Assembly: GCF_000421485.1 (NCBI RefSeq)
Contig: NZ_ATXC01000001.1
Span: forward strand, 434,001-498,000
Direction of reading: 5' to 3'
Source of the DNA: Desulfurobacterium sp. TC5-1
GTDB taxonomy: Bacteria > Aquificota > Aquificia > Desulfurobacteriales > Desulfurobacteriaceae
DNA length: 64,000 nt
A program made the position numbers and the translations under genes. Shown one piece after another: positions 1 to 64,000 of this stretch; the first letter of the stretch is position 1; every line of letters begins with the position of its first letter. Under the pieces are notes generated by a model that worked only from the letters and a program-made list of their open reading frames with translations, was not told the DNA's origin and did not search any database.

Positions 1-765
1 TATGACAACCTTTGAATTGAATCCCAGCCTTGTTAAAAACATTTTCATCTGTTCCCGCGTCGTGTTCTGAGCTTCATCAAGAATAATAAACGCATCGTTA
101 AGCGTTCTTCCCCTCATATAGGCAAGAGGCGCTATCTCAATAATGTTCCGTTCTATCAAGAGGTTTACCCTGTCAGGTTCTATCATTTCAAACAGGGCAT
201 CGTACAGAGGTTTTAAGTAGGGATCTATCTTTTCCTGAAGAGTGCCCGGCAGAAATCCGAGTTTTTCTCCAGCTTCAACGGCAGGCCTTGTAAGTATGAG
301 TCTATTGACCTGTCCACTCTTAAAAGCTGAGACGGCAGCTGCAACGGCGAGGTACGTTTTACCCGTTCCGGCAGGACCGACACCGAAAACAATCGTATTT
401 TTTCTTATCGCATTGATGTATTTTTTCTGTGTAGGCGTTTTGGCAACGATCTTTTTCCCTCTGTAAGTGGTAACAATAGCTTCATCTTTAACTACAACAC
501 TACCTGCATTTCTCTGAAGCTGATTTATGTACATCTGAATGTCACTACCAGAAAGAGAGTATCCTGAATGGAAAAGTTCTTCCATGTCCTTAAAGAAACG
601 TTCTGCCTTTTCTTCACTATTTTTCTCACCCTTGACGATAATCTCAGTGCCACGAGAGCCTATGTCAAGATTTAAGATCTTTGCAATCTTCTTTAGATTT
701 TCCTCACCATGTCCGACAAGCGTATAAAACTCTTCTGGCGTCAACTCAAGCGAAATTTTTATCAA
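1..765 (-). CDS. phoH: PhoH family ATPase (3' end beyond window)
   Basis: PhoH-like P-loop ATPase, a cytoplasmic protein usually linked to RNA metabolism and stress; its exact role is unsettled in most bacteria. The 255 visible residues show a small N-terminal domain (about 1-100) followed by the ATPase core, with Walker A GVGPAGTGKT at 128-137 and Walker B FIILDEAQN at 226-234, the family signature. The C-terminus lies left of position 1. The start is a TTG at 765: an in-frame TAG lies two codons upstream and an AGGAGGT sits 10 nt before the TTG, so no ATG start is available. The gene is divergent from ychF across a 128-bp promoter region. Family assignment is firm; cellular role is family knowledge only. 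Confidence 0.93.
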   Translation of the reverse strand, partial: MIKISLELTPEEFYTLVGHGEENLKKIAKILNLDIGSRGTEIIVKGEKNSEEKAERFFKDMEELFHSGYSLSGSDIQMYINQLQRNAGSVVVKDEAIVTTYRGKKIVAKTPTQKKYINAIRKNTIVFGVGPAGTGKTYLAVAAAVSAFKSGQVNRLILTRPAVEAGEKLGFLPGTLQEKIDPYLKPLYDALFEMIEPDRVNLLIERNIIEIAPLAYMRGRTLNDAFIILDEAQNTTREQMKMFLTRLGFNSKVVI

Positions 766-827
766 GTTCTACAGTACCTCCTAAAGATAGTTTATCCGCT
801 AAAGAAAATTAGGAACTATATTTCCAT

Positions 828-856
828 TTGCAATAATATCACTTTCCAGGTATCTT
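828..856 (+). promoter_or_regulatory. Candidate sigma70-type promoter of ychF-thiL-uppP
   Basis: TTGCAA (828-833), 17-bp spacer, TATCTT (851-856), about 38 nt before the ychF start. TTGCAA is its own reverse complement, so it could also serve as a -35 box for phoH on the other strand, though the matching -10 there (TAATTT) is weak. Confidence 0.4.
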
Positions 857-893
857 TTAAGCTTGCAATTTGTACATGACGGAGGAGAAAGAA

Positions 894-1997
894 ATGGGTT
901 TTAACTGTGGAATAGTAGGACTTCCGAATGTTGGAAAATCAACACTTTTTAATGCATTAACAAACTCTGCAAAGGCAGCAGCTGCAAACTTTCCTTTCTG
1001 CACGATAGAGCCAAATGTTGGAATAGTTGAAGTTCCCGATGAGAGGCTTCAAAAAATAGCCGAAATCGTTAACCCTAAAAGGATAGTTCCGACAACAATA
1101 GAGTTTGTTGACATAGCCGGACTTGTGAAAGGTGCAAGCAAGGGTGAAGGTCTTGGAAACCAATTTTTGGGAAATATCAGAAGTGTTGATGCTATAGCTC
1201 ATGTTGTGAGATGTTTTGAAGACCCAAATGTTGTTCATGTTGATGGTGGAGTAAATCCGGTAAGAGATATTGAAACGATAAACATGGAACTGATATTTAA
1301 AGACCTTGAAACCGTTGAAAAGAGACTTCAAAAAGTTGCCAAGCAGGCAAAGTCCGGCGACAAGGCTGCAAGGAAAGAAGAGGAAGTACTTGAAAATCTT
1401 AAAGGAATCTTAGAAAGGGGAGAGAGAATTCACCCTTACCTTGAGGAGGCAGGAGAAGATTTCAAAAAAATTGTAAAAGAGCTGGGACTTTTAACTGCAA
1501 AGCCTGTTCTCTACATAGCAAACGTTGATGAAGAGGGCCTTTTAGAGGATAACGAATTGGTTAAACAGGTAAAAGAATTAGCGGGGAGAGAGAAAGCCCC
1601 GGTAGTTAAGATATGTGCAAAAATAGAATCAGAACTTTCCGAGCTTGAACCGGGAGAAAAAGAAGAGTTCCTCAAAGAATTGGGACTAAAAGAGCCGGGG
1701 CTTAATAGTGTTATAAGGGAAGGCTACAGATTGCTTGATTTGATAACATTTTTCACCGCAGGTGAACAGGAAGTGAGAGCTTGGACTATTAAAAAAGGAA
1801 CAAAAGCTCCTCAGGCTGCCGGAAAAATTCACTCTGACATTGAGAGAGGTTTCATAAGGGCAGAAGTTGTAAGCTATGAAGACCTTATAAGAGAAGGTTC
1901 TATGCAGAAGTGTAAAGAAAAGGGACTCGTCAGACTTGAAGGAAAAGATTATGAAGTGAAAGACGGTGATATTATCTATTTCCGATTCAATGTTTAA
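894..1997 (+). CDS. ychF: Ribosome-associated redox-regulated ATPase YchF (Obg-like)
   Basis: YchF/OLA1-type P-loop protein of the TRAFAC class that prefers ATP and associates with ribosomes; universal and cytoplasmic. The 367-residue product has the typical start ([18 protein letters not shown]1 motif), a [17 protein letters not shown] switch region, a coiled-coil insert in the middle and a C-terminal TGS domain ending [10 protein letters not shown]. Length matches the family (about 360-370). The start was set at 894 rather than at an ATG 24 nt upstream because GGAGGAG at 881-887 is correctly placed only for 894. The thiL start follows after 11 bp, so the two are probably cotranscribed. Confidence 0.96.
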
Positions 1998-2008
1998 AAG
2001 GAGAAAAC

Positions 2009-2950
2009 TTGAAAGAGTTTGATCTCATAGAAAAAATTTCTCGATTTTTTAAAAGTCCTGCAAAGGGGATTGGTATAGGTGACGACACTGCAGCAATAAG
2101 ATCAGGATACGAATACCACCTGATAACTGTTGATACACTGACAGAGGGTACACATTACAGAAAAGAGTGGAGAAAGGTGTTTCCCCATCTTTACAGAAGC
2201 ATCGGCTGGAAGTTGCTTGCTGTTTCCGTCAGCGACATCGCTTCTATGGGTGGAATGCCTCACGCTGCGGTAACATCATTCACGCTGAAAAAGGATTTCG
2301 AGGAAGGTGAAATAGTTGAACTTGCAAAAGGTTTATCGGCTGCCTGCAACCACTTTAACGTGCTTTTGGTAGGCGGTGACACTGTAAAGGGAAATTGTGA
2401 GGCATTTTCTCTAACACTGACGGGAGAGGCCGAGGAGATAATGACGCGGAGTGCGGCAAAGCCTGGTGACCTTGTTGCGGTTACGGGGATCTGTGGTGAC
2501 GCAGCAGCAGGACTGAACATCATTGAATCGGGAAAGATAGACACGATAGAAAAGCGGAAACTTGTTGAAAGATTTCTATTTCCCCGTCCATCCATTGAGA
2601 TGGGAAAGAGGTTAGTCCTTTCTGGTGTAAAGTGCTGTATGGACAACAGTGACGGTCTTCTTCTTACCTGTCATGAAATAGCTTCAAAGAGCAATGTTGC
2701 AGTGAACTTGGAATCCAAGAAGATACCGGTGTCTAAAGAAGTCAAAAAACTATTTGGAGATAAAGCTTTCAAATTTGCCCTATCAGGTGGAGAGGACTTT
2801 AACCTTGTTTTTACATTTCCAGAATCGCTAAAAAGCCTGTTTAAAAAAGAGAAAAATGTCTTTATAATTGGCAGAGTCACGGAAGGCAGTGGAACGTACA
2901 TAGACGGAAAACCTGCACAGATTTCTTCATTTGACCACTTTGGAGGCTGA
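2009..2950 (+). CDS. thiL: Thiamine-monophosphate kinase
   Basis: ATP-dependent phosphorylation of thiamine monophosphate to thiamine pyrophosphate, the last step of cofactor synthesis in the cytoplasm. The 313 residues show the AIRS-like fold signatures: GIGDDTAAI near residue 22, VDTLTEGTHYR near 46, a DIASMGG segment, GGDTVKGN near 123 and GGEDFNLVFTF near 258. The start is TTG at 2009, preceded by AAGGAG at the proper distance. Length is usual for ThiL. It ends 1 bp before uppP, so the two are translationally close. No other thiamine gene is visible nearby. Confidence 0.93.
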   Translation: MKEFDLIEKISRFFKSPAKGIGIGDDTAAIRSGYEYHLITVDTLTEGTHYRKEWRKVFPHLYRSIGWKLLAVSVSDIASMGGMPHAAVTSFTLKKDFEEGEIVELAKGLSAACNHFNVLLVGGDTVKGNCEAFSLTLTGEAEEIMTRSAAKPGDLVAVTGICGDAAAGLNIIESGKIDTIEKRKLVERFLFPRPSIEMGKRLVLSGVKCCMDNSDGLLLTCHEIASKSNVAVNLESKKIPVSKEVKKLFGDKAFKFALSGGEDFNLVFTFPESLKSLFKKEKNVFIIGRVTEGSGTYIDGKPAQISSFDHFGG

Positions 2951-2951
2951 A

Positions 2952-3722
2952 ATGACCGTTATTGATTCCATAATCCTTGGTATCATAGAAGGTATAACGG
3001 AATTTTTACCCATATCTTCCACGGGCCACATGATAATAGCTTCAACCTTCATGGGACTAAAGCAGGATGCATTTCAGCAAACATTTGAAGTCGTAATTCA
3101 GCTTGGTGCCATATTAGCCGTTGTTTTGATATATTTTGAAAAGCTTAAAAGCAATGTAACGTTGTGGAAAAAACTGATAACCGCTTTTATTCCCACCGGC
3201 ATTTTGGGACTTCTTCTTCACAAAATCATAGAGGAAAAGCTTTTCAATCCGGTAGTTGTAAGTATCTCTCTTATTGTTTGGGGTATCTTTTTCATTATTA
3301 TTGAACTGATGTATAAGGCAAAAGAACACACAATTCACAAACCGGAAGACATCAGTTATTTTAAATCTGTTCTTATGGGACTTTTCCAGTCGTTAGCAAT
3401 GGTTCCGGGAACATCCCGTTCAGGTGCCACGATAAGCGGTGGTCTCATACTCGGAATGGACAGAGTAACGGCCACAGAGTTTTCATTCCTGTTAGCAATA
3501 CCTACGATGGGAGCGGCAACAGGGCTTGAGCTTGTCAAAAATTACCACACGCTATCGTTTAACAATCTCACTGTTCTTGCAATAGGATTTATCACAGCCT
3601 TTATCTTTGCTTACATCTCAGTAAAATGGCTTCTCAAATTCATTAAAACCCATACTTTCATACCGTTTGGTATATATCGCATCATTTTAGGTATAATCGT
3701 ACTCGCCCTGCTTTATAGATAG
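2952..3722 (+). CDS. uppP: Undecaprenyl-diphosphatase
   Basis: UppP/BacA membrane phosphatase that recycles undecaprenyl pyrophosphate to the monophosphate carrier for peptidoglycan and other envelope polymers. The 256-residue protein carries both family motifs: the (E)GITEFLPISSTGH segment near residues 12-25 and PGTSRSGATISGG near 155. It is hydrophobic with about eight membrane segments. The start at 2952 was preferred over an upstream in-frame ATG because GGAGG (2942-2946) overlaps the thiL end and is spaced correctly. It is the last gene of ychF-thiL-uppP and is followed by an inverted repeat. Confidence 0.95.
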   Translation: MTVIDSIILGIIEGITEFLPISSTGHMIIASTFMGLKQDAFQQTFEVVIQLGAILAVVLIYFEKLKSNVTLWKKLITAFIPTGILGLLLHKIIEEKLFNPVVVSISLIVWGIFFIIIELMYKAKEHTIHKPEDISYFKSVLMGLFQSLAMVPGTSRSGATISGGLILGMDRVTATEFSFLLAIPTMGAATGLELVKNYHTLSFNNLTVLAIGFITAFIFAYISVKWLLKFIKTHTFIPFGIYRIILGIIVLALLYR

Positions 3723-3730
3723 TGAAAATT

Positions 3731-3763
3731 GAATGTCCCCTGCAAAGACCGCAGGAGACATTC
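3731..3763. terminator. Bidirectional hairpin between convergent uppP and argD
   Basis: A 13-bp stem with one mismatch (GAATGTCCCCTGC at 3731-3743 against GCAGGAGACATTC at 3751-3763) and a 7-nt loop lies between two converging genes. The U-tract is short (AATTTT on the minus-strand side), so efficiency is uncertain. Confidence 0.6.
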
Positions 3764-3771
3764 TCTAACGG

Positions 3772-4953
3772 TTAAAAGATTGATAGTATATTTTTTAGGA
3801 TGCGAATACCTGTATCTATCTCTTCTTCTGATATGATAAGTGGTGGTGCAAATCGGAGGACGTTTTTGGCCGTACAATTTATTATAAGTCCTTTTTCAAG
3901 AGCTTTTTCAACTATCCTGCCACATTCCATCTTGCACACGACGCCAATCATTAATCCCATTCCTCTAACGCTTTCTATAATGTGTGGGAATTCTTTTTTA
4001 AGTTCTAACAGTTTACCTTTAAGATAATTTCCTTTTTCGTTAACTGATTCAAGGAATTCATCTTTTGATACTGTTTCAATGACTTTGACGCCTGCAGCTG
4101 TGGCAAGGAAATTACCGCCGAACGTTGAAGCATGCAGGCCCGGTTTGAGAACGTTTGCGGCTTTTCCTTTTGCAACGATTGCGCCGATAGGAACGCCATT
4201 GCCTAAAGCTTTTGCGAGAGTCATAACATCTGGTTCAACGTTGTAGTGTTGATAGGCAAAAAGTTTTCCTGTTCTACCTATTCCTGTCTGAACTTCGTCA
4301 AAAATCAGGATTGCGTCTATTTCGTCGGCAATTTCTCTTAACCCTTTTAAGAATTCTTCTGTTGCAGGAATTATGCCACCTTCTCCCTGGATAGGTTCAA
4401 CAATAATTCCGCAGGTTTTATCACTTATGACAGCTTTTACAGAGTCAAGATTATTGAATTCGGCAAATTTCACGTCTGATAACATAGGGCCAAAACCTTC
4501 GTTGTACTTTCCCTGTCCTGTTACAGAGACGCTTGCGAATGTTCTTCCGTGGAAAGAGTTTTTGAATGCAACTATTTCATAACCTTTTTTGCCTTTTTCA
4601 AATGCGTAGCGTCTTGCAAGTTTTATAGCTCCTTCGTTTGCTTCAGCTCCGCTGTTACAGAAAAAGACCTTTTCACCAAATGAGTTTTCGCATATCAACC
4701 TTGCAAGTTCAGCCTGCGGTTTAATGTGGAATAGGTTTGATGTGTGGATAAGTTCTTTTGCTTGTTCGCATATCGCTTCCGTTACTTCGGGATGGCAGTG
4801 TCCAAGGTTACAGACGGCAATTCCTGCAAGCATATCGAGATACTCTTTTCCATTTTCGTCATAAAGGTAACATCCCCTTCCCCTTACAAAAGATACGGGA
4901 TATCTATTGTATGTTTTCATTACGTACTTTTCTGTCATCTCTATCGTATCCAT
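3772..4953 (-). CDS. argD: Acetylornithine aminotransferase
   Basis: PLP-dependent class-III aminotransferase converting N-acetylglutamate semialdehyde to N-acetylornithine in arginine synthesis; it may also serve succinyl-diaminopimelate transamination in lysine synthesis. The 393 residues show FFCNSGAEANEGAIK near 97, FHGRTFASVSVTGQ near 133, EPIQGEGGI near 190, the DEVQTGIGRTG motif near 219 and the PLP lysine in TLAKALGNG near 248. The start ATG is preceded by AAAGGAGG. It follows der after 11 bp on the same strand, so the two are likely cotranscribed. Paralogous ornithine or GABA aminotransferases cannot be fully excluded. Confidence 0.9.
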   Translation of the reverse strand: MDTIEMTEKYVMKTYNRYPVSFVRGRGCYLYDENGKEYLDMLAGIAVCNLGHCHPEVTEAICEQAKELIHTSNLFHIKPQAELARLICENSFGEKVFFCNSGAEANEGAIKLARRYAFEKGKKGYEIVAFKNSFHGRTFASVSVTGQGKYNEGFGPMLSDVKFAEFNNLDSVKAVISDKTCGIIVEPIQGEGGIIPATEEFLKGLREIADEIDAILIFDEVQTGIGRTGKLFAYQHYNVEPDVMTLAKALGNGVPIGAIVAKGKAANVLKPGLHASTFGGNFLATAAGVKVIETVSKDEFLESVNEKGNYLKGKLLELKKEFPHIIESVRGMGLMIGVVCKMECGRIVEKALEKGLIINCTAKNVLRFAPPLIISEEEIDTGIRILKNILSIF

Positions 4954-4964
4954 CTTTCCTCCTT

Positions 4965-6395
4965 TTACCGCTTTTTGAATACGATTCTTATGGGTATTTT
5001 TGTAAAGCCGAAACGTTCTCTTAGCCTGTTTTCTAAAAATCTTCTGAAGTTGGAAGGGATGCCTTCCGGATAATTTGAGAATAAAAGGAATGTGGGAGGT
5101 TTTATCTTTACCTGCGTTCCGTAGTAAATCTTGACAATCTTGTTTTTATATACAGGCGGCTGGTGGATTTCCATCAACTCTTTTAATGCACGGTTGAACT
5201 CTCCTGTTCTAACTTTTTTTGTGTACTGTTTGTATATGTCATCAATCTGTTTGAAGAGTTCTTTTAAGTTTTTCTTCTCTTTTGCAGAGATGAAAACTCT
5301 CGGTGCGTATGGAATAAAGTCAAATACCATGTCTAACCTGCTTTGAAGTTTTTCCCACTCTTTGCGGTTCTCTATCTTGTCTATCTTGTTTACCGCAATA
5401 ATTATTGGCTTGTATTTCTGAAGGGCAATTCCTGCTATTTTGGCGTCTCTTTCGGTTGCTCCTTCTTCAGCATCTATTAACAGAATAACTATGTCTGCCC
5501 TGTCTATAGCATCAAGGGCCCTGAGGTAACTGTAGTACTCTATATCCTTTATTTTTCCTCTTCTTCTGATTCCTGCAGTGTCTATAAAGATGTACTCTTT
5601 TCCGTCTATTTCCACGTAGCTGTCTATTGCATCTCTTGTTGTTCCCGGGATGTCTGAGACGATTGCTCTCTCTTCACCGACGAGAGCGTTAAGGAGTGTT
5701 GATTTCCCCATATTCGGTCTTCCGATTATTGCTATTTTAGGAGGTTCCGTATTTTCCCGGACTTCAATCTCTTTCTCTTCTTCGAGAGCCTCTGCTATCT
5801 CTTCAAGGCCTTCAACATCATCACCCGTAATAATTCGGTTTACTTTTTCCGCATTTTCTTTTTCTCTAAACCGGGATTTTGCACTCTCTTTAAGTTCTTC
5901 AGGTAGTTTTTCTATGACTTTTTCTTTTAAAGTCGGTATTCCTATTTTGTGTATTGTTGACATGGGGATAACTTCTTCGAATCCGAGCTTGTAGGCATCG
6001 TAGGCAAGATGTTCCATGAAGGGTTCATCTATTTTGTTGACAGCCACAATGATGGGTTTCTTCCACTTTCTAAGAATTCTTGCCACTTCTTCATCAAGTG
6101 GTGTTATCCCCTCCTGTCCGTCAATTACGAAGACAATAACATCAGCTTCGTCCATTGCCCTTTCGGCCTGTTTTGTTACAGAAGCTGAAAAACCTTCTCC
6201 CGAAGTGTCAACGCCCCCCGTATCTACCAATATTACCGTATGATCGTCTATATCTGCTTCCTGAACGATACGGTCCCTTGTTACACCTGGTGTATCGTCA
6301 ATGATGGCAGCTTTTTTTCCTAAAAGTCTATTGAAAAGAGAAGATTTTCCAACGTTGGGTCTTCCTACTATAGCTACTACAGGAAGTCTTTTCAT
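4965..6395 (-). CDS. der: Ribosome biogenesis GTPase Der (EngA)
   Basis: Essential GTPase for late 50S subunit assembly. The 476 residues contain two tandem GTPase domains: G1 motifs GRPNVGKSS near residue 12 and GRPNMGKST near 228, each with DTxG (G3) and NKID (G4). The C-terminal KH-like domain ends about residue 440, followed by a short basic tail. This tandem architecture is unique to Der. The start ATG at 6395 is preceded by GGAGG. It is the first gene of a der-argD pair and has its own candidate promoter in the 70-bp gap after the transporter gene. Confidence 0.96.
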   Translation of the reverse strand: MKRLPVVAIVGRPNVGKSSLFNRLLGKKAAIIDDTPGVTRDRIVQEADIDDHTVILVDTGGVDTSGEGFSASVTKQAERAMDEADVIVFVIDGQEGITPLDEEVARILRKWKKPIIVAVNKIDEPFMEHLAYDAYKLGFEEVIPMSTIHKIGIPTLKEKVIEKLPEELKESAKSRFREKENAEKVNRIITGDDVEGLEEIAEALEEEKEIEVRENTEPPKIAIIGRPNMGKSTLLNALVGEERAIVSDIPGTTRDAIDSYVEIDGKEYIFIDTAGIRRRGKIKDIEYYSYLRALDAIDRADIVILLIDAEEGATERDAKIAGIALQKYKPIIIAVNKIDKIENRKEWEKLQSRLDMVFDFIPYAPRVFISAKEKKNLKELFKQIDDIYKQYTKKVRTGEFNRALKELMEIHQPPVYKNKIVKIYYGTQVKIKPPTFLLFSNYPEGIPSNFRRFLENRLRERFGFTKIPIRIVFKKR

Positions 6396-6433
6396 TTTTT
6401 CCCTCCGTTAAAGGAGTTTTTAGCTGGAGGAAA

Positions 6434-6460
6434 AGTATAGTTTTCCACAGCCGGTTGCAA
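6434..6460 (-). promoter_or_regulatory. Candidate promoter of der-argD
   Basis: On the minus strand: TTGCAA (6460-6455), a short 15-bp spacer and TATACT (6439-6434), about 39 nt before the der start. The spacer is suboptimal, so the call is tentative. Confidence 0.33.
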
Positions 6461-6465
6461 TGTTT

Positions 6466-8637
6466 TCACCCGATGTCCCATATATCTTTTGGTGTCATGC
6501 TTCTAACAAATAGTGTTGTTGGTAAGTCTTCTGTAATAAGGTTTATTCTTTTTACCGTTTCCATCTCTTTTCCTTCTTCAGGAATGCCAAGTCCAAGTAT
6601 TATCAGATCGGAAAACATAGAGTTTTCTTTTATCAGTTCGTGAAACGTTTTCTGTTCGTTGTTTATGATTATGTTAACTTCTGTATCAAGTCTTGCTGCT
6701 TTGAGTAACTTTTTGTAAGCTTCTTCGAAAATTTGCGCTTCCTTCTGTGAGTTTACCACTCTCATTATGCGAATACTCGCTTTTTTCCACTCGTGGTGTT
6801 CTTTAAGTGTGTGGGCTATAAAGGTCATTAGTGCAAAGTTACCACCTCTTCCGCCCCACCATATGTCAATGTTCCTTTTTTTGCCCCATCCTCTGGAATG
6901 GTTGAAGTTCAGAATAAGTACATCTTTCCTCAAATTTGTAAGTTCTTTGATGCTTCTAATGAGTCTTAACTGGTTTTGAAGGTTCCTGCCCCATCCAAAT
7001 AGAGCCGTGTTTGATTCCACTGTTCCAAAGCCGTAACTTTGGGCTACTATCGGGAATATTTCCTTGTCGTTTCTTGCGACAATAACTTTTGGAAAGAAAT
7101 CCAGCTTATTTTTCTTTATAAATTCTGCCAGTATCCTTGTCTCTTCCTGTTTTTTTATTTCCATGTTTTCGTTTTCAGATGAAAAAAGGATGTTAACCAG
7201 ACTGATGAGACCGTCGTTGAAAGAGAGGAATCTTGCAAAATCAACAAGATAGGGCCGCTCTTCCGGTCTTCCTGAAAACACAAGTACGTTGGGGCGCCAT
7301 TCTTTAGGATCCTGCTCTTTTTCATTAACTTTTAAAAGTGCAAATTTGGCTATGGATATTAGAATTCCCGTTTTGATATCACCCCATGCCTGTTTGTACT
7401 GTCTTCTTCTCAAGAATCCATAGAGGAGCAGCAGGAGAATTGTGGCTACAGCCGTTGCTCCGGCATTTATCAAGAACATAACTATGTAAGATCCCGCAAC
7501 ACCATATGCAGAAATGTACCAGGGGACTTTAAACGACGGACGGTATGTTGGTGGTTTGAGCAGTCCATAAAGTGCTGCAGCCAAGTTTGTTACTGCGTAA
7601 GTTATCAGGAAAAACATTGTGATTATTGAGGCTACTAAGTTTAATGATCCAAGGAATAGTATGCCCTGAGCAATTGCATAGGTGATGAGTATGCCGGCTC
7701 TTGGTTCTTCCTTTTTTGAACCCATTGTTGCTGCTAACATAGAAGGGACTATTCCATCAAATGCGAGTGCCTGTAGAGTTCTTGGCGCACCAACGATGAA
7801 TGTTAGTGCAGAAGATAGCGTTGCCATCCATATACCGATATACACTAAGAATGGAAATATTGAATTGTGCACCATAACAAGTGTGTCTTTCTGAAGGACG
7901 GTGTAAGGTGCGGTACAGGCGAGTTTGTATGCGATGAAGATGTAAGTCACGTAAGATACGAAAAGTGCTGATATGATACCGATAGGTATTGCTCTTTTGG
8001 GATTTTTGAGCTCGCCTGACATGGCGATACCCGCAGTTACTCCCGTTACAGCGGGGAAAAATACTGCGAAGACCGTCCAGAAATTCTGTCCGTTTAAGTA
8101 ATGGGGGGCAAGGTTATGGCTTATAAGGGAAAAATGTGGGTTGAAGATGAACGATAGAATACCCGCTATTAAGGCTAAAAATATGCCTATCTGAAGTTTT
8201 ATTACGAAATCGGCACCTATGTAGGCTATCACGGTAAAAATTATTAGAACTACTGTTGCCACAACTGTTATGGAGATGTTGGGAAAAATACCTCTCAGGG
8301 ATTCGGCAAAACCTATTAGGTAAAAGGCAACGGATATAGCCTGAGAGATGTAAAGAGGGATGCCTATAGTTCCACCAACGTCAAGTCCGAGACTCCTTGA
8401 AATGATGTAGTAAACACCTCCGACACCTACTTCTTTGTTCGTTGATATGGAAGAGAGTGAGAGGCCTGTAACAAAAGAGATGGACATTGCAAGTGTTATG
8501 AGAATAATACCTTCTATAAGTCCTGTGTTTCCTATTACCCAGCCGGTTCGCAGGAAGAGGATTACACCGAAAATTGAAAGAAGTGTCGGTATGAACACGC
8601 CTGTAAACGTGTTGAATCTCCTGATACTTTCGTTCAT
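6466..8637 (-). CDS. SLC12-like (cation-chloride cotransporter type) APC-superfamily permease
   Basis: Integral membrane transporter of the amino acid-polyamine-organocation fold. The first 430 or so residues are strongly hydrophobic (about 12 helices) and begin with the SLC12-like segment FTGVFIPTLLSIFGVILFLR. The last 290 residues form a soluble C-terminal domain with WRPNVLVFSGRPEERP near 445, as in bacterial and archaeal Na-K-Cl cotransporter homologues. At 723 residues it is much longer than plain amino acid permeases, which supports the SLC12-like call. Substrate is not shown by sequence; chloride-coupled cation transport is inference. The start at 8637 was chosen because GAGGT is spaced correctly there. 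It lies 11 bp after the small Cys-rich gene, in an lptD operon. Confidence 0.8.
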   Translation of the reverse strand: MNESIRRFNTFTGVFIPTLLSIFGVILFLRTGWVIGNTGLIEGIILITLAMSISFVTGLSLSSISTNKEVGVGGVYYIISRSLGLDVGGTIGIPLYISQAISVAFYLIGFAESLRGIFPNISITVVATVVLIIFTVIAYIGADFVIKLQIGIFLALIAGILSFIFNPHFSLISHNLAPHYLNGQNFWTVFAVFFPAVTGVTAGIAMSGELKNPKRAIPIGIISALFVSYVTYIFIAYKLACTAPYTVLQKDTLVMVHNSIFPFLVYIGIWMATLSSALTFIVGAPRTLQALAFDGIVPSMLAATMGSKKEEPRAGILITYAIAQGILFLGSLNLVASIITMFFLITYAVTNLAAALYGLLKPPTYRPSFKVPWYISAYGVAGSYIVMFLINAGATAVATILLLLLYGFLRRRQYKQAWGDIKTGILISIAKFALLKVNEKEQDPKEWRPNVLVFSGRPEERPYLVDFARFLSFNDGLISLVNILFSSENENMEIKKQEETRILAEFIKKNKLDFFPKVIVARNDKEIFPIVAQSYGFGTVESNTALFGWGRNLQNQLRLIRSIKELTNLRKDVLILNFNHSRGWGKKRNIDIWWGGRGGNFALMTFIAHTLKEHHEWKKASIRIMRVVNSQKEAQIFEEAYKKLLKAARLDTEVNIIINNEQKTFHELIKENSMFSDLIILGLGIPEEGKEMETVKRINLITEDLPTTLFVRSMTPKDIWDIG

Positions 8638-8648
8638 GTATTGCAACC

Positions 8649-8870
8649 TCACTTTTTGACAAGTTTATAACCAAGCTTTTCAGCCCATGATTTTATGAAA
8701 AATTCAATGCTTCTATCATACACCCTTTCTGCTTCTTTCGGGAATAAACAGCCGGGTATTTCTCCCATGTCTCTGTGGTATTTTATGCATTCGCAACAGA
8801 TACCCCTTTTGCTGCACGCAGTGTAAGTGCAGCTGCAAAATTGAAGATTCTTTTCCTTTTTACACTCCAT
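8649..8870 (-). CDS. Small cysteine-rich protein (DUF6485-like)
   Basis: A 73-residue protein with six or more cysteines in its first half (motifs CSCTYTAC, KRGICCEC, GCLFP), then a helical segment (YDRSIEFFIKSWAEK). The cysteine pattern resembles the uncharacterised DUF6485 family and probably binds a metal or an FeS cluster; function is unknown. It starts 1 bp after the lptD stop and is followed after 11 bp by the SLC12-like gene, so it is part of that operon. The small size and conserved-looking cysteine spacing argue that it is real rather than a chance reading frame. Confidence 0.75.
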   Translation of the reverse strand: MECKKEKNLQFCSCTYTACSKRGICCECIKYHRDMGEIPGCLFPKEAERVYDRSIEFFIKSWAEKLGYKLVKK

Positions 8871-8871
8871 T

Positions 8872-10866
8872 CTATCCTCCCTTCTCTTCCGCTATGCCTT
8901 CATATTTATACTGATAACCACCAAGTTTTAGAAGGTCTATTCTTAGCATAACCTGATAATTTATCGTTCCGTCGAAGCTCTTTATCCAGTGGTATGTTAT
9001 GCTGCCTTTCCAGCAGTTTCTGTTAATCGTGAGGGCATACTGTCTTTCCCTGTCAAAATTATAGTTAAGGTCATAACGTTGGGCATAGGAAAATGTCAGG
9101 TACGGATTTATGTGAAAGGTTGTTCCCCAGCGGATGTAGTGGTTTTTTTCTTCCGTAATAAACGAGCGGTAATAGTTTGTCCAGAATGAAAATTTTTGGG
9201 ATTTAAAACTTATATAGGAGTTTGTTTTGTTTATGTCTCTCGTGTTGCCGTCAATTTCTAAATGTTCTCGAAAGGTTAGTTGTTGTGTTGGTGTAATTTC
9301 TGCGTCTATATTCCATGTTTCCCAAGGTTCTGTTTTTAGATAAAAGTTGTACCCGTTTTCTATCGTCAACTTTCCAATCTGATTACTATCTTTGTAGAGA
9401 TATGTTGCTATGGAAGCGGTTATTTTTTTCTCTTTTTCTACGATATCACTTCCGTCAAAATCGGGAATGTCGTTTTGATCTTTGTTTTGAACGTAATTTA
9501 GAGACAGTTCGGGATTTAAAGATACAGTTAAATTACCTGATGAAAATCGGAAATTTGAAAAATGTCTTTCTTCGTATTTCCAAAGGCTTCTATAAATGTT
9601 TTCTGTGCCGTTGCCGGTTACAGAGTAATAGGAAATCTGATTGCTGATTTTGAAGCTGTTTTTAATGTTTCCGGTAAACAGTGTGTATCTAAGAGAAGGT
9701 TCTAAATTAAATCTGCTTCCTCTGAAGCCCACCTTTCTGTAAAAGTATGTAAAATCGGAATCCATGCTAAATGTAATGGGAAGGTTTTTAGACAGGGGAA
9801 TGTCCATTAAGTAAAAGTTTATTTCCGGTAATTTTTGGAATATGGAATCTGTTGAATTATCCAAACTATCGAGGTACACAAGGTTTACGTTTAAGATGGC
9901 GTGATTCCACAGGCGGGAGTATGTTATATCGGATTTTGTGTACTGCTGCGTTAGTGTTTCAACGTCGGTTGTTCCATTTTCGGTGAAGAAGTTTCTGCTA
10001 CTTACAATGTTTACCTTTATGTTTCCATAAGAGTAGTCTGACTTAAGGTAGGAGTGCTTGAAATCTAACTGCCAGTTGGTTTCGTTTCCTGAGTCTATTC
10101 GGTAGTAATAGAGGTCGCCTTTACTGTAAGGTGACAGTACATACCTCAGCTTTGCACTTTCACCGTGACCGTTGCGGAAACGTTTTTCATACGTAAGTGT
10201 TAAATCCGCACTTCTTCCCAGAACAATGTAGAAAGGTTGTTTGATAGTTAGTCCCTGATCTTTTATGTAGCCGAACTTTGGAACAAGAAAGCCGGAAGTT
10301 CTCTTTTCGATAATGGGGCCGCTTATTGCTGGTGAAATAATTACGGGAACAGAGAGAACGTCAAAAGCCACCCATTTCCCTTTAAAACTTTCACCGATTT
10401 TAATTTTGAACGTTTTGGCTTCTATTGACCAATCGGGTCTATCACAACAGCAACAGCACGGTGTGTAGGTTCCGTTGTAGGCCAACCAGACTTTATCGGA
10501 AATCCTGATCAGCTTCTCTGCTTGGATGAAATCTGTCGGGGATAAAGCACCTTTTACCTGATAAAACTCGGCTTTTTTGCTTTGAAAATTGTATTTAAGT
10601 TCTGAACACCAGAGCTTTAATGGGGGTTGTTCAATAAAAACGTTACCTGTAAGTGTTACTGTTTTTGTTACGTTGTTGTAAGTCAGGGTATCGCCCTTTA
10701 TCGTTGCATTGTCAAATTGTAAAGTAACGTTACCTTCGGCTTTTATTTCAGTTTTGATGTTTCCTTCTATTTTCCTGGCTGTTAGAGTTATTGGTCCCTG
10801 GATTTGTGCTGCGGCACTGTTGATTTGGGCAAAGATAAGAAAAACAATTGCGATTACCTTTTTCAC
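8872..10866 (-). CDS. lptD: LPS-assembly protein LptD
   Basis: Outer-membrane translocon that inserts lipopolysaccharide. The 664-residue product has a signal peptide (cleavage near residue 20, SAAAQ), an OstA/LptA-like beta-jellyroll domain (about 25-110) with repeats such as KAEGNVTLQFDNATIKGD, and a long C-terminal beta-barrel (about 190-664). At the jellyroll/barrel junction five consecutive cysteines (137-141) precede DRPDW; a PDW-type motif is usual here but the cysteine run is odd. It is shorter than E. coli LptD (784). It is the first gene of an operon with a Cys-rich protein and a transporter, divergent from the UbiB operon. Confidence 0.88.
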   Translation of the reverse strand: MKKVIAIVFLIFAQINSAAAQIQGPITLTARKIEGNIKTEIKAEGNVTLQFDNATIKGDTLTYNNVTKTVTLTGNVFIEQPPLKLWCSELKYNFQSKKAEFYQVKGALSPTDFIQAEKLIRISDKVWLAYNGTYTPCCCCCDRPDWSIEAKTFKIKIGESFKGKWVAFDVLSVPVIISPAISGPIIEKRTSGFLVPKFGYIKDQGLTIKQPFYIVLGRSADLTLTYEKRFRNGHGESAKLRYVLSPYSKGDLYYYRIDSGNETNWQLDFKHSYLKSDYSYGNIKVNIVSSRNFFTENGTTDVETLTQQYTKSDITYSRLWNHAILNVNLVYLDSLDNSTDSIFQKLPEINFYLMDIPLSKNLPITFSMDSDFTYFYRKVGFRGSRFNLEPSLRYTLFTGNIKNSFKISNQISYYSVTGNGTENIYRSLWKYEERHFSNFRFSSGNLTVSLNPELSLNYVQNKDQNDIPDFDGSDIVEKEKKITASIATYLYKDSNQIGKLTIENGYNFYLKTEPWETWNIDAEITPTQQLTFREHLEIDGNTRDINKTNSYISFKSQKFSFWTNYYRSFITEEKNHYIRWGTTFHINPYLTFSYAQRYDLNYNFDRERQYALTINRNCWKGSITYHWIKSFDGTINYQVMLRIDLLKLGGYQYKYEGIAEEKGG

Positions 10867-10997
10867 TCACACTCTCCAGGTAGTTTGTTAGCCTTTATTT
10901 TAAACCAATTTCTCTAATGGGGTAGGTTGTAATTGACGGGAAAAGGGACATATTTTTCGATGAGGGTTCTATATCTTAAAAGTTTAAGGAGGGGCAT

Positions 10998-11309
10998 ATG
11001 GAAAGGCTCTCGGAACTTGTGAGAAAAATAGCGTTAGTAGAGATAGGTGCCATTTCTGTTGTCAATAGGAAAGTGGAAGAGTTTATTCGTAAATTAGAGG
11101 AAGAGGGTAAAATAGCGGAAAGTGAAGGGAAAAAAGCACTTGCTGATCTCAGGAAGACCTTTGAAGAGCAGAAGAAGGAAGTTGAAAAGAAGGTGGAAGA
11201 GGTAATTGGAAGAATGAACCTCGCCACAAAGAAAGAGGTGGAAGCGTTGAGGAAGGAAGTTGAAGCATTAAAGGAGGAACTGAAAAAGTTAAAAGGTGAA
11301 AAAGAGTGA
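10998..11309 (+). CDS. Phasin-like / coiled-coil protein upstream of UbiB
   Basis: A 103-residue, highly charged helical protein. The N-terminal 35 residues resemble the phasin or poly(hydroxyalkanoate)-granule-associated family, and the C-terminus (about 75-103, heptad pattern in TKKEVEALRKEVEALKEEL) is a coiled coil. Such small proteins are often encoded just before UbiB/ABC1 kinases and are thought to assist lipid or quinone metabolism. It overlaps ubiB by 4 nt (GTGA), indicating translational coupling. The start ATG has AAGGAGGGG upstream. No polyhydroxyalkanoate synthase is visible, so a true storage-granule role is not supported. Confidence 0.7.
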   Translation: MERLSELVRKIALVEIGAISVVNRKVEEFIRKLEEEGKIAESEGKKALADLRKTFEEQKKEVEKKVEEVIGRMNLATKKEVEALRKEVEALKEELKKLKGEKE

Positions 11310-12832
11310 TATCAATAGGTGAAAGAAATAGAAGAGTAAAAGATATAACAGGTGCTCTATTTTTTTGCAATTATGAGTATTTGAAGGAAAAGTTACCTGC
11401 ATCTTTATTGTGGTTGGGAAAGTTATTTTTTCGGAGATGGAACTTTTTACTTGAATACTCTCCGCCAGTTCGTCTGAGAGTGGCTCTTGAAAGGTTGGGT
11501 CCAACCTACATAAAAATAGGTCAGATGCTTTCGACCAGAGTGGATGTCTTTCCGGAAGAGTATATAAAAGAACTTGAGAAACTTCAGGATGATGTTCCTC
11601 CGGCTCCTGTTGATGAAATTTTAGAAGTGCTTGGTGATATTAGAAATGCTTTTAAAGAATTTTCTGAAAAACCTATAGGTTCTGGTTCAATTGCTCAGGT
11701 TCATACCGCTGTTCTTAAAAATGGTCAAAAAGTTGCCGTTAAAGTTATAAAACCGGGTGTTGAAGAACAGATAAGAAAAGACGTCACTATTTTAAAGTTA
11801 TTGGTGAGAAAGTTATCTAAGTTTATTAAACCTTTGAGAGATTACAGAATACCGTCGATAATAGAAGAGTTTGAGAGAGTTCTCCTTGACGAATTTGATC
11901 TTACCAAAGAAGCTTCTTACATGGAAATGTTCAGAAAGTTTGCTGAAGAGAAAGAACCAAGACTTGTTATTCCTGCAGTTTACTGGAAGTATACGAATAG
12001 AAATGTTCTTGTCTCTGAGTTTATAAAGGGAACAAAACTTACAGATTTAGAAAATCTTGAAAAATTCAACAGGAAAAAGCTTGCTGAAGATTTCGTGATC
12101 CTGGTTAACAGGCAGATTTTTGAACTTTCCGTTTTCCACGGTGACCTTCATCCGGGAAACATTTTCGTTCTTGACGATGGGAGACTTGCGTTTGTTGACT
12201 TTGGAATTATAGGGAGGCTTTCTCCTGATACATTTTCTGCGTTTTTTATGTTTTCCTATGCCGTCATGAAAAAAGATGTTGACATGATAGTTGAAGCTCT
12301 TAAAAAGGTTGGTGCGGTTGGGGATAACGTTAACGAGCAACTTTTAAAAAGGGAACTTCTTGTTTTCCTTGATAAATATTACAATAGGCCTCTTTCAAAA
12401 ATAGATGCTGAAAAGTTTTTTTATGAAGAACTTGCAATAACAAGGCAGTTTAATGTCGTTCTTCCTGAAGAATTATTGGTTCTTTTAAAAACGGTGACAC
12501 ATACAGAATCGGTGGCAAGAATAATCTGTCCCGATTTTACACTTCCACCTGTCCTTCAGCCTTATTTAAAGAAATTGATGCCAAAGTTTATGGTTGAAGA
12601 TTTTCGTCGCAGAACGATGAAAGCTGCAGCTTCCTACGCATCACTAATTGAACAATTCCCCGAACTTGTTGAGAAGAGCCTTAAGTCGAGAAAAACCGAA
12701 AGAGAGCTTCCACTTATAGAGTCCTCTTTTATTTTAGGGTTTAGTATTATTCTCGCTACAAAACCGGTTGTAGCACCTCTTTACCTTTTATTTGCTGCTC
12801 TTTATCCATTTTTAAAAGGAGGAAACGATTAA
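11306..12832 (+). CDS. ubiB: UbiB/ABC1/ADCK-family atypical kinase
   Basis: Atypical protein-kinase-like ATPase that supports isoprenoid quinone synthesis. The 508 residues include the family-specific KxGQ segment (YIKIGQMLSTRVDVFPEEY, near 70), the glycine/alanine-rich nucleotide loop near IGSGSIAQVH (about 125), the catalytic HGDLHPGNIF near 275 and DFGIIG near 295. Two hydrophobic segments close the C-terminus, as in UbiB. The start is GTG at 11306, overlapping the upstream gene. In this type of organism the quinone is probably a menaquinone, so the role is by analogy with ubiquinone biosynthesis. The next gene begins directly after the stop. Confidence 0.88.
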   Translation: MISIGERNRRVKDITGALFFCNYEYLKEKLPASLLWLGKLFFRRWNFLLEYSPPVRLRVALERLGPTYIKIGQMLSTRVDVFPEEYIKELEKLQDDVPPAPVDEILEVLGDIRNAFKEFSEKPIGSGSIAQVHTAVLKNGQKVAVKVIKPGVEEQIRKDVTILKLLVRKLSKFIKPLRDYRIPSIIEEFERVLLDEFDLTKEASYMEMFRKFAEEKEPRLVIPAVYWKYTNRNVLVSEFIKGTKLTDLENLEKFNRKKLAEDFVILVNRQIFELSVFHGDLHPGNIFVLDDGRLAFVDFGIIGRLSPDTFSAFFMFSYAVMKKDVDMIVEALKKVGAVGDNVNEQLLKRELLVFLDKYYNRPLSKIDAEKFFYEELAITRQFNVVLPEELLVLLKTVTHTESVARIICPDFTLPPVLQPYLKKLMPKFMVEDFRRRTMKAAASYASLIEQFPELVEKSLKSRKTERELPLIESSFILGFSIILATKPVVAPLYLLFAALYPFLKGGND

Positions 12833-13390
12833 ATGGCGGTTTATGTCTCCTTGATTCACTATCCTGTTTATAACAAAGAGAAGAGAGTGGTAGCCACATC
12901 GCTTACGACACTTGATATTCACGATATCGCCAGGTCTTCAAGAACTTACGGAGTAAAAGGTTACTACATAGTGCAGCCTATAGAAAACCATCTCTGGCTT
13001 GCCAACAAATTGCTTTCTTTCTGGCAGGGCGGTCACGGCAGAGAATACAATCCGAAAAGGTGGGAAGCTTTAAAGCTTGTTAAGGCTGTTCCCTACATAG
13101 AAGACGCAATTTCAGACATTGAGAAAGTAGAAGGCAAAAAACCTTACATTGTTTCTACTTCAGCAAAAAGATACGAACATACCATTAGTTTTCGGGATTT
13201 AAAATCTAAAATTGAGAATGAAGATGTCCCATTTCTCATCTGTTTTGGAACTGGATGGGGACTGACTGAGGAGTTTATAGAATCCTCTGATTTTATCCTT
13301 GAACCGATATGTGGTCCTACAAATTACAACCATCTTTCCGTTCGTTCAGCAGCTTCTATCATTCTGGACAGACTACTCGGTTTGCGATAA
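12833..13390 (+). CDS. SPOUT-superfamily RNA methyltransferase (TrmD-like C-terminal family)
   Basis: A 185-residue protein resembling the SAM-dependent RNA methyltransferase family annotated in Aquifex-type bacteria (PF09936-like). The segments TLDIHDIARSSRTYGV and YIVQPIENHLWL near the N-terminus and PFLICFGTGWGLTEE plus EPICGPTNYNHLSVRSAASI near the C-terminus fit the trefoil-knot SAM site of SPOUT enzymes, where a GTGWG-like loop holds the cofactor. The RNA target is unknown. It starts immediately after the ubiB stop and ends 45 bp before livK. Confidence 0.75.
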   Translation: MAVYVSLIHYPVYNKEKRVVATSLTTLDIHDIARSSRTYGVKGYYIVQPIENHLWLANKLLSFWQGGHGREYNPKRWEALKLVKAVPYIEDAISDIEKVEGKKPYIVSTSAKRYEHTISFRDLKSKIENEDVPFLICFGTGWGLTEEFIESSDFILEPICGPTNYNHLSVRSAASIILDRLLGLR

Positions 13391-13435
13391 AATACATTTT
13401 CAAATTTAAGTATCCTGATAAGGGAGGTAGAAGGA

Positions 13436-14551
13436 ATGAAAAGAGTCTTAAGTTTCTTTTCGATGGCTCTTTTTGCGTTAATGGCAGTTTTTGCACCTGC
13501 CCACGCGGAAGATGTCATCAAGATTGGTGTTGCTGGTCCTCACACCGGTGATCTTGCACCGTTTGGTGTTCCAACTGTTCATGCTGTTAAAATAGTTGCA
13601 GAAAAGTACAATGCTAACGGTGGTCTTCTTGGTAAGAAGATTCAGGTTATCGTTCTTGACGATCAGTGTAAACCTGAAATAGCTACCAATGTTGCAACCA
13701 ATCTCGTAACTCAGGGAGTTGTCGGGGTTATAGGTCACATCTGCAGTGGTGCTACAAAGGCTGCACTTCCAATCTACAAGCAGGCAAAAATACCCGTTAT
13801 TTCTCCATCTGCTACTAACCCGTCTCTTACAAAACTTGGGGCTCCTGTTTTCTTTAGAACAATTGCACCTGACAATGCTCAGGCTAAGCTCGATGCCGAT
13901 TTTATCGTTAATAAGCTTCACGCTAAGAGAGTAGCAATCATTCACGACAAGGAAGATTACGGAAAAGGTCTTGCAACTTACGTTAAAGAGTACATTGAGA
14001 AAAGTGGAAAGGCAAAGGTTGTTCTTTTTGCTGGAGTTACAAGAGGCGCAATGGACTATTCCGCTATTGTCCAGAGAATTAAGAGAGTTCATCCTGATGT
14101 TGTAATGTTTGGTGGTTACCACCCGGAAGCTTCTAAAATTGTTATGGCTATGAGAAGGATGAGAGTAAAAGTTCCTTTTATATCTGGTGACGGTATCAAA
14201 AACGATAAGTTTATTCAGGTTGCTGGAAGGTATGCAGAAGGAGTTTACGCTTCAGGACCAAAAGATATTTCAGGTAATCCTCTTTACAAAGTGGCCCTTG
14301 AAGAACACAAGAAAAAGTACGGAACAGAGCCGGGAGCATTTTACTTTAACGGATATGCAGCTGCTCAGGCGCTCTTTAACGCCATTCAGAAGGCAGGTTC
14401 AACCGATTTTGATAAGATTGTAAAGGTTCTTCATACACAGTATGTTGAAACACCTCTTGGAAAAATCAGGTTTGATAAAAATGGTGAAGCTGAAGGTGTT
14501 GGTTTTGCCATTTATCAGGTGAGAAACGGCAAGTTTGTCCAGGTTAAGTAA
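13436..14551 (+). CDS. livK: Branched-chain amino acid ABC transporter substrate-binding protein
   Basis: Periplasmic receptor (type-I periplasmic fold, Leu/Ile/Val-binding family) of the HAAT importer. The 371 residues start with a signal peptide (cleavage near residue 24, AHAED), followed by IKIGVAGPHTGDLAPFG and GLLGKKIQVIVLDDQCKP, typical of LivJ/LivK. Mature length fits the family. AAGGGAGGT precedes the ATG. It leads the livKHMGF operon and is separated from livH by a strong hairpin, which usually raises receptor abundance over the membrane parts. True ligands may include other hydrophobic or polar amino acids, or amides. Confidence 0.92.
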   Translation: MKRVLSFFSMALFALMAVFAPAHAEDVIKIGVAGPHTGDLAPFGVPTVHAVKIVAEKYNANGGLLGKKIQVIVLDDQCKPEIATNVATNLVTQGVVGVIGHICSGATKAALPIYKQAKIPVISPSATNPSLTKLGAPVFFRTIAPDNAQAKLDADFIVNKLHAKRVAIIHDKEDYGKGLATYVKEYIEKSGKAKVVLFAGVTRGAMDYSAIVQRIKRVHPDVVMFGGYHPEASKIVMAMRRMRVKVPFISGDGIKNDKFIQVAGRYAEGVYASGPKDISGNPLYKVALEEHKKKYGTEPGAFYFNGYAAAQALFNAIQKAGSTDFDKIVKVLHTQYVETPLGKIRFDKNGEAEGVGFAIYQVRNGKFVQVK

Positions 14552-14581
14552 TTTGTTTATAATTTCTGTAAAATTTATAGG

Positions 14582-14612
14582 GCGGCGGATAGCTTCTGCA
14601 GTTATCCGCCGC
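14582..14612 (+). terminator. Intercistronic hairpin between livK and livH
   Basis: A perfect 10-bp GC-rich stem (GCGGCGGATA at 14582-14591, TATCCGCCGC at 14603-14612) with an 11-nt loop, followed by only a weak U-run. It probably acts as partial attenuator or 3' stabiliser for the livK message rather than as full terminator, because livHMGF continue in the same direction without an obvious new promoter. Confidence 0.6.
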
Positions 14613-14637
14613 TATTCTATGAATAGAGGTGTGTGGG

Positions 14638-15549
14638 ATGATAGATTGGGGATACTTTACAGACCTCTTGGTTAGTGGCCTGACGAAAGGTAGCATCTAC
14701 GCTCTTATAGCACTTGGTTACACTATGGTTTACGGTATTATTCAGCTCATCAACTTTGCTCACGGTGAAATCTACATGATAGGAGCTTTTACCGCTCTTA
14801 TTTTTGCTGTTCTGCTTGCCAAGTTTGGTTTGAGCACGGGACTTATTTTTCTTATCGTTACGGTAATAGCGGTTATCTATGCTTCAGCTTATGGTTACAC
14901 TGTGGAGAAGATAGCTTATAAACCTTTGAGACATGCGCCGAGACTTTCACCTCTTATCAGTGCTATTGGTATGTCACTTTTTTTGCAAAACTATGTGATG
15001 CTGGCACAGACGCCGGATTTCGTTCCATTTCCTGACCTTATTCCGCATATAGGCATTCTTGAGAGGATAAGTGACTACATAGATCCTGTTGGACTGGTGA
15101 TTATAATTGTTACGTTCGTAGTTATGGTAGCTCTCCATTTCTTTATTAAGAAGACAAAAATTGGAAAGGCCATGAGAGCAACAGCTCAAAATAAAACGAT
15201 GGCTATGCTCTGTGGCGTTGATGTTGATAGAACGATTTCCATGACTTTTATTATAGGTTCTGCCCTTGCAGCTATTGGCGGTGTTTTAATCGGTTCTTAC
15301 GTTGGACAGATAAACTTCTTTATCGGTTTTATAGCAGGACTTAAAGCTTTTACGGCGGCCGTTCTTGGTGGAATTGGAAGTATTCCCGGTGCCGCTCTTG
15401 GAGGGATTATTTTAGGTTTAACAGAGAGTTTTGGTGCGGGATATATCTCAAGCGACTATCAGGATGTGTTTGCTTTTATTCTTTTAGTTTTGATTCTTAT
15501 TTTCCGTCCTGCAGGAATTCTTGGTAAAACCGATACCGAAAAAGTTTAA
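14638..15549 (+). CDS. livH: Branched-chain amino acid ABC transporter permease LivH
   Basis: Inner-membrane permease of the HAAT family. The 303 residues open with the typical segment GLTKGSIYALIALGYTMVYG and contain NFAHGEIYMIGAF, MRATAQNKTMAMLCGVDVDR and the coupling region near LGGIGSIPGAALGGIILG. About eight membrane helices. The start ATG at 14638 was chosen over an upstream GTG (14629) because AGAGGTG (14624-14630) is spaced for the former. It forms a heterodimer with LivM. Confidence 0.93.
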   Translation: MIDWGYFTDLLVSGLTKGSIYALIALGYTMVYGIIQLINFAHGEIYMIGAFTALIFAVLLAKFGLSTGLIFLIVTVIAVIYASAYGYTVEKIAYKPLRHAPRLSPLISAIGMSLFLQNYVMLAQTPDFVPFPDLIPHIGILERISDYIDPVGLVIIIVTFVVMVALHFFIKKTKIGKAMRATAQNKTMAMLCGVDVDRTISMTFIIGSALAAIGGVLIGSYVGQINFFIGFIAGLKAFTAAVLGGIGSIPGAALGGIILGLTESFGAGYISSDYQDVFAFILLVLILIFRPAGILGKTDTEKV

Positions 15550-15563
15550 GCAGGTGGTAGGCG

Positions 15564-16778
15564 ATGAAAGGAGTTATAGAAGAGTTAAAGAAGTCATTAA
15601 TAGCGGCTGTTTGGTTTGTTTTTCTGACGTTTCCCATAGTGGTGATGAAAGTAGATACTGCTGAAAATAGGGTGATTTTCCGCTGGAAAAACGTTATTTA
15701 TGTTGCAATTGCAGCTTTTGTTCTTTCATACTTGTGGCGGTATTTTCTTGAGAGGAAAGAACGCAGAGGTAATGTGGACGAAGATTCTGTAATTTACAAA
15801 ATCCTTTCCAATCCCAGGTATAGCAGGCCGTTTTACGCTGCTGTTTTACTTTTTGCCGTTGCGTTTCCGTGGCTATTTTCAACCTATCAGACAAATATTA
15901 TGGCTACGGCGCTTATCTATGTTATGTTAGGTCTTGGTCTTAACATAGTTGTTGGTCTTGCTGGATTGCTGGATCTTGGCTATGTTGCTTTTTATGCTGT
16001 AGGTGCCTATGCTTATGCTCTGCTGAATTACCATTTTGGCCTCAATTTCTGGGAAGTTTTACCAATTGCAGGAATTCTTGCGGCTTTTGCCGGTATTCTG
16101 CTTGGTTTTCCTGTTCTCAGGCTTCGCGGTGACTATCTTGCTATTGTTACTTTGGGCTTTGGTGAGATTATCAGAATAGTTTTGGAAAACTGGGATAGCT
16201 TTACTTTTGGTCCAAGTGGTATTTCAGGTGTTCCAAGACCTCCTCTTTTTGGTGTAAAAATGGATGTTAATCAGTCTCTCATATACATCTATTACATAAC
16301 CCTTGCCTTTGTCATATTCACGATTTTTGTTGTTAACAGGTTGCAGAATTCAAGGCTTGGCCGCGCCTGGCTTGCATTAAAAGAAGATGATATTGCCTGT
16401 CAGGCCATGGGAATAGACAGGGTAACCGCAAAGCTTACCGCTTTTGCTCTTGGTGCAACCTGGGCAGGTTTTGCCGGTGTAATTTTTGCCGCTAAAACAA
16501 CCTATGTCAGTCCTGCAAGTTTTACTTTCTTTGAATCTGTAGTTATTCTTTCTATAGTTGTTCTTGGTGGTATGGGTTCTATTGTTGGTGTTGTTCTTGC
16601 AGCTCTTGTTATGATACTTCTTCCTGAGTACTTGAGGGCATTTTCTGATTACAGGATGTTAATTTTTGCGCTTGCACTTGTTCTTGTTATGGTATTTAAG
16701 CCGGAAGGATTGATTCCGTTTAGAGGCGGTAGATTTGTCTATAAGAAAAAAGAAACGGCTGAGGGTGGCAATGAGTGA
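15564..16778 (+). CDS. livM: Branched-chain amino acid ABC transporter permease LivM
   Basis: Second permease of the HAAT importer, 404 residues with about ten membrane helices. Family landmarks are MLGLGLNIVVGLAGLLDLGYVAFYAVGAY near 120-150, a FPVLRLRGDYLAIVTLGFGEI segment near 180 and ALKEDDIACQAMGID near 270 (the ATPase-coupling loop), then VVLGGMGSIVG near the end. The N-terminal 95 residues carry two extra hydrophobic segments, as in longer LivM proteins. It overlaps livG by 8 nt. Confidence 0.92.
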   Translation: MKGVIEELKKSLIAAVWFVFLTFPIVVMKVDTAENRVIFRWKNVIYVAIAAFVLSYLWRYFLERKERRGNVDEDSVIYKILSNPRYSRPFYAAVLLFAVAFPWLFSTYQTNIMATALIYVMLGLGLNIVVGLAGLLDLGYVAFYAVGAYAYALLNYHFGLNFWEVLPIAGILAAFAGILLGFPVLRLRGDYLAIVTLGFGEIIRIVLENWDSFTFGPSGISGVPRPPLFGVKMDVNQSLIYIYYITLAFVIFTIFVVNRLQNSRLGRAWLALKEDDIACQAMGIDRVTAKLTAFALGATWAGFAGVIFAAKTTYVSPASFTFFESVVILSIVVLGGMGSIVGVVLAALVMILLPEYLRAFSDYRMLIFALALVLVMVFKPEGLIPFRGGRFVYKKKETAEGGNE

Positions 16779-17562
16779 GCCTATTCTTGACGTTAGAAAT
16801 TTGACGATGCAATTTGGCGGACTTAAGGCCGTGGATAACGTGAGCCTGCAGGTTTATCCTGAACAAATTGTTGCGCTTATAGGGCCTAATGGTGCCGGGA
16901 AAACTACCTTCTTTAATTGCGTTACCGGTATATACAAGCCTACGGCTGGTGATATTTACTTGAGAACGAAAGACGGGAAAAGGGTAAGAATAAACGGTAT
17001 GAAGCCAAACAAGATTACAGAGCTCGGTCTTGCAAGAACATTTCAGAATATCCGTCTTTTCCCGAACATGACAGCCCTTGAAAATGTTATGGTTGGAAGG
17101 CACTGCAGGACGAAGTCATGGATATTGGGTGCTATATTTAAGGGACCAAGGACAAGAAGAGAGGAAGAAGAAACGATAGAAAAAAGTTACGAACTTCTTA
17201 AACTTGTCGGACTTGAAAAGTATGTTAACGAGCTTGCCAAAAATCTGCCTTACGGTGCTCAAAGGCGTCTTGAGATTGCAAGGGCTCTTGCTACGGAACC
17301 TTCTGTTCTCCTTCTTGATGAACCGGCAGCCGGTATGAACCCGAAAGAGACGGCGGAACTTATGGATTTGATTTATCACATTAGAGACAATGAGGATGTT
17401 TCTATCCTTTTAATTGAACATGATATGAAGCTTGTCATGAACATTTCAGAGGTCGTTTATGTTATGGAATACGGAAAGCTCCTTGCAAAAGGAACACCTG
17501 AAGAGATAAGGCAGAATCCTGCTGTTATAAAAGCTTACCTTGGAGAGGAACACAATGCTTGA
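16771..17562 (+). CDS. livG: Branched-chain amino acid ABC transporter ATP-binding protein LivG
   Basis: Cytoplasmic ATPase of the importer, 263 residues. Walker A GPNGAGKTT, a LPYGAQRRLEIARAL signature (the LivG variant of LSGGQ) and Walker B VLLLDEPAAGMNP are all present, as is the LivG-type insert around the GLARTFQNIRLFPNMT Q-loop. The start was set at 16771 (GAGGGTGG upstream), not at an in-frame ATG 36 nt earlier inside livM. It overlaps livM and livF by 8 nt each. Confidence 0.93.
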   Translation: MSEPILDVRNLTMQFGGLKAVDNVSLQVYPEQIVALIGPNGAGKTTFFNCVTGIYKPTAGDIYLRTKDGKRVRINGMKPNKITELGLARTFQNIRLFPNMTALENVMVGRHCRTKSWILGAIFKGPRTRREEEETIEKSYELLKLVGLEKYVNELAKNLPYGAQRRLEIARALATEPSVLLLDEPAAGMNPKETAELMDLIYHIRDNEDVSILLIEHDMKLVMNISEVVYVMEYGKLLAKGTPEEIRQNPAVIKAYLGEEHNA

Positions 17563-18262
17563 AGTCAGAAATATAAACACTTTCTACGGAAACATTCAGG
17601 CACTGCACAATGTTTCTTTGAAAGTTGATGAGGGTGAGATTGTTACGCTTATTGGTGCTAACGGTGCCGGAAAAACAACAACATTGATGTCTATATGCGG
17701 AGTTGTTCCACCCCGTTCAGGTGAAATTATCTTTAACGGTGAACCTATTCAGGGACTTCCTCCTCATAAAATAGTTGCGAAAGGTATCGTTCAGGTTCCA
17801 GAAGGCCGTATGATATTTCCTGAACTCACTGTTATGGAAAATCTCGATATGGGTGCCTATTTGAGAAAGGATAAGGAGGGGATTAAACAGGATCTTGAAT
17901 ATATATTCGAACTGTTTCCTATACTGGCGGAAAGGAAAAATCAGCTTGGTGGAACGCTTTCTGGTGGTGAACAACAGATGCTTGCAATATCAAGGGCTCT
18001 AATGGCAAGACCGAAACTTCTGTTGCTTGATGAACCGAGCCTGGGTCTTGCACCTCTTATTATTAAGCAGATTTTTGATATTATAGTTAAGATTAATAAA
18101 GAACATAAAACGACAATTCTTCTTGTCGAACAGAATGCTCATCAGGCTCTTAAAATTGCCGATAGAGCCTATGTTATGGAAAGCGGCAGAATAACTATGG
18201 AAGATAAAGCTGAAAATCTTCTTAATAATGAGCAGGTTAAAAAGGCTTATTTAGGTCTCTAA
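17555..18262 (+). CDS. livF: Branched-chain amino acid ABC transporter ATP-binding protein LivF
   Basis: Second ATPase subunit, 235 residues. Walker A GANGAGKTT, Q-loop with QVPEGRMIFPELTVMENL (typical of LivF), LSGGEQQMLAISRALM signature and Walker B LLLDEPSLGLAP are in order. The start at 17555 is preceded by GGAGAGGAA; an earlier in-frame codon at 17540 lies deeper in livG. Last gene of the liv operon, closed by a rho-independent terminator. Confidence 0.93.
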   Translation: MLEVRNINTFYGNIQALHNVSLKVDEGEIVTLIGANGAGKTTTLMSICGVVPPRSGEIIFNGEPIQGLPPHKIVAKGIVQVPEGRMIFPELTVMENLDMGAYLRKDKEGIKQDLEYIFELFPILAERKNQLGGTLSGGEQQMLAISRALMARPKLLLLDEPSLGLAPLIIKQIFDIIVKINKEHKTTILLVEQNAHQALKIADRAYVMESGRITMEDKAENLLNNEQVKKAYLGL

Positions 18263-18268
18263 ACTTTA

Positions 18269-18297
18269 CCCGCCGTTTCTGGCGGGCTTCTTTTTTC
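18269..18297 (+). terminator. Rho-independent terminator of the liv operon
   Basis: CCCGCC (18269-18274), loop GTTTCT, GGCGGG (18281-18286), then CTTCTTTTTT. Stem and U-tract lie 7 nt after the livF stop. Confidence 0.85.
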
Positions 18298-18353
18298 AAG
18301 ATTTTGTCGTTGAAGATATTTCTTGAAAATCTATTTTTGCCTCTGGCGTAATT

Positions 18354-18381
18354 TTGAAATTAGTGTTCTATCGTTTACAAT
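18354..18381 (+). promoter_or_regulatory. Promoter of the NitT/TauT-type ABC operon
   Basis: TTGAAA (18354-18359), 16-bp spacer, TACAAT (18376-18381). Placed between the liv terminator and the permease gene, about 35 nt before its preferred start. Confidence 0.55.
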
Positions 18382-18416
18382 AAGCCTGGCCATTTATGGA
18401 GGGACTGGAGGCAACA

Positions 18417-20114
18417 GTGAGAAAACTGTTTAAAATATCTTTTGATAAAAAAGATTTCAGGTTTGTTATTGGCATAGTTATACTCCTTGCCTTCCTTTAC
18501 TTTGCGCTTTTACTTGCCCGTAAAGGTGGTGGTTCCGGTGAATCTCTAACAATTTCTCTATCTCCTCTATCGTTGTTTAAGTATTCCCTGTTTTCCCTTT
18601 CGCGGATGGGTGCCGCCTACCTTTTATCTCTGATTTTTAGCCTTGTTTATGGGTACTTTGCCGCTTACAATAAAAAAGCCGAGATGATACTCATGCCGCT
18701 TCTTGATGTTCTTCAGAGTGTACCCATTCTCTCTTTCCTCCCTGTTACGCTTCTTGCTTTAAGCACTTTTTTATCTCAAAATGTGGCTGCCGAGCTTGCT
18801 TCTATTGTTTTAATATTTACCAGTCAGGCATGGAATATTACTTTTGCCTGGTATCAGTCTTTAATTACCATTCCAAAAGATCTTGATGAGGCAAGCAGAA
18901 TATTTAGATTTAACAGATTGTTGCGTTTGAAAACGCTGGAACTTCCTTTTGCCGCCATTAATCTTATATGGAACAGTATGATGAGCTGGGCTGGTGGCTG
19001 GTTTTTCCTTATGGCTGCAGAGATGTTTACAGTGGGCAATAAGGACTTTCGTCTTCCAGGGCTTGGTTCTTATCTTCAAACTGCTGCTGATAGGAAAGAT
19101 ATACACGCTATACTTATGGGACTTTTTGCGTTGATACTTATTATTGTGATTCTTGACCAACTTGTATGGCGGCCTCTCCTTGCATGGTCTGTGAAGTTTA
19201 AGATAGAGTATGTTGAGACAGAAAAAGAGCCGTCTTCATGGTTTTATAACCTTCTTCAATCTTCAGGTGTTCTTGAAAAACTTGATGCCGCATGGCAGGT
19301 TGTTTCTGAAAAAGTAGATCTGTGGGCAGTAAAAAGATGGCCGTTTAGAGATAGAAACGAGGAACGTGGTGAAAGTTTGTTTTCAAAAGTTGTTTTCTAC
19401 GTTTTTATTATGTTTGTTGTTTATGAATCTGTAAAAGCTTTTGGTGTTATGATGAATATTCCTTCTTACGAGTGGAAGGAGATATTCAGGGCTCTTGGTG
19501 CTACGACGTTGAGGGTTTTTATTGCTCTTATTCTTTCTCTTGCCTGGACTATCCCTGTTGGTGTTGCCATTGGCAGGAATGAAAAACTTGCCGGATGGCT
19601 TCAGCCGCTTGTTCAGATTATTGCTTCGATTCCGGCAACTGCCCTTTTTCCAGTTTTCGTTCTTATATTTTTAAATTTCCCGGGCGGTTTAAACATAGCT
19701 TCCATTGCCCTTATGATGGCTGGAACCCAGTGGTATATCCTTTTTAATGTTATAGCAGGAGCTTCTTCTATTCCAAAGGATCTTGAATATACAACGCAGC
19801 TTCTCCATCTGTCTAAATGGGAAAAGTGGAGGGTGCTTATTCTGCCGGCTATATTTCCCTATGTTATTACCGGTGGAATAACTGCAGCAGGTGGTGCCTG
19901 GAATGCCAGCATAGTTGCAGAGTATATTAAGTTTGGTGGCAAAGTTTTAAAGATAAACGGTCTTGGAGAACTTATAGCCCTTTCAACGGCAAATGGTAAT
20001 TATCCACTCCTTTTAACTTCTACGGTAGTGATGATTGTTACGGTTGTTTTGATAAACAGACTGTTCTGGAAAAAGCTTTACGATCTTGCACATGAAAAGT
20101 TTTCAATGGAGTAA
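18417..20114 (+). CDS. Fused tandem ABC permease, NitT/TauT (nitrate/sulfonate/taurine) type
   Basis: Inner-membrane permease with two BPD-type transmembrane domains in one chain of 565 residues; normally each half is a separate or homodimeric subunit of about 260 residues. Coupling (EAA-like) loops are visible in both halves: KDLDEASRIFRFNRLLRLKT near residue 158 and KDLEYTTQLLHLSKWEKWRV near 455. A hydrophilic linker of about 60 residues separates them. The start was placed at GTG 18417 because CTGGAGG (18405-18411) fits it; an in-frame ATG at 18396 has no ribosome site. The ATPase gene follows after 4 bp. Substrate is unknown: nitrate, sulfonate, bicarbonate and others are possible, and no binding protein is encoded beside it. 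Confidence 0.85.
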   Translation: MRKLFKISFDKKDFRFVIGIVILLAFLYFALLLARKGGGSGESLTISLSPLSLFKYSLFSLSRMGAAYLLSLIFSLVYGYFAAYNKKAEMILMPLLDVLQSVPILSFLPVTLLALSTFLSQNVAAELASIVLIFTSQAWNITFAWYQSLITIPKDLDEASRIFRFNRLLRLKTLELPFAAINLIWNSMMSWAGGWFFLMAAEMFTVGNKDFRLPGLGSYLQTAADRKDIHAILMGLFALILIIVILDQLVWRPLLAWSVKFKIEYVETEKEPSSWFYNLLQSSGVLEKLDAAWQVVSEKVDLWAVKRWPFRDRNEERGESLFSKVVFYVFIMFVVYESVKAFGVMMNIPSYEWKEIFRALGATTLRVFIALILSLAWTIPVGVAIGRNEKLAGWLQPLVQIIASIPATALFPVFVLIFLNFPGGLNIASIALMMAGTQWYILFNVIAGASSIPKDLEYTTQLLHLSKWEKWRVLILPAIFPYVITGGITAAGGAWNASIVAEYIKFGGKVLKINGLGELIALSTANGNYPLLLTSTVVMIVTVVLINRLFWKKLYDLAHEKFSME

Positions 20115-20118
20115 AAGC

Positions 20119-21402
20119 ATGGAAAAGAAAGTACTGGTGGATTTAAAAAATGTAAGTCACATGTATAGAGGCAGAGAAAAGTCTTTCTATGCATTGAAAA
20201 ATATAAACTTAAAGCTTTACGAGGATGAGTTTGTCTGTCTTGTTGGCGCTTCTGGTAGTGGTAAAAGTACCCTTTTAAGGATAATTACAGGACTTCAAAA
20301 ACCTACTGAAGGTGAAGTTTTATATAAAGGTGAACCCCTTAAAGGTGTCAATCCTAATGCTACGATTGTTTTCCAGACGTTTGCTCTATTTCCCTGGTTG
20401 ACCGTTCTTGAAAATGTTGAAATTGCTCTTAAAGCGCGGGGGATACCAAAGAAGATAAGGGTTCCAATAGCCCTTGAACTTATTGATAGAGTTGGTCTTG
20501 ATGGTTTTGAAACTGCATATCCCCGTGAGCTTTCCGGGGGTATGCGTCAGAAGGTTGGAATAGCAAGGGCTATAGCTCTTGAACCGGAACTTTTGTGCCT
20601 TGATGAGCCATTTTCAGCCCTTGATGTTTTGAGTGCTGAAGCGATAAGGGGAGAGCTTCTGGAACTCTGGATAGAAGGAAAACTTCCCACAAAAACCATT
20701 TTGATGGTTACCCATAACATTGAAGAGGCCGTTTTTATGGCAGATAGGATTGTGGTTATGGATAAAAATCCTGGAAGAATTATTTCAGAACTTATAGTGG
20801 ATTTGCCGCATCCAAGGGACAGGAAATCTCAGGAATTTATAAACATAGTTGATAAGGTTTATTCTATTCTTGCAGGTAAAGCTATTGAGGAAGTACACAC
20901 GTTTGCTCAGGCGAAAAAACCGGGTAAGTTTATCCTTCCTGATGTTGATATTTCTGATCTTATAGGTCTTATAGAGTATCTTGATGAAAAAGCAGAGAAA
21001 AGGTATGACATATATAAGCTGGCGGATGAACTTAACATCGGTTCTGAAAAGTTGCTAAACCTCATTGAAGCAGCGGAACTTTTAAAGTTTGTTGAAGTCA
21101 AAGATGGTGATGTTATTCTTACACCACTTGGAGAGACGTTTTCTCAGGCAAGTATTCTTGCAAGGAAAGAGATGTTTGCTGTTGCTGTAAAAAAACTTCC
21201 GATATTTCAGTGGCTTATTAATGTTTTAAGGTCTGCCGAGAATAAGGCGTTGAAGTGGGATGTTCTGGTTGCTTCTCTTTCTCTTGAGATGCCTGAAGAG
21301 GAAGCGGAGCGGCAACTTGAGATTCTTATTAAGTGGGGAAGGTACGCAGAGATAATAGCCTATGATGATGAAAATGAGCTGATAATTCTTGAAAACGGTT
21401 AG
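20119..21402 (+). CDS. ABC transporter ATPase with C-terminal AAA-associated domain (NitT/TauT type)
   Basis: ATPase partner of the fused permease, 427 residues. The first 255 are a standard ATPase: Walker A GASGSGKST near 44, QTFALFPWLTVLENVE Q-loop, LSGGMRQKVGIARAIA signature and Walker B LLCLDEPFSALD. The last 150 residues match the AAA-associated domain found on nitrate/sulfonate-type ATPases (segments DISDLIGLIEYLDEK and ADELNIGSEKLLNLIEAAE, a winged-helix-like region possibly regulatory). The start at 20119 gives MEKKVLVDLKNVSH; an in-frame upstream ATG lies inside the permease gene. Its stop overlaps the convergent nikO by 4 nt. Confidence 0.85.
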   Translation: MEKKVLVDLKNVSHMYRGREKSFYALKNINLKLYEDEFVCLVGASGSGKSTLLRIITGLQKPTEGEVLYKGEPLKGVNPNATIVFQTFALFPWLTVLENVEIALKARGIPKKIRVPIALELIDRVGLDGFETAYPRELSGGMRQKVGIARAIALEPELLCLDEPFSALDVLSAEAIRGELLELWIEGKLPTKTILMVTHNIEEAVFMADRIVVMDKNPGRIISELIVDLPHPRDRKSQEFINIVDKVYSILAGKAIEEVHTFAQAKKPGKFILPDVDISDLIGLIEYLDEKAEKRYDIYKLADELNIGSEKLLNLIEAAELLKFVEVKDGDVILTPLGETFSQASILARKEMFAVAVKKLPIFQWLINVLRSAENKALKWDVLVASLSLEMPEEEAERQLEILIKWGRYAEIIAYDDENELIILENG

Positions 21403-22046
21403 AGTTTTATGAGTCTGCCGTTCTCAAGCCTGTAGGTAGGCCAGCCAAGTTCTTCTACAGCTTCCTTATTGTGAGTTACCATTATTATGGATTTGTCTGT
21501 TGTTTTTAAAAAATTCATTAACAGTTTCATCTTTTCATTATCTACGCCGACTGTTGGTTCGTCCATTATCAATGCTTCTGGGTTCATTGCTAAAACGGAA
21601 GCTATTGATACCAGTCTCTTCTCCCCGCCAGATAGTTTGTAAGTCATCTTTCCTTTTAAATGAGATATTCCAAGTGTTGAAAGGGTATTATCTATTATCC
21701 GGGGTATTTCCTCTCTTGGTATTCCAATGTTTAAGGGGCCGAAGGCTATATCCTCTTCAACAGTTGGTGAGAACAGCTGATCGTCGGGATTTTGAAATAT
21801 GTATCCTACCGTTATTCTAAGCTTGTAGTAGTCCTCTTCTGTCTTTATCTCTTTTCCTTTTAAAAATATCTTACCTGATGCAGGTTTTATAAAACCCACA
21901 ACAGTTTCTATTAGAGTGGTTTTTCCAGCACCGTTGGGACCCACTATGAAGAATTTCTCGCCCTCTTTGAGTGAGAAATTGACATTTTCGAAGATCGTTT
22001 TTTCGTCTCTTTTAACTGTTAAGTTTTCCACCTTTAAAATTTCCAA
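21399..22046 (-). CDS. nikO: Energy-coupling ATPase of nickel/cobalt importer (NikO/CbiO)
   Basis: ATP-binding subunit of an ECF-type metal importer, 215 residues. Walker A GPNGAGKTT near 38, QNPDDQLFSPTVEEDIAFGP Q-loop typical of CbiO/EcfA, LSGGEKRLVSIASVLA signature and Walker B ALIMDEPTVGVD. The protein is shorter than usual EcfA (about 270), lacking most of the C-terminal extension, as is common for NikO. The start is TTG at 22046 with AGGGAG upstream. It overlaps cbiQ by 13 nt and is the last gene of the operon. Nickel versus cobalt is decided by context (NikK, NikL present; no cobalamin genes here). Confidence 0.88.
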   Translation of the reverse strand: MEILKVENLTVKRDEKTIFENVNFSLKEGEKFFIVGPNGAGKTTLIETVVGFIKPASGKIFLKGKEIKTEEDYYKLRITVGYIFQNPDDQLFSPTVEEDIAFGPLNIGIPREEIPRIIDNTLSTLGISHLKGKMTYKLSGGEKRLVSIASVLAMNPEALIMDEPTVGVDNEKMKLLMNFLKTTDKSIIMVTHNKEAVEELGWPTYRLENGRLIKL

Positions 22047-22789
22047 ATTATACTCCCTGCGAAGGCTGTAATGAGAAAAAGCACTGAGAATGCAGCGAAC
22101 ATTATATCTTTTTTCTCAAGGTGAAAATGGTGATAAACCGGAAATTCACCTTTAAATCCTCTGCAGAGCATAGCTTTATATATTCTATCTGCTTTAAGAT
22201 AGCTTCTAATGATTAAGTTGGCTACAATGTAACCATAAGTTTTATAAGTATGTATGTTAGTGCCTGGTTTAAATCCGCGAGCGACAGCAGCTTTCAGGAG
22301 TCTTCTGTATTCGTCTCTTATTACATGGATGTATCTAAACGTGAAAAACAGTATTTGAACAAGTTTAGCCGGTATTTTTAAATGGTGTAGTGCATGGGCT
22401 ATTTCAAAAACAGTGGAGGTTGCAAGGAGAAAGAGCATAAACAGCAGGATAACGTTTGATTTGAAGAAAAGAAAGGCTCCATATTTTAATCCTTCCGGAT
22501 AGAAATGTACTATTCCGAGTTTAATACTACTTCCCTTATCATACGTGAACAGCATGGTTATTATAAGGAATATTAGAAAACTGTCTGCGAATATTAAAGA
22601 TTTCAGGGCTTTCGTCAGATCATGTCTGACGACAAAGCCCATTAGAAGGATAAATAAGGAAGAGAAGAAGAGAAAAGATATAGAGGAAGAAAGGGCACAG
22701 GAAACGGCAAACATAAGAAATACAATTATTTTAACCCTCGGATCGAGCCTATGTAAGAGTGTTTTTCCTTCAGCAAGCTTATTTTCCAT
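22034..22789 (-). CDS. nikQ: Transmembrane T-component of nickel/cobalt importer (NikQ/CbiQ)
   Basis: EcfT-type coupling membrane protein, 251 residues with about five hydrophobic helices. It has the N-terminal HRLDPRVKIIVFL motif and the coupling helix AAVARGFKPGTN and YKAMLCRGFKGEFP, both with the A-R-G signature that contacts the ATPases. The start was set at 22789 (ATGGAAAAT, AAAGGAG upstream), 48 nt inside a longer frame, because the ribosome site fits only here. It overlaps the stop of nikL by 11 nt. Confidence 0.88.
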   Translation of the reverse strand: MENKLAEGKTLLHRLDPRVKIIVFLMFAVSCALSSSISFLFFSSLFILLMGFVVRHDLTKALKSLIFADSFLIFLIITMLFTYDKGSSIKLGIVHFYPEGLKYGAFLFFKSNVILLFMLFLLATSTVFEIAHALHHLKIPAKLVQILFFTFRYIHVIRDEYRRLLKAAVARGFKPGTNIHTYKTYGYIVANLIIRSYLKADRIYKAMLCRGFKGEFPVYHHFHLEKKDIMFAAFSVLFLITAFAGSIIWKF

Positions 22790-23411
22790 CTTTCTCCTTT
22801 CTTGAATAAAAATAGGCTGCAGTTCCAAAAAGTCCAAATATCCAGCCTATTCCACCAAATATTTCTGCTATGGAAGGTTTGGTAAGAGCCATTTCTATTC
22901 CAAGTAGTTCCTGATGGATGGGCTTTAATTCTCTGTCAACTGCTTTATTTACAGCTTTTTCTACCAGCTTCTGGAGTTCTTCTTTAGATATAGTCGGGTT
23001 AGAAGAAAAGGTAGATTCTTGAGTTTTAACTGAAACTGCCGTTTGATTTTCTTCGGCAGAAGATTCTGTGGAAATATCTGAATTTTCACTTCCAGATAGC
23101 TCTGAAGCCGGCACTATAGTTTCTGCTCTGTGTCCCAATTCTGCGTTTACTACAATTTTCAGGTCGGTTATTTTTGGAGGCTTGAATGAAAAATTTCCTT
23201 CTTTGTCCGTTTTCCCCGTAAGTAGAAGCTTTCCCGTTTTTGCATCATACACCTTTACTTCCGAGTTTTTACATGGTGTTCCGTCACTGAAGTATCCCAT
23301 TATGTTAACCTTTCCGTTGTCAACATCTGCAAATACAGATATTTTATGGGCAAAAGCAGCAGAGGTCATTGATAGAAGAAATATAAAAATCAGTATAGCT
23401 AACTTTTTCAT
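22779..23411 (-). CDS. nikL: NikL/CbiL-like accessory subunit of nickel importer
   Basis: A 210-residue protein with signal peptide (cleavage near AFAHK, residue 22), a periplasmic beta-sandwich domain (KVNIMGYFSDGTPCKNSEVKVYD, Ig-like), a Ser/Thr/Glu-rich linker (about 105-145) and one C-terminal membrane helix (about 185-203) followed by KEKDGK. This layout matches the NikL/CbiL type of accessory component that sits with NikM. It overlaps nikM by 4 nt. Sequence conservation in this family is low; the call rests on topology and position. Confidence 0.75.
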   Translation of the reverse strand: MKKLAILIFIFLLSMTSAAFAHKISVFADVDNGKVNIMGYFSDGTPCKNSEVKVYDAKTGKLLLTGKTDKEGNFSFKPPKITDLKIVVNAELGHRAETIVPASELSGSENSDISTESSAEENQTAVSVKTQESTFSSNPTISKEELQKLVEKAVNKAVDRELKPIHQELLGIEMALTKPSIAEIFGGIGWIFGLFGTAAYFYSRKEKDGK

Positions 23412-24013
23412 TTTCTTCCTCCGAGAAGTTCCGGCATGGATTTTTTAATGTACAGAAGAACAAAGACGTTTATAATTGATTCAATTACTGCTACCGGTAC
23501 ATGAGCCAGAAGAACAAGTTCTGCAGCGCTTTTAAACTGCTGGCCTGTTAAGTAAAGTTCTGTAGCAACGAGTATACCCGCACCCATGATTGACACAAAC
23601 GCTGCAATTACACCAGCAAGAGCCACCGTAGAATGTTTGTCAGATTTTAAAAGATTTCTGCATAGGTAGTAACTTATAACGGCAGGAAAAGCCATGTTAA
23701 AGGTATTAACTCCCAAAACAGTTATTCCTCCGAATTGAAACAAAACAGCCTGAAGAAAAAGTCCTACGAGTAGAATTGGGAATGTAACCCACCCGGTCAA
23801 CAGGCCGACCAGTCCGTTTAGAATCAAGTGAACGCTGGTTGGTCCTATTGGAACATGAATTAGTGAAGCCACGAAGAACGCAGCAGCCAGGAGGGCCGCT
23901 GCAGGTATCTTTTTGTTGTCAAGTTGCTTAAGTCCCAGGGCAGTTCCGGCAGCTGTCAATCCCCAGCCTGTGAGCAACATCCATCCAGGAAGAACACCTT
24001 CAGAGATATGCAT
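23408..24013 (-). CDS. nikM: Substrate-specific membrane component NikM/CbiM
   Basis: Core S-component that binds Ni2+ or Co2+ in the membrane. The 201 residues begin MHISEGVLPGW; the free N-terminus and His2 form part of the metal site known in NikM/CbiM. Other conserved histidines are H53 and H62 in the HVPIGPTSVH segment. About six helices. Position between NikK-like and NikL-like genes, as in NikKMLQO systems. Metal selectivity (Ni over Co) is inference. Confidence 0.92.
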   Translation of the reverse strand: MHISEGVLPGWMLLTGWGLTAAGTALGLKQLDNKKIPAAALLAAAFFVASLIHVPIGPTSVHLILNGLVGLLTGWVTFPILLVGLFLQAVLFQFGGITVLGVNTFNMAFPAVISYYLCRNLLKSDKHSTVALAGVIAAFVSIMGAGILVATELYLTGQQFKSAAELVLLAHVPVAVIESIINVFVLLYIKKSMPELLGGRK

Positions 24014-24014
24014 T

Positions 24015-24803
24015 TTATCTTACCTCTCTTGGTTTAGGATATGCTTTTACCCAGACAATGGAATCAAGCTCTACAGGATAATATTTTCCATCTTTATATT
24101 TCAATTTTCCACCGTATCCGAGAACTGAAAATCCCCACCAGCCTGCCCACGGGATTGTGTATTCAAAGTAACCGTTTTTATCTGTTTTAACAACCTGTGT
24201 TACAAAGGGGTCTGCGGGAACTTTTACGTTTTTGGTATTTAAGTATTCAACTTCAACATCGGCATTTGCAAGAGGCTTGCCGTTCAGGTAAGCTCTGCCT
24301 CTAAACGTATTTCCTTCCCAGATACCAAAAGGTCTTGTGAGAGGAACTATTTCTGCCTGTAGTCCAATGGGTTTATCCCAGCCATCTTCCAGTCCAAAGG
24401 ATTCTACATAAACTTTGGTTATCTGTTTAATAAATTTTTGTTCCGCGGGTTCATAATAGGGAGTAGGATTTACGTAAAACTGGTAGACTCCTGGTCTTCT
24501 TATTTTAAAAGTGGTTTCATACATGGGAACTTTCTTGCTGCTTCCTTTCATGGCAGGGATCATAATTTTTTTCCAGTGAAGCCTGTACTTTTTACCGTTT
24601 ATTACAGCTCCACTATCTACGATTCTAAAAGGCATGTTCGGCCCGCCTTCCATAGGATGGGTGAACTTCGCTTCAATTTTGAGTACTCTGCTCTGTCCTT
24701 CCCCGATCATGTCTGTATTTGGCTTTAATAAAAGGAAGTGTGCGTTTGCTGCTGCAGTCATTGAAATGAAAGCTGCAGTAGCCAATCTGAGAATTCTTCT
24801 CAT
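24015..24803 (-). CDS. nikK: NikK-like periplasmic nickel-uptake protein (DUF4198)
   Basis: A 262-residue exported protein of the DUF4198 family, which occurs with NikMLQO importers as NikK and is thought to capture or deliver nickel in the periplasm. Signal peptide with cleavage near residue 21 (AANAH); the mature chain begins with the typical [12 protein letters not shown], whose N-terminal histidine may ligate metal. Two beta-sandwich domains are suggested (about 22-130, and 140-250 with [22 protein letters not shown]). It ends 1 bp before the nikM start and is the first gene of the operon, divergent from the TSUP exporter. Confidence 0.85.
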
Positions 24804-24834
24804 CGTGTTACCTCCTTAGTTTTTATTTTAACTA

Positions 24835-24864
24835 ATGCTACCAGATTGAAAATAACGTTGTCAA
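24835..24864 (-). promoter_or_regulatory. Candidate promoter of the nik operon
   Basis: On the minus strand: TTGACA (24864-24859), 18-bp spacer, TAGCAT (24840-24835). A second copy of the hexamer lies 8 nt upstream, giving a direct repeat TGTCAA-N2-TGTCAA on the plus strand. The rest of gap 24804-25092 is AT-rich and shows no gene. No NikR palindrome of the E. coli type was seen. Confidence 0.4.
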
Positions 24865-25031
24865 GATGTCAACATATTTTTATTGAGTAATACAAGGTGC
24901 ACTTTATTATCACATTGGTATTTATTATAGGACTACATATAACTAAACAGTAAAACCAAATTATAAGTTTTATATGAAAATATGGAAATCCATGAAAGCA
25001 ACGCAGTCTGTGTGTTCTGCGGGTTTTAAAG

Positions 25032-25078
25032 TTGACATATTTTGATGATTGTCTAAATTTAGGTTAGCACATACTAAC
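25032..25078 (+). promoter_or_regulatory. Promoter and candidate operator of the TSUP exporter gene
   Basis: TTGACA (25032-25037), 16-bp spacer, TAAATT (25054-25059). The expected start of transcription falls inside a palindrome GTTAG-CACATA-CTAAC at 25063-25078, a placement typical of a repressor operator. The regulator is not identifiable from the window. Confidence 0.45.
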
Positions 25079-25092
25079 TCGAGAGGTGGTTT

Positions 25093-25923
25093 ATGTTGGT
25101 TTCAGCGCTCATTGAGGCTGCAGCAGTTCTTTCTGTTTCGGGATTTTTCATAGGTTTTCTTGCCGGACTCGTTGGTATTGGTGGAGGAATGCTTTTTGTC
25201 CCCGTTTTCTGGTTTGTTTTTCCGTTTTTGGATATTCCGGGTAAAATCATTGTTAAATCGTCGGTTGCAACATCTCTTGCATGTATGACAGTTACTTCAT
25301 CAACTTCAGCTTATCATCACATAAAGGAAAAGTTTTTTAGGAGGGAAATCTTTCTTGCTCTAATTACTGGTGCAATTCCCGGTGTTTTTGCCGGAAGTGC
25401 TATGACGGCTGTTTTCCTTCCTCCTCATGTAACGAAAATTCTCTTTGCTCTCTTTCTTGCTTTTATGTCCTTTAAAATGCTTTTGAAAAAGAATGGAAAC
25501 GGTGAGGAAATAATTTCCTCTCTGCCTTCGGCTAAAGTTATTGCTATCATAGGTTTTTTTGCCGGATTTATAGCTTCCATGCTTGGCGTTGGCGGTGGAG
25601 CCCTTATAACTCCGTTACTTCATTCTTTTGCCGGAATACCTATCAAAGAAGCTATGGCTACAAATACAGGTGTTGTTTTCTTTAACTCTCTCTTTTCAAC
25701 GTTAAACTACATTGTTTATGGCTGGAAGTGTACAAAGTTACCCTTTTTCTTGGGGTATGTTTATCTTCCGGCGCTGATTTTTATGATACCTTTTATATTT
25801 GTTGGTACTAAAATGGGTGTAAAGGTTATGCATAATAGCCATCCCGAGAAACTTCGAAAGATATTTTCGATTGTTCTTCTACTGGTTGCCCTGAATATTG
25901 TTATAAAAACTTTAGGGAGGTGA
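25093..25923 (+). CDS. TSUP family (TauE/SafE) sulfite or sulfur-compound exporter
   Basis: A 276-residue inner-membrane protein with about eight helices in two homologous halves, each with the family glycine motif: FLAGLVGIGGGMLFVPVF near residue 22 and FIASMLGVGGGALITPLL near 158. The family transports sulfite, sulfoacetate, thiosulfate and similar anions. GAGAGGTGG precedes the start. It overlaps or abuts the next gene by its stop codon and ribosome site. Exact substrate is unknown; a sulfur-metabolising host would fit. Confidence 0.85.
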   Translation: MLVSALIEAAAVLSVSGFFIGFLAGLVGIGGGMLFVPVFWFVFPFLDIPGKIIVKSSVATSLACMTVTSSTSAYHHIKEKFFRREIFLALITGAIPGVFAGSAMTAVFLPPHVTKILFALFLAFMSFKMLLKKNGNGEEIISSLPSAKVIAIIGFFAGFIASMLGVGGGALITPLLHSFAGIPIKEAMATNTGVVFFNSLFSTLNYIVYGWKCTKLPFFLGYVYLPALIFMIPFIFVGTKMGVKVMHNSHPEKLRKIFSIVLLLVALNIVIKTLGR

Positions 25924-25925
25924 TT

Positions 25926-26438
25926 ATGAGGTATGTGGAATTGGAACCTGCAGAGGTTGCGTTGAAGGCGTTTAACTATTTTCCAGAATTAAAGTGTGCG
26001 GAGAGCGTTTTTAAAGCTATTATTGAAACGCTCGCGGAGAAAGTTGGTGAGCCTTATAAGAGTATTCCTTCTTACATTATGTCTTATGGGAAGGCCGGAA
26101 TATATGCGTGGGATGGGACATGTGGTGCAGTGAACGGTGCTTGTGCCGCAATAAGTACAGTTCTTGAAGGAGACGATTCAAAGGTTAAACCGCTTGTTGA
26201 TGAACTTTTAAAGTTTTTCCTGTCAGAAATGCAGCCGGCCTTTGCACCTTATAATGTAAATCCTGTAAGGGTTTCCCTTCCTGACCTTACGTGTGGTGGA
26301 ATGGTTTTTAGATTAATTAAAAAAGAGCACGCCGGACTTGACGATGAAAAGAGAGTCGTTTTCTGTAAATCAATTACTTATACGGCGGCGTATAAGGCTG
26401 TGGAATTGCTGAATGAATTTTTAAAGTCACAAAAGTAA
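25926..26438 (+). CDS. Cys-motif protein resembling the C_GCAxxG_C_C redox family
   Basis: A 170-residue soluble protein with five cysteines in a spaced pattern: C in ELKCAESVF, two in GTCGAVNGACAAIS, one in DLTCGGMVF and one in VVFCKS. This resembles the C_GCAxxG_C_C family of putative redox or cofactor-binding proteins, some of which form part of split-Soret cytochrome-like proteins. No CxxCH haem motif is present. The start at 25926 follows AGGGAGGTG; a GTG 6 nt earlier is less well placed. Coupled to the TSUP gene, so it may handle a sulfur or metal species, which is inference. Confidence 0.6.
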   Translation: MRYVELEPAEVALKAFNYFPELKCAESVFKAIIETLAEKVGEPYKSIPSYIMSYGKAGIYAWDGTCGAVNGACAAISTVLEGDDSKVKPLVDELLKFFLSEMQPAFAPYNVNPVRVSLPDLTCGGMVFRLIKKEHAGLDDEKRVVFCKSITYTAAYKAVELLNEFLKSQK

Positions 26439-26458
26439 AAGGGGGTGTTTCCCCCTTT
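26438..26458. terminator. Bidirectional terminator between convergent operons
   Basis: AAAGGGGG (26438-26445), 5-nt loop, CCCCCTTT (26451-26458): a perfect 8-bp stem between two converging genes, overlapping both ends. Its own A- and T-flanks give short U-tracts on both strands. Confidence 0.7.
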
Positions 26459-27317
26459 AAACTATGTAAAGTGCCGGAATAACGTTTTTCTGAAGGGCCA
26501 CCTCTTCTGGAGAAAGGCCTATCGCTATCCCGATTAACTGCTGAACGTGAAGAACAGGCATTATAAATTGGCTTTTTATTGTGTTCAGTGCTTTTTTCTG
26601 ATTGGCATCCATGTTCAGATGACATAAAGGGCAGGGTGTTATTACACAGTCGGCGTCCATGTCGTGGGCTTCTTTAAGGTTTAGTCCTGTCAGCTTCATG
26701 GCTATGTCAGATGCTGAGAATGAAGCGTGAAACCCGCAGCAGAGAATCCTGCGAGCTCCAGATACGGGTGTTGCGCCTAAAAGTTTTATCAATTCTTCGA
26801 GGGATGAAGGATTTTCCGGGTCGTCATAACCTGTAATGTCTCTTGGTCTTATGGTGTGGCAACCATAAAAAGGATAGACTTTGAGATTTTCAAGTCTATC
26901 TGTTACGAGAGAGGAAAGTTTTTCTTTAAACTCGTCTAAAATTACCTGGTGCAGGAGCTTTATGTCAGCTTTGCCTTCGTACCTTAAGCCCACTTCTGAC
27001 AGGATTTCATTTATCTCTTCTTTAAGCCTTTCGTTTTCGTCAAGAGTCTTCTTTGCCTTTCTAAGTTCTAAGTAGCAGGTGCTACATATTGTAAGGATAT
27101 TTCTATCCTCTTTCTCTGCTATGGCTAAATTTCTTGCGTTTATTCCAAGAGCTACTGAGGGTTTTACCTCTTCAACGTTTCCTGCACCACAGCAGCTGAA
27201 AGATGCAGGTTCTGTGTAGTCTATACCTAATTTATCCATTACTGCTTTTGCTGATATGTAGGATTCTATCGATGCACCTTTAGGGGCACAACCCGGGTAG
27301 AAAGCGTATTTTTTCAT
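26457..27317 (-). CDS. sdhE: HdrB-like CCG-domain subunit of fumarate reductase (SdhE/FrdE type)
   Basis: Third subunit of an SdhABE-type (non-classical) complex, 286 residues. Two CCG domains, the Cys-rich motif that binds non-cubane 4Fe-4S clusters in heterodisulfide reductase HdrB: first, PGCAPKG near 9, SCCGAGN near 42 and CSTCY near 78; second, YGCHTIRP near 152, LCCGFHAS near 193 and CPLCH near 229. No membrane helix is seen except a mildly hydrophobic C-terminus. Such subunits replace cytochrome b in thiol- or quinone-linked fumarate reductases of archaea and some bacteria. Its start overlaps the frdB stop by 1 nt. Confidence 0.88.
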   Translation of the reverse strand: MKKYAFYPGCAPKGASIESYISAKAVMDKLGIDYTEPASFSCCGAGNVEEVKPSVALGINARNLAIAEKEDRNILTICSTCYLELRKAKKTLDENERLKEEINEILSEVGLRYEGKADIKLLHQVILDEFKEKLSSLVTDRLENLKVYPFYGCHTIRPRDITGYDDPENPSSLEELIKLLGATPVSGARRILCCGFHASFSASDIAMKLTGLNLKEAHDMDADCVITPCPLCHLNMDANQKKALNTIKSQFIMPVLHVQQLIGIAIGLSPEEVALQKNVIPALYIV

Positions 27318-28285
27318 TATTCAACCTCCGCGGAGAGAGAAGCGACCTTTTTAAAGCCTTCAATGTCTTCTATGGGTTTTACTATTGGTGGCGGCATCTT
27401 TCCTTTAAGCAGGAAAGAGAGTGCCACCGGCATATTTTCTAAAACGCCTTTTATACCTTTTGACATAATCGGAAGAATGGCCTCGTTCAACATACCTGTT
27501 GATGTTACGCTTTTGTAAAATGCTATGGCGTGCCTTGCACCGGGATTTAGTGTTAGTCCTTTTTCAATGGACATGGCTCTCAGGCGGGTTACAGCTTCTA
27601 CAGGATGAATGTGCTTCGGGCAGATATCCGCACATCTTTCACACCTGATACATTTCCACAGTTCAAATGCGTAAGCTATTTTTGAGCGCTCTTTTTTGAG
27701 TCCGTCTCTTGGGTCTTCCGCAAATCTAAAAATTCTTCCAAACTGGAAGGGACCTGCATAATCATCAACGAACATTACGGCCGGACACATTGAGTAGCAA
27801 GTGCCACACAGGATACAGTCTGTAAACTTATCAAACTTTTCCATCTCTTCCGGATAGACAATCGATTCTTCTTCGTTTGTTTCCGGAACCACTTCAGGGT
27901 CAGGGATCAGGAAAGGTTTAACCTTTTTGAATTTTTCTTCAGCTTCAGAAAAGTCAACGGCCAGGTCTCTGATAACCTTCATGTTTCCCAAAGGTTCTAA
28001 TTTAAGAACGTTGGTTTTGAACCTTTTTACCTCTTCCCAGACCTGCGTTTTGCACGCAAGCTTTGGATGGCCGTTAACCTTTACCGAACATGAGCCACAT
28101 ATGGCACTTCTGCAAAATCCTCTAAATGTAAGGGTAGGATCTATGTTTTCTTTTATGAAATAGAGAGCTTCAAGGACGGTCATTCCTTTCGGTACTTCTA
28201 TTTTAAAATCCTGAAAGTGAGGTTTCTCGTCAAATTCAGGGTTGAACCTGCTTATTCTAAAGACCACCTTTTTTGTTTCAGCCAT
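27317..28285 (-). CDS. frdB: Fumarate reductase / succinate dehydrogenase iron-sulfur subunit
   Basis: Electron-transfer subunit with three FeS clusters, 322 residues. The N-terminal plant-type ferredoxin domain has the 2Fe-2S ligands in GFCRSAICGSCSVKVNG with a later C in LACKT. The C-terminal ferredoxin-like part has CILCGTCYSMCP near 157 and CIRCERCADICP near 214. About 80 extra residues after the last cluster exceed E. coli FrdB (244) and are typical of the SdhE-linked type. It sits between frdA and sdhE with 1-nt overlaps on both sides. Confidence 0.92.
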   Translation of the reverse strand: MAETKKVVFRISRFNPEFDEKPHFQDFKIEVPKGMTVLEALYFIKENIDPTLTFRGFCRSAICGSCSVKVNGHPKLACKTQVWEEVKRFKTNVLKLEPLGNMKVIRDLAVDFSEAEEKFKKVKPFLIPDPEVVPETNEEESIVYPEEMEKFDKFTDCILCGTCYSMCPAVMFVDDYAGPFQFGRIFRFAEDPRDGLKKERSKIAYAFELWKCIRCERCADICPKHIHPVEAVTRLRAMSIEKGLTLNPGARHAIAFYKSVTSTGMLNEAILPIMSKGIKGVLENMPVALSFLLKGKMPPPIVKPIEDIEGFKKVASLSAEVE

Positions 28286-29985
28286 CAGTATTTCCTCTCT
28301 TCAGGTTTGTACTTGGTTATGTTTACCGGTTTGTATGAGAGTTTATACTCACCGTTTTCAAATGTTACTATTGAATGTTTGAGAAATTCCTTGTCGTTCC
28401 TCTCTGGATAGTCAACTCTATAATGGGCTCCTCTACTTTCTCTCCTTTCAAGAGCTGTCATTACTGTTACTTCTGCAAGCTCAATCATGTTGAGAAATTC
28501 AAGGGTTTGTTGAAGGTTAGTGTTAAACGTATAAGAGAGGTCTTCAACCTTTAGATGTTGTGCCCTTTCTTTAATTTCTCTTACTTTATTGAGGGCTTCT
28601 TTAAGCCTGCTCTCTTCTCTGAATATACCGGCACCGTAGGTGAGGATATCGCTTAGTTCATTTCTGAGGGTTGCAAGTTTCTCTTTTCCATCTTTTTCAA
28701 AGAGGCTTTCTATTCGCTCTCTTTCATCTTTTAGTGCAGAGGTTGGAAATTCAGGAAGTTGCGATGAGGCTGCATAATCTGAAGCCAGTTCGCCTGTTAT
28801 TTTTCCAAATACCACTATGTCAAGCAGAGAGTTTCCTCCAAGCCTGTTGGCGCCGTGAACCGATACGCAGGCGCATTCTCCTGCAGCAAAGAGACCTTCT
28901 ATGATGGTTTTTCCATCTATATCGGTGTCAATACCACCCATACAATAATGGGCAGTTGGTCTTATTGGAATTGGTTCTTCTACAGGGTCTATACCTTCAA
29001 AGTCTATCGTTAGTTCTCTTATCTGTGGAAGTCTTTCAAGGATCTTTTTCTTACCAAGATGTCTTAGGTCAAGATAGACAAATTCGTTTCCTTCGTTGTC
29101 TTTGAAACCTCTTCCCTCTGCTATTTCCATTTCTATGGCTCTTGATACCATGTCCCTTGGCGCAAGTTCCATCTTTTCAGGAGCGTACCTTTTCATGAAT
29201 CTTTCGCCGTCTTTGTTTATGAGATAACCACCTTCACCTCTTGCACCTTCGGTAACAAGAATACCTGTTCTTCTAAGACCTGTAGGATGAAACTGGACAA
29301 ATTCCATATCTTTAAGAGGGACACCTGCTCTGAGTGCTATTGCTGTTCCATCTCCTGTACATCCGAGGGCATTTGATGTTCTTTTCCAGTAAATTCTTGC
29401 GTGTCCGCCGGTGGCAAGGATGATAGCCTTTGTTCTTATTACTTCTATTTTTCCAGATTTCATGTCTATGGCAATGAGTCCGCAAACTTTCTGACTGTCG
29501 TGAACAAGTGCGGTTACAAACCATTCATTGAAAAATTTTACGTTTCTCCTGATACACTGTTCATATAGAGTCTGGAGCATCACGTGTCCTGTTTTGTCAG
29601 CAGCGTAACAGGTTCTCGGGAACGACGCACCGCCAAATGGTCGCTGGGCAATCTTTCCATTTTCGAGTCTTGAGAATGGAAGTCCCATGTGTTCCATTTC
29701 TCTTATTATCTTAGGGGCTATGTGACACATAAGTTCAACTGCGTCCTGGTCAGCTAAAAAGTCACTTCCCTTTATGGTGTCATATGTATGTTTTTCCGGA
29801 GAGTCTTCAGCAACGTTGGACAGAGCCGCATTTACGCCACCTTGGGCTGCACCGGTATGTGAACGGGTTGGGAATACTTTTGAAATAACGCCCACTTTTA
29901 GTGAGGGATTCTTTTTTACAGCAGAGAGAGCGGCATAAAGTCCTGCACCGCCTGCACCTATTATTGCAACGTCAAGTTGTAACAT
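28285..29985 (-). CDS. frdA: Fumarate reductase / succinate dehydrogenase flavoprotein subunit
   Basis: Catalytic FAD subunit, 566 residues. N-terminal dinucleotide motif GAGGAGLYAALSA; SHTGAAQGGVNAAL near 42 holds the histidine that covalently carries FAD. Active-site landmarks: FHPTGLRRTGILVTEGARGEGG near 233, the catalytic-arginine segment APRDMVSRAI near 275, RPTAHYCMGGI near 341 and HGANRLGGNSLLD near 373. No Tat signal, so the complex faces the cytoplasm. In a reductive-TCA autotroph it would reduce fumarate to succinate; direction is inference. First gene of the operon; CAGGAGG precedes the ATG. Confidence 0.94.
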   Translation of the reverse strand: MLQLDVAIIGAGGAGLYAALSAVKKNPSLKVGVISKVFPTRSHTGAAQGGVNAALSNVAEDSPEKHTYDTIKGSDFLADQDAVELMCHIAPKIIREMEHMGLPFSRLENGKIAQRPFGGASFPRTCYAADKTGHVMLQTLYEQCIRRNVKFFNEWFVTALVHDSQKVCGLIAIDMKSGKIEVIRTKAIILATGGHARIYWKRTSNALGCTGDGTAIALRAGVPLKDMEFVQFHPTGLRRTGILVTEGARGEGGYLINKDGERFMKRYAPEKMELAPRDMVSRAIEMEIAEGRGFKDNEGNEFVYLDLRHLGKKKILERLPQIRELTIDFEGIDPVEEPIPIRPTAHYCMGGIDTDIDGKTIIEGLFAAGECACVSVHGANRLGGNSLLDIVVFGKITGELASDYAASSQLPEFPTSALKDERERIESLFEKDGKEKLATLRNELSDILTYGAGIFREESRLKEALNKVREIKERAQHLKVEDLSYTFNTNLQQTLEFLNMIELAEVTVMTALERRESRGAHYRVDYPERNDKEFLKHSIVTFENGEYKLSYKPVNITKYKPEERKY

Positions 29986-30007
29986 TTTTCCTCCTGTTTT
30001 AAGGACA

Positions 30008-30036
30008 TGAATAGTAATTCAAGCTAATTCTATCAA
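30008..30036 (-). promoter_or_regulatory. Candidate promoter of frdA-frdB-sdhE
   Basis: On the minus strand: TTGATA (30036-30031), 17-bp spacer, TATTCA (30013-30008), about 22 nt before the frdA start. Confidence 0.45.
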
Positions 30037-30054
30037 AATTCTTTTTACTCTTAC

Positions 30055-30083
30055 TTGAAAATCGAGCAAGGAGGGTTTATTTT
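30055..30083 (+). promoter_or_regulatory. Candidate promoter of the zinc-ribbon gene
   Basis: TTGAAA (30055-30060), 17-bp spacer, TATTTT (30078-30083), about 30 nt before the ATG. It is divergent from the frdA promoter with the two -35 boxes about 19 bp apart. Confidence 0.4.
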
Positions 30084-30113
30084 AATTAACGAATAAAGTT
30101 AGGAGGTGCTAAT

Positions 30114-30413
30114 ATGAAGACGCCGGTTAGAATTTTTAAGTGCCTTGACTGTGGTAAAGAGTTTGAGGCGCCATTTGGAAAACCAAGATGGATGCTTAGC
30201 TGTCCTTCCTGCGGTAGCGAAAATATTGTGAGAATTGGTACGAAAACCGAGGAAGGAAAAGAGGAAAGATTTGAAGATGTGCCACCAGGATGGTGGGGCA
30301 GGAGAGGTGCAGGTGCCGGCTGGGGATTCAGGTTTAGAGGCGGCTGGCGCGGTGGATTTGGAAGAGGCAGAGGAAGAGGCTGGGGAAGAGGTCCTGGCTG
30401 GTGCAGATGGTAG
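30114..30413 (+). CDS. Zinc-ribbon protein with Gly/Arg/Trp-rich tail
   Basis: A 99-residue basic protein. The N-terminal half is an FmdB-like zinc ribbon with two CxxC pairs (FKCLDCGKEF at 8-17 and LSCPSCGSENI near 29). From about residue 58 the chain becomes low-complexity: rich in G, R and W with repeated RGxG and GRG units, resembling RGG-type nucleic-acid-binding tails. AGGAGGTG precedes the ATG. A terminator hairpin overlaps its stop codon, so it is monocistronic. Function is unknown; RNA binding is a guess from composition. Confidence 0.75.
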   Translation: MKTPVRIFKCLDCGKEFEAPFGKPRWMLSCPSCGSENIVRIGTKTEEGKEERFEDVPPGWWGRRGAGAGWGFRFRGGWRGGFGRGRGRGWGRGPGWCRW

Positions 30414-30438
30414 AGGTTTGTGGCCTCTACCTTATTTT
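30409..30438 (+). terminator. Rho-independent terminator of the zinc-ribbon gene
   Basis: GGTAGAGG (30409-30416), 7-nt loop, CCTCTACC (30424-30431), tail TTATTTT. The perfect 8-bp stem includes the stop codon. Confidence 0.75.
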
Positions 30439-30492
30439 ACTCAAGATTTTCTCTCCCTTTCTTTCCAAATCTGTTCTATAATTTCCCTATCA

Positions 30493-30498
30493 TATAAT
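30493..30498 (+). promoter_or_regulatory. Consensus -10 element before the urea-transporter fusion gene
   Basis: TATAAT at 30493-30498, with another TATAAT at 30477-30482; neither has a good -35. The first would give a leader of only about 10 nt, and the gene also lacks a strong ribosome binding site, so nearly leaderless translation is possible. Confidence 0.35.
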
Positions 30499-30514
30499 CT
30501 TACGGAATTTACGA

Positions 30515-32659
30515 ATGAAAAGTGATGATAGATTGAGGAAATTTTTCCGTGCCTTTTTTAATAGTTATGCCGGCATCTTTTTCATTTCTGAACCTGTGTT
30601 TGGAGCGGTTCTCTTTCTGGTTTCTATAATTAATTTCAATATGGGATTTGCCGGATTTTTGTGTGTTCTTTCAGCCTATCTGTTTGCCAGACTTCTTGGT
30701 CTTAAAGAAACATTTTTGGGTCTTGATTTTTACATTTACAATCCTCTCCTTGTTGGTCTTGCAATAGGTTATCTGTTTAAGTTAGGTCCCCTTACGCTTA
30801 TATTTTTAATAAGTCTTGGTATCCTTACATTTTTGATGACATATTCTCTATCTTCTATTTTTTCTTACTATTTTAAACTGCCTGTTTTAAGTATTCCATT
30901 TGTTATAGGGAGCTTTATCGTTTACCTTGCTTCTTTACGCTACTCCAACCTTTTCGTTACAAGTTTATATCCCCACTATCCTGAATGGGATTTTCATCTT
31001 CCGCTGTTTCTAAAAGGTTTTTTTGACTCTATGGGGACGATTCTTTTTTCTCCTTATACACTTGCAGGTATAGTGATTTTTTTAGCTCTCTTTGTTTACT
31101 CGCGGATACTTTCATTTCTGGCTTTTATAGGTTACGTCGGGGCTACTTTTGTGACAGCTCTTATGACCGGTTCTCTTGAAAAGGCATTTACGGATATTTC
31201 AGCGTTCAACTACATACTCATAGCTATGGCTGTGGGTGGTGTTTTTTTAATTCCCTCGCCTAAAAGTTACTTTATGGCTTTGATTGCTTCTCTTGTAGCT
31301 GTTCCTGTTGTTGAGTCAACGAAAACGTTCTGGCAGCATTTTGGTATTCCTGTTTTTGCCCTTCCTTTTAACACGGTTGTCCTTTTGATGGTTTATTCTC
31401 TTGGTCTCGTAGGATACGAGAGTCTAACAAGATTTTATCGAGGAACTCCTGAGAAAACACTTGATTACTTTCTCACCGTTGTTAAACGCTTTCCATTCTG
31501 GGGAAGGGAAATTTCTCTTCCTTTTACCGGTGAGTGGACTGTCTGGCAGTCCTTTCACGGTAAGTGGACCCACAAGGGTGCGTGGCAGTATGCGGTTGAT
31601 TTTGTAATTACAGATGAAGAAGGAAAAACTTTTTCAGGTGATGGAATTTTACTTTCCGATTATTATGCTTTTCAGAAGCCTGTTCTTTCTCCCGTGAGGG
31701 GAAGAGTCGTGAAAACAGTTACCAACCTTCCTGATAATCCGCCGGGAAAAGCTGATAGAGAGAATAATCTGGGTAATTTTGTTCAGATATTAGATGAAAG
31801 GGGATTTTACGTTGTTATAGGTCATATGAAAAAAGACTCTATAAAGGTTAAACCCGGTGATTGGGTTGAAAAGGGGACTGTTTTAGGACAGTGCGGAAAT
31901 TCCGGCTATTCTCCTCAACCTCACATCCATATTCACGTTCAGCTTTTACCGGATATAGGTGCTCCTACTGTTCCATTTAGTTTTGCTCCTTTTATTAAGG
32001 ATGAAAAAATATTTATTGACAACGGAGTTCCGAAAGAGAATGATAGGGTTAAACCTGTTTACCCGGATAAAGGATTATATGAGAAATTAAATATGCTTAT
32101 AGATATGGTTTTCATGTTTGAGATTTTAGAAAATGGTGAGAAAAAGGGCAATTTTCAGGCAGTTGTTAAAATGGCACCTGATGGTACCTTTTATTTAACA
32201 GATGGGATAGCCAGGCTCTACTTCGGAATTAATAACGGTACTTTCTATTGTTACAGTTTCGAAGGCAGCAATAAATCCTATTTAAAGTATATTTTTCTGT
32301 CTTCGCCCAAAATTCCTCTCCACCTTGAAAAAGAGTTAGTGTGGAAGGATTATCTGCCTATAGAGTTGGTTGAAAAAAGGTTTATTAAAGCTGTTTTTAG
32401 ATTTTTGGCGTCTTTCAATCATAACCTTTATGAAGTTAAGGGGATATATAAAGCTGTTTCGCCTTTTTCTTTCAAGGGAAAGATTGAATTTCTCAATTTT
32501 CAGGTTGATACGGAAGCAACTATACACGATGTAGTAGGTTTTGATAGGATTTACGTTGGAATGAAAAAGAGGGAAGTTGTTTTAAGGAGAGTGGATGATG
32601 AAAAGATTTTTATTAACGGTTTTAACGGCATTGACGGGGATACTGTTAGTATTGGCTGA
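30515..32659 (+). CDS. Urea-transporter-like membrane domain fused to M23 (LytM) peptidase
   Basis: A 714-residue fusion. Residues about 15-305 form a urea-transporter (UT/SLC14) domain with around ten helices; the two internal repeats carry FYIYNPLLVGLAIG (near 72) and FNYILIAMAVGG (near 231), matching the UT pore motifs. Residues about 335-490 are an M23 metallopeptidase domain with candidate zinc ligands H353, D362 and the HIH pair at 470-472, plus H437 in VIGHM. The last 200 residues are a beta-rich domain of unknown kind. No urease genes are present. The weak ribosome site is noted; the start is the first ATG after TATAAT. The last 62 nt overlap the next gene. Confidence 0.8.
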   Translation: MKSDDRLRKFFRAFFNSYAGIFFISEPVFGAVLFLVSIINFNMGFAGFLCVLSAYLFARLLGLKETFLGLDFYIYNPLLVGLAIGYLFKLGPLTLIFLISLGILTFLMTYSLSSIFSYYFKLPVLSIPFVIGSFIVYLASLRYSNLFVTSLYPHYPEWDFHLPLFLKGFFDSMGTILFSPYTLAGIVIFLALFVYSRILSFLAFIGYVGATFVTALMTGSLEKAFTDISAFNYILIAMAVGGVFLIPSPKSYFMALIASLVAVPVVESTKTFWQHFGIPVFALPFNTVVLLMVYSLGLVGYESLTRFYRGTPEKTLDYFLTVVKRFPFWGREISLPFTGEWTVWQSFHGKWTHKGAWQYAVDFVITDEEGKTFSGDGILLSDYYAFQKPVLSPVRGRVVKTVTNLPDNPPGKADRENNLGNFVQILDERGFYVVIGHMKKDSIKVKPGDWVEKGTVLGQCGNSGYSPQPHIHIHVQLLPDIGAPTVPFSFAPFIKDEKIFIDNGVPKENDRVKPVYPDKGLYEKLNMLIDMVFMFEILENGEKKGNFQAVVKMAPDGTFYLTDGIARLYFGINNGTFYCYSFEGSNKSYLKYIFLSSPKIPLHLEKELVWKDYLPIELVEKRFIKAVFRFLASFNHNLYEVKGIYKAVSPFSFKGKIEFLNFQVDTEATIHDVVGFDRIYVGMKKREVVLRRVDDEKIFINGFNGIDGDTVSIG

Positions 32660-33500
32660 TGCCCGGGCGGACTATTCGGCCATCTATGGAACTTATATTG
32701 ATTATAATGGTGGGAGTAAAATAGGGGGACCTTCCATAACAGGTTATTACAGTACGGGTAACTTAACAAAATCGTACTCTTTTGGTTTATCTTTCACATC
32801 CATAGAATATTCGGATAACTATACATCAACTTTAGCGTTTAAAAGATATGGTATTTCGAATGTGGGGATACGTTTTCTAAATCAGATAGATGTAACAGCA
32901 GTCTATTCGGTTACAAATGAGCTGCTGAAAAACCATACTTTTTCTTTTGGTGTTCATTACATAGCTACTGATGATAATTTGACAAATAACGGTTTGATTT
33001 TTTATTTCGATGGAACATATTTTAAACCTTATAACTGGAATGCAGGCATTGAAACGGCTTTTTCTTATTATCCTGAAAGTCTAAATCTGCATGTTTTGCA
33101 GGTTGCACCCCACTTGGGTAAGTATTTTTATGCTTCAAAAGCCACTTTTTATGCGGGGACGAAACTTTACTATATTACTTTAAATAAATCTGATGAACTT
33201 GGTCTTAGTGGTAGCAATTTTCTCTCTGCAGAAGTTTTCCTTCACTACTATAAAGGGAAGTTTGATGCTGGAATTTCAGCCTGGAAGGGTGAGCAAGTTT
33301 TTGCAGTCAAAAACGGGGGATTTGTTGTTTATAACCTTGCAGAGAAATATAAACAGGGGATATCTGTTGAAGCCGGCTATTACTTTGCCAGGAATTACAG
33401 GTTAGGCGCGACGATTTCTTTGAATAAGTTTGATGATCTTGAAACGGGTAATGATGTAACCCAGACTGCGGTTACGATTTCACTTGGGTATAAATGGTAA
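32598..33500 (+). CDS. Exported beta-rich protein, probable outer-membrane barrel
   Basis: A 300-residue protein with a signal peptide (hydrophobic segment 5-22, cleavage near ADARA-D) and then alternating hydrophobic/polar strands rich in Y, F, G and N, ending in ITISLGYKW, an aromatic C-terminus typical of outer-membrane beta-barrels. I recognise no specific family. AAGGAGA (32584-32590) is best spaced for ATG 32598 rather than the adjacent in-frame ATG at 32595. It overlaps the end of the fusion gene by 62 nt, which suggests that the two are coupled and act together at the envelope. Confidence 0.65.
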   Translation: MKRFLLTVLTALTGILLVLADARADYSAIYGTYIDYNGGSKIGGPSITGYYSTGNLTKSYSFGLSFTSIEYSDNYTSTLAFKRYGISNVGIRFLNQIDVTAVYSVTNELLKNHTFSFGVHYIATDDNLTNNGLIFYFDGTYFKPYNWNAGIETAFSYYPESLNLHVLQVAPHLGKYFYASKATFYAGTKLYYITLNKSDELGLSGSNFLSAEVFLHYYKGKFDAGISAWKGEQVFAVKNGGFVVYNLAEKYKQGISVEAGYYFARNYRLGATISLNKFDDLETGNDVTQTAVTISLGYKW

Positions 33501-33513
33501 AGGAGTAATGATT

Positions 33514-34440
33514 ATGAAATATATATTTGGTCCTGTTTTCTCAAGAAGGTTGGGTCTTTCCCTTGGTGTTGATCTTGTTCCTTTTAAGGTTTGCAGTATG
33601 GATTGTGTCTATTGTGAAGTGGGAAAGACAACCCTTAAAACTTTAGAAAGGAAAGAGTACATTCCTGTTGATGAAGTGATAGAAGAACTTAAACGTTTTC
33701 TTTCTAAGAATCCGCCTGTCGATTTTGTAACATTTAGTGGGTATGGAGAACCAACACTTAATTCTGGACTTGGAAAGGTTGTGGAATTTCTAAGAGCTGA
33801 ATTTCCAGAAATTCCAATTGCTGTTCTTACAAACAGTTCTCTACTTTTTAGAGACGATGTTATTGAAGAGATAAAAGATGTTAATGTTGTTCTTCCTTCC
33901 TTTGATGCAGCTTCTAATGATGTTTTCAAGAAGATTAACCGTCCCTTTACCGACTTAACGGTTGAGATTATAAAGAAGGGCATAAGGCGGTTAAGGAAAG
34001 AAACCGATGTTGATATCTGGTTAGAGACTCTTTTTGTTAGAGGGATAAATGATTCACCAGAAGAGATAAATGCCGTAGGTGAATTTGTTTTTGAGATAAG
34101 TCCTGAAAGGTGGCAGATAAATACTGTGGTCAGGCCTCCTGCCTATAACATAGAAGGGCTTTCACCAGAAGAGCTGGAAAGAATAAAAGAAATAGTGGGT
34201 TATCCTGCCACGGATGTAATAGGTAGGTCTTCTGCTAAAAGGAAAAAAATGCCTGTGGAGGATATTAAAGCAGAAATTCTGGAACTGATAAAGAGAAGGC
34301 CCTGTCCTGTCGAAGAAATTGCTGATGCTCTGGGACTTCTTGAGGAAGAAGTCAGGATTGCTGTGGATTCTTTAGTAAAGGAAGGAAAGGTTAAATATGT
34401 AATGTATGGAGAGAAGAAATATTTAAAAGCGGGAAGCTGA
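33514..34440 (+). CDS. Radical SAM protein with C-terminal winged-helix-like domain
   Basis: A 308-residue radical SAM enzyme. Cysteines C27, C31 and C34 (CSMDCVYC) form the CX3CX2C site for the 4Fe-4S cluster, followed by the SAM-binding FSGYGEPTLN segment near 73. The last 70 residues look like a small helix-turn-helix domain (RRPCPVEEIADALGLLEEEVRIAVDSLVKEG). The overall layout (N-terminal KYIFGPVFSRRLGLSLGVDLVP) fits a widespread uncharacterised family. The start at 33514 is chosen because AAGGAG (33499-33504) is 9 nt away; ATG 33508 is too close. Reaction is unknown. Confidence 0.8.
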   Translation: MKYIFGPVFSRRLGLSLGVDLVPFKVCSMDCVYCEVGKTTLKTLERKEYIPVDEVIEELKRFLSKNPPVDFVTFSGYGEPTLNSGLGKVVEFLRAEFPEIPIAVLTNSSLLFRDDVIEEIKDVNVVLPSFDAASNDVFKKINRPFTDLTVEIIKKGIRRLRKETDVDIWLETLFVRGINDSPEEINAVGEFVFEISPERWQINTVVRPPAYNIEGLSPEELERIKEIVGYPATDVIGRSSAKRKKMPVEDIKAEILELIKRRPCPVEEIADALGLLEEEVRIAVDSLVKEGKVKYVMYGEKKYLKAGS

Positions 34441-34449
34441 GGAGAATTT

Positions 34450-37026
34450 ATGAGATATTTTTTTCTCTTAATGGGTTTTGTTCTTCTCCCCTTTACAGTG
34501 CATGCGGAGATTGAAGTTGTTTCAAAAGTCCCGTTTCCGGAATATTTAAAGAAAGAATTCCAGCGGCAGGCAGAAGTGGTTTGTAGAGTGGATAACTGTT
34601 CTGAAACGGTTCCTAAAGTGCTGGATATTCTTGGATTTAAGGCTAAATGGCAGAATGGAAAAATAGTGGTGGAGAAAAATTTAAGAATAAAAAATGTAAT
34701 TTTTGAAAACCTTCCTCCTGAACTTTTAAAAACTTCTAAAACCATAAAAAATTTCCTTATAGGTCAGAGGTTTTCCTCCTCTTTTGTCGAAAATGCCAGG
34801 TTGCTGCTGAGATTTAAACTTGAAGATATAGGATTCAAAGACGCCAGAGTAAATGTTGCTGTAAAGACATCTCCCGCTGGCTACATTGTTGTTTTCCACA
34901 TTAAAAGTGGTCTTCCTCACCAGATAGAGAAACTGGATGTAATTTGTGATAATTTTCGCATAAAAAAGTTTGTGGAATCCCGTTTAAAATCAATTATTGG
35001 GAAAAGATTACAGAGAAGTTATCTTTTTAACGAATTGAAGCGGATTGAGAATCACTTTGTATCTCTGGGATACTATAATTTTGAAATTAATACCCGTATA
35101 AAAATCTACGGTGAAGGTGGAAAAAGAAAAAGTGTTGAACTGATTATAAGAGTTAAACCGGGAAAGCAGTATAAAATTAAAATTTCAGGCAATTATCACA
35201 TAGACTCAAAAAAAATATTAAAGGTTTTAACTTTTGCAAGGGACAGAGCTTTTGATGAATTTGAGCTGGAGCAGAGCAGAGAAAAAATAGTCAGTGTTTA
35301 TAAAAACAGTGGCTTTCCTTACGTTAAAATTTCGGTTTTTACAAAAGATATTTCAAAAGATAAAGTTCTGGTTGTATTTCATATAACTGAAGGTCCTTAT
35401 GTAAAAATAGAAAATGTAAAAATTAAAATTCTGGGAACTGTAAATAAAAAGGTTTCCAGTGGTATAGATGACATTGTCTATAAAATAAAAGGCAAACCAT
35501 ATTCTGAAAGTAAAATAGCAGAAATAAAAGATTCTATTTCGTATCTTTTAAAAGAAAACGGCTATTTAAACGCTGAAGTTTCGGAAAGTTTCGGTGACTC
35601 AACGCTTAAGTTAGTTATAAATCCCGGCAGAGAGTTTCTTGTTGTAAGGTTGTTGAACCTTCCTATCAAATTGAATAGAAGGCTGCCCTTTCCATATTCT
35701 CCGGAGTTTGAAGAAAAGTTGAAATCAGACATTTCCGATTACTATAGAGATATTGGTTATCTTGACGTAAGGATTAGAATAGATAAGAAAGAAACGGTTA
35801 AAGGAAATCGGGTTCTTCTCTCTTTGCGTGTAAACACTGACAAAGGTCGGCGCTATTACGTAGGTTTTTCCCTGTTTGCAGGTTTAAGCAGAACGAATCT
35901 TTCGTCACTTGCTACTCTCAGAGTGGTAAGGCCTACGAGTTTTTACAGCAGAAAAAGAATAATAGAGCAGTATTCTATTCTTTCTGACACCAGAATATTT
36001 TCCATGATTGAACTGAAAGAAGTTAAGTCAGTAAGGACGGTTAATCCCGTTTTTGTTTTAAAGGAAGCACCGGTTTTGACGGTTAAAGGTTTTCTCGGTT
36101 ACAGTTCGGATGCTGGCACCACTGTCAAGGGGACGGTAAGGAGCAGTTCACCTTTTGGTAAAGCATTTTCCATGTTTCTTTCTGGTGAATATAGGTCCAC
36201 GGAAGGTTCTAATGTTTTTCTCAGAATTGGAAAGTCTGGTTTCTTTTCACCGAGGAACAGGGCGTATCTAAGCCTAATTCGTAAAACAGAGATTTTTGAG
36301 AGTTTTGATGTTGAACGTTATATAACGAGGTTTGAGATCAACAGAAAGCAGGGAAGGTCGCTGAAGCAAAATTATGGTGTGGAAGTTTCTAAGGAAATTG
36401 TAAACGATGTTACATCGGGAAAGACAAAGTTCTATAAAAAAACACTTTTTATTACCACCGATTATGATAGGAGAGACAGCTTTACGAATCCTGAGAGGGG
36501 ATACAGATTTTATTTGAAACTTTCATATACTGGTGGCTTTTTAGGTGGTGATGCGGATTATTTTCTCTCAGAGTTAAAAATTCTGAAGCTGAAGCGTTTA
36601 AGAAGAAATCTCATTTTTGCTTTCAGGAGCGGTGCAGGTTATATAAGACCATTTTCAAAGGGTGTGCCTTTGCAGGACAGGTTTTATCTTGGTGGTGCAG
36701 AGAGCATTAGAGGTTATAAGTACGGAACAATTTCACCGGTGGATTCGCTGGGTAACTATGTTGGCGGTGATTTCTATTCTCTGGCAAGCTTTGAGTTAAG
36801 ATATACTTTTTTTAAAGAGTTTCAGGTGGCACTCTTCTGTGATACCGGTGATGTTTTTCCCAGTGTTTCGGATTTTACTTTTAAGGACTGGTATTCTTCC
36901 GTAGGGGCTGGTTTTAGGTACCTTACGCCTGTAGGACCTCTCAGGGTAGATTATGGATACAAATTAAAGCCTATTGAGGGACAGGGAAGAGGAAGATTCC
37001 ATATCTCTTTTGGTTTTCCTTTTTAG
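34450..37026 (+). CDS. Omp85 family outer-membrane assembly protein (BamA/TamA-like)
   Basis: An 858-residue Omp85 protein. Signal peptide (cleavage near VHAEI, residue 20), then about five POTRA repeats to roughly residue 500 (recurrent hallmarks GYYNFEINTRI, SGFPYVKISVF, NGYLNAEVSES and IGYLDVRIRI), and a C-terminal barrel with the conserved loop YLGGAESIRGYKYGTISP near 742 and the terminal FHISFGFPF. BamA and TamA are not easily told apart; the lack of nearby skp, lpxD or fabZ makes it less likely to be the main bamA, though the length fits. GAGGAG precedes the ATG; it lies 9 bp after the radical SAM gene. Confidence 0.85.
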   Translation: MRYFFLLMGFVLLPFTVHAEIEVVSKVPFPEYLKKEFQRQAEVVCRVDNCSETVPKVLDILGFKAKWQNGKIVVEKNLRIKNVIFENLPPELLKTSKTIKNFLIGQRFSSSFVENARLLLRFKLEDIGFKDARVNVAVKTSPAGYIVVFHIKSGLPHQIEKLDVICDNFRIKKFVESRLKSIIGKRLQRSYLFNELKRIENHFVSLGYYNFEINTRIKIYGEGGKRKSVELIIRVKPGKQYKIKISGNYHIDSKKILKVLTFARDRAFDEFELEQSREKIVSVYKNSGFPYVKISVFTKDISKDKVLVVFHITEGPYVKIENVKIKILGTVNKKVSSGIDDIVYKIKGKPYSESKIAEIKDSISYLLKENGYLNAEVSESFGDSTLKLVINPGREFLVVRLLNLPIKLNRRLPFPYSPEFEEKLKSDISDYYRDIGYLDVRIRIDKKETVKGNRVLLSLRVNTDKGRRYYVGFSLFAGLSRTNLSSLATLRVVRPTSFYSRKRIIEQYSILSDTRIFSMIELKEVKSVRTVNPVFVLKEAPVLTVKGFLGYSSDAGTTVKGTVRSSSPFGKAFSMFLSGEYRSTEGSNVFLRIGKSGFFSPRNRAYLSLIRKTEIFESFDVERYITRFEINRKQGRSLKQNYGVEVSKEIVNDVTSGKTKFYKKTLFITTDYDRRDSFTNPERGYRFYLKLSYTGGFLGGDADYFLSELKILKLKRLRRNLIFAFRSGAGYIRPFSKGVPLQDRFYLGGAESIRGYKYGTISPVDSLGNYVGGDFYSLASFELRYTFFKEFQVALFCDTGDVFPSVSDFTFKDWYSSVGAGFRYLTPVGPLRVDYGYKLKPIEGQGRGRFHISFGFPF

Positions 37027-37037
37027 GAGAGGGAAAT

Positions 37038-38207
37038 ATGAAACGGAAAGTTTCGAGAAACGTTATTCTTTTAGGCTTGGTTAGTCTGCTTAACGATATG
37101 AGTAGTGAAATGATAGCACCTATAATTCCCGGTTATCTTATAGATGTCTTAAAGCTGAGAGAAATAACAAGTGGAGTTGTTGTCGGCCTTATAGAGAGTC
37201 TTAGTTCGATATTGAAGGTTCTTTTTGGCTATTTGAGTGATAAGTTTCAGAATAGAAAACTTTTTGTTGGAATCGGATACAGTATTTCTACATTTTCAAA
37301 AGCCATGCTCGGATTTACTAAAAGTTGGTTTGATTTTCTGGTTTTTAAAATTTTAGACAGGGTTGGGAAGGGAATAAGAACGGCACCTCGTGATGCGTTG
37401 ATTGCAGAATCTACCGGTAGTAACGGTAGTGGTAAAGCTTTTGGTTTTCATCGTATGATGGATACCTTTGGTGCGGTACTTGGCCCTCTGATTGCCCTCG
37501 GTATTCTTGCATTTCTGAAGACTGGAGGTGCCTCTTCTTACAGAACAGTTTTCTTCCTCTCTGCCGTTCCGGGTATTTTTGCAGTTATGATTATTGTTCT
37601 TTTCGTAAAAGATACGGGAAGAAAAGTAAAGAAAAAAATTGAGAGACTTGTTTCTGTTGAAAAACGGGAAATAAAATACTTTCTCGCAGTTGTGGCCGTG
37701 GGTGCTTTAGGAAGATACAGTTACGCTTTCGTTCTGTGGAAAGCCAGGAGTCTCGGGTATTCTACAATAGATAACCTGCTTTTTTACGCCCTTTTTAACC
37801 TTGTGTATGCTATTTTTTCTTATCCAGCAGGTGTTCTTGCTGACATTTTCGGGAAGAAAAAGTTAATTCTGACAGGTTTTCTCATTGGAGCGGGAGCTTC
37901 TGTTACTTTTTATGCGGCTAAAAGTATTGTTGGACTTGTTGTTGCTTTTATACTCTATGGGATTTATGTTGCAATAGACGACACGGTTCCCGTTTCTTTC
38001 ATGGCAGATGTTGCCGGTGAAAAGAAAAAGGGAACGGTTATAGGTACCTATCATACTGTTTTTGGTGTTTTTGTCCTTCCCGCTTCTGTAATTGCCGGCT
38101 TTCTGTGGCAGAATTATACTATAGATGTAGCTTTCCTGTTTGCAGCATGCATGAGTTTCCTTGCTTTTTTGATGTTACTTGGTTTTAGAACCACTTCTTG
38201 TAGTTAA
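37038..38207 (+). CDS. MFS transporter
   Basis: A 389-residue major facilitator with about 12 helices. The N-terminal LLNDMSSEMIAPIIPGYLIDVL and the loop with RTAPRDALIAES (near 114) place it in the group of MFS proteins with the SDMSSEMVYP-like start, annotated as drug or sugar-efflux-like; substrate unknown. AGGAGAGGG precedes the start, 11 bp after the Omp85 gene. Its 3' end overlaps the convergent pelB by 23 nt, so no terminator separates them. Confidence 0.82.
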   Translation: MKRKVSRNVILLGLVSLLNDMSSEMIAPIIPGYLIDVLKLREITSGVVVGLIESLSSILKVLFGYLSDKFQNRKLFVGIGYSISTFSKAMLGFTKSWFDFLVFKILDRVGKGIRTAPRDALIAESTGSNGSGKAFGFHRMMDTFGAVLGPLIALGILAFLKTGGASSYRTVFFLSAVPGIFAVMIIVLFVKDTGRKVKKKIERLVSVEKREIKYFLAVVAVGALGRYSYAFVLWKARSLGYSTIDNLLFYALFNLVYAIFSYPAGVLADIFGKKKLILTGFLIGAGASVTFYAAKSIVGLVVAFILYGIYVAIDDTVPVSFMADVAGEKKKGTVIGTYHTVFGVFVLPASVIAGFLWQNYTIDVAFLFAACMSFLAFLMLLGFRTTSCS

Positions 38208-41200
38208 TTTCAAATTTAAAGATTCTGTCACCGGTTGCCTGTGGATTTATAGAGTAGCTGAATCCCAGATTCAGGTTATCTTTCCCGACGAGCATGCCTC
38301 CTATACCGCCTCCTGTTGAGACTCCCCATCCGTAAACGGTATTGTAGCCCGTACTTATATTAAAGAACGGCCGCCACACTCTTACATAATTGTATTTGTT
38401 TTCGTAGCCGAACTCAAAACCAATTCCCACTTCCATGGAGCTTTCGGGGAGGGCATCTGCTGGCGGATAGTAAGTCATTTCATCAACAGCAGTGTTTGTA
38501 TGGTTTTTTCCGTTGTAGAATGTTTTTAGTACATATGTTTTAAAAGTAAAATCTGGATAGCCTGCCCTTAATTTGTAAAGTATTTCTTCGTAGAGATTTG
38601 TGCCGCTTCCCAGATTTTTTCTGTCAGAAGAAAAATACTTGTTCCACTCTATGTTTGATGTTAAAGTTAAAGAGTTCATGACGGGATAAGATATGTAAAT
38701 GCCGGCAGTGCTTTTATATCCTGCAGACATTAGATATACAGATTCATCAGCGGTTGTCGCTGATGAACCTTCTACTTTTACCTCAGTTCTGTGATTTAAA
38801 AGTGTTCTGTAAGTTAAAGTCAATCCGACATTTGTGCTTTTGTTTTTAATTATGTTAAAGCTTAATTTTGCACTCCCTGTTGAAAACAATTTTTCAACGT
38901 AAAGGTCTGTAGCATATCTGTCAAATAACTTTCTGTATTCGCTTTTGTTTAGAAACTTTGTGTTTGACTGATGAATGCCTGCATATACTCCGTTTCCTTT
39001 TTTTCCATATTTGAAGGAAAAGTCTGTTCTGATATCGTAAAGGCCTGAGCGGTCTTCCAGTGTTTCCGATATTACCCCGTAATTTCGGTATTGTGTATTT
39101 AAATCTCTAAGTTGTTTATATAGTTCTTCATCGTACGGATTATGTGTTAGTTTAATAAAAGCGGTGTTGAGAGCTTTTCCCGGTTTTCCTTCAAGAGTTA
39201 AAGCGGTTACTCTATCCCTTATGGGCAGTACGGGGCCGTAGTTTGAAGTTAACTTCATCATCTTGTACCGGTCGTCTTCGTAAAGTGCCAGGTTTAACTG
39301 AAGCCACTTTGAAACATCCTCTCTGTGTCTTGTTACGAGATAATCCACTTTTTCCGTTTGTCCTGATTTTATTAAGAATGAATAGTAAAGTTCTTTATAC
39401 ACTTTTGGCGGGAGGAACTTTTGTGATGCTTGAAGTTCTCTTTCAAACTTCCAGAGTGGTTCGTAGTACATGGCAACGCGCAGATAAGAAACCAGTTCAT
39501 CCGGATTCTTAAACATTCCTTGTTTTTCTATGATCTTTTTCATTTTTTTGAAAAGGTTGAATCTTATAGCTCTGGCTTCTTCGGGCTTGCCGTATAGTTC
39601 AAGAATATCAGCTTTTGTTAAAAGCATGGAAAAGTCTGAGGGTGGAATCTTTACCGACTTTATAAGTTTAAGTGCTTCTTTACCGTTCTGAAGGTACAGG
39701 TAAGCTGCTATGAACGGATAGGGATTTAGAACGGCATACTTTTTATAATTAAAAAGGGCTTTTTCCAGATCTTTTATATCCTGGTTATCCATTAAAAAGT
39801 AAATGTACTGTTCTATGAGCTCTGTGTTTTTTCGGTTTTTAAGCTCTATCTCCATTAATGATTTTGCTTTTTTTACTTTTCCAATATTTGATAAGGCGAG
39901 AACATAAACAGATAAAGGATAATTTTCTGATAACAATCTTCTTTTTTCCGCTTCCGGAAGGGAATCGATCGTGCTTATAATAAGTTTCCATCTTTTCAGT
40001 TTACTTGCCAGGCTCAGAAAATCTATCATAAAGTCCTCTATTCCTGTTGCTTTGTAGCCTTCAAGTGCATATTTCATGGCTTTTTCAGGATTTACTGAAG
40101 CGTAAAAGAGAATTATCCGTGAATAATCAAAGTCTTTCCCCTTCCCTGTATTAACCAGAGTTTCTGACGCTCTTGCGGCGGTTTCATAGTCTCCCAGTGC
40201 CCATGCAAGGTTTCCCATTAACTGCCAGTAGTCTGTAAGGCTTTCAGGGACGGAGTCGGCATTGTTTTTTAAAACTTGCAGGGCTTTGTCAAACTTCCTG
40301 TCCGAAATAAAAATTTTTGCTTCTATCAATGCATCGTTATACGTATATTTCTTCAGAATTTTAAGTTTTTCAAGTTCTTTTAAAGCTTTTTGTTTCTCTC
40401 CGTAAAACCAGTAGATAAAAGCCGCTTCTCTTATTAGTTGAGGATTGTTGCCGTAAACTTTCTCTGCAAGTTCTATTCCTTTATCAATGTTCCCCATTTT
40501 TCTGAAAAAGGCAATTAAATCTTTATAGAACAAAACTTTGTGTCCTTTTTTGATTTCTTCCTCTATTAACTTTTGTGCGGTTTCTTCATCTCCCAGCACC
40601 AGAGCTAAAGAATATGTTCTGTGGAATACTTTTTCTTCATTGAAACTGAAATATAATTTCTTGTAGGCCTGCAGCGCTACCGGCTGGTTATCAAGCCAGA
40701 GGGAAATTTTGGCAAGCCACTCCCACCAGAATTTGTGTTCTGGAAAAAGAACAGTTCCTCTTCTGGCAACCTCAAAAGCCTTTTTCAGGTTGTTGTTGCC
40801 TAAAAATATACGGAGAGAAGTTTTCAGGATTTCTTCTCTGTTATTGAGATTTGCAGTAACTGTTTTATACAACTTCTTCTCTATTTTTCTCGGTGATGTT
40901 GGAGCGAAAAAGAAATTTTTAATGCCCAGTAGGGAAAGTTTTTTGGAAAACTTTTTCAGGTCTTTAATGGATTTAGATAGCCCTATTCTTACAGTATAAA
41001 GTCCTCTGTCAGTTCTATATATAAACGCGTCTCTTTTTATACTTTCAGGAAGGTTGTTGAGATATCTGGCAGCCTTTTTATACGACTGGAAGGTTCCCAG
41101 CTGGACAGAATAGTACAGTGTATTTTTCTTTTTTTCTCCGGTAAAACCTTTCACTTTATTGGCATCTGTTGGAACTATAAAAGCACCGGAAATTCCGAAT

Positions 41201-41460
41201 TTTTCAAGAAGGTTCTTTTCCTGCTTTAGTTTTCTTACCGTTTCAGCCACATCAAATCTAACGGTTACCTTTCCTGAATCTGTTATATAAATAAATGACT
41301 TTTTTTTAAGGCTTGTCGGGAGATTTTCAAGAAATTTTTCCGCCTGAGAGCGGCTTCTGAAAGTTCCGAGTTGCCATGAATAGGCTATGCTTCCGGCAAA
41401 AGCCACTGAAGGAAGCAAGAGACAACATGTGTACAGCCAGATTTCCTTTATTCTTCTCAC
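38185..41460 (-). CDS. pelB: PelB-like outer-membrane exporter: SPOR-SPOR-TPR-beta-barrel
   Basis: Probable export protein of the Pel polysaccharide, 1091 residues. Signal peptide (1-22, VAFAG); two SPOR-like repeats of about 75 residues at 26-100 and 116-190, each beginning with a (Q)LGTF motif; a long TPR/helical solenoid from about 200 to 790; then a C-terminal beta-barrel (about 810-1091) ending in the aromatic NYKKWF. P. aeruginosa PelB (about 1190 residues) has one inner-membrane anchor, TPRs and a barrel; here the anchor is on a separate upstream gene and SPOR repeats are added. GTG start overlapping the upstream stop by 4 nt. Assignment rests on the architecture and the complete pel context. 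Confidence 0.85.
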   Translation of the reverse strand: MRRIKEIWLYTCCLLLPSVAFAGSIAYSWQLGTFRSRSQAEKFLENLPTSLKKKSFIYITDSGKVTVRFDVAETVRKLKQEKNLLEKFGISGAFIVPTDANKVKGFTGEKKKNTLYYSVQLGTFQSYKKAARYLNNLPESIKRDAFIYRTDRGLYTVRIGLSKSIKDLKKFSKKLSLLGIKNFFFAPTSPRKIEKKLYKTVTANLNNREEILKTSLRIFLGNNNLKKAFEVARRGTVLFPEHKFWWEWLAKISLWLDNQPVALQAYKKLYFSFNEEKVFHRTYSLALVLGDEETAQKLIEEEIKKGHKVLFYKDLIAFFRKMGNIDKGIELAEKVYGNNPQLIREAAFIYWFYGEKQKALKELEKLKILKKYTYNDALIEAKIFISDRKFDKALQVLKNNADSVPESLTDYWQLMGNLAWALGDYETAARASETLVNTGKGKDFDYSRIILFYASVNPEKAMKYALEGYKATGIEDFMIDFLSLASKLKRWKLIISTIDSLPEAEKRRLLSENYPLSVYVLALSNIGKVKKAKSLMEIELKNRKNTELIEQYIYFLMDNQDIKDLEKALFNYKKYAVLNPYPFIAAYLYLQNGKEALKLIKSVKIPPSDFSMLLTKADILELYGKPEEARAIRFNLFKKMKKIIEKQGMFKNPDELVSYLRVAMYYEPLWKFERELQASQKFLPPKVYKELYYSFLIKSGQTEKVDYLVTRHREDVSKWLQLNLALYEDDRYKMMKLTSNYGPVLPIRDRVTALTLEGKPGKALNTAFIKLTHNPYDEELYKQLRDLNTQYRNYGVISETLEDRSGLYDIRTDFSFKYGKKGNGVYAGIHQSNTKFLNKSEYRKLFDRYATDLYVEKLFSTGSAKLSFNIIKNKSTNVGLTLTYRTLLNHRTEVKVEGSSATTADESVYLMSAGYKSTAGIYISYPVMNSLTLTSNIEWNKYFSSDRKNLGSGTNLYEEILYKLRAGYPDFTFKTYVLKTFYNGKNHTNTAVDEMTYYPPADALPESSMEVGIGFEFGYENKYNYVRVWRPFFNISTGYNTVYGWGVSTGGGIGGMLVGKDNLNLGFSYSINPQATGDRIFKFEINYKKWF
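40891..41385 (-). repeat. Tandem SPOR-like repeats within PelB
   Basis: Two 75-residue units 90 residues apart (41161-41385 and 40891-41115). Shared pattern: Y-S-x-Q-LGTF at the start, NLP-x-S-(I/L)K in the middle, (F)IY-x-T-D-x-G-x-x-TVR, then F-x-(V/A)PT at the end. They are diverged at residue level but align without gaps. Confidence 0.75.
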
Positions 41461-42590
41461 CTTTTTCCCCCGTAAATTCTTACAGCTTTGTCGGCAAGTT
41501 GAAGAGATAGGTTTCGGTCGTTGAGTGCCATAGAAGTTTTTAGTAGAAAGAGTGCCATTTCAGGGTCATTTAGATAGTGCATCCCGTACTTTATTATGAG
41601 ATGTTTTACCAGTTCTTTTTTCCCTGCCCATAATGCTATTTCCACCGTTTTTTTAAAGTAATATTTTTCTTTTGTTGCCTTAAATGCTTCGTAAGCATAC
41701 TTGAATGCGCTGTTGTAGTCTTTTACTGCAAGAGCCATGTTGATCAAATTGTTTACATCTTTTCTGGAGAAATTGCCACTTTTAAGAAGTTGTTCTCCGT
41801 AGAAATATCCTCTATCAAAGTCGCCTGCTGCTACAGAAAGACGGAATGCTCTTCTTAGAAATTCCAATTTTTTTCTTCCGGTAGAATGGTTTATTAAAAA
41901 GTTTAGATGTTTAAATGCTTCGTCGTAATTTTTAAGTATAACGGCAAGTTTAAGTGCCTTTTTATGCCAGTTTACAGAATCTTTACCCATATTTGTCAGC
42001 TTATCTGCTGCAAGATACGCTATATCTGCGAAGCCAAATTTTAAGGATTCGGTATAGATATTCTTTACCGTTTCAGGGTCAAAGTTTGTTAAAGCTAAAT
42101 ATTTAAGGGTTTTCTTGATTTGCTTTTTAATTGCGTTTTTTTCGTTCGGCGCTGCCTGAGAGTACTTTTCCTCGAGAATTGCAAGTTTTATTTTCAGTAG
42201 TTCTCTTCTGGAAACCGGAATGCTTCCCATTTTCTCCAGTTCTTTTAAAAACTTCTCTGCCTCTTTAATATTTCCACTTTTTATGTCATTTTTTATGAGC
42301 ACCATAATAAGCTTGGGATCTTTTTTAATTCTAAGGAGGCTTTCTATGTATACTCTTGAAAGTCCAAAGTTTAAATTTTCTTTTCCACTTAGTATGGTTT
42401 CCGTGATCTCTCCTCCTGGAAATAGGAAAGCCGCCAGCACTATAAATAAAAGAACAAAAACAAGTATTTCCGCATTTGAAAATACCCTAATTTTTGCAAG
42501 TTGCTTCAATGCTTGCAGTTTTTTCTTTGAATCGAAATCTGATAAAACTTCCTTTTTTGAAAATTTCGGGATTCCCGGAAGATTTAACAT
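41457..42590 (-). CDS. Inner-membrane-anchored TPR protein of the pel cluster (PelB N-terminal part equivalent)
   Basis: A 377-residue protein with a basic cytoplasmic segment (1-38), one membrane helix (about 40-60, AEILVFVLLFIVLAAFLF) and a periplasmic helical-repeat region with TPR-like units (for example DPKLIMVLIKNDIKSGNIKEAEKFLKEL-type pairs starting near 93). It corresponds in position and topology to the N-terminal anchor and first TPRs of P. aeruginosa PelB. The start at 42590 has GAGGAAGGA upstream, so it truly overlaps the last 104 nt of pelA. It is not a frameshifted half of pelB, because the next gene has its own start and signal peptide. Confidence 0.75.
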   Translation of the reverse strand: MLNLPGIPKFSKKEVLSDFDSKKKLQALKQLAKIRVFSNAEILVFVLLFIVLAAFLFPGGEITETILSGKENLNFGLSRVYIESLLRIKKDPKLIMVLIKNDIKSGNIKEAEKFLKELEKMGSIPVSRRELLKIKLAILEEKYSQAAPNEKNAIKKQIKKTLKYLALTNFDPETVKNIYTESLKFGFADIAYLAADKLTNMGKDSVNWHKKALKLAVILKNYDEAFKHLNFLINHSTGRKKLEFLRRAFRLSVAAGDFDRGYFYGEQLLKSGNFSRKDVNNLINMALAVKDYNSAFKYAYEAFKATKEKYYFKKTVEIALWAGKKELVKHLIIKYGMHYLNDPEMALFLLKTSMALNDRNLSLQLADKAVRIYGGKR

Positions 42591-45198
42591 GACATCCTTC
42601 CTCTCTTATGGTAATTTCAAGTGGGACGTATCCTTTAAGAGAAATTTTATACCTTCTATTTTCTTTCTCAAAATCTGTTATTATTCCATTTGATTCTACA
42701 AGAATAAAAGGATTATTGTCAGTTCTGGAAAGCTTCAGCTCATAATTTCCAGAATTATCAAGGCTTATGTAGAGACTGTTGTTAATTTTTCTGTAGCCAA
42801 CGACGCCTTTGGATTTATCGATATCAGGATAACCTTCCGATAGCGGGATTCTAATTGTTCTTAAACTCCCCGCATTTTTAAAAATCCATTTATTTTTTTG
42901 CCTAGCTATGGCACTTCCCCTGAATTCCATCACTTTTTGAGCGTAATCTGACAAATATTCTGGAATAGGTTTCTGGGAAAGAGCCCATTTATATACCTTT
43001 TCAAGTGCTTTAAGCGAAGCTATTTTCTGTCCTGAATACCAGTGATAGTAGAGGCTTATGGGCTTCAGCCTCCGCGGTTTTTCTGTTAGTTTAAATGTTT
43101 GAATTACTCTTACGTAGCCACCAAAGTTTTTCCATAGATTTGTGTAGATGTTCTCATTTTGGATAGGTGCATAGATTTGAAAATACTTTCCTTTGTTTAT
43201 GCCCATAGGGGAAATAAGATAAAGAAATGGCGAATTGAAAGTAGCACTTGTATCTCCTCCATTTACATTGTAAACTCTGGCTTTGTAAGTTAATTCAATG
43301 GCTTTTTTGGGAGGCACGCAATCTCCGGTCCACAGGAAAACTTTTACCTTTTTGTTCTCAGGTGTTAAATATTTATTTATGTAATTTATTGACCAGATGA
43401 TTTCTTTTTTGAGTGAAGGTTTATATCCTGGGATTGGAAGGTTGTGGCCGTATTCAGGATTTTTCTCTTCGGGGGGTAGTCCCTCAGACATCCTCAATGT
43501 GTCGTACCAGTTGAAAGGATGAGAGTAGGAGTGACTTGCTGGCTCAACATTTTCAAGAGAAAAAATGCTTCTGGCAATGTTTTTAAGTCTATCTGATAGT
43601 TCTGGATAAAGGTCGGTTATTACTCCTACTATAACGGAAGCCGTTGTGGGAACCCTGTATTTTTTAATAATTTTGTCTCTTAAAACTTCTCCTGAAAATC
43701 TAAACGGAGGAAAGTCTGCCTTTCCCTCAAAGCCGTCTCCATCTATGTGAACCGTCATTATTCTTCTTCCATTTTCGGTAGTCACATCGTAAGCCGGCAG
43801 ATACCCGAAAACTTTCCGGAACAGTGAAAATGGATTTAAGACCCATAAAGTCATGTCCTGCATTGTTTTTATCAGGATGTCCTGATTTGCGTATCCTCCC
43901 CAGTTCATTAGAGCAACAGGAACGAAAATCTGCCCAATGCTGTTTCTGTATTCCACAACGGATGTTCCGTTAAACGGTTTTATCAGTATATCTGCAGGTT
44001 CGGGTTTACCTTTTATTTCAAATCCAAAATCTCCAGGGAATTTAAGCAATTTTAATCCTGCAGTTACCGGGGCCTTGTTTTCAAAAGCTTCAATGCCCAG
44101 TCTTTTTAAAAATCGGTAGTCAAAGAGGTTGTAAGGGTCCACGAGAAAAACTTTTTTCCCTGCATGAATTTCTTTTAATAGCCAGTTTTCAAATTTTTTC
44201 CTGTTTTTTGGTTTAATCCCGTTCATCAACCATACAAGAATACCTCTGTAAGAGTCATCAAGTTCCGGAAGCTTCTCAGGATGGTATTTAAAAAGAACCG
44301 GTGTATATCCAAGCCATTCAAGAGGGAGCTGTGCCATTTGATGGGCAGGATTGTTGTCCACCGTTTCATCGTAAATGATGGCGATCTTTCTCGGTATGAA
44401 CTGATAAACACCCGTACCTATATGCTTGAGATTTTTGTCCGTAACCCAGGGGATAAATCCCATGTTTTCTATTTGTTCAGCATCCTGTGCTGCGATTGTT
44501 TTGTTGTCGGTGTAGTCAATTACTATTACCGGAATCCCCGAGTTTTTAATTTCTGTCAGTTTTTTGAGCAGCCACCGTGTATCACTTTCCGGCATTTTGA
44601 TGTAGTTGTGATTTTTGTCAAGGCCAAAGAACAGAGACTCTGCTACAATGCCATTTATGTAGTTTTTAACTTTTGGGAATATTTCAAATGGCCTGTTTAA
44701 GAGAATGATCTTTTCAGGATATAGTTTTCTTATTTTTCGGATAAATTCCGCTTCGGCTTCCTCGTAGCTTTTCCATTCTTTTTCAGGAAGCGCCAGCTGA
44801 TAAGAGTCGAGCGTATCGAACATAAAACCACTGTAATTTCCTGAAAGTGCTTGTATCTTCTTAAGAATGATTTTCTGACACATTTGTTTTCTTATATCAA
44901 CCACGTTGCTTTTCCATGTTCTGTTCTTTCCTATGATGCATGTTCGGGGCATTGAGCTTATGCTATCTTCTCCGAGGCTAAAGTAAGCTATAAGCTTTCC
45001 GTGTTTTTTCATGTAGTATCTCTCTTTTTGAAACTGCATGTTAAAAGTTGAAGGATCAACGACTATCCAATCGTAAAGGTAGAGAATCTCCTCGGGAGGA
45101 TTCGAATAAATAACAGCCACGGAAGGTTTTTCTCTTCCGTAAGCAACGTTCCATATTAAAAGACTAAATAAGCATAAAAGTCCTGTAATGAATCTCAT
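42487..45198 (-). CDS. pelA: PelA: Pel polysaccharide hydrolase/deacetylase
   Basis: Periplasmic bifunctional enzyme that partly deacetylates and can hydrolyse the GalNAc-rich Pel polymer. 903 residues: signal peptide (1-20, NVAYG); N-terminal glycoside-hydrolase-like TIM barrel (about 25-265) with D128, D131 and E187 (GIVAESLF) as candidate acidic residues; a Rossmann/amidotransferase-like segment (about 270-460); a polysaccharide-deacetylase domain (about 475-720) with D486/D488 in HIDGDGF and the H556-x3-H560 zinc pair (SHSYSHPF); then a C-terminal beta-sandwich. This order matches PelA of Pseudomonas (948 residues). AGGAGG lies before the ATG, inside the end of pelG (35-nt overlap). Confidence 0.93.
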   Translation of the reverse strand: MRFITGLLCLFSLLIWNVAYGREKPSVAVIYSNPPEEILYLYDWIVVDPSTFNMQFQKERYYMKKHGKLIAYFSLGEDSISSMPRTCIIGKNRTWKSNVVDIRKQMCQKIILKKIQALSGNYSGFMFDTLDSYQLALPEKEWKSYEEAEAEFIRKIRKLYPEKIILLNRPFEIFPKVKNYINGIVAESLFFGLDKNHNYIKMPESDTRWLLKKLTEIKNSGIPVIVIDYTDNKTIAAQDAEQIENMGFIPWVTDKNLKHIGTGVYQFIPRKIAIIYDETVDNNPAHQMAQLPLEWLGYTPVLFKYHPEKLPELDDSYRGILVWLMNGIKPKNRKKFENWLLKEIHAGKKVFLVDPYNLFDYRFLKRLGIEAFENKAPVTAGLKLLKFPGDFGFEIKGKPEPADILIKPFNGTSVVEYRNSIGQIFVPVALMNWGGYANQDILIKTMQDMTLWVLNPFSLFRKVFGYLPAYDVTTENGRRIMTVHIDGDGFEGKADFPPFRFSGEVLRDKIIKKYRVPTTASVIVGVITDLYPELSDRLKNIARSIFSLENVEPASHSYSHPFNWYDTLRMSEGLPPEEKNPEYGHNLPIPGYKPSLKKEIIWSINYINKYLTPENKKVKVFLWTGDCVPPKKAIELTYKARVYNVNGGDTSATFNSPFLYLISPMGINKGKYFQIYAPIQNENIYTNLWKNFGGYVRVIQTFKLTEKPRRLKPISLYYHWYSGQKIASLKALEKVYKWALSQKPIPEYLSDYAQKVMEFRGSAIARQKNKWIFKNAGSLRTIRIPLSEGYPDIDKSKGVVGYRKINNSLYISLDNSGNYELKLSRTDNNPFILVESNGIITDFEKENRRYKISLKGYVPLEITIREEGCHVKSSGNPEIFKKGSFIRFRFKEKTASIEATCKN

Positions 45199-46546
45199 TC
45201 AGGAACCTCCTGAGCAAAAAGATACCTACAAGAAAACTTATAATCAGTGACAGAAAAAATCCGTAACCGTAGAAAAAAGGTCCTATTGCTATACTCAGTT
45301 CTGATAGTAAAAAGTTGAAGACGGCGAAGGTAAGCGTTGTGTAAAGTGCATATATCTTGAGGTCAAAGTAAAAAAGTACAGATAGAATGGCCATTACGAC
45401 AAGTTGTAAGTATGTTCCGAGGAGAAGAACGTTAAACAGGGGTAAATACAGTAGAGAAAGGTGGAAGAACCTGAAAATAACTATTTCCATCAAAAAAATA
45501 AGAATTACAGCGATTGCCTGGATTCTAAAAACTTCCTGAATAAGTGTTCTGACAGCAACGACAAGTTCGTGACCAAGTTCATATATTCTGTCTAAAGTTT
45601 CTCCTTCTCTTACAGCAGAATAATATCTGTCGTAGTGTTCAGCGAATTCACTCTCCAGCTTAAGAAAAAATATACCCATTCCTGGAGCTATTGCCAGGTA
45701 GGCAAGGAATATAGGGACATCGTAAACTATGGATGCTCTGAACGGTCCGATTACGGATTCTCCTGTTATGTTTGAAAGCCAGAATACGAACTTATCTGCC
45801 CAGATTGCCGTATTGTAGAAAAGTCCCACAAATGCCAGAGATATGTGAATTCTGTGTCTGTTAAGAAAGTCAAATTCTATGAGTTTTTTTGAGGAATAGT
45901 GTTTGAAGATGTAGCTCAGTAACATGATGAAAGTGAGGGCTATACCGCAGAAGTAAGAAAGCATTAAACCGCTGAGTCCAAACTTTCCGAAAAGAGGAGC
46001 AGTTATTATCATCAGTCCGAAGCCTAAAACGAAAGAGAGAAGTATGTATTTGTAGCTTTTAAACGATGTGAGTAAAGTGTTTATTATCCAGAAACCTGTC
46101 ATAAGCGTTAGGGATAGGACAAACAGGACAACAAACCATGGCATTCGGTAGTAAATTTCTCTTAAAGATGTAAGAAGAGTGAAGGAAACGGCAAACAGAA
46201 AGCCGATTAGCATGTTTAGTAGAAGAGCTCCCATGAAATTAGGGAGAATCCTTTCTTCTTCCTTTTCAAAAAGCCGGTCTGCGACGTACCTTGTAAACAA
46301 CAGTTGAAAGGCGCCAGAAAGTATAAGGCTGAAAGCAGTAATGTATGTTATAACTATCTGATACTGTCTTACTGTTTCGTGTTCGGCCGTTGTTCTTTCT
46401 GCTACAATTCCTGCCACTATTATACTAATAATTGATATTATCCATGGGCCGGCACTCAGAGAAGTTGAATACGTAAATGCGAGAAAAAGTGATGTCAGCC
46501 TATTTTCTTTCAGAATTTTTTTCAGTTCAAACGCTATGCCTGCCAT
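45164..46546 (-). CDS. pelG: PelG: polytopic inner-membrane Pel transporter
   Basis: A 460-residue membrane protein with about 12 hydrophobic helices, the PelG/MATE-MOP-flippase-like family, proposed to move the growing Pel chain across the inner membrane together with PelD, PelE and PelF. Family landmarks: MAGIAFELKKIL at the start, YSTSLSAGPWIISIISI, and FVFWLSNITGESVIGPFRASIVYDVPIFLAYLAI in the middle. Length matches PelG (456 in Pseudomonas). It overlaps pelF by 20 nt and pelA by 35 nt. Confidence 0.94.
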   Translation of the reverse strand: MAGIAFELKKILKENRLTSLFLAFTYSTSLSAGPWIISIISIIVAGIVAERTTAEHETVRQYQIVITYITAFSLILSGAFQLLFTRYVADRLFEKEEERILPNFMGALLLNMLIGFLFAVSFTLLTSLREIYYRMPWFVVLFVLSLTLMTGFWIINTLLTSFKSYKYILLSFVLGFGLMIITAPLFGKFGLSGLMLSYFCGIALTFIMLLSYIFKHYSSKKLIEFDFLNRHRIHISLAFVGLFYNTAIWADKFVFWLSNITGESVIGPFRASIVYDVPIFLAYLAIAPGMGIFFLKLESEFAEHYDRYYSAVREGETLDRIYELGHELVVAVRTLIQEVFRIQAIAVILIFLMEIVIFRFFHLSLLYLPLFNVLLLGTYLQLVVMAILSVLFYFDLKIYALYTTLTFAVFNFLLSELSIAIGPFFYGYGFFLSLIISFLVGIFLLRRFLNEIHYRTFMLI

Positions 46547-48047
46547 GAATGAAGCTCCTGTAAAGTTTGCGATAGTTATTTAAAAACATCTGATAATCGT
46601 AAAATCTCTCTACCCTCTCTATGCCGGATTTCTGGTACTTTTTCCACAGGATTTTATTGTTTAAAAGCTCCACATACGCGTCTGCCAGTTCCCCGGGGTT
46701 AGCAACATGGCAGACCTCTCCCGCTTTTCCTATCTTTAAATCTTCACTGTTTAGTCCGCCATATATTAACTGTTTGCAGGAGCCAACATTGGTCGTTACG
46801 CAGGGCACGCCTGCAGCAAACGATTCAAGAACCACAAGAGGCATTCCTTCACTTATCGATGTGAGTGTTGTAAGCCCTATTCTGGGAAAGATGTTTTTAA
46901 GGTCTTGAAATCCAAGAAATTTAATGCTGTTTTCAAGGTTAAGGGCGTTAACAAGTTTTAAACATTCCTCATAATAATCAGGGTCTTCGTCAGTGGGGCC
47001 CACAACCCATCCCTGTGCTTCGGGCATTTTGTTAACAACTATTCTCATTGCTTTTATGAAGGTTTTTATGTCCTTTATAGGGACCACTCTTCCAATCAGA
47101 CCGATTACCGGAGGCGGGTTTTGGGGTCGGGCTTTGCGTGCTTTCAGAAAGTTTTTTACCTTGACACCGTTAGGGATAACTTCTGTTTTTTCTTCCGGAG
47201 CTCCAAGGGCAATCTGAAGCTTTCTGGCATCCTCGAAAAGTGAAATAATAACATCAGCCGAATCGTAGCAGAAAGCCCCTATTCCCCGGAAAAAGCTTAT
47301 CCACATTTTCTTCAGATGGTCTATTTCTCCAACTTCTTTCTGAAAGAAAAATCCTCTGTCGGAAATCCAATCGGCATTAACTATGTCTATTTTTCTTTCT
47401 CTGGTATATATTCCGTGTTCTGTCAATATAAAAGGAAGTTTTTTTTCGCTTTTTGCCATTGCAGAAAGGAAGCCTGCATATCCGGTAGATGGACTGTGGA
47501 TAATTTTAGCTTCAGGTATATTTTCCATAATTGAAGCCACGCGCCATACTGGGTCATGGATGTTCCTTACTGTCCAGAAATAATCAATAAAGGGTACATC
47601 TCCTGCAAGTTCAAAGTAACTGTCTGCTATAAAATTCCATGCCTCTCTGCTGTAAAGAAACTCTTCTTCTGTTACCTCTTTTATGTAAAATTTCTGGCTT
47701 TTCCAGGTTTCAGGAAGCTCTTTCTCTCCGCTTCTTCTAAACCATTTGTGGAGTTCTTTAACCTTTTCCATTTTTTCGGAATCAGAATTAAGTATTCTCG
47801 GAGGAGGTTTTTCTTTATCACTGAATATAAAGTTTGCCGAGAGGTAGGTAAGGTTTTCCGGAAGTTTGTACTTTATATCACCGTAGTCTTCTTTTCTGCT
47901 TCCCAGGAAGATTACTCCAAAGTTGAATTCAGTTAGGCCTGTTATCAAACTGTGAATCCAGGAACTCACTCCGCCTTTTACATAGGGATAGGTTCCTTCC
48001 GCAACTATAAGTATGTCAGTTTCTCTATTTTTGTCTACTATTATCAT
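46527..48047 (-). CDS. pelF: PelF: glycosyltransferase (GT4) for Pel synthesis
   Basis: Cytoplasmic GT-B glycosyltransferase that polymerises the Pel chain, using a UDP-sugar (UDP-GalNAc in Pseudomonas). 506 residues: the N-terminal domain begins ILIVAEGTYPYVKGGVSSWIH, contains the diagnostic LTEHGIYTRERKIDI near 209, and the C-terminal GT4 domain has IGRVVPIKDIKTFIKA near 317 and the EX7E-like SISEGMPLVVLESFAAGVPCV near 405. It overlaps pelE by 4 nt (ATGA). Confidence 0.96.
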   Translation of the reverse strand: MIIVDKNRETDILIVAEGTYPYVKGGVSSWIHSLITGLTEFNFGVIFLGSRKEDYGDIKYKLPENLTYLSANFIFSDKEKPPPRILNSDSEKMEKVKELHKWFRRSGEKELPETWKSQKFYIKEVTEEEFLYSREAWNFIADSYFELAGDVPFIDYFWTVRNIHDPVWRVASIMENIPEAKIIHSPSTGYAGFLSAMAKSEKKLPFILTEHGIYTRERKIDIVNADWISDRGFFFQKEVGEIDHLKKMWISFFRGIGAFCYDSADVIISLFEDARKLQIALGAPEEKTEVIPNGVKVKNFLKARKARPQNPPPVIGLIGRVVPIKDIKTFIKAMRIVVNKMPEAQGWVVGPTDEDPDYYEECLKLVNALNLENSIKFLGFQDLKNIFPRIGLTTLTSISEGMPLVVLESFAAGVPCVTTNVGSCKQLIYGGLNSEDLKIGKAGEVCHVANPGELADAYVELLNNKILWKKYQKSGIERVERFYDYQMFLNNYRKLYRSFIHGRHSV

Positions 48048-48955
48048 TTCTTACCTGTCCAGAAAAGCTTCATAAAGTAAATTTCGGGGTGTAGAGGTGA
48101 TTCAAGTATAGAAAAAAGCTCTTCAACCTTTTTGTAGTCCTTTTCGTAGAAAGCTATCTCTGCAAGGTAAGGAACAACTTTCATTTTCATTAGTTTGTCT
48201 CCCTGACTGAAAGCTGATGAGAGGAACTTTTTTGCCTTCTCTCTTTCCTTTAGTTTTAAATAAATTTTCCCTGCAAGGAGTTCTATTTCCGGCGTCGTAT
48301 AAAGTTTAAGGGAATGCTGAATATGGTTGAGAGCTTCTTTTATAATAAACGGCATTAATTCTTTATCCGCAACACGCAGGTACACCATATCCCAGTATAA
48401 AGATGCAAGTTCAAAGTGAATCATTGCCTTTTCTCTGTCGTCCTCTGTCTTTTGCAGTTTTCCTTTCAGAAAAGATATCTTGTCGTCAATCTCTTTTTCA
48501 AGTTTTGAAAGAATAGCAAAAGCGTAAAGCCGGATTTCATCGTTATCTGAAAATAAAGCTGTTTTAGCAGCTTCTACTGTTTGGGGGTTTATAAAATTTC
48601 CCATAATTAATAATGCGTGTTCATTGTTTACTCTTTTGCTTTTTATAAGCTGAGTAAGGGCTGCTTCTCCAAGTTTTCTGCTTTTTACTTTTATTTTTTC
48701 CAGTGTAATGTCTCTTATCGGTAACTTTTTTGCTTTAATGGTGGTTTCCCTCTTAAAGCGTGCTACTATCACAAAAATTACTATTGAAAACAGACATCCG
48801 GCAACGGGAATAAGCAGATTAAACATGAGTACAGTTAAAATGTTGCGGAGGTTTCTCTTGAAGTTTCGGGGCATTAAGATTACGGTTATGATGGTTGCAA
48901 TTACCGATATTATGATGTGTATAAAAAGCAGGTGTCGGGGAGAAAAAGTCAGCAT
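48044..48955 (-). CDS. pelE: PelE: inner-membrane TPR protein of Pel complex
   Basis: A 303-residue protein with two N-terminal membrane helices (about 8-26 and 38-64) and a cytoplasmic helical-repeat domain with TPR-like units toward the C-terminus (ALNHIQHSLKLYTTPEIELLAGKIYLKLKE region). In Pseudomonas PelE links PelD/PelG with PelF. Sequence is weakly conserved in this family; topology, size and position between pelD and pelF support the call. Overlaps pelD by 7 nt. Confidence 0.85.
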   Translation of the reverse strand: MLTFSPRHLLFIHIIISVIATIITVILMPRNFKRNLRNILTVLMFNLLIPVAGCLFSIVIFVIVARFKRETTIKAKKLPIRDITLEKIKVKSRKLGEAALTQLIKSKRVNNEHALLIMGNFINPQTVEAAKTALFSDNDEIRLYAFAILSKLEKEIDDKISFLKGKLQKTEDDREKAMIHFELASLYWDMVYLRVADKELMPFIIKEALNHIQHSLKLYTTPEIELLAGKIYLKLKEREKAKKFLSSAFSQGDKLMKMKVVPYLAEIAFYEKDYKKVEELFSILESPLHPEIYFMKLFWTGKK

Positions 48956-50211
48956 TCCTTTTCCTCCCGGGTTCGGTCTGCCTCTTCCTTCAGGCTTTTG
49001 TATATTTCTCCATCAACTTTAATGAATTTTTCAGTAATTTTATTTTTAATTTCACTTCCAAAACGTCTCTTAAGCTCGTTTGAAATTCTGTTTGAAAAAC
49101 CTTCAGCTGAGGAAAGGGAAGAAAGAGGTAGTAAGATGTAAACCATATAGCAGTTATTTACTTTATGATAAACCAAAAAATCAACTCCCCTGATTTTGTT
49201 CTGAATAAATTGAATTATGTCTTTAAGGTTTTCTGGAATTTTATACACAACCATGTAACTGTCTATTCCGAACTTTTCATAAAGAATTTTTACGGTCTGT
49301 ACTTCAACTATAAAATCAACGGGGAGATATCTGAACTCATTTACAAGATCTTTTACCATTTCTGTTTTTTCCAGTTCTGCCATAAACCAGATTAGAGCCA
49401 CGTTTATTGAAAGTATGTTGTCTGCATTAAGGTATCTGAATGGCAGGTCCTTGATTAGGAAGAATGCAATAATTTCGTCATCGTTAGAGATGTCAAATAC
49501 CGGAACTACCGCGAGGTAATTTGATTGTGATGATGACGATGATAAAAATACCGTTCTTTCTTCTTCTATAGCTTCCCGTATTAGAGGATCATTCATGTCA
49601 AGTTTAACAGGTTCACCTATAGAAGCAGCTAATTTGAAATTCCCTTCGGGGGTTTTACAGTATAAGGTTCCCCTTCTTACAAAAAAAGCTTCACTTATAA
49701 GGTTCATTAAGTTTCCAAAGGCCTTTTCTCTGTTGTTTATTAGTTCCTTTTTAATTTTTTCAAGGACGGTTCTTATGCTTATTGGTTTTACAAGGTAGTG
49801 TTTTTCTAATTGATCGTGAGAAAGTTTGAGCAGTATAAAGTCATTTGTCTGCTTTCTCAGTTTTGATTTGAAGTAGGTGCTTTCTTCTTCAGACAATTCA
49901 ATGCGTCTTTTCCAGTAAGAGAAAAATTCACCGGCTATAAGTACAAGCAACAGTGTCCAGAGAAGAAAGGAAAGAGGAAATTGAGGATATATGAACCTGA
50001 AAACGGGGACGGCTGCAACAAGGAAAACAAGACCGCCTGTAAGGCCGTAAAAAAGCGTTATTGTAAGCTCTAAAAGTACAAAGGGGTTTACTGTTGAGTG
50101 AATGAAAAGAGGGTCTTTGGGATTAAAATAGAAGCCGACGGCCGTAAGAATTATAAAGAAAAGGACTGCTTCACCGACAACAAATTTAATAGCAATATCT
50201 TTCTTTGCCAT
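48949..50211 (-). CDS. pelD: PelD: c-di-GMP receptor of the Pel complex
   Basis: Inner-membrane regulator, 420 residues: four membrane helices (about 8-100), a short coiled coil (about 104-138), a GAF domain (about 140-285) and a degenerate GGDEF domain (about 286-400). The catalytic GGDEF motif is absent, but an RxxD inhibitory-type site is kept at R341-G-V-D344, which in Pseudomonas PelD binds c-di-GMP and switches on polymer synthesis. So c-di-GMP control of Pel is predicted. It follows pelC after 3 bp and overlaps pelE by 7. Confidence 0.92.
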   Translation of the reverse strand: MAKKDIAIKFVVGEAVLFFIILTAVGFYFNPKDPLFIHSTVNPFVLLELTITLFYGLTGGLVFLVAAVPVFRFIYPQFPLSFLLWTLLLVLIAGEFFSYWKRRIELSEEESTYFKSKLRKQTNDFILLKLSHDQLEKHYLVKPISIRTVLEKIKKELINNREKAFGNLMNLISEAFFVRRGTLYCKTPEGNFKLAASIGEPVKLDMNDPLIREAIEEERTVFLSSSSSQSNYLAVVPVFDISNDDEIIAFFLIKDLPFRYLNADNILSINVALIWFMAELEKTEMVKDLVNEFRYLPVDFIVEVQTVKILYEKFGIDSYMVVYKIPENLKDIIQFIQNKIRGVDFLVYHKVNNCYMVYILLPLSSLSSAEGFSNRISNELKRRFGSEIKNKITEKFIKVDGEIYKSLKEEADRTREEKEC

Positions 50212-50214
50212 TAA

Positions 50215-50700
50215 TTAAAACTCTCCATTTAAAAGTTCCTGGTAAAGAACACCTATTGATTTGTGTCCCCATGAGGTTCCAGAAACAGTCAGTGTTGAAG
50301 TTACATTTCCCGTTTTAAGGTTTTCAACATAAATTGTTACGCTGACGGCAGGTTCCCCATCTATTCCCGTTTTGTAGCGCCACTCGTTAACGTATCCTCC
50401 TATGGCGCAGGTGTATCCGCTTGTTTTAAGCTGTTGTTCCAGTTTTTTTATTTCTGTCGAGTCAAGATCTTTTTCTTTTAAGTCAAATGCTTTTGAAACT
50501 TCGTAACCCTTTGCTTTTAAAACACCAAAAGTAATTGAGGCGGCACTTTCACCGGCTAAAGGTGTTTCTGAGTAGTTTACAAAAGGCATGACTACACAGG
50601 TGGTGTTTTCAGAGATAATAACGGGTGTTTTGTTTATCTCTGTCATGCATCCGGAAAGCATAAAAACAGTAAGCAACCCCGCTAACGCAAGTTTTTTCAT
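50215..50700 (-). CDS. pelC: PelC: outer-membrane lipoprotein of Pel export
   Basis: A 161-residue lipoprotein with a signal peptide and lipobox LSGC (Cys18). In Pseudomonas PelC forms a dodecameric ring under the outer membrane, funnelling Pel to PelB. The mature chain has the alpha/beta pattern of the family (ITFGVLKAKGYEV and GYVNEWRYKTG). The start was set at 50700 since AAAGGAGG lies directly upstream; an earlier in-frame ATG at 50730 lacks such a site. First gene of the pel operon. Confidence 0.85.
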   Translation of the reverse strand: MKKLALAGLLTVFMLSGCMTEINKTPVIISENTTCVVMPFVNYSETPLAGESAASITFGVLKAKGYEVSKAFDLKEKDLDSTEIKKLEQQLKTSGYTCAIGGYVNEWRYKTGIDGEPAVSVTIYVENLKTGNVTSTLTVSGTSWGHKSIGVLYQELLNGEF

Positions 50701-50748
50701 CTTTCCTCCTTTAATATATTTAGTTGCCAATTTTTATTTATGGATAGA

Positions 50749-50776
50749 ATTATACTGAAAATTTCCAAATTTGCAA
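50749..50776 (-). promoter_or_regulatory. Promoter of the pel operon
   Basis: On the minus strand: TTGCAA (50776-50771), 16-bp spacer, TATAAT (50754-50749), about 48 nt before the pelC start. It lies in the 160-bp gap behind ruvB, which is otherwise very AT-rich and holds no visible gene or strong terminator. Confidence 0.6.
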
Positions 50777-50860
50777 TTAAATATCGCTAACGAATGGTTT
50801 TATTTGTTAAATAGGATTTAATCTCTTATAAGTCTTGTTTTTGATGGTAAAGCATGCTTT

Positions 50861-51826
50861 TTAAAAGAGAAGATTACCTGTATTTTTACCGATTATTTTA
50901 AGACCTTTTTCGGTTATTTTTCTTCCTCTGCTTGTTCTAACTATCAGTCCTAATTTAATGAGATAGGGTTCATGTATGTTTTCAAGCGTTTCTTTATCTT
51001 CATTTAGAGCAAGAGCAAGACTGTTAAGCCCTACAGGACCACCTTTGAATGTTTCAGCTATGGTTTTTAAAATCCTTCTATCCATTCTGTCAAGTCCGTT
51101 TTCATCTATTCCAAGTTCTCTCAATATTATGCGTATCTTTTCAATATCTATTACAGGCCATTCGTTAACAACAGAGAAATCTCTTACCCTTTTTAACATT
51201 TGATTTAATATCCTTGGCGTTCCTCTTGCACATTTTGAAAGCTCGTGAAGAGCCTCGTCTGTTAGATAAATGCCTAATTTTTCAGCGTTTTTTCTTCCTA
51301 TCACTGCAAGTTCCTTCTCGGTATAAAGTTCAAGTCTGCATATTAATCCAAACCGGGAACGCAGCGGTGCTGTTAGAAGGTTAAGCCGTGTCGTGGCACC
51401 GATTAGTGTAAATTTTGGTAGCGTTATACTAAAACTTCTTGCTTTTAAACCTCCTCCTGATACAATATCAATTCTAAAATCTTCCATCGCTGAGTATAGT
51501 GTCTCTTCGATTTGTCTTGTGAGTCTGTGTATTTCATCTATAAAAAGTATGTCACCCTCCTGGAGAGAATTTATCAATGCTACGAGATCCCCTTTTTTTT
51601 CTATCATTGGTGCCGAAACCACTTTTATCTCTTTTGTCATTTCTCTTGCAATTATTGTTGCGAGGGTTGTTTTTCCTGTTCCGGGGGGACCGTAAAATAG
51701 TATGTGATCAAGTGTGGAGTTCCTCTTTTTTGCCGACTCAAGAGCTATACGTAGTAGCTTTTTAACCTTTTCCTGACCGGTAAACTCTTCTAATGATAAA
51801 GGCCTTAGCGGAGATCTATCCTCCAA
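50861..51826 (-). CDS. ruvB: Holliday junction helicase RuvB
   Basis: Hexameric AAA+ motor that drives branch migration with RuvA. 321 residues: N-terminal LRPLSLEEFTGQEKVK, Walker A GPPGTGKTT near 45, Walker B ILFIDEIHRL near 94, sensor-1 IGATTRLNLLTAPLRSRFG near 147 with the arginine finger, and a C-terminal winged helix (RTSRGRKITEKGLK). The chain is a little short at the N-terminus compared with E. coli (336) but complete. Overlaps ruvA by 11 nt. Confidence 0.97.
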   Translation of the reverse strand: MEDRSPLRPLSLEEFTGQEKVKKLLRIALESAKKRNSTLDHILFYGPPGTGKTTLATIIAREMTKEIKVVSAPMIEKKGDLVALINSLQEGDILFIDEIHRLTRQIEETLYSAMEDFRIDIVSGGGLKARSFSITLPKFTLIGATTRLNLLTAPLRSRFGLICRLELYTEKELAVIGRKNAEKLGIYLTDEALHELSKCARGTPRILNQMLKRVRDFSVVNEWPVIDIEKIRIILRELGIDENGLDRMDRRILKTIAETFKGGPVGLNSLALALNEDKETLENIHEPYLIKLGLIVRTSRGRKITEKGLKIIGKNTGNLLF

Positions 51827-52385
51827 ATTTTCCTCCAGAGAGGAGTAATGTTAGTTTTTTGACTGCCTCTTCAAAGGTTAAGTTTTCTGTATCTATTTTT
51901 GATAGAATTTTAACGATTTCTCTTCTTGAATAGCCTAAGTTTTCAAGGACTTCTATTAATTCTCTTTCTTTTTTGTTTTCTTTTGTTTTGAGTTTTGAGG
52001 CAAGTTCAAATATGAGTCTTTCCGACAATTTTTTTCCAAGTCCCGGGACGGTTGAAAGCGTTTTGATGTCTTTCGTTTCCACAATTTTGGTAAGTTCCTG
52101 CTTTGAAAAGTGAGAAAGGATGTTAAGGGCTGTGCGGGAACCTATTTTAGGTATTCGTGTTAAGAGTTCGAAAAGTTTCCTCTCTTCTTCACTTTCAAAT
52201 CCGTAAATAGCAGGGGTGCCTTCTGGTGGGAATATTACTTTTGTAAAGAAAAATGCCTCTTCACCAACTACTATTCTACTTAAGGTGGATAGGGGGACAA
52301 AGACTTTAATGCCAATGCCCCCACATTCTATAGATATACCGTCGGAGTATTTGAAGGCAACTTTCCCTTTTACAAAATCTAACAT
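51816..52385 (-). CDS. ruvA: Holliday junction DNA helicase subunit RuvA
   Basis: Tetrameric junction-binding protein, 189 residues: N-terminal OB fold (MLDFVKGKVAFKYSDG), two helix-hairpin-helix motifs (LLTRIPKIGSRTALNIL near 70 and LSTVPGLGKKLSERLIFEL near 107) and a C-terminal three-helix domain (ENLGYSRREIVKIL near 147) that contacts RuvB. Overlaps mtnA by 7 nt. Confidence 0.96.
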   Translation of the reverse strand: MLDFVKGKVAFKYSDGISIECGGIGIKVFVPLSTLSRIVVGEEAFFFTKVIFPPEGTPAIYGFESEEERKLFELLTRIPKIGSRTALNILSHFSKQELTKIVETKDIKTLSTVPGLGKKLSERLIFELASKLKTKENKKERELIEVLENLGYSRREIVKILSKIDTENLTFEEAVKKLTLLLSGGKFGG

Positions 52386-53449
52386 TCTTCTTCCAGTTTG
52401 AAGAATTTTTTGACTTTTGTCTCGTTCGGTGAAAGAATGACACCCCTTTCTGTAATTATTCCTGTTATGTTTTCGTGGGGTGTAACGTCAAAGGCAGGGT
52501 TTTTCACCTTCGCATGTTCCGGTGCTATTCTGCAGTCACTACAGTGGCAGTAAAGCACCTCTTCAGGAGGTCTATCTTCTATGGGAATTTCACTTCCTGT
52601 TTTTATAGAAAAGTCAAATGTTGAAGAGGGTGCTGCAACATAAAAGGGAATTCCATGTTCTTTTGCAAGTACAGATAGCGTGTATGTTCCTATCTTGTTT
52701 GCAGTGTCACCGTTAAGGGCTATTCTGTCAGCACCAACTATTATGCAGGTTATTTCGTCGTTTGCTATGAACCATCCTGCCATGTTGTCCGTTATTAGAT
52801 AGTAGGGTATTCCTTCTTGCTGAAGCTCCCACGCTGTCAGTCTTGCTCCCTGAAGGTAAGGTCTTGTTTCGTCAACATATATGAGAATGTCTTTTTCCAT
52901 TTCATACGCCGCTCTTATTACACCAAGGGCTGTCCCATATCCAGCAGTTGCGAGAGCACCTGTATTGCAGTGGGTGAGTATGGTTTCTTTGTTTCCTAAT
53001 AGTTCTGCACCGTACATTCCTATCTTTCTATTTCTGTCTATGTCCTGGGTTTCTATATTTTTCGCTTCCGTTTCAAGGGCAAGAAGGATATCATTAATAT
53101 TCTGGCCGGCGTCTATGATACTTTTCATTCTTTTGAGTGCCCAGAACAGGTTAACTGCGGTAGGCCTCGTCGTTGCTAATCTGTTGATTACAAGTTCTGC
53201 CAACATCTTGAATTCATTTACATCCTTTGCTTTTTGTGAAAGTTCTTTTGCACCTAAAGTAACACCGTAAGCAGCCGTAACGCCTATCGCAGGTGCTCCT
53301 CTTACTACCATATCCTCTATAGCTTTTGCTACATCTTCGTAAGTTTTACACGTTATCCATTCTTCCATATGAGGTAATTTCCTCTGGTCAAGGAGCAAAA
53401 GAGCATCACCTTCCCACTTTAAGGGTCTTATGTCTTTTATTTTTCTCAT
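52379..53449 (-). CDS. mtnA: S-methyl-5-thioribose-1-phosphate isomerase
   Basis: Converts methylthioribose-1-phosphate to methylthioribulose-1-phosphate in methionine salvage. 356 residues of the eIF2B-related fold, with RGAPAIGVTAAYG near 50, the catalytic cysteine in THCNTGALATAGYGTA near 163 and GADRIALNGDTANKIGTYTL with the conserved aspartate near 243. The start at 53449 (AAGGAGG upstream) is preferred over a longer frame. It overlaps the usp stop by 4 nt. No other salvage gene is nearby. A related ribose-1,5-bisphosphate isomerase is less likely given the full set of MtnA motifs. Confidence 0.92.
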   Translation of the reverse strand: MRKIKDIRPLKWEGDALLLLDQRKLPHMEEWITCKTYEDVAKAIEDMVVRGAPAIGVTAAYGVTLGAKELSQKAKDVNEFKMLAELVINRLATTRPTAVNLFWALKRMKSIIDAGQNINDILLALETEAKNIETQDIDRNRKIGMYGAELLGNKETILTHCNTGALATAGYGTALGVIRAAYEMEKDILIYVDETRPYLQGARLTAWELQQEGIPYYLITDNMAGWFIANDEITCIIVGADRIALNGDTANKIGTYTLSVLAKEHGIPFYVAAPSSTFDFSIKTGSEIPIEDRPPEEVLYCHCSDCRIAPEHAKVKNPAFDVTPHENITGIITERGVILSPNETKVKKFFKLEEEC

Positions 53450-53928
53450 TCCCTTTCCTCCTTTTTCACTACAAGTACCGGGCATTTGGCTTTTCTAATT
53501 ACAGCTTTAGTGGTGCTTCCAATTTCAAGAATTCTTTCAAGAAGTCCCTTTCCGTGATATCCAATTACTATAAGGTTACAGTTCTTTTCTTCAGCCGTTT
53601 TTACGATTTCCTCTTTTGGGTCGCCTACGGTCATAATCGTTTCGACCTTAAATCCTGCCCTTTCAAATTCGTGCTTTAATTGCTGGAGCTTTTCCTGGTG
53701 CCTGTCTAATATCGCTTTTTCAATTTCCGGAATGTGGGCGTATATGGCAGCAACGTCAAGTGCAAATGGATCGTCAAACTGTGGTAGGCTAAACTCCATA
53801 GGATGAATTACGTGAAAGATAATAACCTTTTCGGCGTTTGCTTCTTTCAATTTTAGCACGTACTTTTTTGCCACTTCTGCAAGGTCTGAAAAGTCTGTTG
53901 GATAAAGAATTGTTTTAAATACTGACAT
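53446..53928 (-). CDS. Universal stress protein (UspA family)
   Basis: A 160-residue Usp domain: N-terminal FKTILYPTDFSDLAEVAKKY and the ATP-binding glycine motif VIGYHGKGLLERILEIGSTTKAVIRKAKCPVLVV (GxxGx9GS/T type) near the end, so it probably binds ATP. Start set at 53928 (AAGGAGG upstream); the longer frame runs into mazG. It overlaps mazG by 14 nt and mtnA by 4. Role is stress-related by family only. Confidence 0.9.
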   Translation of the reverse strand: MSVFKTILYPTDFSDLAEVAKKYVLKLKEANAEKVIIFHVIHPMEFSLPQFDDPFALDVAAIYAHIPEIEKAILDRHQEKLQQLKHEFERAGFKVETIMTVGDPKEEIVKTAEEKNCNLIVIGYHGKGLLERILEIGSTTKAVIRKAKCPVLVVKKEERE

Positions 53929-54700
53929 CCCTCTCCTCCTTTTTGGTGATTTCCCACAATTTTTCCATCTCTTCAATGCTCATTTCAGAAAGAGATTTTC
54001 CCTCTTTCTCAGCCAGCTCTTCCATTTTAGAAAACCTTTTTACAAATTTTTCGTTTGTTCTGTGAAGAGCAACTGCTGGATTGACCTGGAGAAACCTTGA
54101 CAAATTAACAATTGCAAAAAGTAAGTCTCCTATTTCCTCTTCTATGTGCTCTTTGTTTCCTTTTGTTATTGCTCCTTCAACTTCTCTTAGTTCTTCCTTT
54201 ATTTTTTTGATTACATCTTCTGCCTTTTCCCAGTCAAATCCAACTTTTGCTGCTCTTTTTTGAAGTTTCAAAGCTCTTTCGAGGGATGGTAATGATCTTG
54301 GTATTCCATCCAGCATAGATTTGCGGTTTTTACCTTCAGCTTTTTTAAATTCATCCCATGCTTTAAGAACGTCCTGAGCGTCTTTGATATCTTTTCTGTT
54401 ACCGAATACGTGAGGATGTCGGAATATTAGCTTGCGACATATTTCATCCACAACATCGTCAATGGAAAATCTGTTTTCTTCTTTTGCAATTTGGGAATGG
54501 AAAACAACCTGTAACAGAATGTCGCCAAGTTCCTCTTTCATGTTTTCGTAATCTTTTTCTTTGACGGCGTCAATGTATTCATAAGTTTCTTCAAGAAGAT
54601 ACGGCAAAAGGGTTTCGTATGTTTGTTTTCTGTCCCAGGGACAGCCGTTTTTTGAGCGGAGTGTTTCCATGATTTTCACAAGGTCTTCAAATTTGTACAT
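53915..54700 (-). CDS. mazG: Nucleoside triphosphate pyrophosphohydrolase MazG
   Basis: House-cleaning enzyme hydrolysing NTPs (including modified ones) to NMP and pyrophosphate. 261 residues with two MazG domains: the first has the metal-binding EEx(12-28)ExxD layout in LLEETYEYIDAVKEKDYENMKEELGD near 35-60 and the second in IKEELREVEGAITKG plus EEEIGDLLFAIVNLSRFL near 185-210. The start of SKNGCPWDRKQTYETL is the family hallmark. First gene of mazG-usp-mtnA-ruvA-ruvB. Confidence 0.95.
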   Translation of the reverse strand: MYKFEDLVKIMETLRSKNGCPWDRKQTYETLLPYLLEETYEYIDAVKEKDYENMKEELGDILLQVVFHSQIAKEENRFSIDDVVDEICRKLIFRHPHVFGNRKDIKDAQDVLKAWDEFKKAEGKNRKSMLDGIPRSLPSLERALKLQKRAAKVGFDWEKAEDVIKKIKEELREVEGAITKGNKEHIEEEIGDLLFAIVNLSRFLQVNPAVALHRTNEKFVKRFSKMEELAEKEGKSLSEMSIEEMEKLWEITKKEERDVSI

Positions 54701-54724
54701 CTATCGCCTCCAGTTCGTAAGTTA

Positions 54725-54733
54725 ATTATACCA
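54725..54733 (-). promoter_or_regulatory. Extended -10 promoter of the mazG operon
   Basis: On the minus strand: TG-G-TATAAT (54733-54725), about 25 nt before the mazG start. The extended -10 form compensates for a weak -35. A weaker divergent promoter for pdxJ (TAGAAT at 54745-54750) lies back to back with it. Confidence 0.5.
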
Positions 54734-54783
54734 GTGAAAAGTTGTAGAATTTAACTGAAACAAAACTTACTCAGGAGGAGGTT

Positions 54784-55512
54784 ATGCCAAAGATAAGACT
54801 CGGCGTTAATATAGATCACGTCGCAACCATCAGGGAAGCCAGAAAAACGTTTGAACCAGATCCTGTTCACGCTGCGGTTATTGCAGACCTTGCAGGTGCA
54901 GACCAGATAACGCTTCATTTAAGGGAAGACAGAAGGCACATACAGGATAGGGATTTAAAACTTATAAAGGAAGTTATCCATTCAAAGATAAATCTTGAAA
55001 TGGCAGCAACAGAAGAGATGGTGGAGATTGCCCTTTCAGTAAAACCTCATCAGGTTACGCTTGTTCCGGAAAAGAGAGAGGAGATTACGACGGAGGGAGG
55101 ACTTGACGTTAAAGGTCAGAAAGACCGTATAAGGGATGTTGTTAAGCGCTTGAAAGCGGCTGGCATTGTTGTGAACCTTTTTATAGACCCGGATAAGGAG
55201 CAGATAGAAGCAGCGGCAGATGTGGGTGCCGATGCTGTCGAGCTTCATACAGGTGAGTATGCCAACGCGGTTAGTGAAGGGGAAAGAGAGAAAGAGCTTA
55301 GCAGGTTAAGAACCGCAGCAAAGTACGCTAAAGAATTGGAATTGAAGGTTTATGCTGGTCACGGTTTGACTTACAAAAATGTGAAACCTGTTGCTGAAAT
55401 CGAAGAGATAGAAGAGCTTAACATAGGTCATTCTATCGTTGCAAATGCAGTTTTAAAAGGCCTTTCCGATGCCGTGAAAGAGATGAAAAGGCTTATCAAC
55501 GAGGTGAGATGA
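54784..55512 (+). CDS. pdxJ: Pyridoxine 5'-phosphate synthase
   Basis: Condenses 1-deoxyxylulose-5-phosphate and 3-amino-2-oxopropyl phosphate to pyridoxine phosphate (DXP-dependent vitamin B6 route). TIM barrel, 242 residues: [18 protein letters not shown] at the start, [16 protein letters not shown] near 42, LEMAATEEM near 70, [25 protein letters not shown] near 140 and the phosphate loop [12 protein letters not shown] near 190. GGAGGAGG precedes the ATG. It leads a four-gene operon and overlaps acpS by 4 nt. Confidence 0.96.
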
Positions 55513-55871
55513 TTGTTTCCTGTGGCGTTGATATTGTCTCAAATAAGAGGGTAGAAGATGCATTAAAAAGGTGGGGAGACAGGTTTGTCAGGAAGGTTTT
55601 CCCTGAAGGTGTTGAGTATTGTTTTCAAAAGAGGCGCGGTGAGGTTGTAGGTTGTATTGCTGCACGATTTGCTTTAAAGGAGGCAATAATAAAAGCTTTT
55701 TCTCGCATAAATGTTCCAGTACGCTTTGAGGATATTGTTGTTTCAGGTGGTGGAAAACATCTTGATGTTAAGATACCTGTAAAGGGATATCGTATCCTTT
55801 TCAGTATTTCCCACGAAAAGGATTTTTCCGTAGCTTTTGTAAATGTGATAAGAGAGGAGGCTGATGAGTAA
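55509..55871 (+). CDS. acpS: Holo-[acyl-carrier-protein] synthase
   Basis: Transfers 4'-phosphopantetheine from CoA to acyl carrier protein. 120 residues with the two family motifs: [15 protein letters not shown] (metal ligand Asp8) and [13 protein letters not shown] (Glu near 58), plus [12 protein letters not shown] near the end. Start ATG overlaps the pdxJ stop (ATGA). pdxJ-acpS adjacency is common across bacteria. Confidence 0.94.
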
Positions 55872-56538
55872 GAAGCTTGTTTCGATATATATAGAAGGAA
55901 GGAAGATAAAAGTTCCCGAAGGTTACACGGTTATAGAGGCTTTGTGGGATACCGGACACGATATAAAAAGAGGTGTCGGATGTCTTTCAGGATTGTGTGG
56001 TGCGTGTGCCATAGCTTACCTTGAGAAGGGGAGTAAAAGGGTAAAGTTCGGTCTTGGCTGTCAGACAATTGTAAAAGAGGGAATGAATATAACAGTTATG
56101 CCTTTTTTCCCTTCACGAACGGCTACCTACAACATCTCGGAGATGGAAAAGCCGATAGAAAAGTTAAGGGAAGTCTATCCCGAACTGGATATGTGTAAAA
56201 ACTGCGGTTTCTGCACCGTTGCCTGCCCGGAGTGGATAAACGTATCAAAGGTTATGAAGCTTTTGAAAGAGGGAAGTTACGAAGAGGCCACGGAAATGAT
56301 GTTAGACTGTATTCTGTGCGGTCTGTGTGCCTCAAGGTGTCCTTACGGTATAGCACCTCAGTTTATATCCCTCTTTGTTCAGCGGGCTATAAGCAGAGAG
56401 ATGCCGTTTCCTGAAAATCTGAAGAAGCGCTTAAAAGAGATGGAAGAGATGAAGTATGACGAAGAGTGGGGAAAGATCCTTCAGATGAGTGATGAAGAGC
56501 TTGTAGAATTCTGTAAAAGGGTGAGAGAGGAGGTTTAA
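55864..56538 (+). CDS. Fumarate-reductase-like iron-sulfur protein (second FrdB-type)
   Basis: A 224-residue FrdB/SdhB-like protein. N-terminal 2Fe-2S ferredoxin domain with cysteines in GCLSGLCGACAIAY and GLGCQT, then two 4Fe-4S motifs, CKNCGFCTVACP (near 101) and CILCGLCASRCP (near 139). It differs from the frdB at 27317-28285 by having four cysteines per bacterial-ferredoxin motif and a shorter C-terminus. It overlaps acpS by 8 nt and the flavoprotein gene by 1 nt. Partner and electron donor are unknown. Confidence 0.85.
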   Translation: MSKKLVSIYIEGRKIKVPEGYTVIEALWDTGHDIKRGVGCLSGLCGACAIAYLEKGSKRVKFGLGCQTIVKEGMNITVMPFFPSRTATYNISEMEKPIEKLREVYPELDMCKNCGFCTVACPEWINVSKVMKLLKEGSYEEATEMMLDCILCGLCASRCPYGIAPQFISLFVQRAISREMPFPENLKKRLKEMEEMKYDEEWGKILQMSDEELVEFCKRVREEV

Positions 56539-58133
56539 TGTATTCCGGAAATCTTCTTGAAAGTATAGAACTTGTTGAAAAGACGAGAGAAAGCAGGAAA
56601 AAGCAGCAGTTGCTTCTTTTATGTGATGAGGAAAAAAGTCAGTTGCTATCTTCGTTTCATCCTGATTACAGGCTTTCAGGGTTTAGAACTTTGAGGGTTG
56701 GTGTTAACAAGGGTGATAGGACGGTTCATGAGATTGCTGATCTGCTTGAGGCTTTCAGCAGCTTTGATTATAGAGAAGTTAATCTTGAGAGTCCCGACAT
56801 TGAGACGGACGTCCTTGTTCTCGGCGGAGGCGGTGCAGGAATAACTGCTGCACTCTTTGCCCATTCGGCAGGTGCAAAAGTTATCCTTGCCACAAAGTTG
56901 AGGCTCGGTAATTCCAACACGATAATGGCCCTCGGCGGAATGCAGGCAAGCGTTTCAGAGGATGATTCGCCGATTAGGCACTTTGCCGATACTATGGTTG
57001 CCGGTAAGTTTCAGGGGAGAAGAGAATTAGTTAAAGCGATGGTTGATGACGGTCCTTTAATTGTAAAGTGGCTTCTTGAGCTTGGAGTTAACTTTGACAG
57101 GGATGAAAAGGGAAATCTTCTTACAAAAAGGGCAGGTGGTTCAACGGCGCCACGTATTCTTTCCATAGGGGATTATACAGGACTTAACATAATAAAGATT
57201 TTGAAAGATGAAATAAGGAACAGACCAGATATAGAGATTTTAGAGTTTGCACCGGCTGTTGAATTAACGACTAACGAATTTGGTGAGTGTAACGGTGCAA
57301 TACTGTTTGATCTTGAAAGGAAGCGGTTTGTTCTTGTTAAAGCTAAGTCTGTAATTCTCGCGACGGGGGGGTCCGGTCGGCTTCACATTCAGGGATTTCA
57401 GACTTCAAACAACTTTGGCGCGACAGGCGATGCGATAGTTTTAGCCTACAGGGCGGGTGCAAAACTTGAAGGGCTTGATTCATTCCAGTATCACCCGACG
57501 GGAATAGTTTATCCTGACCACATGGTAGGGGTTCTTGTTACAGAAGCTATTAGAAGTCTCGGTGCTCACCTTGTTAACGCTAAGGGAGAAAGATTCATTA
57601 ATGAGCTTGAGACAAGGGATGTTGTTGCTGCTGCTATGATAAAGGAATGTGAAGAGGGAAGGGGCGTAGAAACACCTTCAGGGAGAATCGGTGTCTGGCT
57701 TGATACACCGGTTATAGAGGAAAAACACGGCAAGGGATTTTTAAAAAAGAAATTTCCGGCCCTTTTCAGAATGTTTATGAGAGTTAAGATAAACATTGAA
57801 AAACAGCCACTTCTTGTCTATCCGACGCTCCACTACCAGAACGGTGGTATCCTTATAGACGAAAAGGGTGAAACTACCGTTAAAAATCTTTTTGTTGCGG
57901 GTGAAGCTGCAGGTGGTATTCACGGGAAGAACCGTTTAATGGGTAACTCTCTCCTTGATATTTTTGTATTTGGAAGAAGGGCCGGACTTGCAGCAGCAAG
58001 GCGTAAATATAGCGAACCCGGAAGACAGACACTTTCCCACCTTGAGAGATACTATCAGGAATTAAAGAGTTTAAGGATAACAACAGTCGCAAAAACGCCA
58101 AGGATATTTCAGGAATATATCGTCGGGGATTAA
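56538..58133 (+). CDS. Fumarate-reductase-like flavoprotein (second FrdA-type, N-terminal extension)
   Basis: A 531-residue FAD protein of the succinate dehydrogenase/fumarate reductase/aspartate oxidase superfamily. An extension of about 90 residues (with FHPDYRLSGFRTLRVGVNKGD) precedes the dinucleotide motif LGGGGAGITAALFA near 95. Active-site landmarks kept: FQYHPTGIVYP near 315, VTEAIRSLGAHL, the arginine segment ETRDVVAAAM near 355, YPTLHYQNGGI near 430 and GKNRLMGNSLLD near 460. The region that carries covalent FAD in FrdA (SHTxAAQGG) is replaced by NSNTIMALGGMQA, so FAD is probably not covalently attached. The Cys-rich partner gene upstream argues against plain L-aspartate oxidase. Confidence 0.82.
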   Translation: MYSGNLLESIELVEKTRESRKKQQLLLLCDEEKSQLLSSFHPDYRLSGFRTLRVGVNKGDRTVHEIADLLEAFSSFDYREVNLESPDIETDVLVLGGGGAGITAALFAHSAGAKVILATKLRLGNSNTIMALGGMQASVSEDDSPIRHFADTMVAGKFQGRRELVKAMVDDGPLIVKWLLELGVNFDRDEKGNLLTKRAGGSTAPRILSIGDYTGLNIIKILKDEIRNRPDIEILEFAPAVELTTNEFGECNGAILFDLERKRFVLVKAKSVILATGGSGRLHIQGFQTSNNFGATGDAIVLAYRAGAKLEGLDSFQYHPTGIVYPDHMVGVLVTEAIRSLGAHLVNAKGERFINELETRDVVAAAMIKECEEGRGVETPSGRIGVWLDTPVIEEKHGKGFLKKKFPALFRMFMRVKINIEKQPLLVYPTLHYQNGGILIDEKGETTVKNLFVAGEAAGGIHGKNRLMGNSLLDIFVFGRRAGLAAARRKYSEPGRQTLSHLERYYQELKSLRITTVAKTPRIFQEYIVGD

Positions 58134-58142
58134 TCCCCGACG
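58121..58142. terminator. Bidirectional palindromic terminator between convergent operons
   Basis: A perfect 22-nt palindrome (CGTCGGGGA, TTAA, TCCCCGACG) includes the flavoprotein stop codon and ends 2 nt before the gatA stop. No long U-tract, so it may act mainly as 3' stabiliser. Confidence 0.55.
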
Positions 58143-58144
58143 AA

Positions 58145-59605
58145 TTAAAGTTGCGGCAGGTTGTTTATGTTAAGTGCTTTCTCAAGTTTGTATCCGACGG
58201 CGTAAAGGGTCTCTTCATCAAAAGCTTTTCCTATAAGTTGAACACCTACAGGAAGGCCTTTACTGTCAAATCCGCACGGCATTGAAAGTCCCGGAAGTCC
58301 TGCAAGGTTCAGGGCTATTGTGAATATGTCGGAAAGGTACATTTTGATAGGATCGCCCACCTTTTCGCCTATTTTAAACGCTGTTGTTGGTGAAACAGGG
58401 GTAACGATAAAGTTCACCTTTTCAAACGCTTTCTGGAAGTCCTGATATATAAGCGTTCTGACCTTTTGTGCTTTCAGGTAGTAGGCGTCATAATATCCCG
58501 CACTGAGAGTGTAGGTTCCTATCATTATCCTTCTTTTAACTTCATTACCGAAACCTTCAGCACGGGTTTTACAATACATATCAACAAGGTCAGTGTAATT
58601 TTCTGCTCTGTAAGTGTATCTAACGCCGTCAAATCTACCTAAGTTTGATGAAGCTTCTGCCGGTGCTATTATGTAGTAGGTTTCAACTGCGTAAGAGGTG
58701 TGGGGGAGGGATATTTCTTCTATTTCAACACCGAGGCTTTCAAGGTGCTTTACCGCTTCCATTATCCTTTCTTTTACTTCAGGTTCGATACCTTCTATGA
58801 AATATTCCTTCGGCAGTCCGGCTTTTAAACCTTTAATATCATTGTCTAAAGCTTTTGTGTAGTCTGGAACGGGAAGCTTTGCGCTGGTTGCGTCTTTCGC
58901 ATCTATTCCTGCTATTAGGGATAAGAGGAAAGCATTATCTTCCACGTTCTTTGTTATCGGACCGATCTGGTCAAGTGAAGATGCAAACGCTGTAAGGCCG
59001 TACCTTGATACTCTTCCATAGGTGGGTTTCATGCCAACGACACCGCAGAGAGAACAGGGTTGCCTTATGGAACCACCTGTGTCAGAACCAAGTGACGCTA
59101 TTGCTGAACGGGCAGCTACAGCAGCGGCGGAACCACCAGAAGAACCACCGGGCACCCTCTCTAAATCCCAGGGGTTGTGGGTTACGCCAAAGTAGGATGT
59201 TTCTGTTGATGAACCCATTGCAAATTCGTCAAGGTTATTCTTACCTGCGAATATTGCCCCTTTTTCCCTTAATTTTTTGATAACAGTGGCGTCATAAGGG
59301 GCAACAAAGTCTTTCAGCATCTTTGAAGCACAGGTCATTTTTTGACCTTCTACATTTATATTATCTTTGATCGATAGTGGAATACCGAAAAGGTCTGGAA
59401 TTTCGTCTTCAGAAAGTTTCACTAACTCTTCATCCTTTTCCTTTGCTTCTTCGAGAGCTTTCTCGTTAATGGTTATGTAAGCGTTGAGTTTCTCTTCGGT
59501 AGCTTCTATTCTTTTGAGGAGTTCTTCCGTTAGTTCTGAAGGTTTAATTTCTTTTTTTGCCATTAAATTTGATAACTCTTTCAAGGATCTATTTATCAGC
59601 TCCAT
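58145..59605 (-). CDS. gatA: Asp/Glu-tRNA(Asn/Gln) amidotransferase subunit A
   Basis: Amidase subunit of GatCAB, which converts Glu-tRNA(Gln) and Asp-tRNA(Asn) to the correct amides. 486 residues: [15 protein letters not shown] with catalytic Lys near 80, [13 protein letters not shown] near 155 and [19 protein letters not shown] with the nucleophilic Ser near 178 (Ser-cisSer-Lys triad). The start at 59605 has GGAGGAG upstream. It follows gatC after 12 bp; gatB is not in the window, as is common where the subunits are unlinked. Confidence 0.96.
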
Positions 59606-59617
59606 TCTTCTCCTCCG

Positions 59618-59908
59618 TTATTTCTTAACGACTTTTGGAACAATGAAATGCTTTCCGTCTGTTTCAGGGGCATTCATAAACGTTTTTTCGTAAGAGAAAC
59701 TGATACCAGGAATGTCCTCTCTTAAAACATTTTCTGCTGGAATGATCTGGAATTTTGGATCTATGCCTTCTGTATCAAGTTCGTTGAGTTTTTCAACAAA
59801 CGTTAAGATATCACTGAGCTGTTCCTGAAACATTTCAACCTCTTCTTCCGTTAGTGATAAACGGGAGAGAAGGGCTATATGTTTTACCTCTTCCTTTGAC
59901 AGTCTCAT
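59618..59908 (-). CDS. gatC: Asp/Glu-tRNA(Asn/Gln) amidotransferase subunit C
   Basis: Small structural subunit of GatCAB, 96 residues. Typical VKHIALLSRLSLTEEEVEMFQEQLSDILTFVEKLNELDTEG layout, with a conserved ILTFVEKLNELDT helix and FIVPKVV at the C-terminus. AAGGAGGG precedes the start. First gene of gatC-gatA. Confidence 0.94.
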   Translation of the reverse strand: MRLSKEEVKHIALLSRLSLTEEEVEMFQEQLSDILTFVEKLNELDTEGIDPKFQIIPAENVLREDIPGISFSYEKTFMNAPETDGKHFIVPKVVKK

Positions 59909-59942
59909 CTATCCTTACCCTCCTTTTTTACTAACAGATGTT

Positions 59943-59948
59943 ATTATA
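59943..59948 (-). promoter_or_regulatory. Candidate -10 box of gatC-gatA
   Basis: TATAAT on the minus strand (59948-59943), about 35 nt before gatC; the sequence at -35 is only ATGCAA. It lies inside a short inverted repeat AGATGT-TATTAT-ACATCT (59936-59953). Confidence 0.35.
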
Positions 59949-59978
59949 CATCTAAAAAGCGTTGGTTGCATTTATATT

Positions 59979-60503
59979 TCATATTGCAGAGTTAACAACA
60001 TTCTGGCATTTTGGACAGAATAGGTAACTTTTGCGATCAACGTCTATTATTGAGTTTGAAAAGCTCATGACGCACTGTCTGTTGGGGCAGTGGGGAAGTC
60101 CTAAAAGGTGTCCAATTTCGTGGACAGCCTCTTTTAATGTTCGAAGCTTAAAGAGTTCTTTATCTTCTGGTAAGTTGTAAAAGCTGTTCTTGAGTCGGGC
60201 TATAGATATTATAGCCCTTCCTGAAAAAGGTTCTGCTATTCCAAAGACAAAGTTAAGTTCATCTGCAAAAAGATCTTTTTCTGTTATTCCTAAGACGACA
60301 CCACAGTTTCTGCCATCAGGGAAGGGAAGAGATTTTACGGCCAGTTCTGCATTAAATTGCCGGCGATATATGTCAAAGGAATATTCAGGTATCTGGAAGA
60401 ATGTTTTTATCCTGGCTTTTCCAAATATCTCCGATAGTTTTTCTTCAAGGTAGTTAAGTAACTCCTTATCAATTTCCTTTTCCGGAACGATGCAGACGTT
60501 CAT
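59979..60503 (-). CDS. amzA: Archaemetzincin-type zinc metallopeptidase
   Basis: A 174-residue metallopeptidase with the full archaemetzincin signature: HEIGHLLGLPH zinc site (HExxHxxGxxH, near 129-139), directly followed by C-x4-C-x-M (CPNRQCVM) and a downstream CPKC (near 164), a second structural zinc site. Archaemetzincins are widespread in archaea and sporadic in bacteria; substrates are largely unknown. The start at 60503 follows AAGGAGT; a longer frame has no ribosome site. It overlaps the receiver-like gene by 4 nt (ATGA), so both are translated together. Confidence 0.9.
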   Translation of the reverse strand: MNVCIVPEKEIDKELLNYLEEKLSEIFGKARIKTFFQIPEYSFDIYRRQFNAELAVKSLPFPDGRNCGVVLGITEKDLFADELNFVFGIAEPFSGRAIISIARLKNSFYNLPEDKELFKLRTLKEAVHEIGHLLGLPHCPNRQCVMSFSNSIIDVDRKSYLFCPKCQNVVNSAI

Positions 60504-60820
60504 CGCTGACTCCTTAAAAAAGCCATTATTCCTGCGGCTATCTCTTCCATCTTTCTTCTTTTTTCCATATTGGAAGAGTGGCATTCTATTTTTAGATTTC
60601 TGTTAAGATGCAACTTCCCTGTAAAAACTTCTTCTTCAAGCCACTTTAAAAAGTCTATCCCGTTACCACCGTCAACACTGTTCATGCCCATGTCGTAATC
60701 TAAGTCTAAGACTTCTATTTTTTCTCCATATTTTTTGACAAATGATTTTAGCTGATTGACTGTTCTTATAAGTTTAAAACCTTTTGGGGGAAATCTTATG
60801 TCATCGAGGTAAAGTTTCAT
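60500..60820 (-). CDS. Receiver-like protein (cyclic-phosphate processing receiver domain, cREC-like)
   Basis: A 106-residue single-domain protein beginning MKLYLDDIRFPPKGF, with an acidic pair near the N-terminus and VLDLDYDMG near 40, like response-regulator receiver folds but without the usual conserved lysine/threonine arrangement. It resembles the cREC-type domain. The start at 60820 follows GCAGGAGG. It is the first gene of a two-gene unit with the archaemetzincin. Function is unknown. Confidence 0.65.
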   Translation of the reverse strand: MKLYLDDIRFPPKGFKLIRTVNQLKSFVKKYGEKIEVLDLDYDMGMNSVDGGNGIDFLKWLEEEVFTGKLHLNRNLKIECHSSNMEKRRKMEEIAAGIMAFLRSQR

Positions 60821-60904
60821 GTTTCCTCCTGCATGCCTCTTTTTTCCTTTCAAAAAGTTTAGCAGTTGTCTCTTGACTTTTCGAGCTGTAAAGCACATAT
60901 TACC

Positions 60905-60926
60905 ACCTCCAAGTGGTGCAGGAGGT
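60905..60926 (+). promoter_or_regulatory. Hairpin that could hide the yeiH ribosome binding site
   Basis: ACCTCC (60905-60910) can pair with GGAGGT (60921-60926), the Shine-Dalgarno of the exporter gene. An overlapping alternative stem is ACCAC (60902-60906) with GTGGT (60913-60917). Only one can form at a time. Confidence 0.35.
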
Positions 60927-60931
60927 AAAAG

Positions 60932-61900
60932 ATGAGAGAGATTTTGAAAGGACTACTCGCGTGTGTTGCTGTTGCCATAGTTTCTCTAATATTGGGAAAG
61001 CTTTTTCCGTCCCTTGGTGCTGACACGTTTGCAATACTTATCGGTATAGTGGTTGGAAATACGCTTGTGAAAGACAAGTCTTTTCAGCCGGGTATCAAGT
61101 TTTCTGAGCAGAAAATACTTGCCCTTGCAATAGCCCTGCTTGGTGTGGGATTGAACCTTCACGCCTTGATAGATATAGGCCTTAAAGGTGCCGTTATGAT
61201 AGTGATTCTTGTTGCTTTTGTCATTACGGTAAATTACCTGATAGGGAGGCTACTTGGTTTTTCAAGAAACTTTTCCCTTTTAATGGGTACCGGTAATGCT
61301 GTTTGTGGTTCGTCTGCCATAGCTGCTGTTGCTCCTGTAATAAAGGCACATGAGGATGAGGTTGGTATCCCCGTGGCTGTTGTTAATCTTATGGGTACCA
61401 TACTGATGTTCCTCCTCCCTGTTCTCGCAGTGAAAGTGTTTCACTATGATGTTATAAAGAGCGGTGCCCTTATTGGTGGTGGACTGCAGTCTGTTGGACA
61501 GGTTGTTGTTGCTGGAACTTTTCTAAGCATAGATGCTGCAAGGTTTGCCATACTTTTTAAAATGGTAAGGATTTTAATGATAGGTGTTCTTGTTGTGCTC
61601 TTTTCTTACATCTTTGGAAAAGGGGAAAATTCTAACGCTAAAAAGTTTCCTGTACCTGTGTTTATAATTGGTTTCTTTGCTCTCAGTATTCTTGCATCTT
61701 CTGGTTATCTTCCTCGATGGGCTATTGAGTACATTAAAATTGCCGGTGAATATCTGCTTGTTGTAGCAATTACGGCTATTGGTATGAGGGTGAAGTTTTC
61801 AGAATTGCTGAAAGAAGGACCAAAAGCCTTGCTTTTTGGAGCGGCTACTTCCATGCTTCAAGTAGCATTTCTCGTGATACTTATTCATATTTTTCTTTGA
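60932..61900 (+). CDS. YeiH/UPF0324 family putative sulfate exporter
   Basis: A 322-residue inner-membrane protein with about ten helices. Family hallmarks: TFAILIGIVVGN near 30, FSEQKILALAIALLGVGLNL near 54, the MGTGNAVCGSSAIAAVAPVI motif near 117 and LIGGGLQSVGQVVVAG near 182. The family is annotated as putative sulfate exporter; transport of sulfate is not proven in most members. GGAGGT precedes the ATG, inside a possible hairpin. Divergent from the receiver/archaemetzincin unit. Confidence 0.85.
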   Translation: MREILKGLLACVAVAIVSLILGKLFPSLGADTFAILIGIVVGNTLVKDKSFQPGIKFSEQKILALAIALLGVGLNLHALIDIGLKGAVMIVILVAFVITVNYLIGRLLGFSRNFSLLMGTGNAVCGSSAIAAVAPVIKAHEDEVGIPVAVVNLMGTILMFLLPVLAVKVFHYDVIKSGALIGGGLQSVGQVVVAGTFLSIDAARFAILFKMVRILMIGVLVVLFSYIFGKGENSNAKKFPVPVFIIGFFALSILASSGYLPRWAIEYIKIAGEYLLVVAITAIGMRVKFSELLKEGPKALLFGAATSMLQVAFLVILIHIFL

Positions 61901-61967
61901 TAGTGTTAAGAACGGTGGTTCAGTTTTGAAGTTTGTATCAAAATTTACAAAAAGTTGTGATTTGATC

Positions 61968-61995
61968 TTGACAAAGGCTAATTGGGAACTATTAT
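61968..61995 (+). promoter_or_regulatory. Strong sigma70-type promoter upstream of a candidate small RNA
   Basis: TTGACA (61968-61973, perfect -35), 16-bp spacer, TATTAT (61990-61995). It points into a region without a plausible protein gene on the plus strand. Confidence 0.6.
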
Positions 61996-62001
61996 TAATA
62001 G

Positions 62002-62071
62002 TGACAACCCCCTATCCCCCTCCCTCCTCCCCAAGATGAAAGGGCCGCCGCTCAGGCGGCCTTCCTTTTTT
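62002..62071 (+). ncRNA. Candidate C-rich small RNA
   Basis: The space between the promoter at 61968-61995 and the terminator at 62043-62071 is about 45 nt, so the predicted transcript is about 70 nt. Its 5' part (62008-62032) is almost pure C with a few T and A, including CCCTCC and CCTCC, which are complementary to Shine-Dalgarno GGAGG. This layout (single-stranded C-rich tract plus terminator stem) is that of known base-pairing small RNAs with C-rich motifs. No transcription evidence is available; a leader or chance arrangement is possible. Confidence 0.45.
62043..62071 (+). terminator. Rho-independent terminator
   Basis: GGCCGCC (62043-62049), loop GCTCA, GGCGGCC (62055-62061), then TTCCTTTTTT. 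Strong 7-bp GC stem. The U-tract is on the plus strand, so it ends yeiH or the candidate small RNA; it also lies just behind selA on the other strand. Confidence 0.85.
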
Positions 62072-62076
62072 GTTCA

Positions 62077-63453
62077 TTATCCAACTAATCTTTTAGCACC
62101 CGTTAAGATTGCCTCAGAGAGTGTTCTTATTTCCTCGTCTTTTACAGTTCTCATATCAAGCAGAAGTTTTCCCTTTTTAAGTCTTCCTATTACGGGTGGC
62201 TTTCCGCGTCTGAGTAGTTCATAGAAGGCCTCTTCGTTCCTGTCCTTAATGGAAATTTCTACAACGAACGTTGGGAGTGTCTCAAGTGGAAGTGCCCCTC
62301 CACCGATTTCTGCTTCTTCCCCGTTGATGGATAGAGAGAAGTTTTCCGGGAGCTTTCCATCTAAGTAGCTGTACAGTTTTTCTGCCCGCCTCTTTATTGA
62401 TTCAGGTGATTCTGAGATCATCTTCCATACCGGTATTTTTTCGTACTCTTCGTTTTTGTATAGCTTTAACGTTGCTTCAAGGACAGATAGAGTCATCTTG
62501 TCTATCCTTAAGGCTCTGTTGAGAGGGTGTTTTTTCACTTTTTCAATGAATTCTTTCTTACCTATAATAATGCCAGCCTGAGCAGAGCCAAGAAGTTTGT
62601 CGCCACTGAAAGAGACAATATCAACGCCGCTTTTTACAACGTCCTGAACGGTCGGTTCATATGAAAGTCCAAAACGCCTTACGTCTATAAAACTTCCACT
62701 TCCAAGGTCTTCATATACAGGGATTCCGTGTTTTTTCCCTATCTCTACCAGCTCTTTAGATGTTACGCTTTCTGTGAATCCTAAAATTCTATAGTTGCTT
62801 GTGTGAACCTTTAAAAGGAGCCCTGTGTTTTCAGATATTGCTTCTTCGTAATCTTTAAGGTGTGTTTTGTTGGTTGTTCCCACCTCTTTCAATATTGCAC
62901 CGCTCTGTTTCATCACATCTGGAATGCGGAAGGAACCTCCTATCTCTATCAACTCTCCCCTTGAAACAACAACCTCTTTTCCAGAGGCCAGTGCAGACAG
63001 CACAAGTAAAACAGCAGCTGCGTTGTTGTTTACTACACAAACGTCTTCTGCACCTGTTAATTCTTTCAAAAGGTCTTTAACGTTTTGATACCTGATGCCT
63101 CTTTTTCCCGTTTCAAGGTTAAGTTCAAGATTTGAATATCCAGTTATTATCTCTTTCAGGTGTTCAGCTACCTCTTCACCTATAGGTGCTCTTCCTAAGT
63201 TCGTGTGAATTATGACGCCTGTGGCGTTTATAATCTTGCGCAGGTTAAACGTTTCCAGCCGCTCAAGTTCTTCAAGGATAAATTTTCTGACAGTCTCTTC
63301 TGTCACTTCAGATATAAGGTTTTGTAAGATTGCTCTCCGTAAGTTATCGAGCCCTTTTCTTACGGCGTCCTTAATCTTTTTGTTGTTACTGTTGGAGAAC
63401 TGCTTAAGCACTCTATCTACAGAAGGTATCTTTCTCAATAGCTCTTTTCCCAT
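62077..63453 (-). CDS. selA: L-seryl-tRNA(Sec) selenium transferase
   Basis: PLP-dependent enzyme that turns Ser-tRNA(Sec) into Sec-tRNA(Sec) with selenophosphate. 458 residues: N-terminal LRKIPSVDRVLKQF, INATGVIIHTNLGRAPIGEE near 80, VNNNAAAVLLVLSALASGKEVVVSRGELIEIGGSFRIPDV near 140-180 and the PLP lysine in VSFSGDKLLGSAQAG near 285. Length fits SelA. It shows that the organism makes selenoproteins; none is seen in this window, nor are selB, selC or selD. CGGAGAAG precedes the ATG. Confidence 0.96.
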   Translation of the reverse strand: MGKELLRKIPSVDRVLKQFSNSNNKKIKDAVRKGLDNLRRAILQNLISEVTEETVRKFILEELERLETFNLRKIINATGVIIHTNLGRAPIGEEVAEHLKEIITGYSNLELNLETGKRGIRYQNVKDLLKELTGAEDVCVVNNNAAAVLLVLSALASGKEVVVSRGELIEIGGSFRIPDVMKQSGAILKEVGTTNKTHLKDYEEAISENTGLLLKVHTSNYRILGFTESVTSKELVEIGKKHGIPVYEDLGSGSFIDVRRFGLSYEPTVQDVVKSGVDIVSFSGDKLLGSAQAGIIIGKKEFIEKVKKHPLNRALRIDKMTLSVLEATLKLYKNEEYEKIPVWKMISESPESIKRRAEKLYSYLDGKLPENFSLSINGEEAEIGGGALPLETLPTFVVEISIKDRNEEAFYELLRRGKPPVIGRLKKGKLLLDMRTVKDEEIRTLSEAILTGAKRLVG

Positions 63454-63480
63454 TTTTCACTTCTCCGTAGGTTTTGTTAA

Positions 63481-63486
63481 ATTATA
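63481..63486 (-). promoter_or_regulatory. Candidate -10 box of selA
   Basis: TATAAT on the minus strand (63486-63481), about 28 nt before the selA start; the -35 region is weak. A TATATT for the divergent gene lies nearby. Confidence 0.35.
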
Positions 63487-63541
63487 CCTTGTGTTATATT
63501 AGCTTCCGAGGAATTATCCTGTTTTGTCTGGAGGAGTGATT

Positions 63542-64000
63542 ATGAGGTTTCTGTTTATTCTGTTCTTTTTTGTTTCCTCTGTTACTGCGTCTGCCGCAAC
63601 CACGATGTACAGTGCCAAAATTCTATATGATAGAGTAACGGTTAAATTCTATCCTGATGGCAGAAAAAAGTGGATAGAGGAAAGTGCTGTAAAAATTCTC
63701 AATAGACAGGGTGTAAGTAAATTTGGGGAAGTAACGATTCCCTTTTCGACAGAGCATCAGAAATTGAAAATTCTCTATGCATACACAGAACTTCCAGACG
63801 GAAAAAAGGTGAAACCTTCCAAAGACGCTTTTAACATTGTTTATCCGCCATTTCAATCTTTTGCACCTATCTATTCCGATCTAAAGTATCAGACAATATC
63901 CATGCCTGCAGTTAAACCGGGAGCAGTTATAAAGTATGCCTTTGAGCTTGATACGGTTAAACCTTACATGGAGGGGGAGTTCTGGACAGAGGATTTCTTG
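63542..64000 (+). CDS. DUF3857 (transglutaminase-associated) exported protein, 3' end beyond window
   Basis: The 153 visible residues start with a signal peptide (cleavage near ASAAT, residue 19) and continue into a DUF3857-like beta domain: DRVTVKFYPDGRKKWIEES, KILNRQGVSKFGEVTIPFS, ILYAYTELPDGKKVKPS and PGAVIKYAFELDTVKP. In this family the domain precedes a transglutaminase-like domain, which would lie beyond position 64000. CTGGAGGAG precedes the ATG. Probably periplasmic; function unknown. Confidence 0.8.
   Translation, partial: MRFLFILFFFVSSVTASAATTMYSAKILYDRVTVKFYPDGRKKWIEESAVKILNRQGVSKFGEVTIPFSTEHQKLKILYAYTELPDGKKVKPSKDAFNIVYPPFQSFAPIYSDLKYQTISMPAVKPGAVIKYAFELDTVKPYMEGEFWTEDFL

Follow-up and report, generated by a model that had tools for sequence, protein, structure and literature searches.

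The window, a 64,000-nucleotide stretch of the 1.65-Mb genome of Desulfurobacterium sp. TC5-1, holds a gene in which a urea-transporter (UT) domain is fused to an M23 peptidase (UT::M23), and this gene belongs to a recurrent set of six. We propose, with a probability of roughly 0.45, that the six genes form a small undescribed pathway in which an amino-acid-derived compound is made and moved across the envelope. Three unusual features could be tested in this system: a urea-channel fold whose substrate is not urea, an RRE leader borne by an enzyme and an M23 domain that may act inside the cell. Features and positions are collected in Table 1.

Table 1. The UT::M23 fusion gene in the window and its partners in the same genome
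Feature	Position	Strand	Remarks
UT::M23 fusion gene	30515..32659	+	714 aa, 714 codons, one ORF
UT domain, residues 12-294	30548..31396	+	Pfam PF03253; site tables
Basic linker past last UT helix, residues 301-331, RFYRGTP...	31415..31507	+	
M23 metallopeptidase domain, about residues 335-480	31517..31954	+	Pfam PF01551
C-terminal region without Pfam match	31955..32656	+	Missing from loci L100 and L101
Probable outer-membrane barrel partner gene	32595..33500	+	Signal-peptide-like start and C-terminal W, by eye
UT::M23 and barrel in own genome	C1:464.5-467.5 kb		
TPR gene in own genome	C1 615.6 kb		61% identity to L068 copy
PqqD, ATP-grasp and DEC genes in own genome	C1 659.7-662.3 kb		

Architecture and conservation of the fusion

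Both domains of the fusion protein are recognised in a single frame: PF03253 (UT) scores 203 bits over residues 12-294 (cut-off 25) and PF01551 (Peptidase_M23) 47.6 bits over residues 387-476 (cut-off 28.7), and past about residue 480 no Pfam family matched. A sequence-only reading of this DNA had placed a UT channel, an M23 peptidase and a further C-terminal domain on one chain, and that architecture stands. As a whole its observations were partly confirmed: the fusion, the candidate zinc ligands and the absence of urease held up, the UT pore did not prove intact and the periplasmic side became doubtful. Its interpretation likewise found partial support: a substrate other than urea is favoured and a non-catalytic M23 anchor disfavoured. 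A single-sequence AlphaFold prediction of the fusion was uninformative (pLDDT 36.3, pTM 0.22).

UT and M23 share one frame at all 21 aligned loci of the phylum, and M23 is attached to UT at 13 of the 14 UT loci fetched from outside it (one of which scores below the UT cut-off), the exception, L101, being UT alone. An unbroken UT and M23 match was found in 22 of 61 genomes, comprising the source genome and relatives, at 50-100% identity; the remaining matches in these genomes cover the M23 portion only, apart from one broken copy (G010). UT exceeds its cut-off in 43 of the 136 genomes of the phylum, and in 39 of the 43 the frame is 669 aa or longer; the others are G129 (498), G102 (429), G130 (partial, 141) and G010. 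Because one frame recurs across genomes and aligned loci, the fusion is, as judged from sequence, real and old, and the survey of relatives that had been suggested as a check found it kept.

With the fusion as query, genome contigs yielded one M23-only gene, viral contigs gave no match, and plasmids gave M23-only and UT-only matches, no record spanning 80% of the query. In the open-licence literature, covered as titles and the starts of abstracts, neither UT::M23 nor the set of partner genes turned up as a subject; the architecture may be on record in Pfam/InterPro. In the broken copy (G010:C107:1402-3456) the UT match lies in three pieces and two frames, with seven stops on read-through, and the adjoining decarboxylase gene carries one stop; this fusion gene is either a pseudogene or the product of sequencing errors.

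A conserved gene set

Comparison of 20 neighbourhoods with the window gave the recurrent order PqqD, ATP-grasp, PLP decarboxylase (DEC), UT::M23, outer-membrane barrel and TPR, the first three usually upstream of the fusion and the last two usually downstream of it in the same phylum. PqqD, ATP-grasp, DEC and UT lie on the same strand and in this order at 14 of 21 own-phylum loci and at 9 of the 14 outside loci, namely L092-L095 and L097-L101. Among the outside loci without the complete four, L091, L102 and L103 run to contig edges, bases beside the gene are unavailable in one more, and in the L096 genome the ATP-grasp gene is on a separate contig. The DEC frame often runs 4-13 bases into that of UT when the first start codon is taken. 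In the L068 locus the PqqD copy matches PF05402 (66.5 bits), the ATP-grasp copy a CPSase-like ATP-grasp family, the DEC copy Orn_Arg_deC_N (117.3 bits) and the TPR copy a TPR family, and the barrel copy has no family.

Of the 21 own-phylum loci read, 19 have a barrel gene and 15 a TPR gene. Outside the phylum BLAST recognises a barrel at 3 of 14 loci (L091, L099 and L102) and a TPR partner occurs at 8 of 14, the L101 copy lying 4 kb off on the opposite strand; neither was recognised in L093, L095, L096, L097, L100 or L103. Because these partners are recognised less often elsewhere, the outer (barrel/TPR) part of our model rests mainly on the phylum itself. Barrel sequences end in F or W in 21 of 22 rows, and the window's barrel gene, read from its first start codon, shares 65 bp with the fusion gene.

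In the window's own genus the set is split yet retained. The PqqD of the source genome is 72% identical to the L068 copy and adjoins ATP-grasp and DEC; PqqD, ATP-grasp, DEC and TPR escaped the sequence-only reading because in this genome they lie outside the window. The TPR gene is present in 10 of 11 genomes picked mainly for split sets.

Co-occurrence across genomes

We surveyed 391 genomes, 136 of the phylum and 255 outside it, counting ATP-grasp members at 370 bits or more and leaving out matches of 117-127 bits (G022, G130, G161 and G184). Both UT and ATP-grasp occur in 51 genomes, UT only in 5, ATP-grasp only in 2 and neither in 333 (p 1.5e-55), so that 51 of the 58 genomes with either have both, including unlinked cases such as the source genome. 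Within the phylum the corresponding counts are 40, 3, 2 and 91. Fisher values ignore relatedness, and it is safer to rely on the 255 outside genomes, which represent many families: here the counts are 11, 2, 0 and 242 (p 1.3e-17), UT exceeding its cut-off in 13 genomes and accompanying the ATP-grasp member in 11 of the 11 that have one. UT and DEC are similarly distributed over the 136 genomes (both 41, UT only 2, DEC only 1, neither 92). That ATP-grasp is missing from G010 says little, since only 47 bases separate the start of its DEC from the end of the contig.

A proposed pathway

Sequence establishes the components, how far they are conserved, their order and joint occurrence, and the altered urea filter; for the product class, the direction of flow, the contact between RRE and leader, and the side and substrate of M23 we infer the following scheme. 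UT::M23 would be the inner-membrane component of a PqqD/ATP-grasp/DEC/UT::M23 system, joined by the barrel and TPR proteins in most own-phylum loci. The ATP-grasp enzyme would link an amino acid with a carboxylic acid, the PqqD-type RRE would hold DEC through DEC's own N-terminal YxxP leader, and DEC would strip the carboxylate from the amino acid. The small product would then cross the UT-derived channel and after it the TPR/barrel pair, outward more likely than inward. M23 would act at the membrane, its target being a peptide or conjugate and its side more likely the cytosolic one. A broader claim would be that this is new natural-product machinery reaching beyond one phylum, in which an RRE recruits an enzyme by an enzyme-fused leader and a urea-channel fold with a cytosolic M23 serves as product exporter, a channel analogue of those RiPP ABC exporters that contain a peptidase; we hold this extension to be speculative, with some chance of being right.

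Side and activity of the M23 domain

H353, D362, H437, H470 and H472, which by M23 motifs we take to be the zinc ligands and catalytic histidines, are invariant in 32 of 32 M23-bearing rows. The candidate zinc ligands noted earlier are thus intact, and the idea that M23 is an inactive envelope anchor is disfavoured by their invariance and by a charge pattern that leans cytosolic. Canonical UTs have both termini in the cytosol. Over the predicted loops of 33 system rows, which are related to one another and whose helix ends were set by hand, K/R per residue comes to 0.155 for inner loops and 0.059 for outer ones, and to 0.176 for the linker that leads to M23; a single protein may show equal raw counts on both sides (5 in and 5 out for the protein in the window), and the densities alone differ. 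On the canonical topology and these densities a cytosolic M23 is tentatively favoured, and the periplasmic location that had been assigned to it looks doubtful. A cytosolic M23 would be unusual.

The linker resembles the R-Y-R junction of M23 proteins encoded on Thermus and haloarchaeal plasmids, with which the fusion shares this type of basic junction, LPF.G.WTV, YA.DF and HxH at 34-42% identity. The plasmid proteins have a short membrane segment, whereas the fusion has the UT channel and an extra C-terminal region.

These observations bear on the alternative that survives best. In it M23 works in the periplasm as a murein endopeptidase, opening or trimming the wall so that the barrel/TPR pair can be accommodated; a small amine conjugate destined for the wall comes from the cytosolic enzymes and reaches the periplasm through UT. 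The invariant ligands would suit such an enzyme, as would the presence of lysostaphin among the solved-structure M23 matches of the fusion and the barrel and TPR genes that adjoin it in most own-phylum loci. However, canonical UT topology and the K/R densities put M23 inside, and haloarchaea, which are not known to have murein, are among the sources of plasmid M23 proteins whose basic junction is similar. We regard this arrangement as unlikely.

A decarboxylase with its own leader

In the proposed pathway the leader belongs to the decarboxylase. YxxP stands at the N-terminus of all 26 full-length DECs, typically as YEKPxI.....G..NKFG, and two reports describe YxxPx[L/V/I/F/A] as the recognition motif of discrete lasso-type RREs (PMC13381572, PMC12710340). 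A separate YxxP precursor was sought at 36 loci, where besides DEC only two chance ORFs were found: one at L079, 42 aa long and carrying the motif close to its end, and one at L082 of 116 aa, which overlaps DEC in a different frame. An exact-codon scan for YEKPxI in 20 genomes returned 31 matches, and 19 of the 30 examined are DEC N-termini; of the other 11, 8 lie inside longer frames and 3 in frames of 10-27 aa, and none is a convincing precursor of this form. The system thus has in common with lasso-type RiPP pathways a stand-alone PqqD-type protein and a YxxPx[I/L]-like N-terminal motif, but here the leader sits on an enzyme and no convincing precursor peptide was found.

The closest profile to DEC is that of FigC, an N-citrylornithine decarboxylase (319.6 bits, against 238.6 for DAPDC, 153.5 for BtrK and 88 for ODC), and FigC is also its best-scoring solved relative. 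In DEC rows with letters at the site, the PLP lysine, GGG, E305, C373 and Y402 are always kept, and a Met stands next to the Cys in 27 of 27, a Cys-Met pair common to FigC. The FigC paper gives this pair as C354-M355, describes the FigC clade as non-polyamine and likely engaged in specialised metabolism, and reports R387 and N389 as citrate contacts that its authors proposed from docking (PMC7857480). In DEC, R387 is replaced by Q406 and N389 by M, L or T. The L068 DEC scores 230.7 bits with NF041039, the FslC model for N-citrylornithine decarboxylase, below its cut-off of 500. The DEC substrate is, on these residues and scores, probably not citrylornithine but an amino acid that is acylated or bound to a carrier. 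BtrJ is the ligase in the BtrJ/BtrK-type pathway. With FigC/FslC and BtrJ/BtrK the system has in common an alanine-racemase-fold decarboxylase akin to enzymes of acylated or carrier-bound amino acids and an adjoining ligase gene; it differs in that its six conserved genes include neither a NIS synthetase nor an acyl carrier, and in the changed positions of the proposed citrate contacts.

The same comparison weighs on the possibility that the product is a citrate-type metallophore like rhizoferrin, which the system would make and export or take up again. The nearness of DEC to FigC/FslC and the shared Cys-Met pair point that way, but the low FslC score, the loss of the proposed citrate contacts and a conserved set with an ATP-grasp enzyme in place of a NIS synthetase make a metallophore quite improbable.

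Between the ATP-grasp and DEC genes, L071, L073 and L075 contain a Cys-rich ORF of 43-44 aa with a signal-peptide-like start, L074 a similar Cys-rich ORF by eye, and L072 a CxxCH mini-cytochrome-like ORF. A viral contig, IMGVR_UViG_3300047160_011268, carries adjacent ATP-grasp (34%) and decarboxylase (47%) homologues (L109:3665-5922); no PqqD or UT homologue was found in the 12.6 kb covered and its decarboxylase frame is without a YEKP leader.

The altered urea filter

The packing motifs of UT are present in the window protein (YN/FN, L79, P128-F129 and P284-F285), and the system UT rows for the most part retain the asparagines, L84 and the P-F motifs. At the urea-contact positions, Q24, T130, E187 and T294 of dvUT correspond to G20, S126, T175 and A282. 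Five plasmid-borne UTs served as controls for these sites, four annotated beside urease genes and the fifth from a record that annotates no gene there, and all five have Q, T, Q and T at sites 24, 130, 187 and 294. In the 33 system rows, which exclude the contig-edge fragments L102 and L103, site 187 is A, T, S, G or L and never E or Q; site 24 is G, A, E, D, T, V or K, with Q in L101 only; site 130 is S or A, with T in L100 only; and T persists at site 294 in 11. The urea-contact residues are altered in every UT::M23 row. As dvUT filter sites PMC4357013 names L84, T130, L247, T294 and E187. The earlier statement that both UT pore motifs are intact therefore holds for the packing motifs and fails at the urea-contact positions: by these aligned residues the UT fold is retained and the urea site lost. 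The protein resembles the UT urea channels (dvUT, UT-A/B and Yut; PF03253, TIGR03441) in its fold-level match and packing motifs, whereas replaced urea-contact residues, the fused M23, the lack of urease and biosynthetic partner genes set it apart.

Could the protein still be a urea channel, exporting urea from an agmatinase/arginase-type ureohydrolase or importing it, with M23 as a passenger? The UT fold and PF03253 match allow it, and an arginase/agmatinase-family gene (PF00491) is present in the source genome (G000:C1:1238557-1239306, minus strand) and in every one of the 18 genomes of its family that have UT. Across the phylum UT and PF00491 are associated (both 18, UT only 25, PF00491 only 9, neither 84; p 3.7e-5), an effect of that one family; PF00491 is absent from 25 of 43 UT genomes and UT from 9 of 27 PF00491 genomes. 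Against this reading stand also the altered contacts and the score of 99.7 bits with TIGR03441, an NCBIfam equivalog whose cut-off is 274.6. A genome search found no urease in the source genome, which extends the earlier remark that none is nearby; urease alpha was detected in 3 of the 136 phylum genomes, all 3 lacking UT, and among the 14 outside genomes with a UT match none has urease over cut-off, one holding a 22.4-bit fragment. A word search of a paper on genome evolution in Thermovibrio ammonificans found neither "urea" nor "urease" in its main text (PMC5441870). We consider a urea channel very improbable, and the fusion gene is probably not about urea. The earlier suggestion that the UT domain conducts something else gains support from the filter changes, the absence of urease and the gene context. 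Since 51 of the 56 sampled UT genomes over cut-off have the system ATP-grasp and none has urease over cut-off, it is unsafe to read urea use from a UT annotation. Finally, an assembly error or accidental union of two genes as the origin of UT::M23, a reading with next to no probability, is refuted by the repetition of the fusion across loci inside and outside the phylum.

Neighbouring genes

Directly upstream of the fusion (30114-30413, plus strand) lies a gene for a small zinc-ribbon protein with a Gly/Arg-rich tail, and it recurs in both other loci of the genus that were read (L066 and L067). Preceding PqqD in the source genome (L104:7357-9230) are a DUF4405 membrane protein homologue and a protein containing HMREEEKLARDVY, likewise in several loci of the family. 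Elsewhere in the window, 38185-41460 (minus strand) encodes a SPOR-TPR protein of 1091 aa that ends in a PelB-type barrel (PelB C-terminal, PF24604, 99.7 bits) and likely serves Pel-type exopolysaccharide export.
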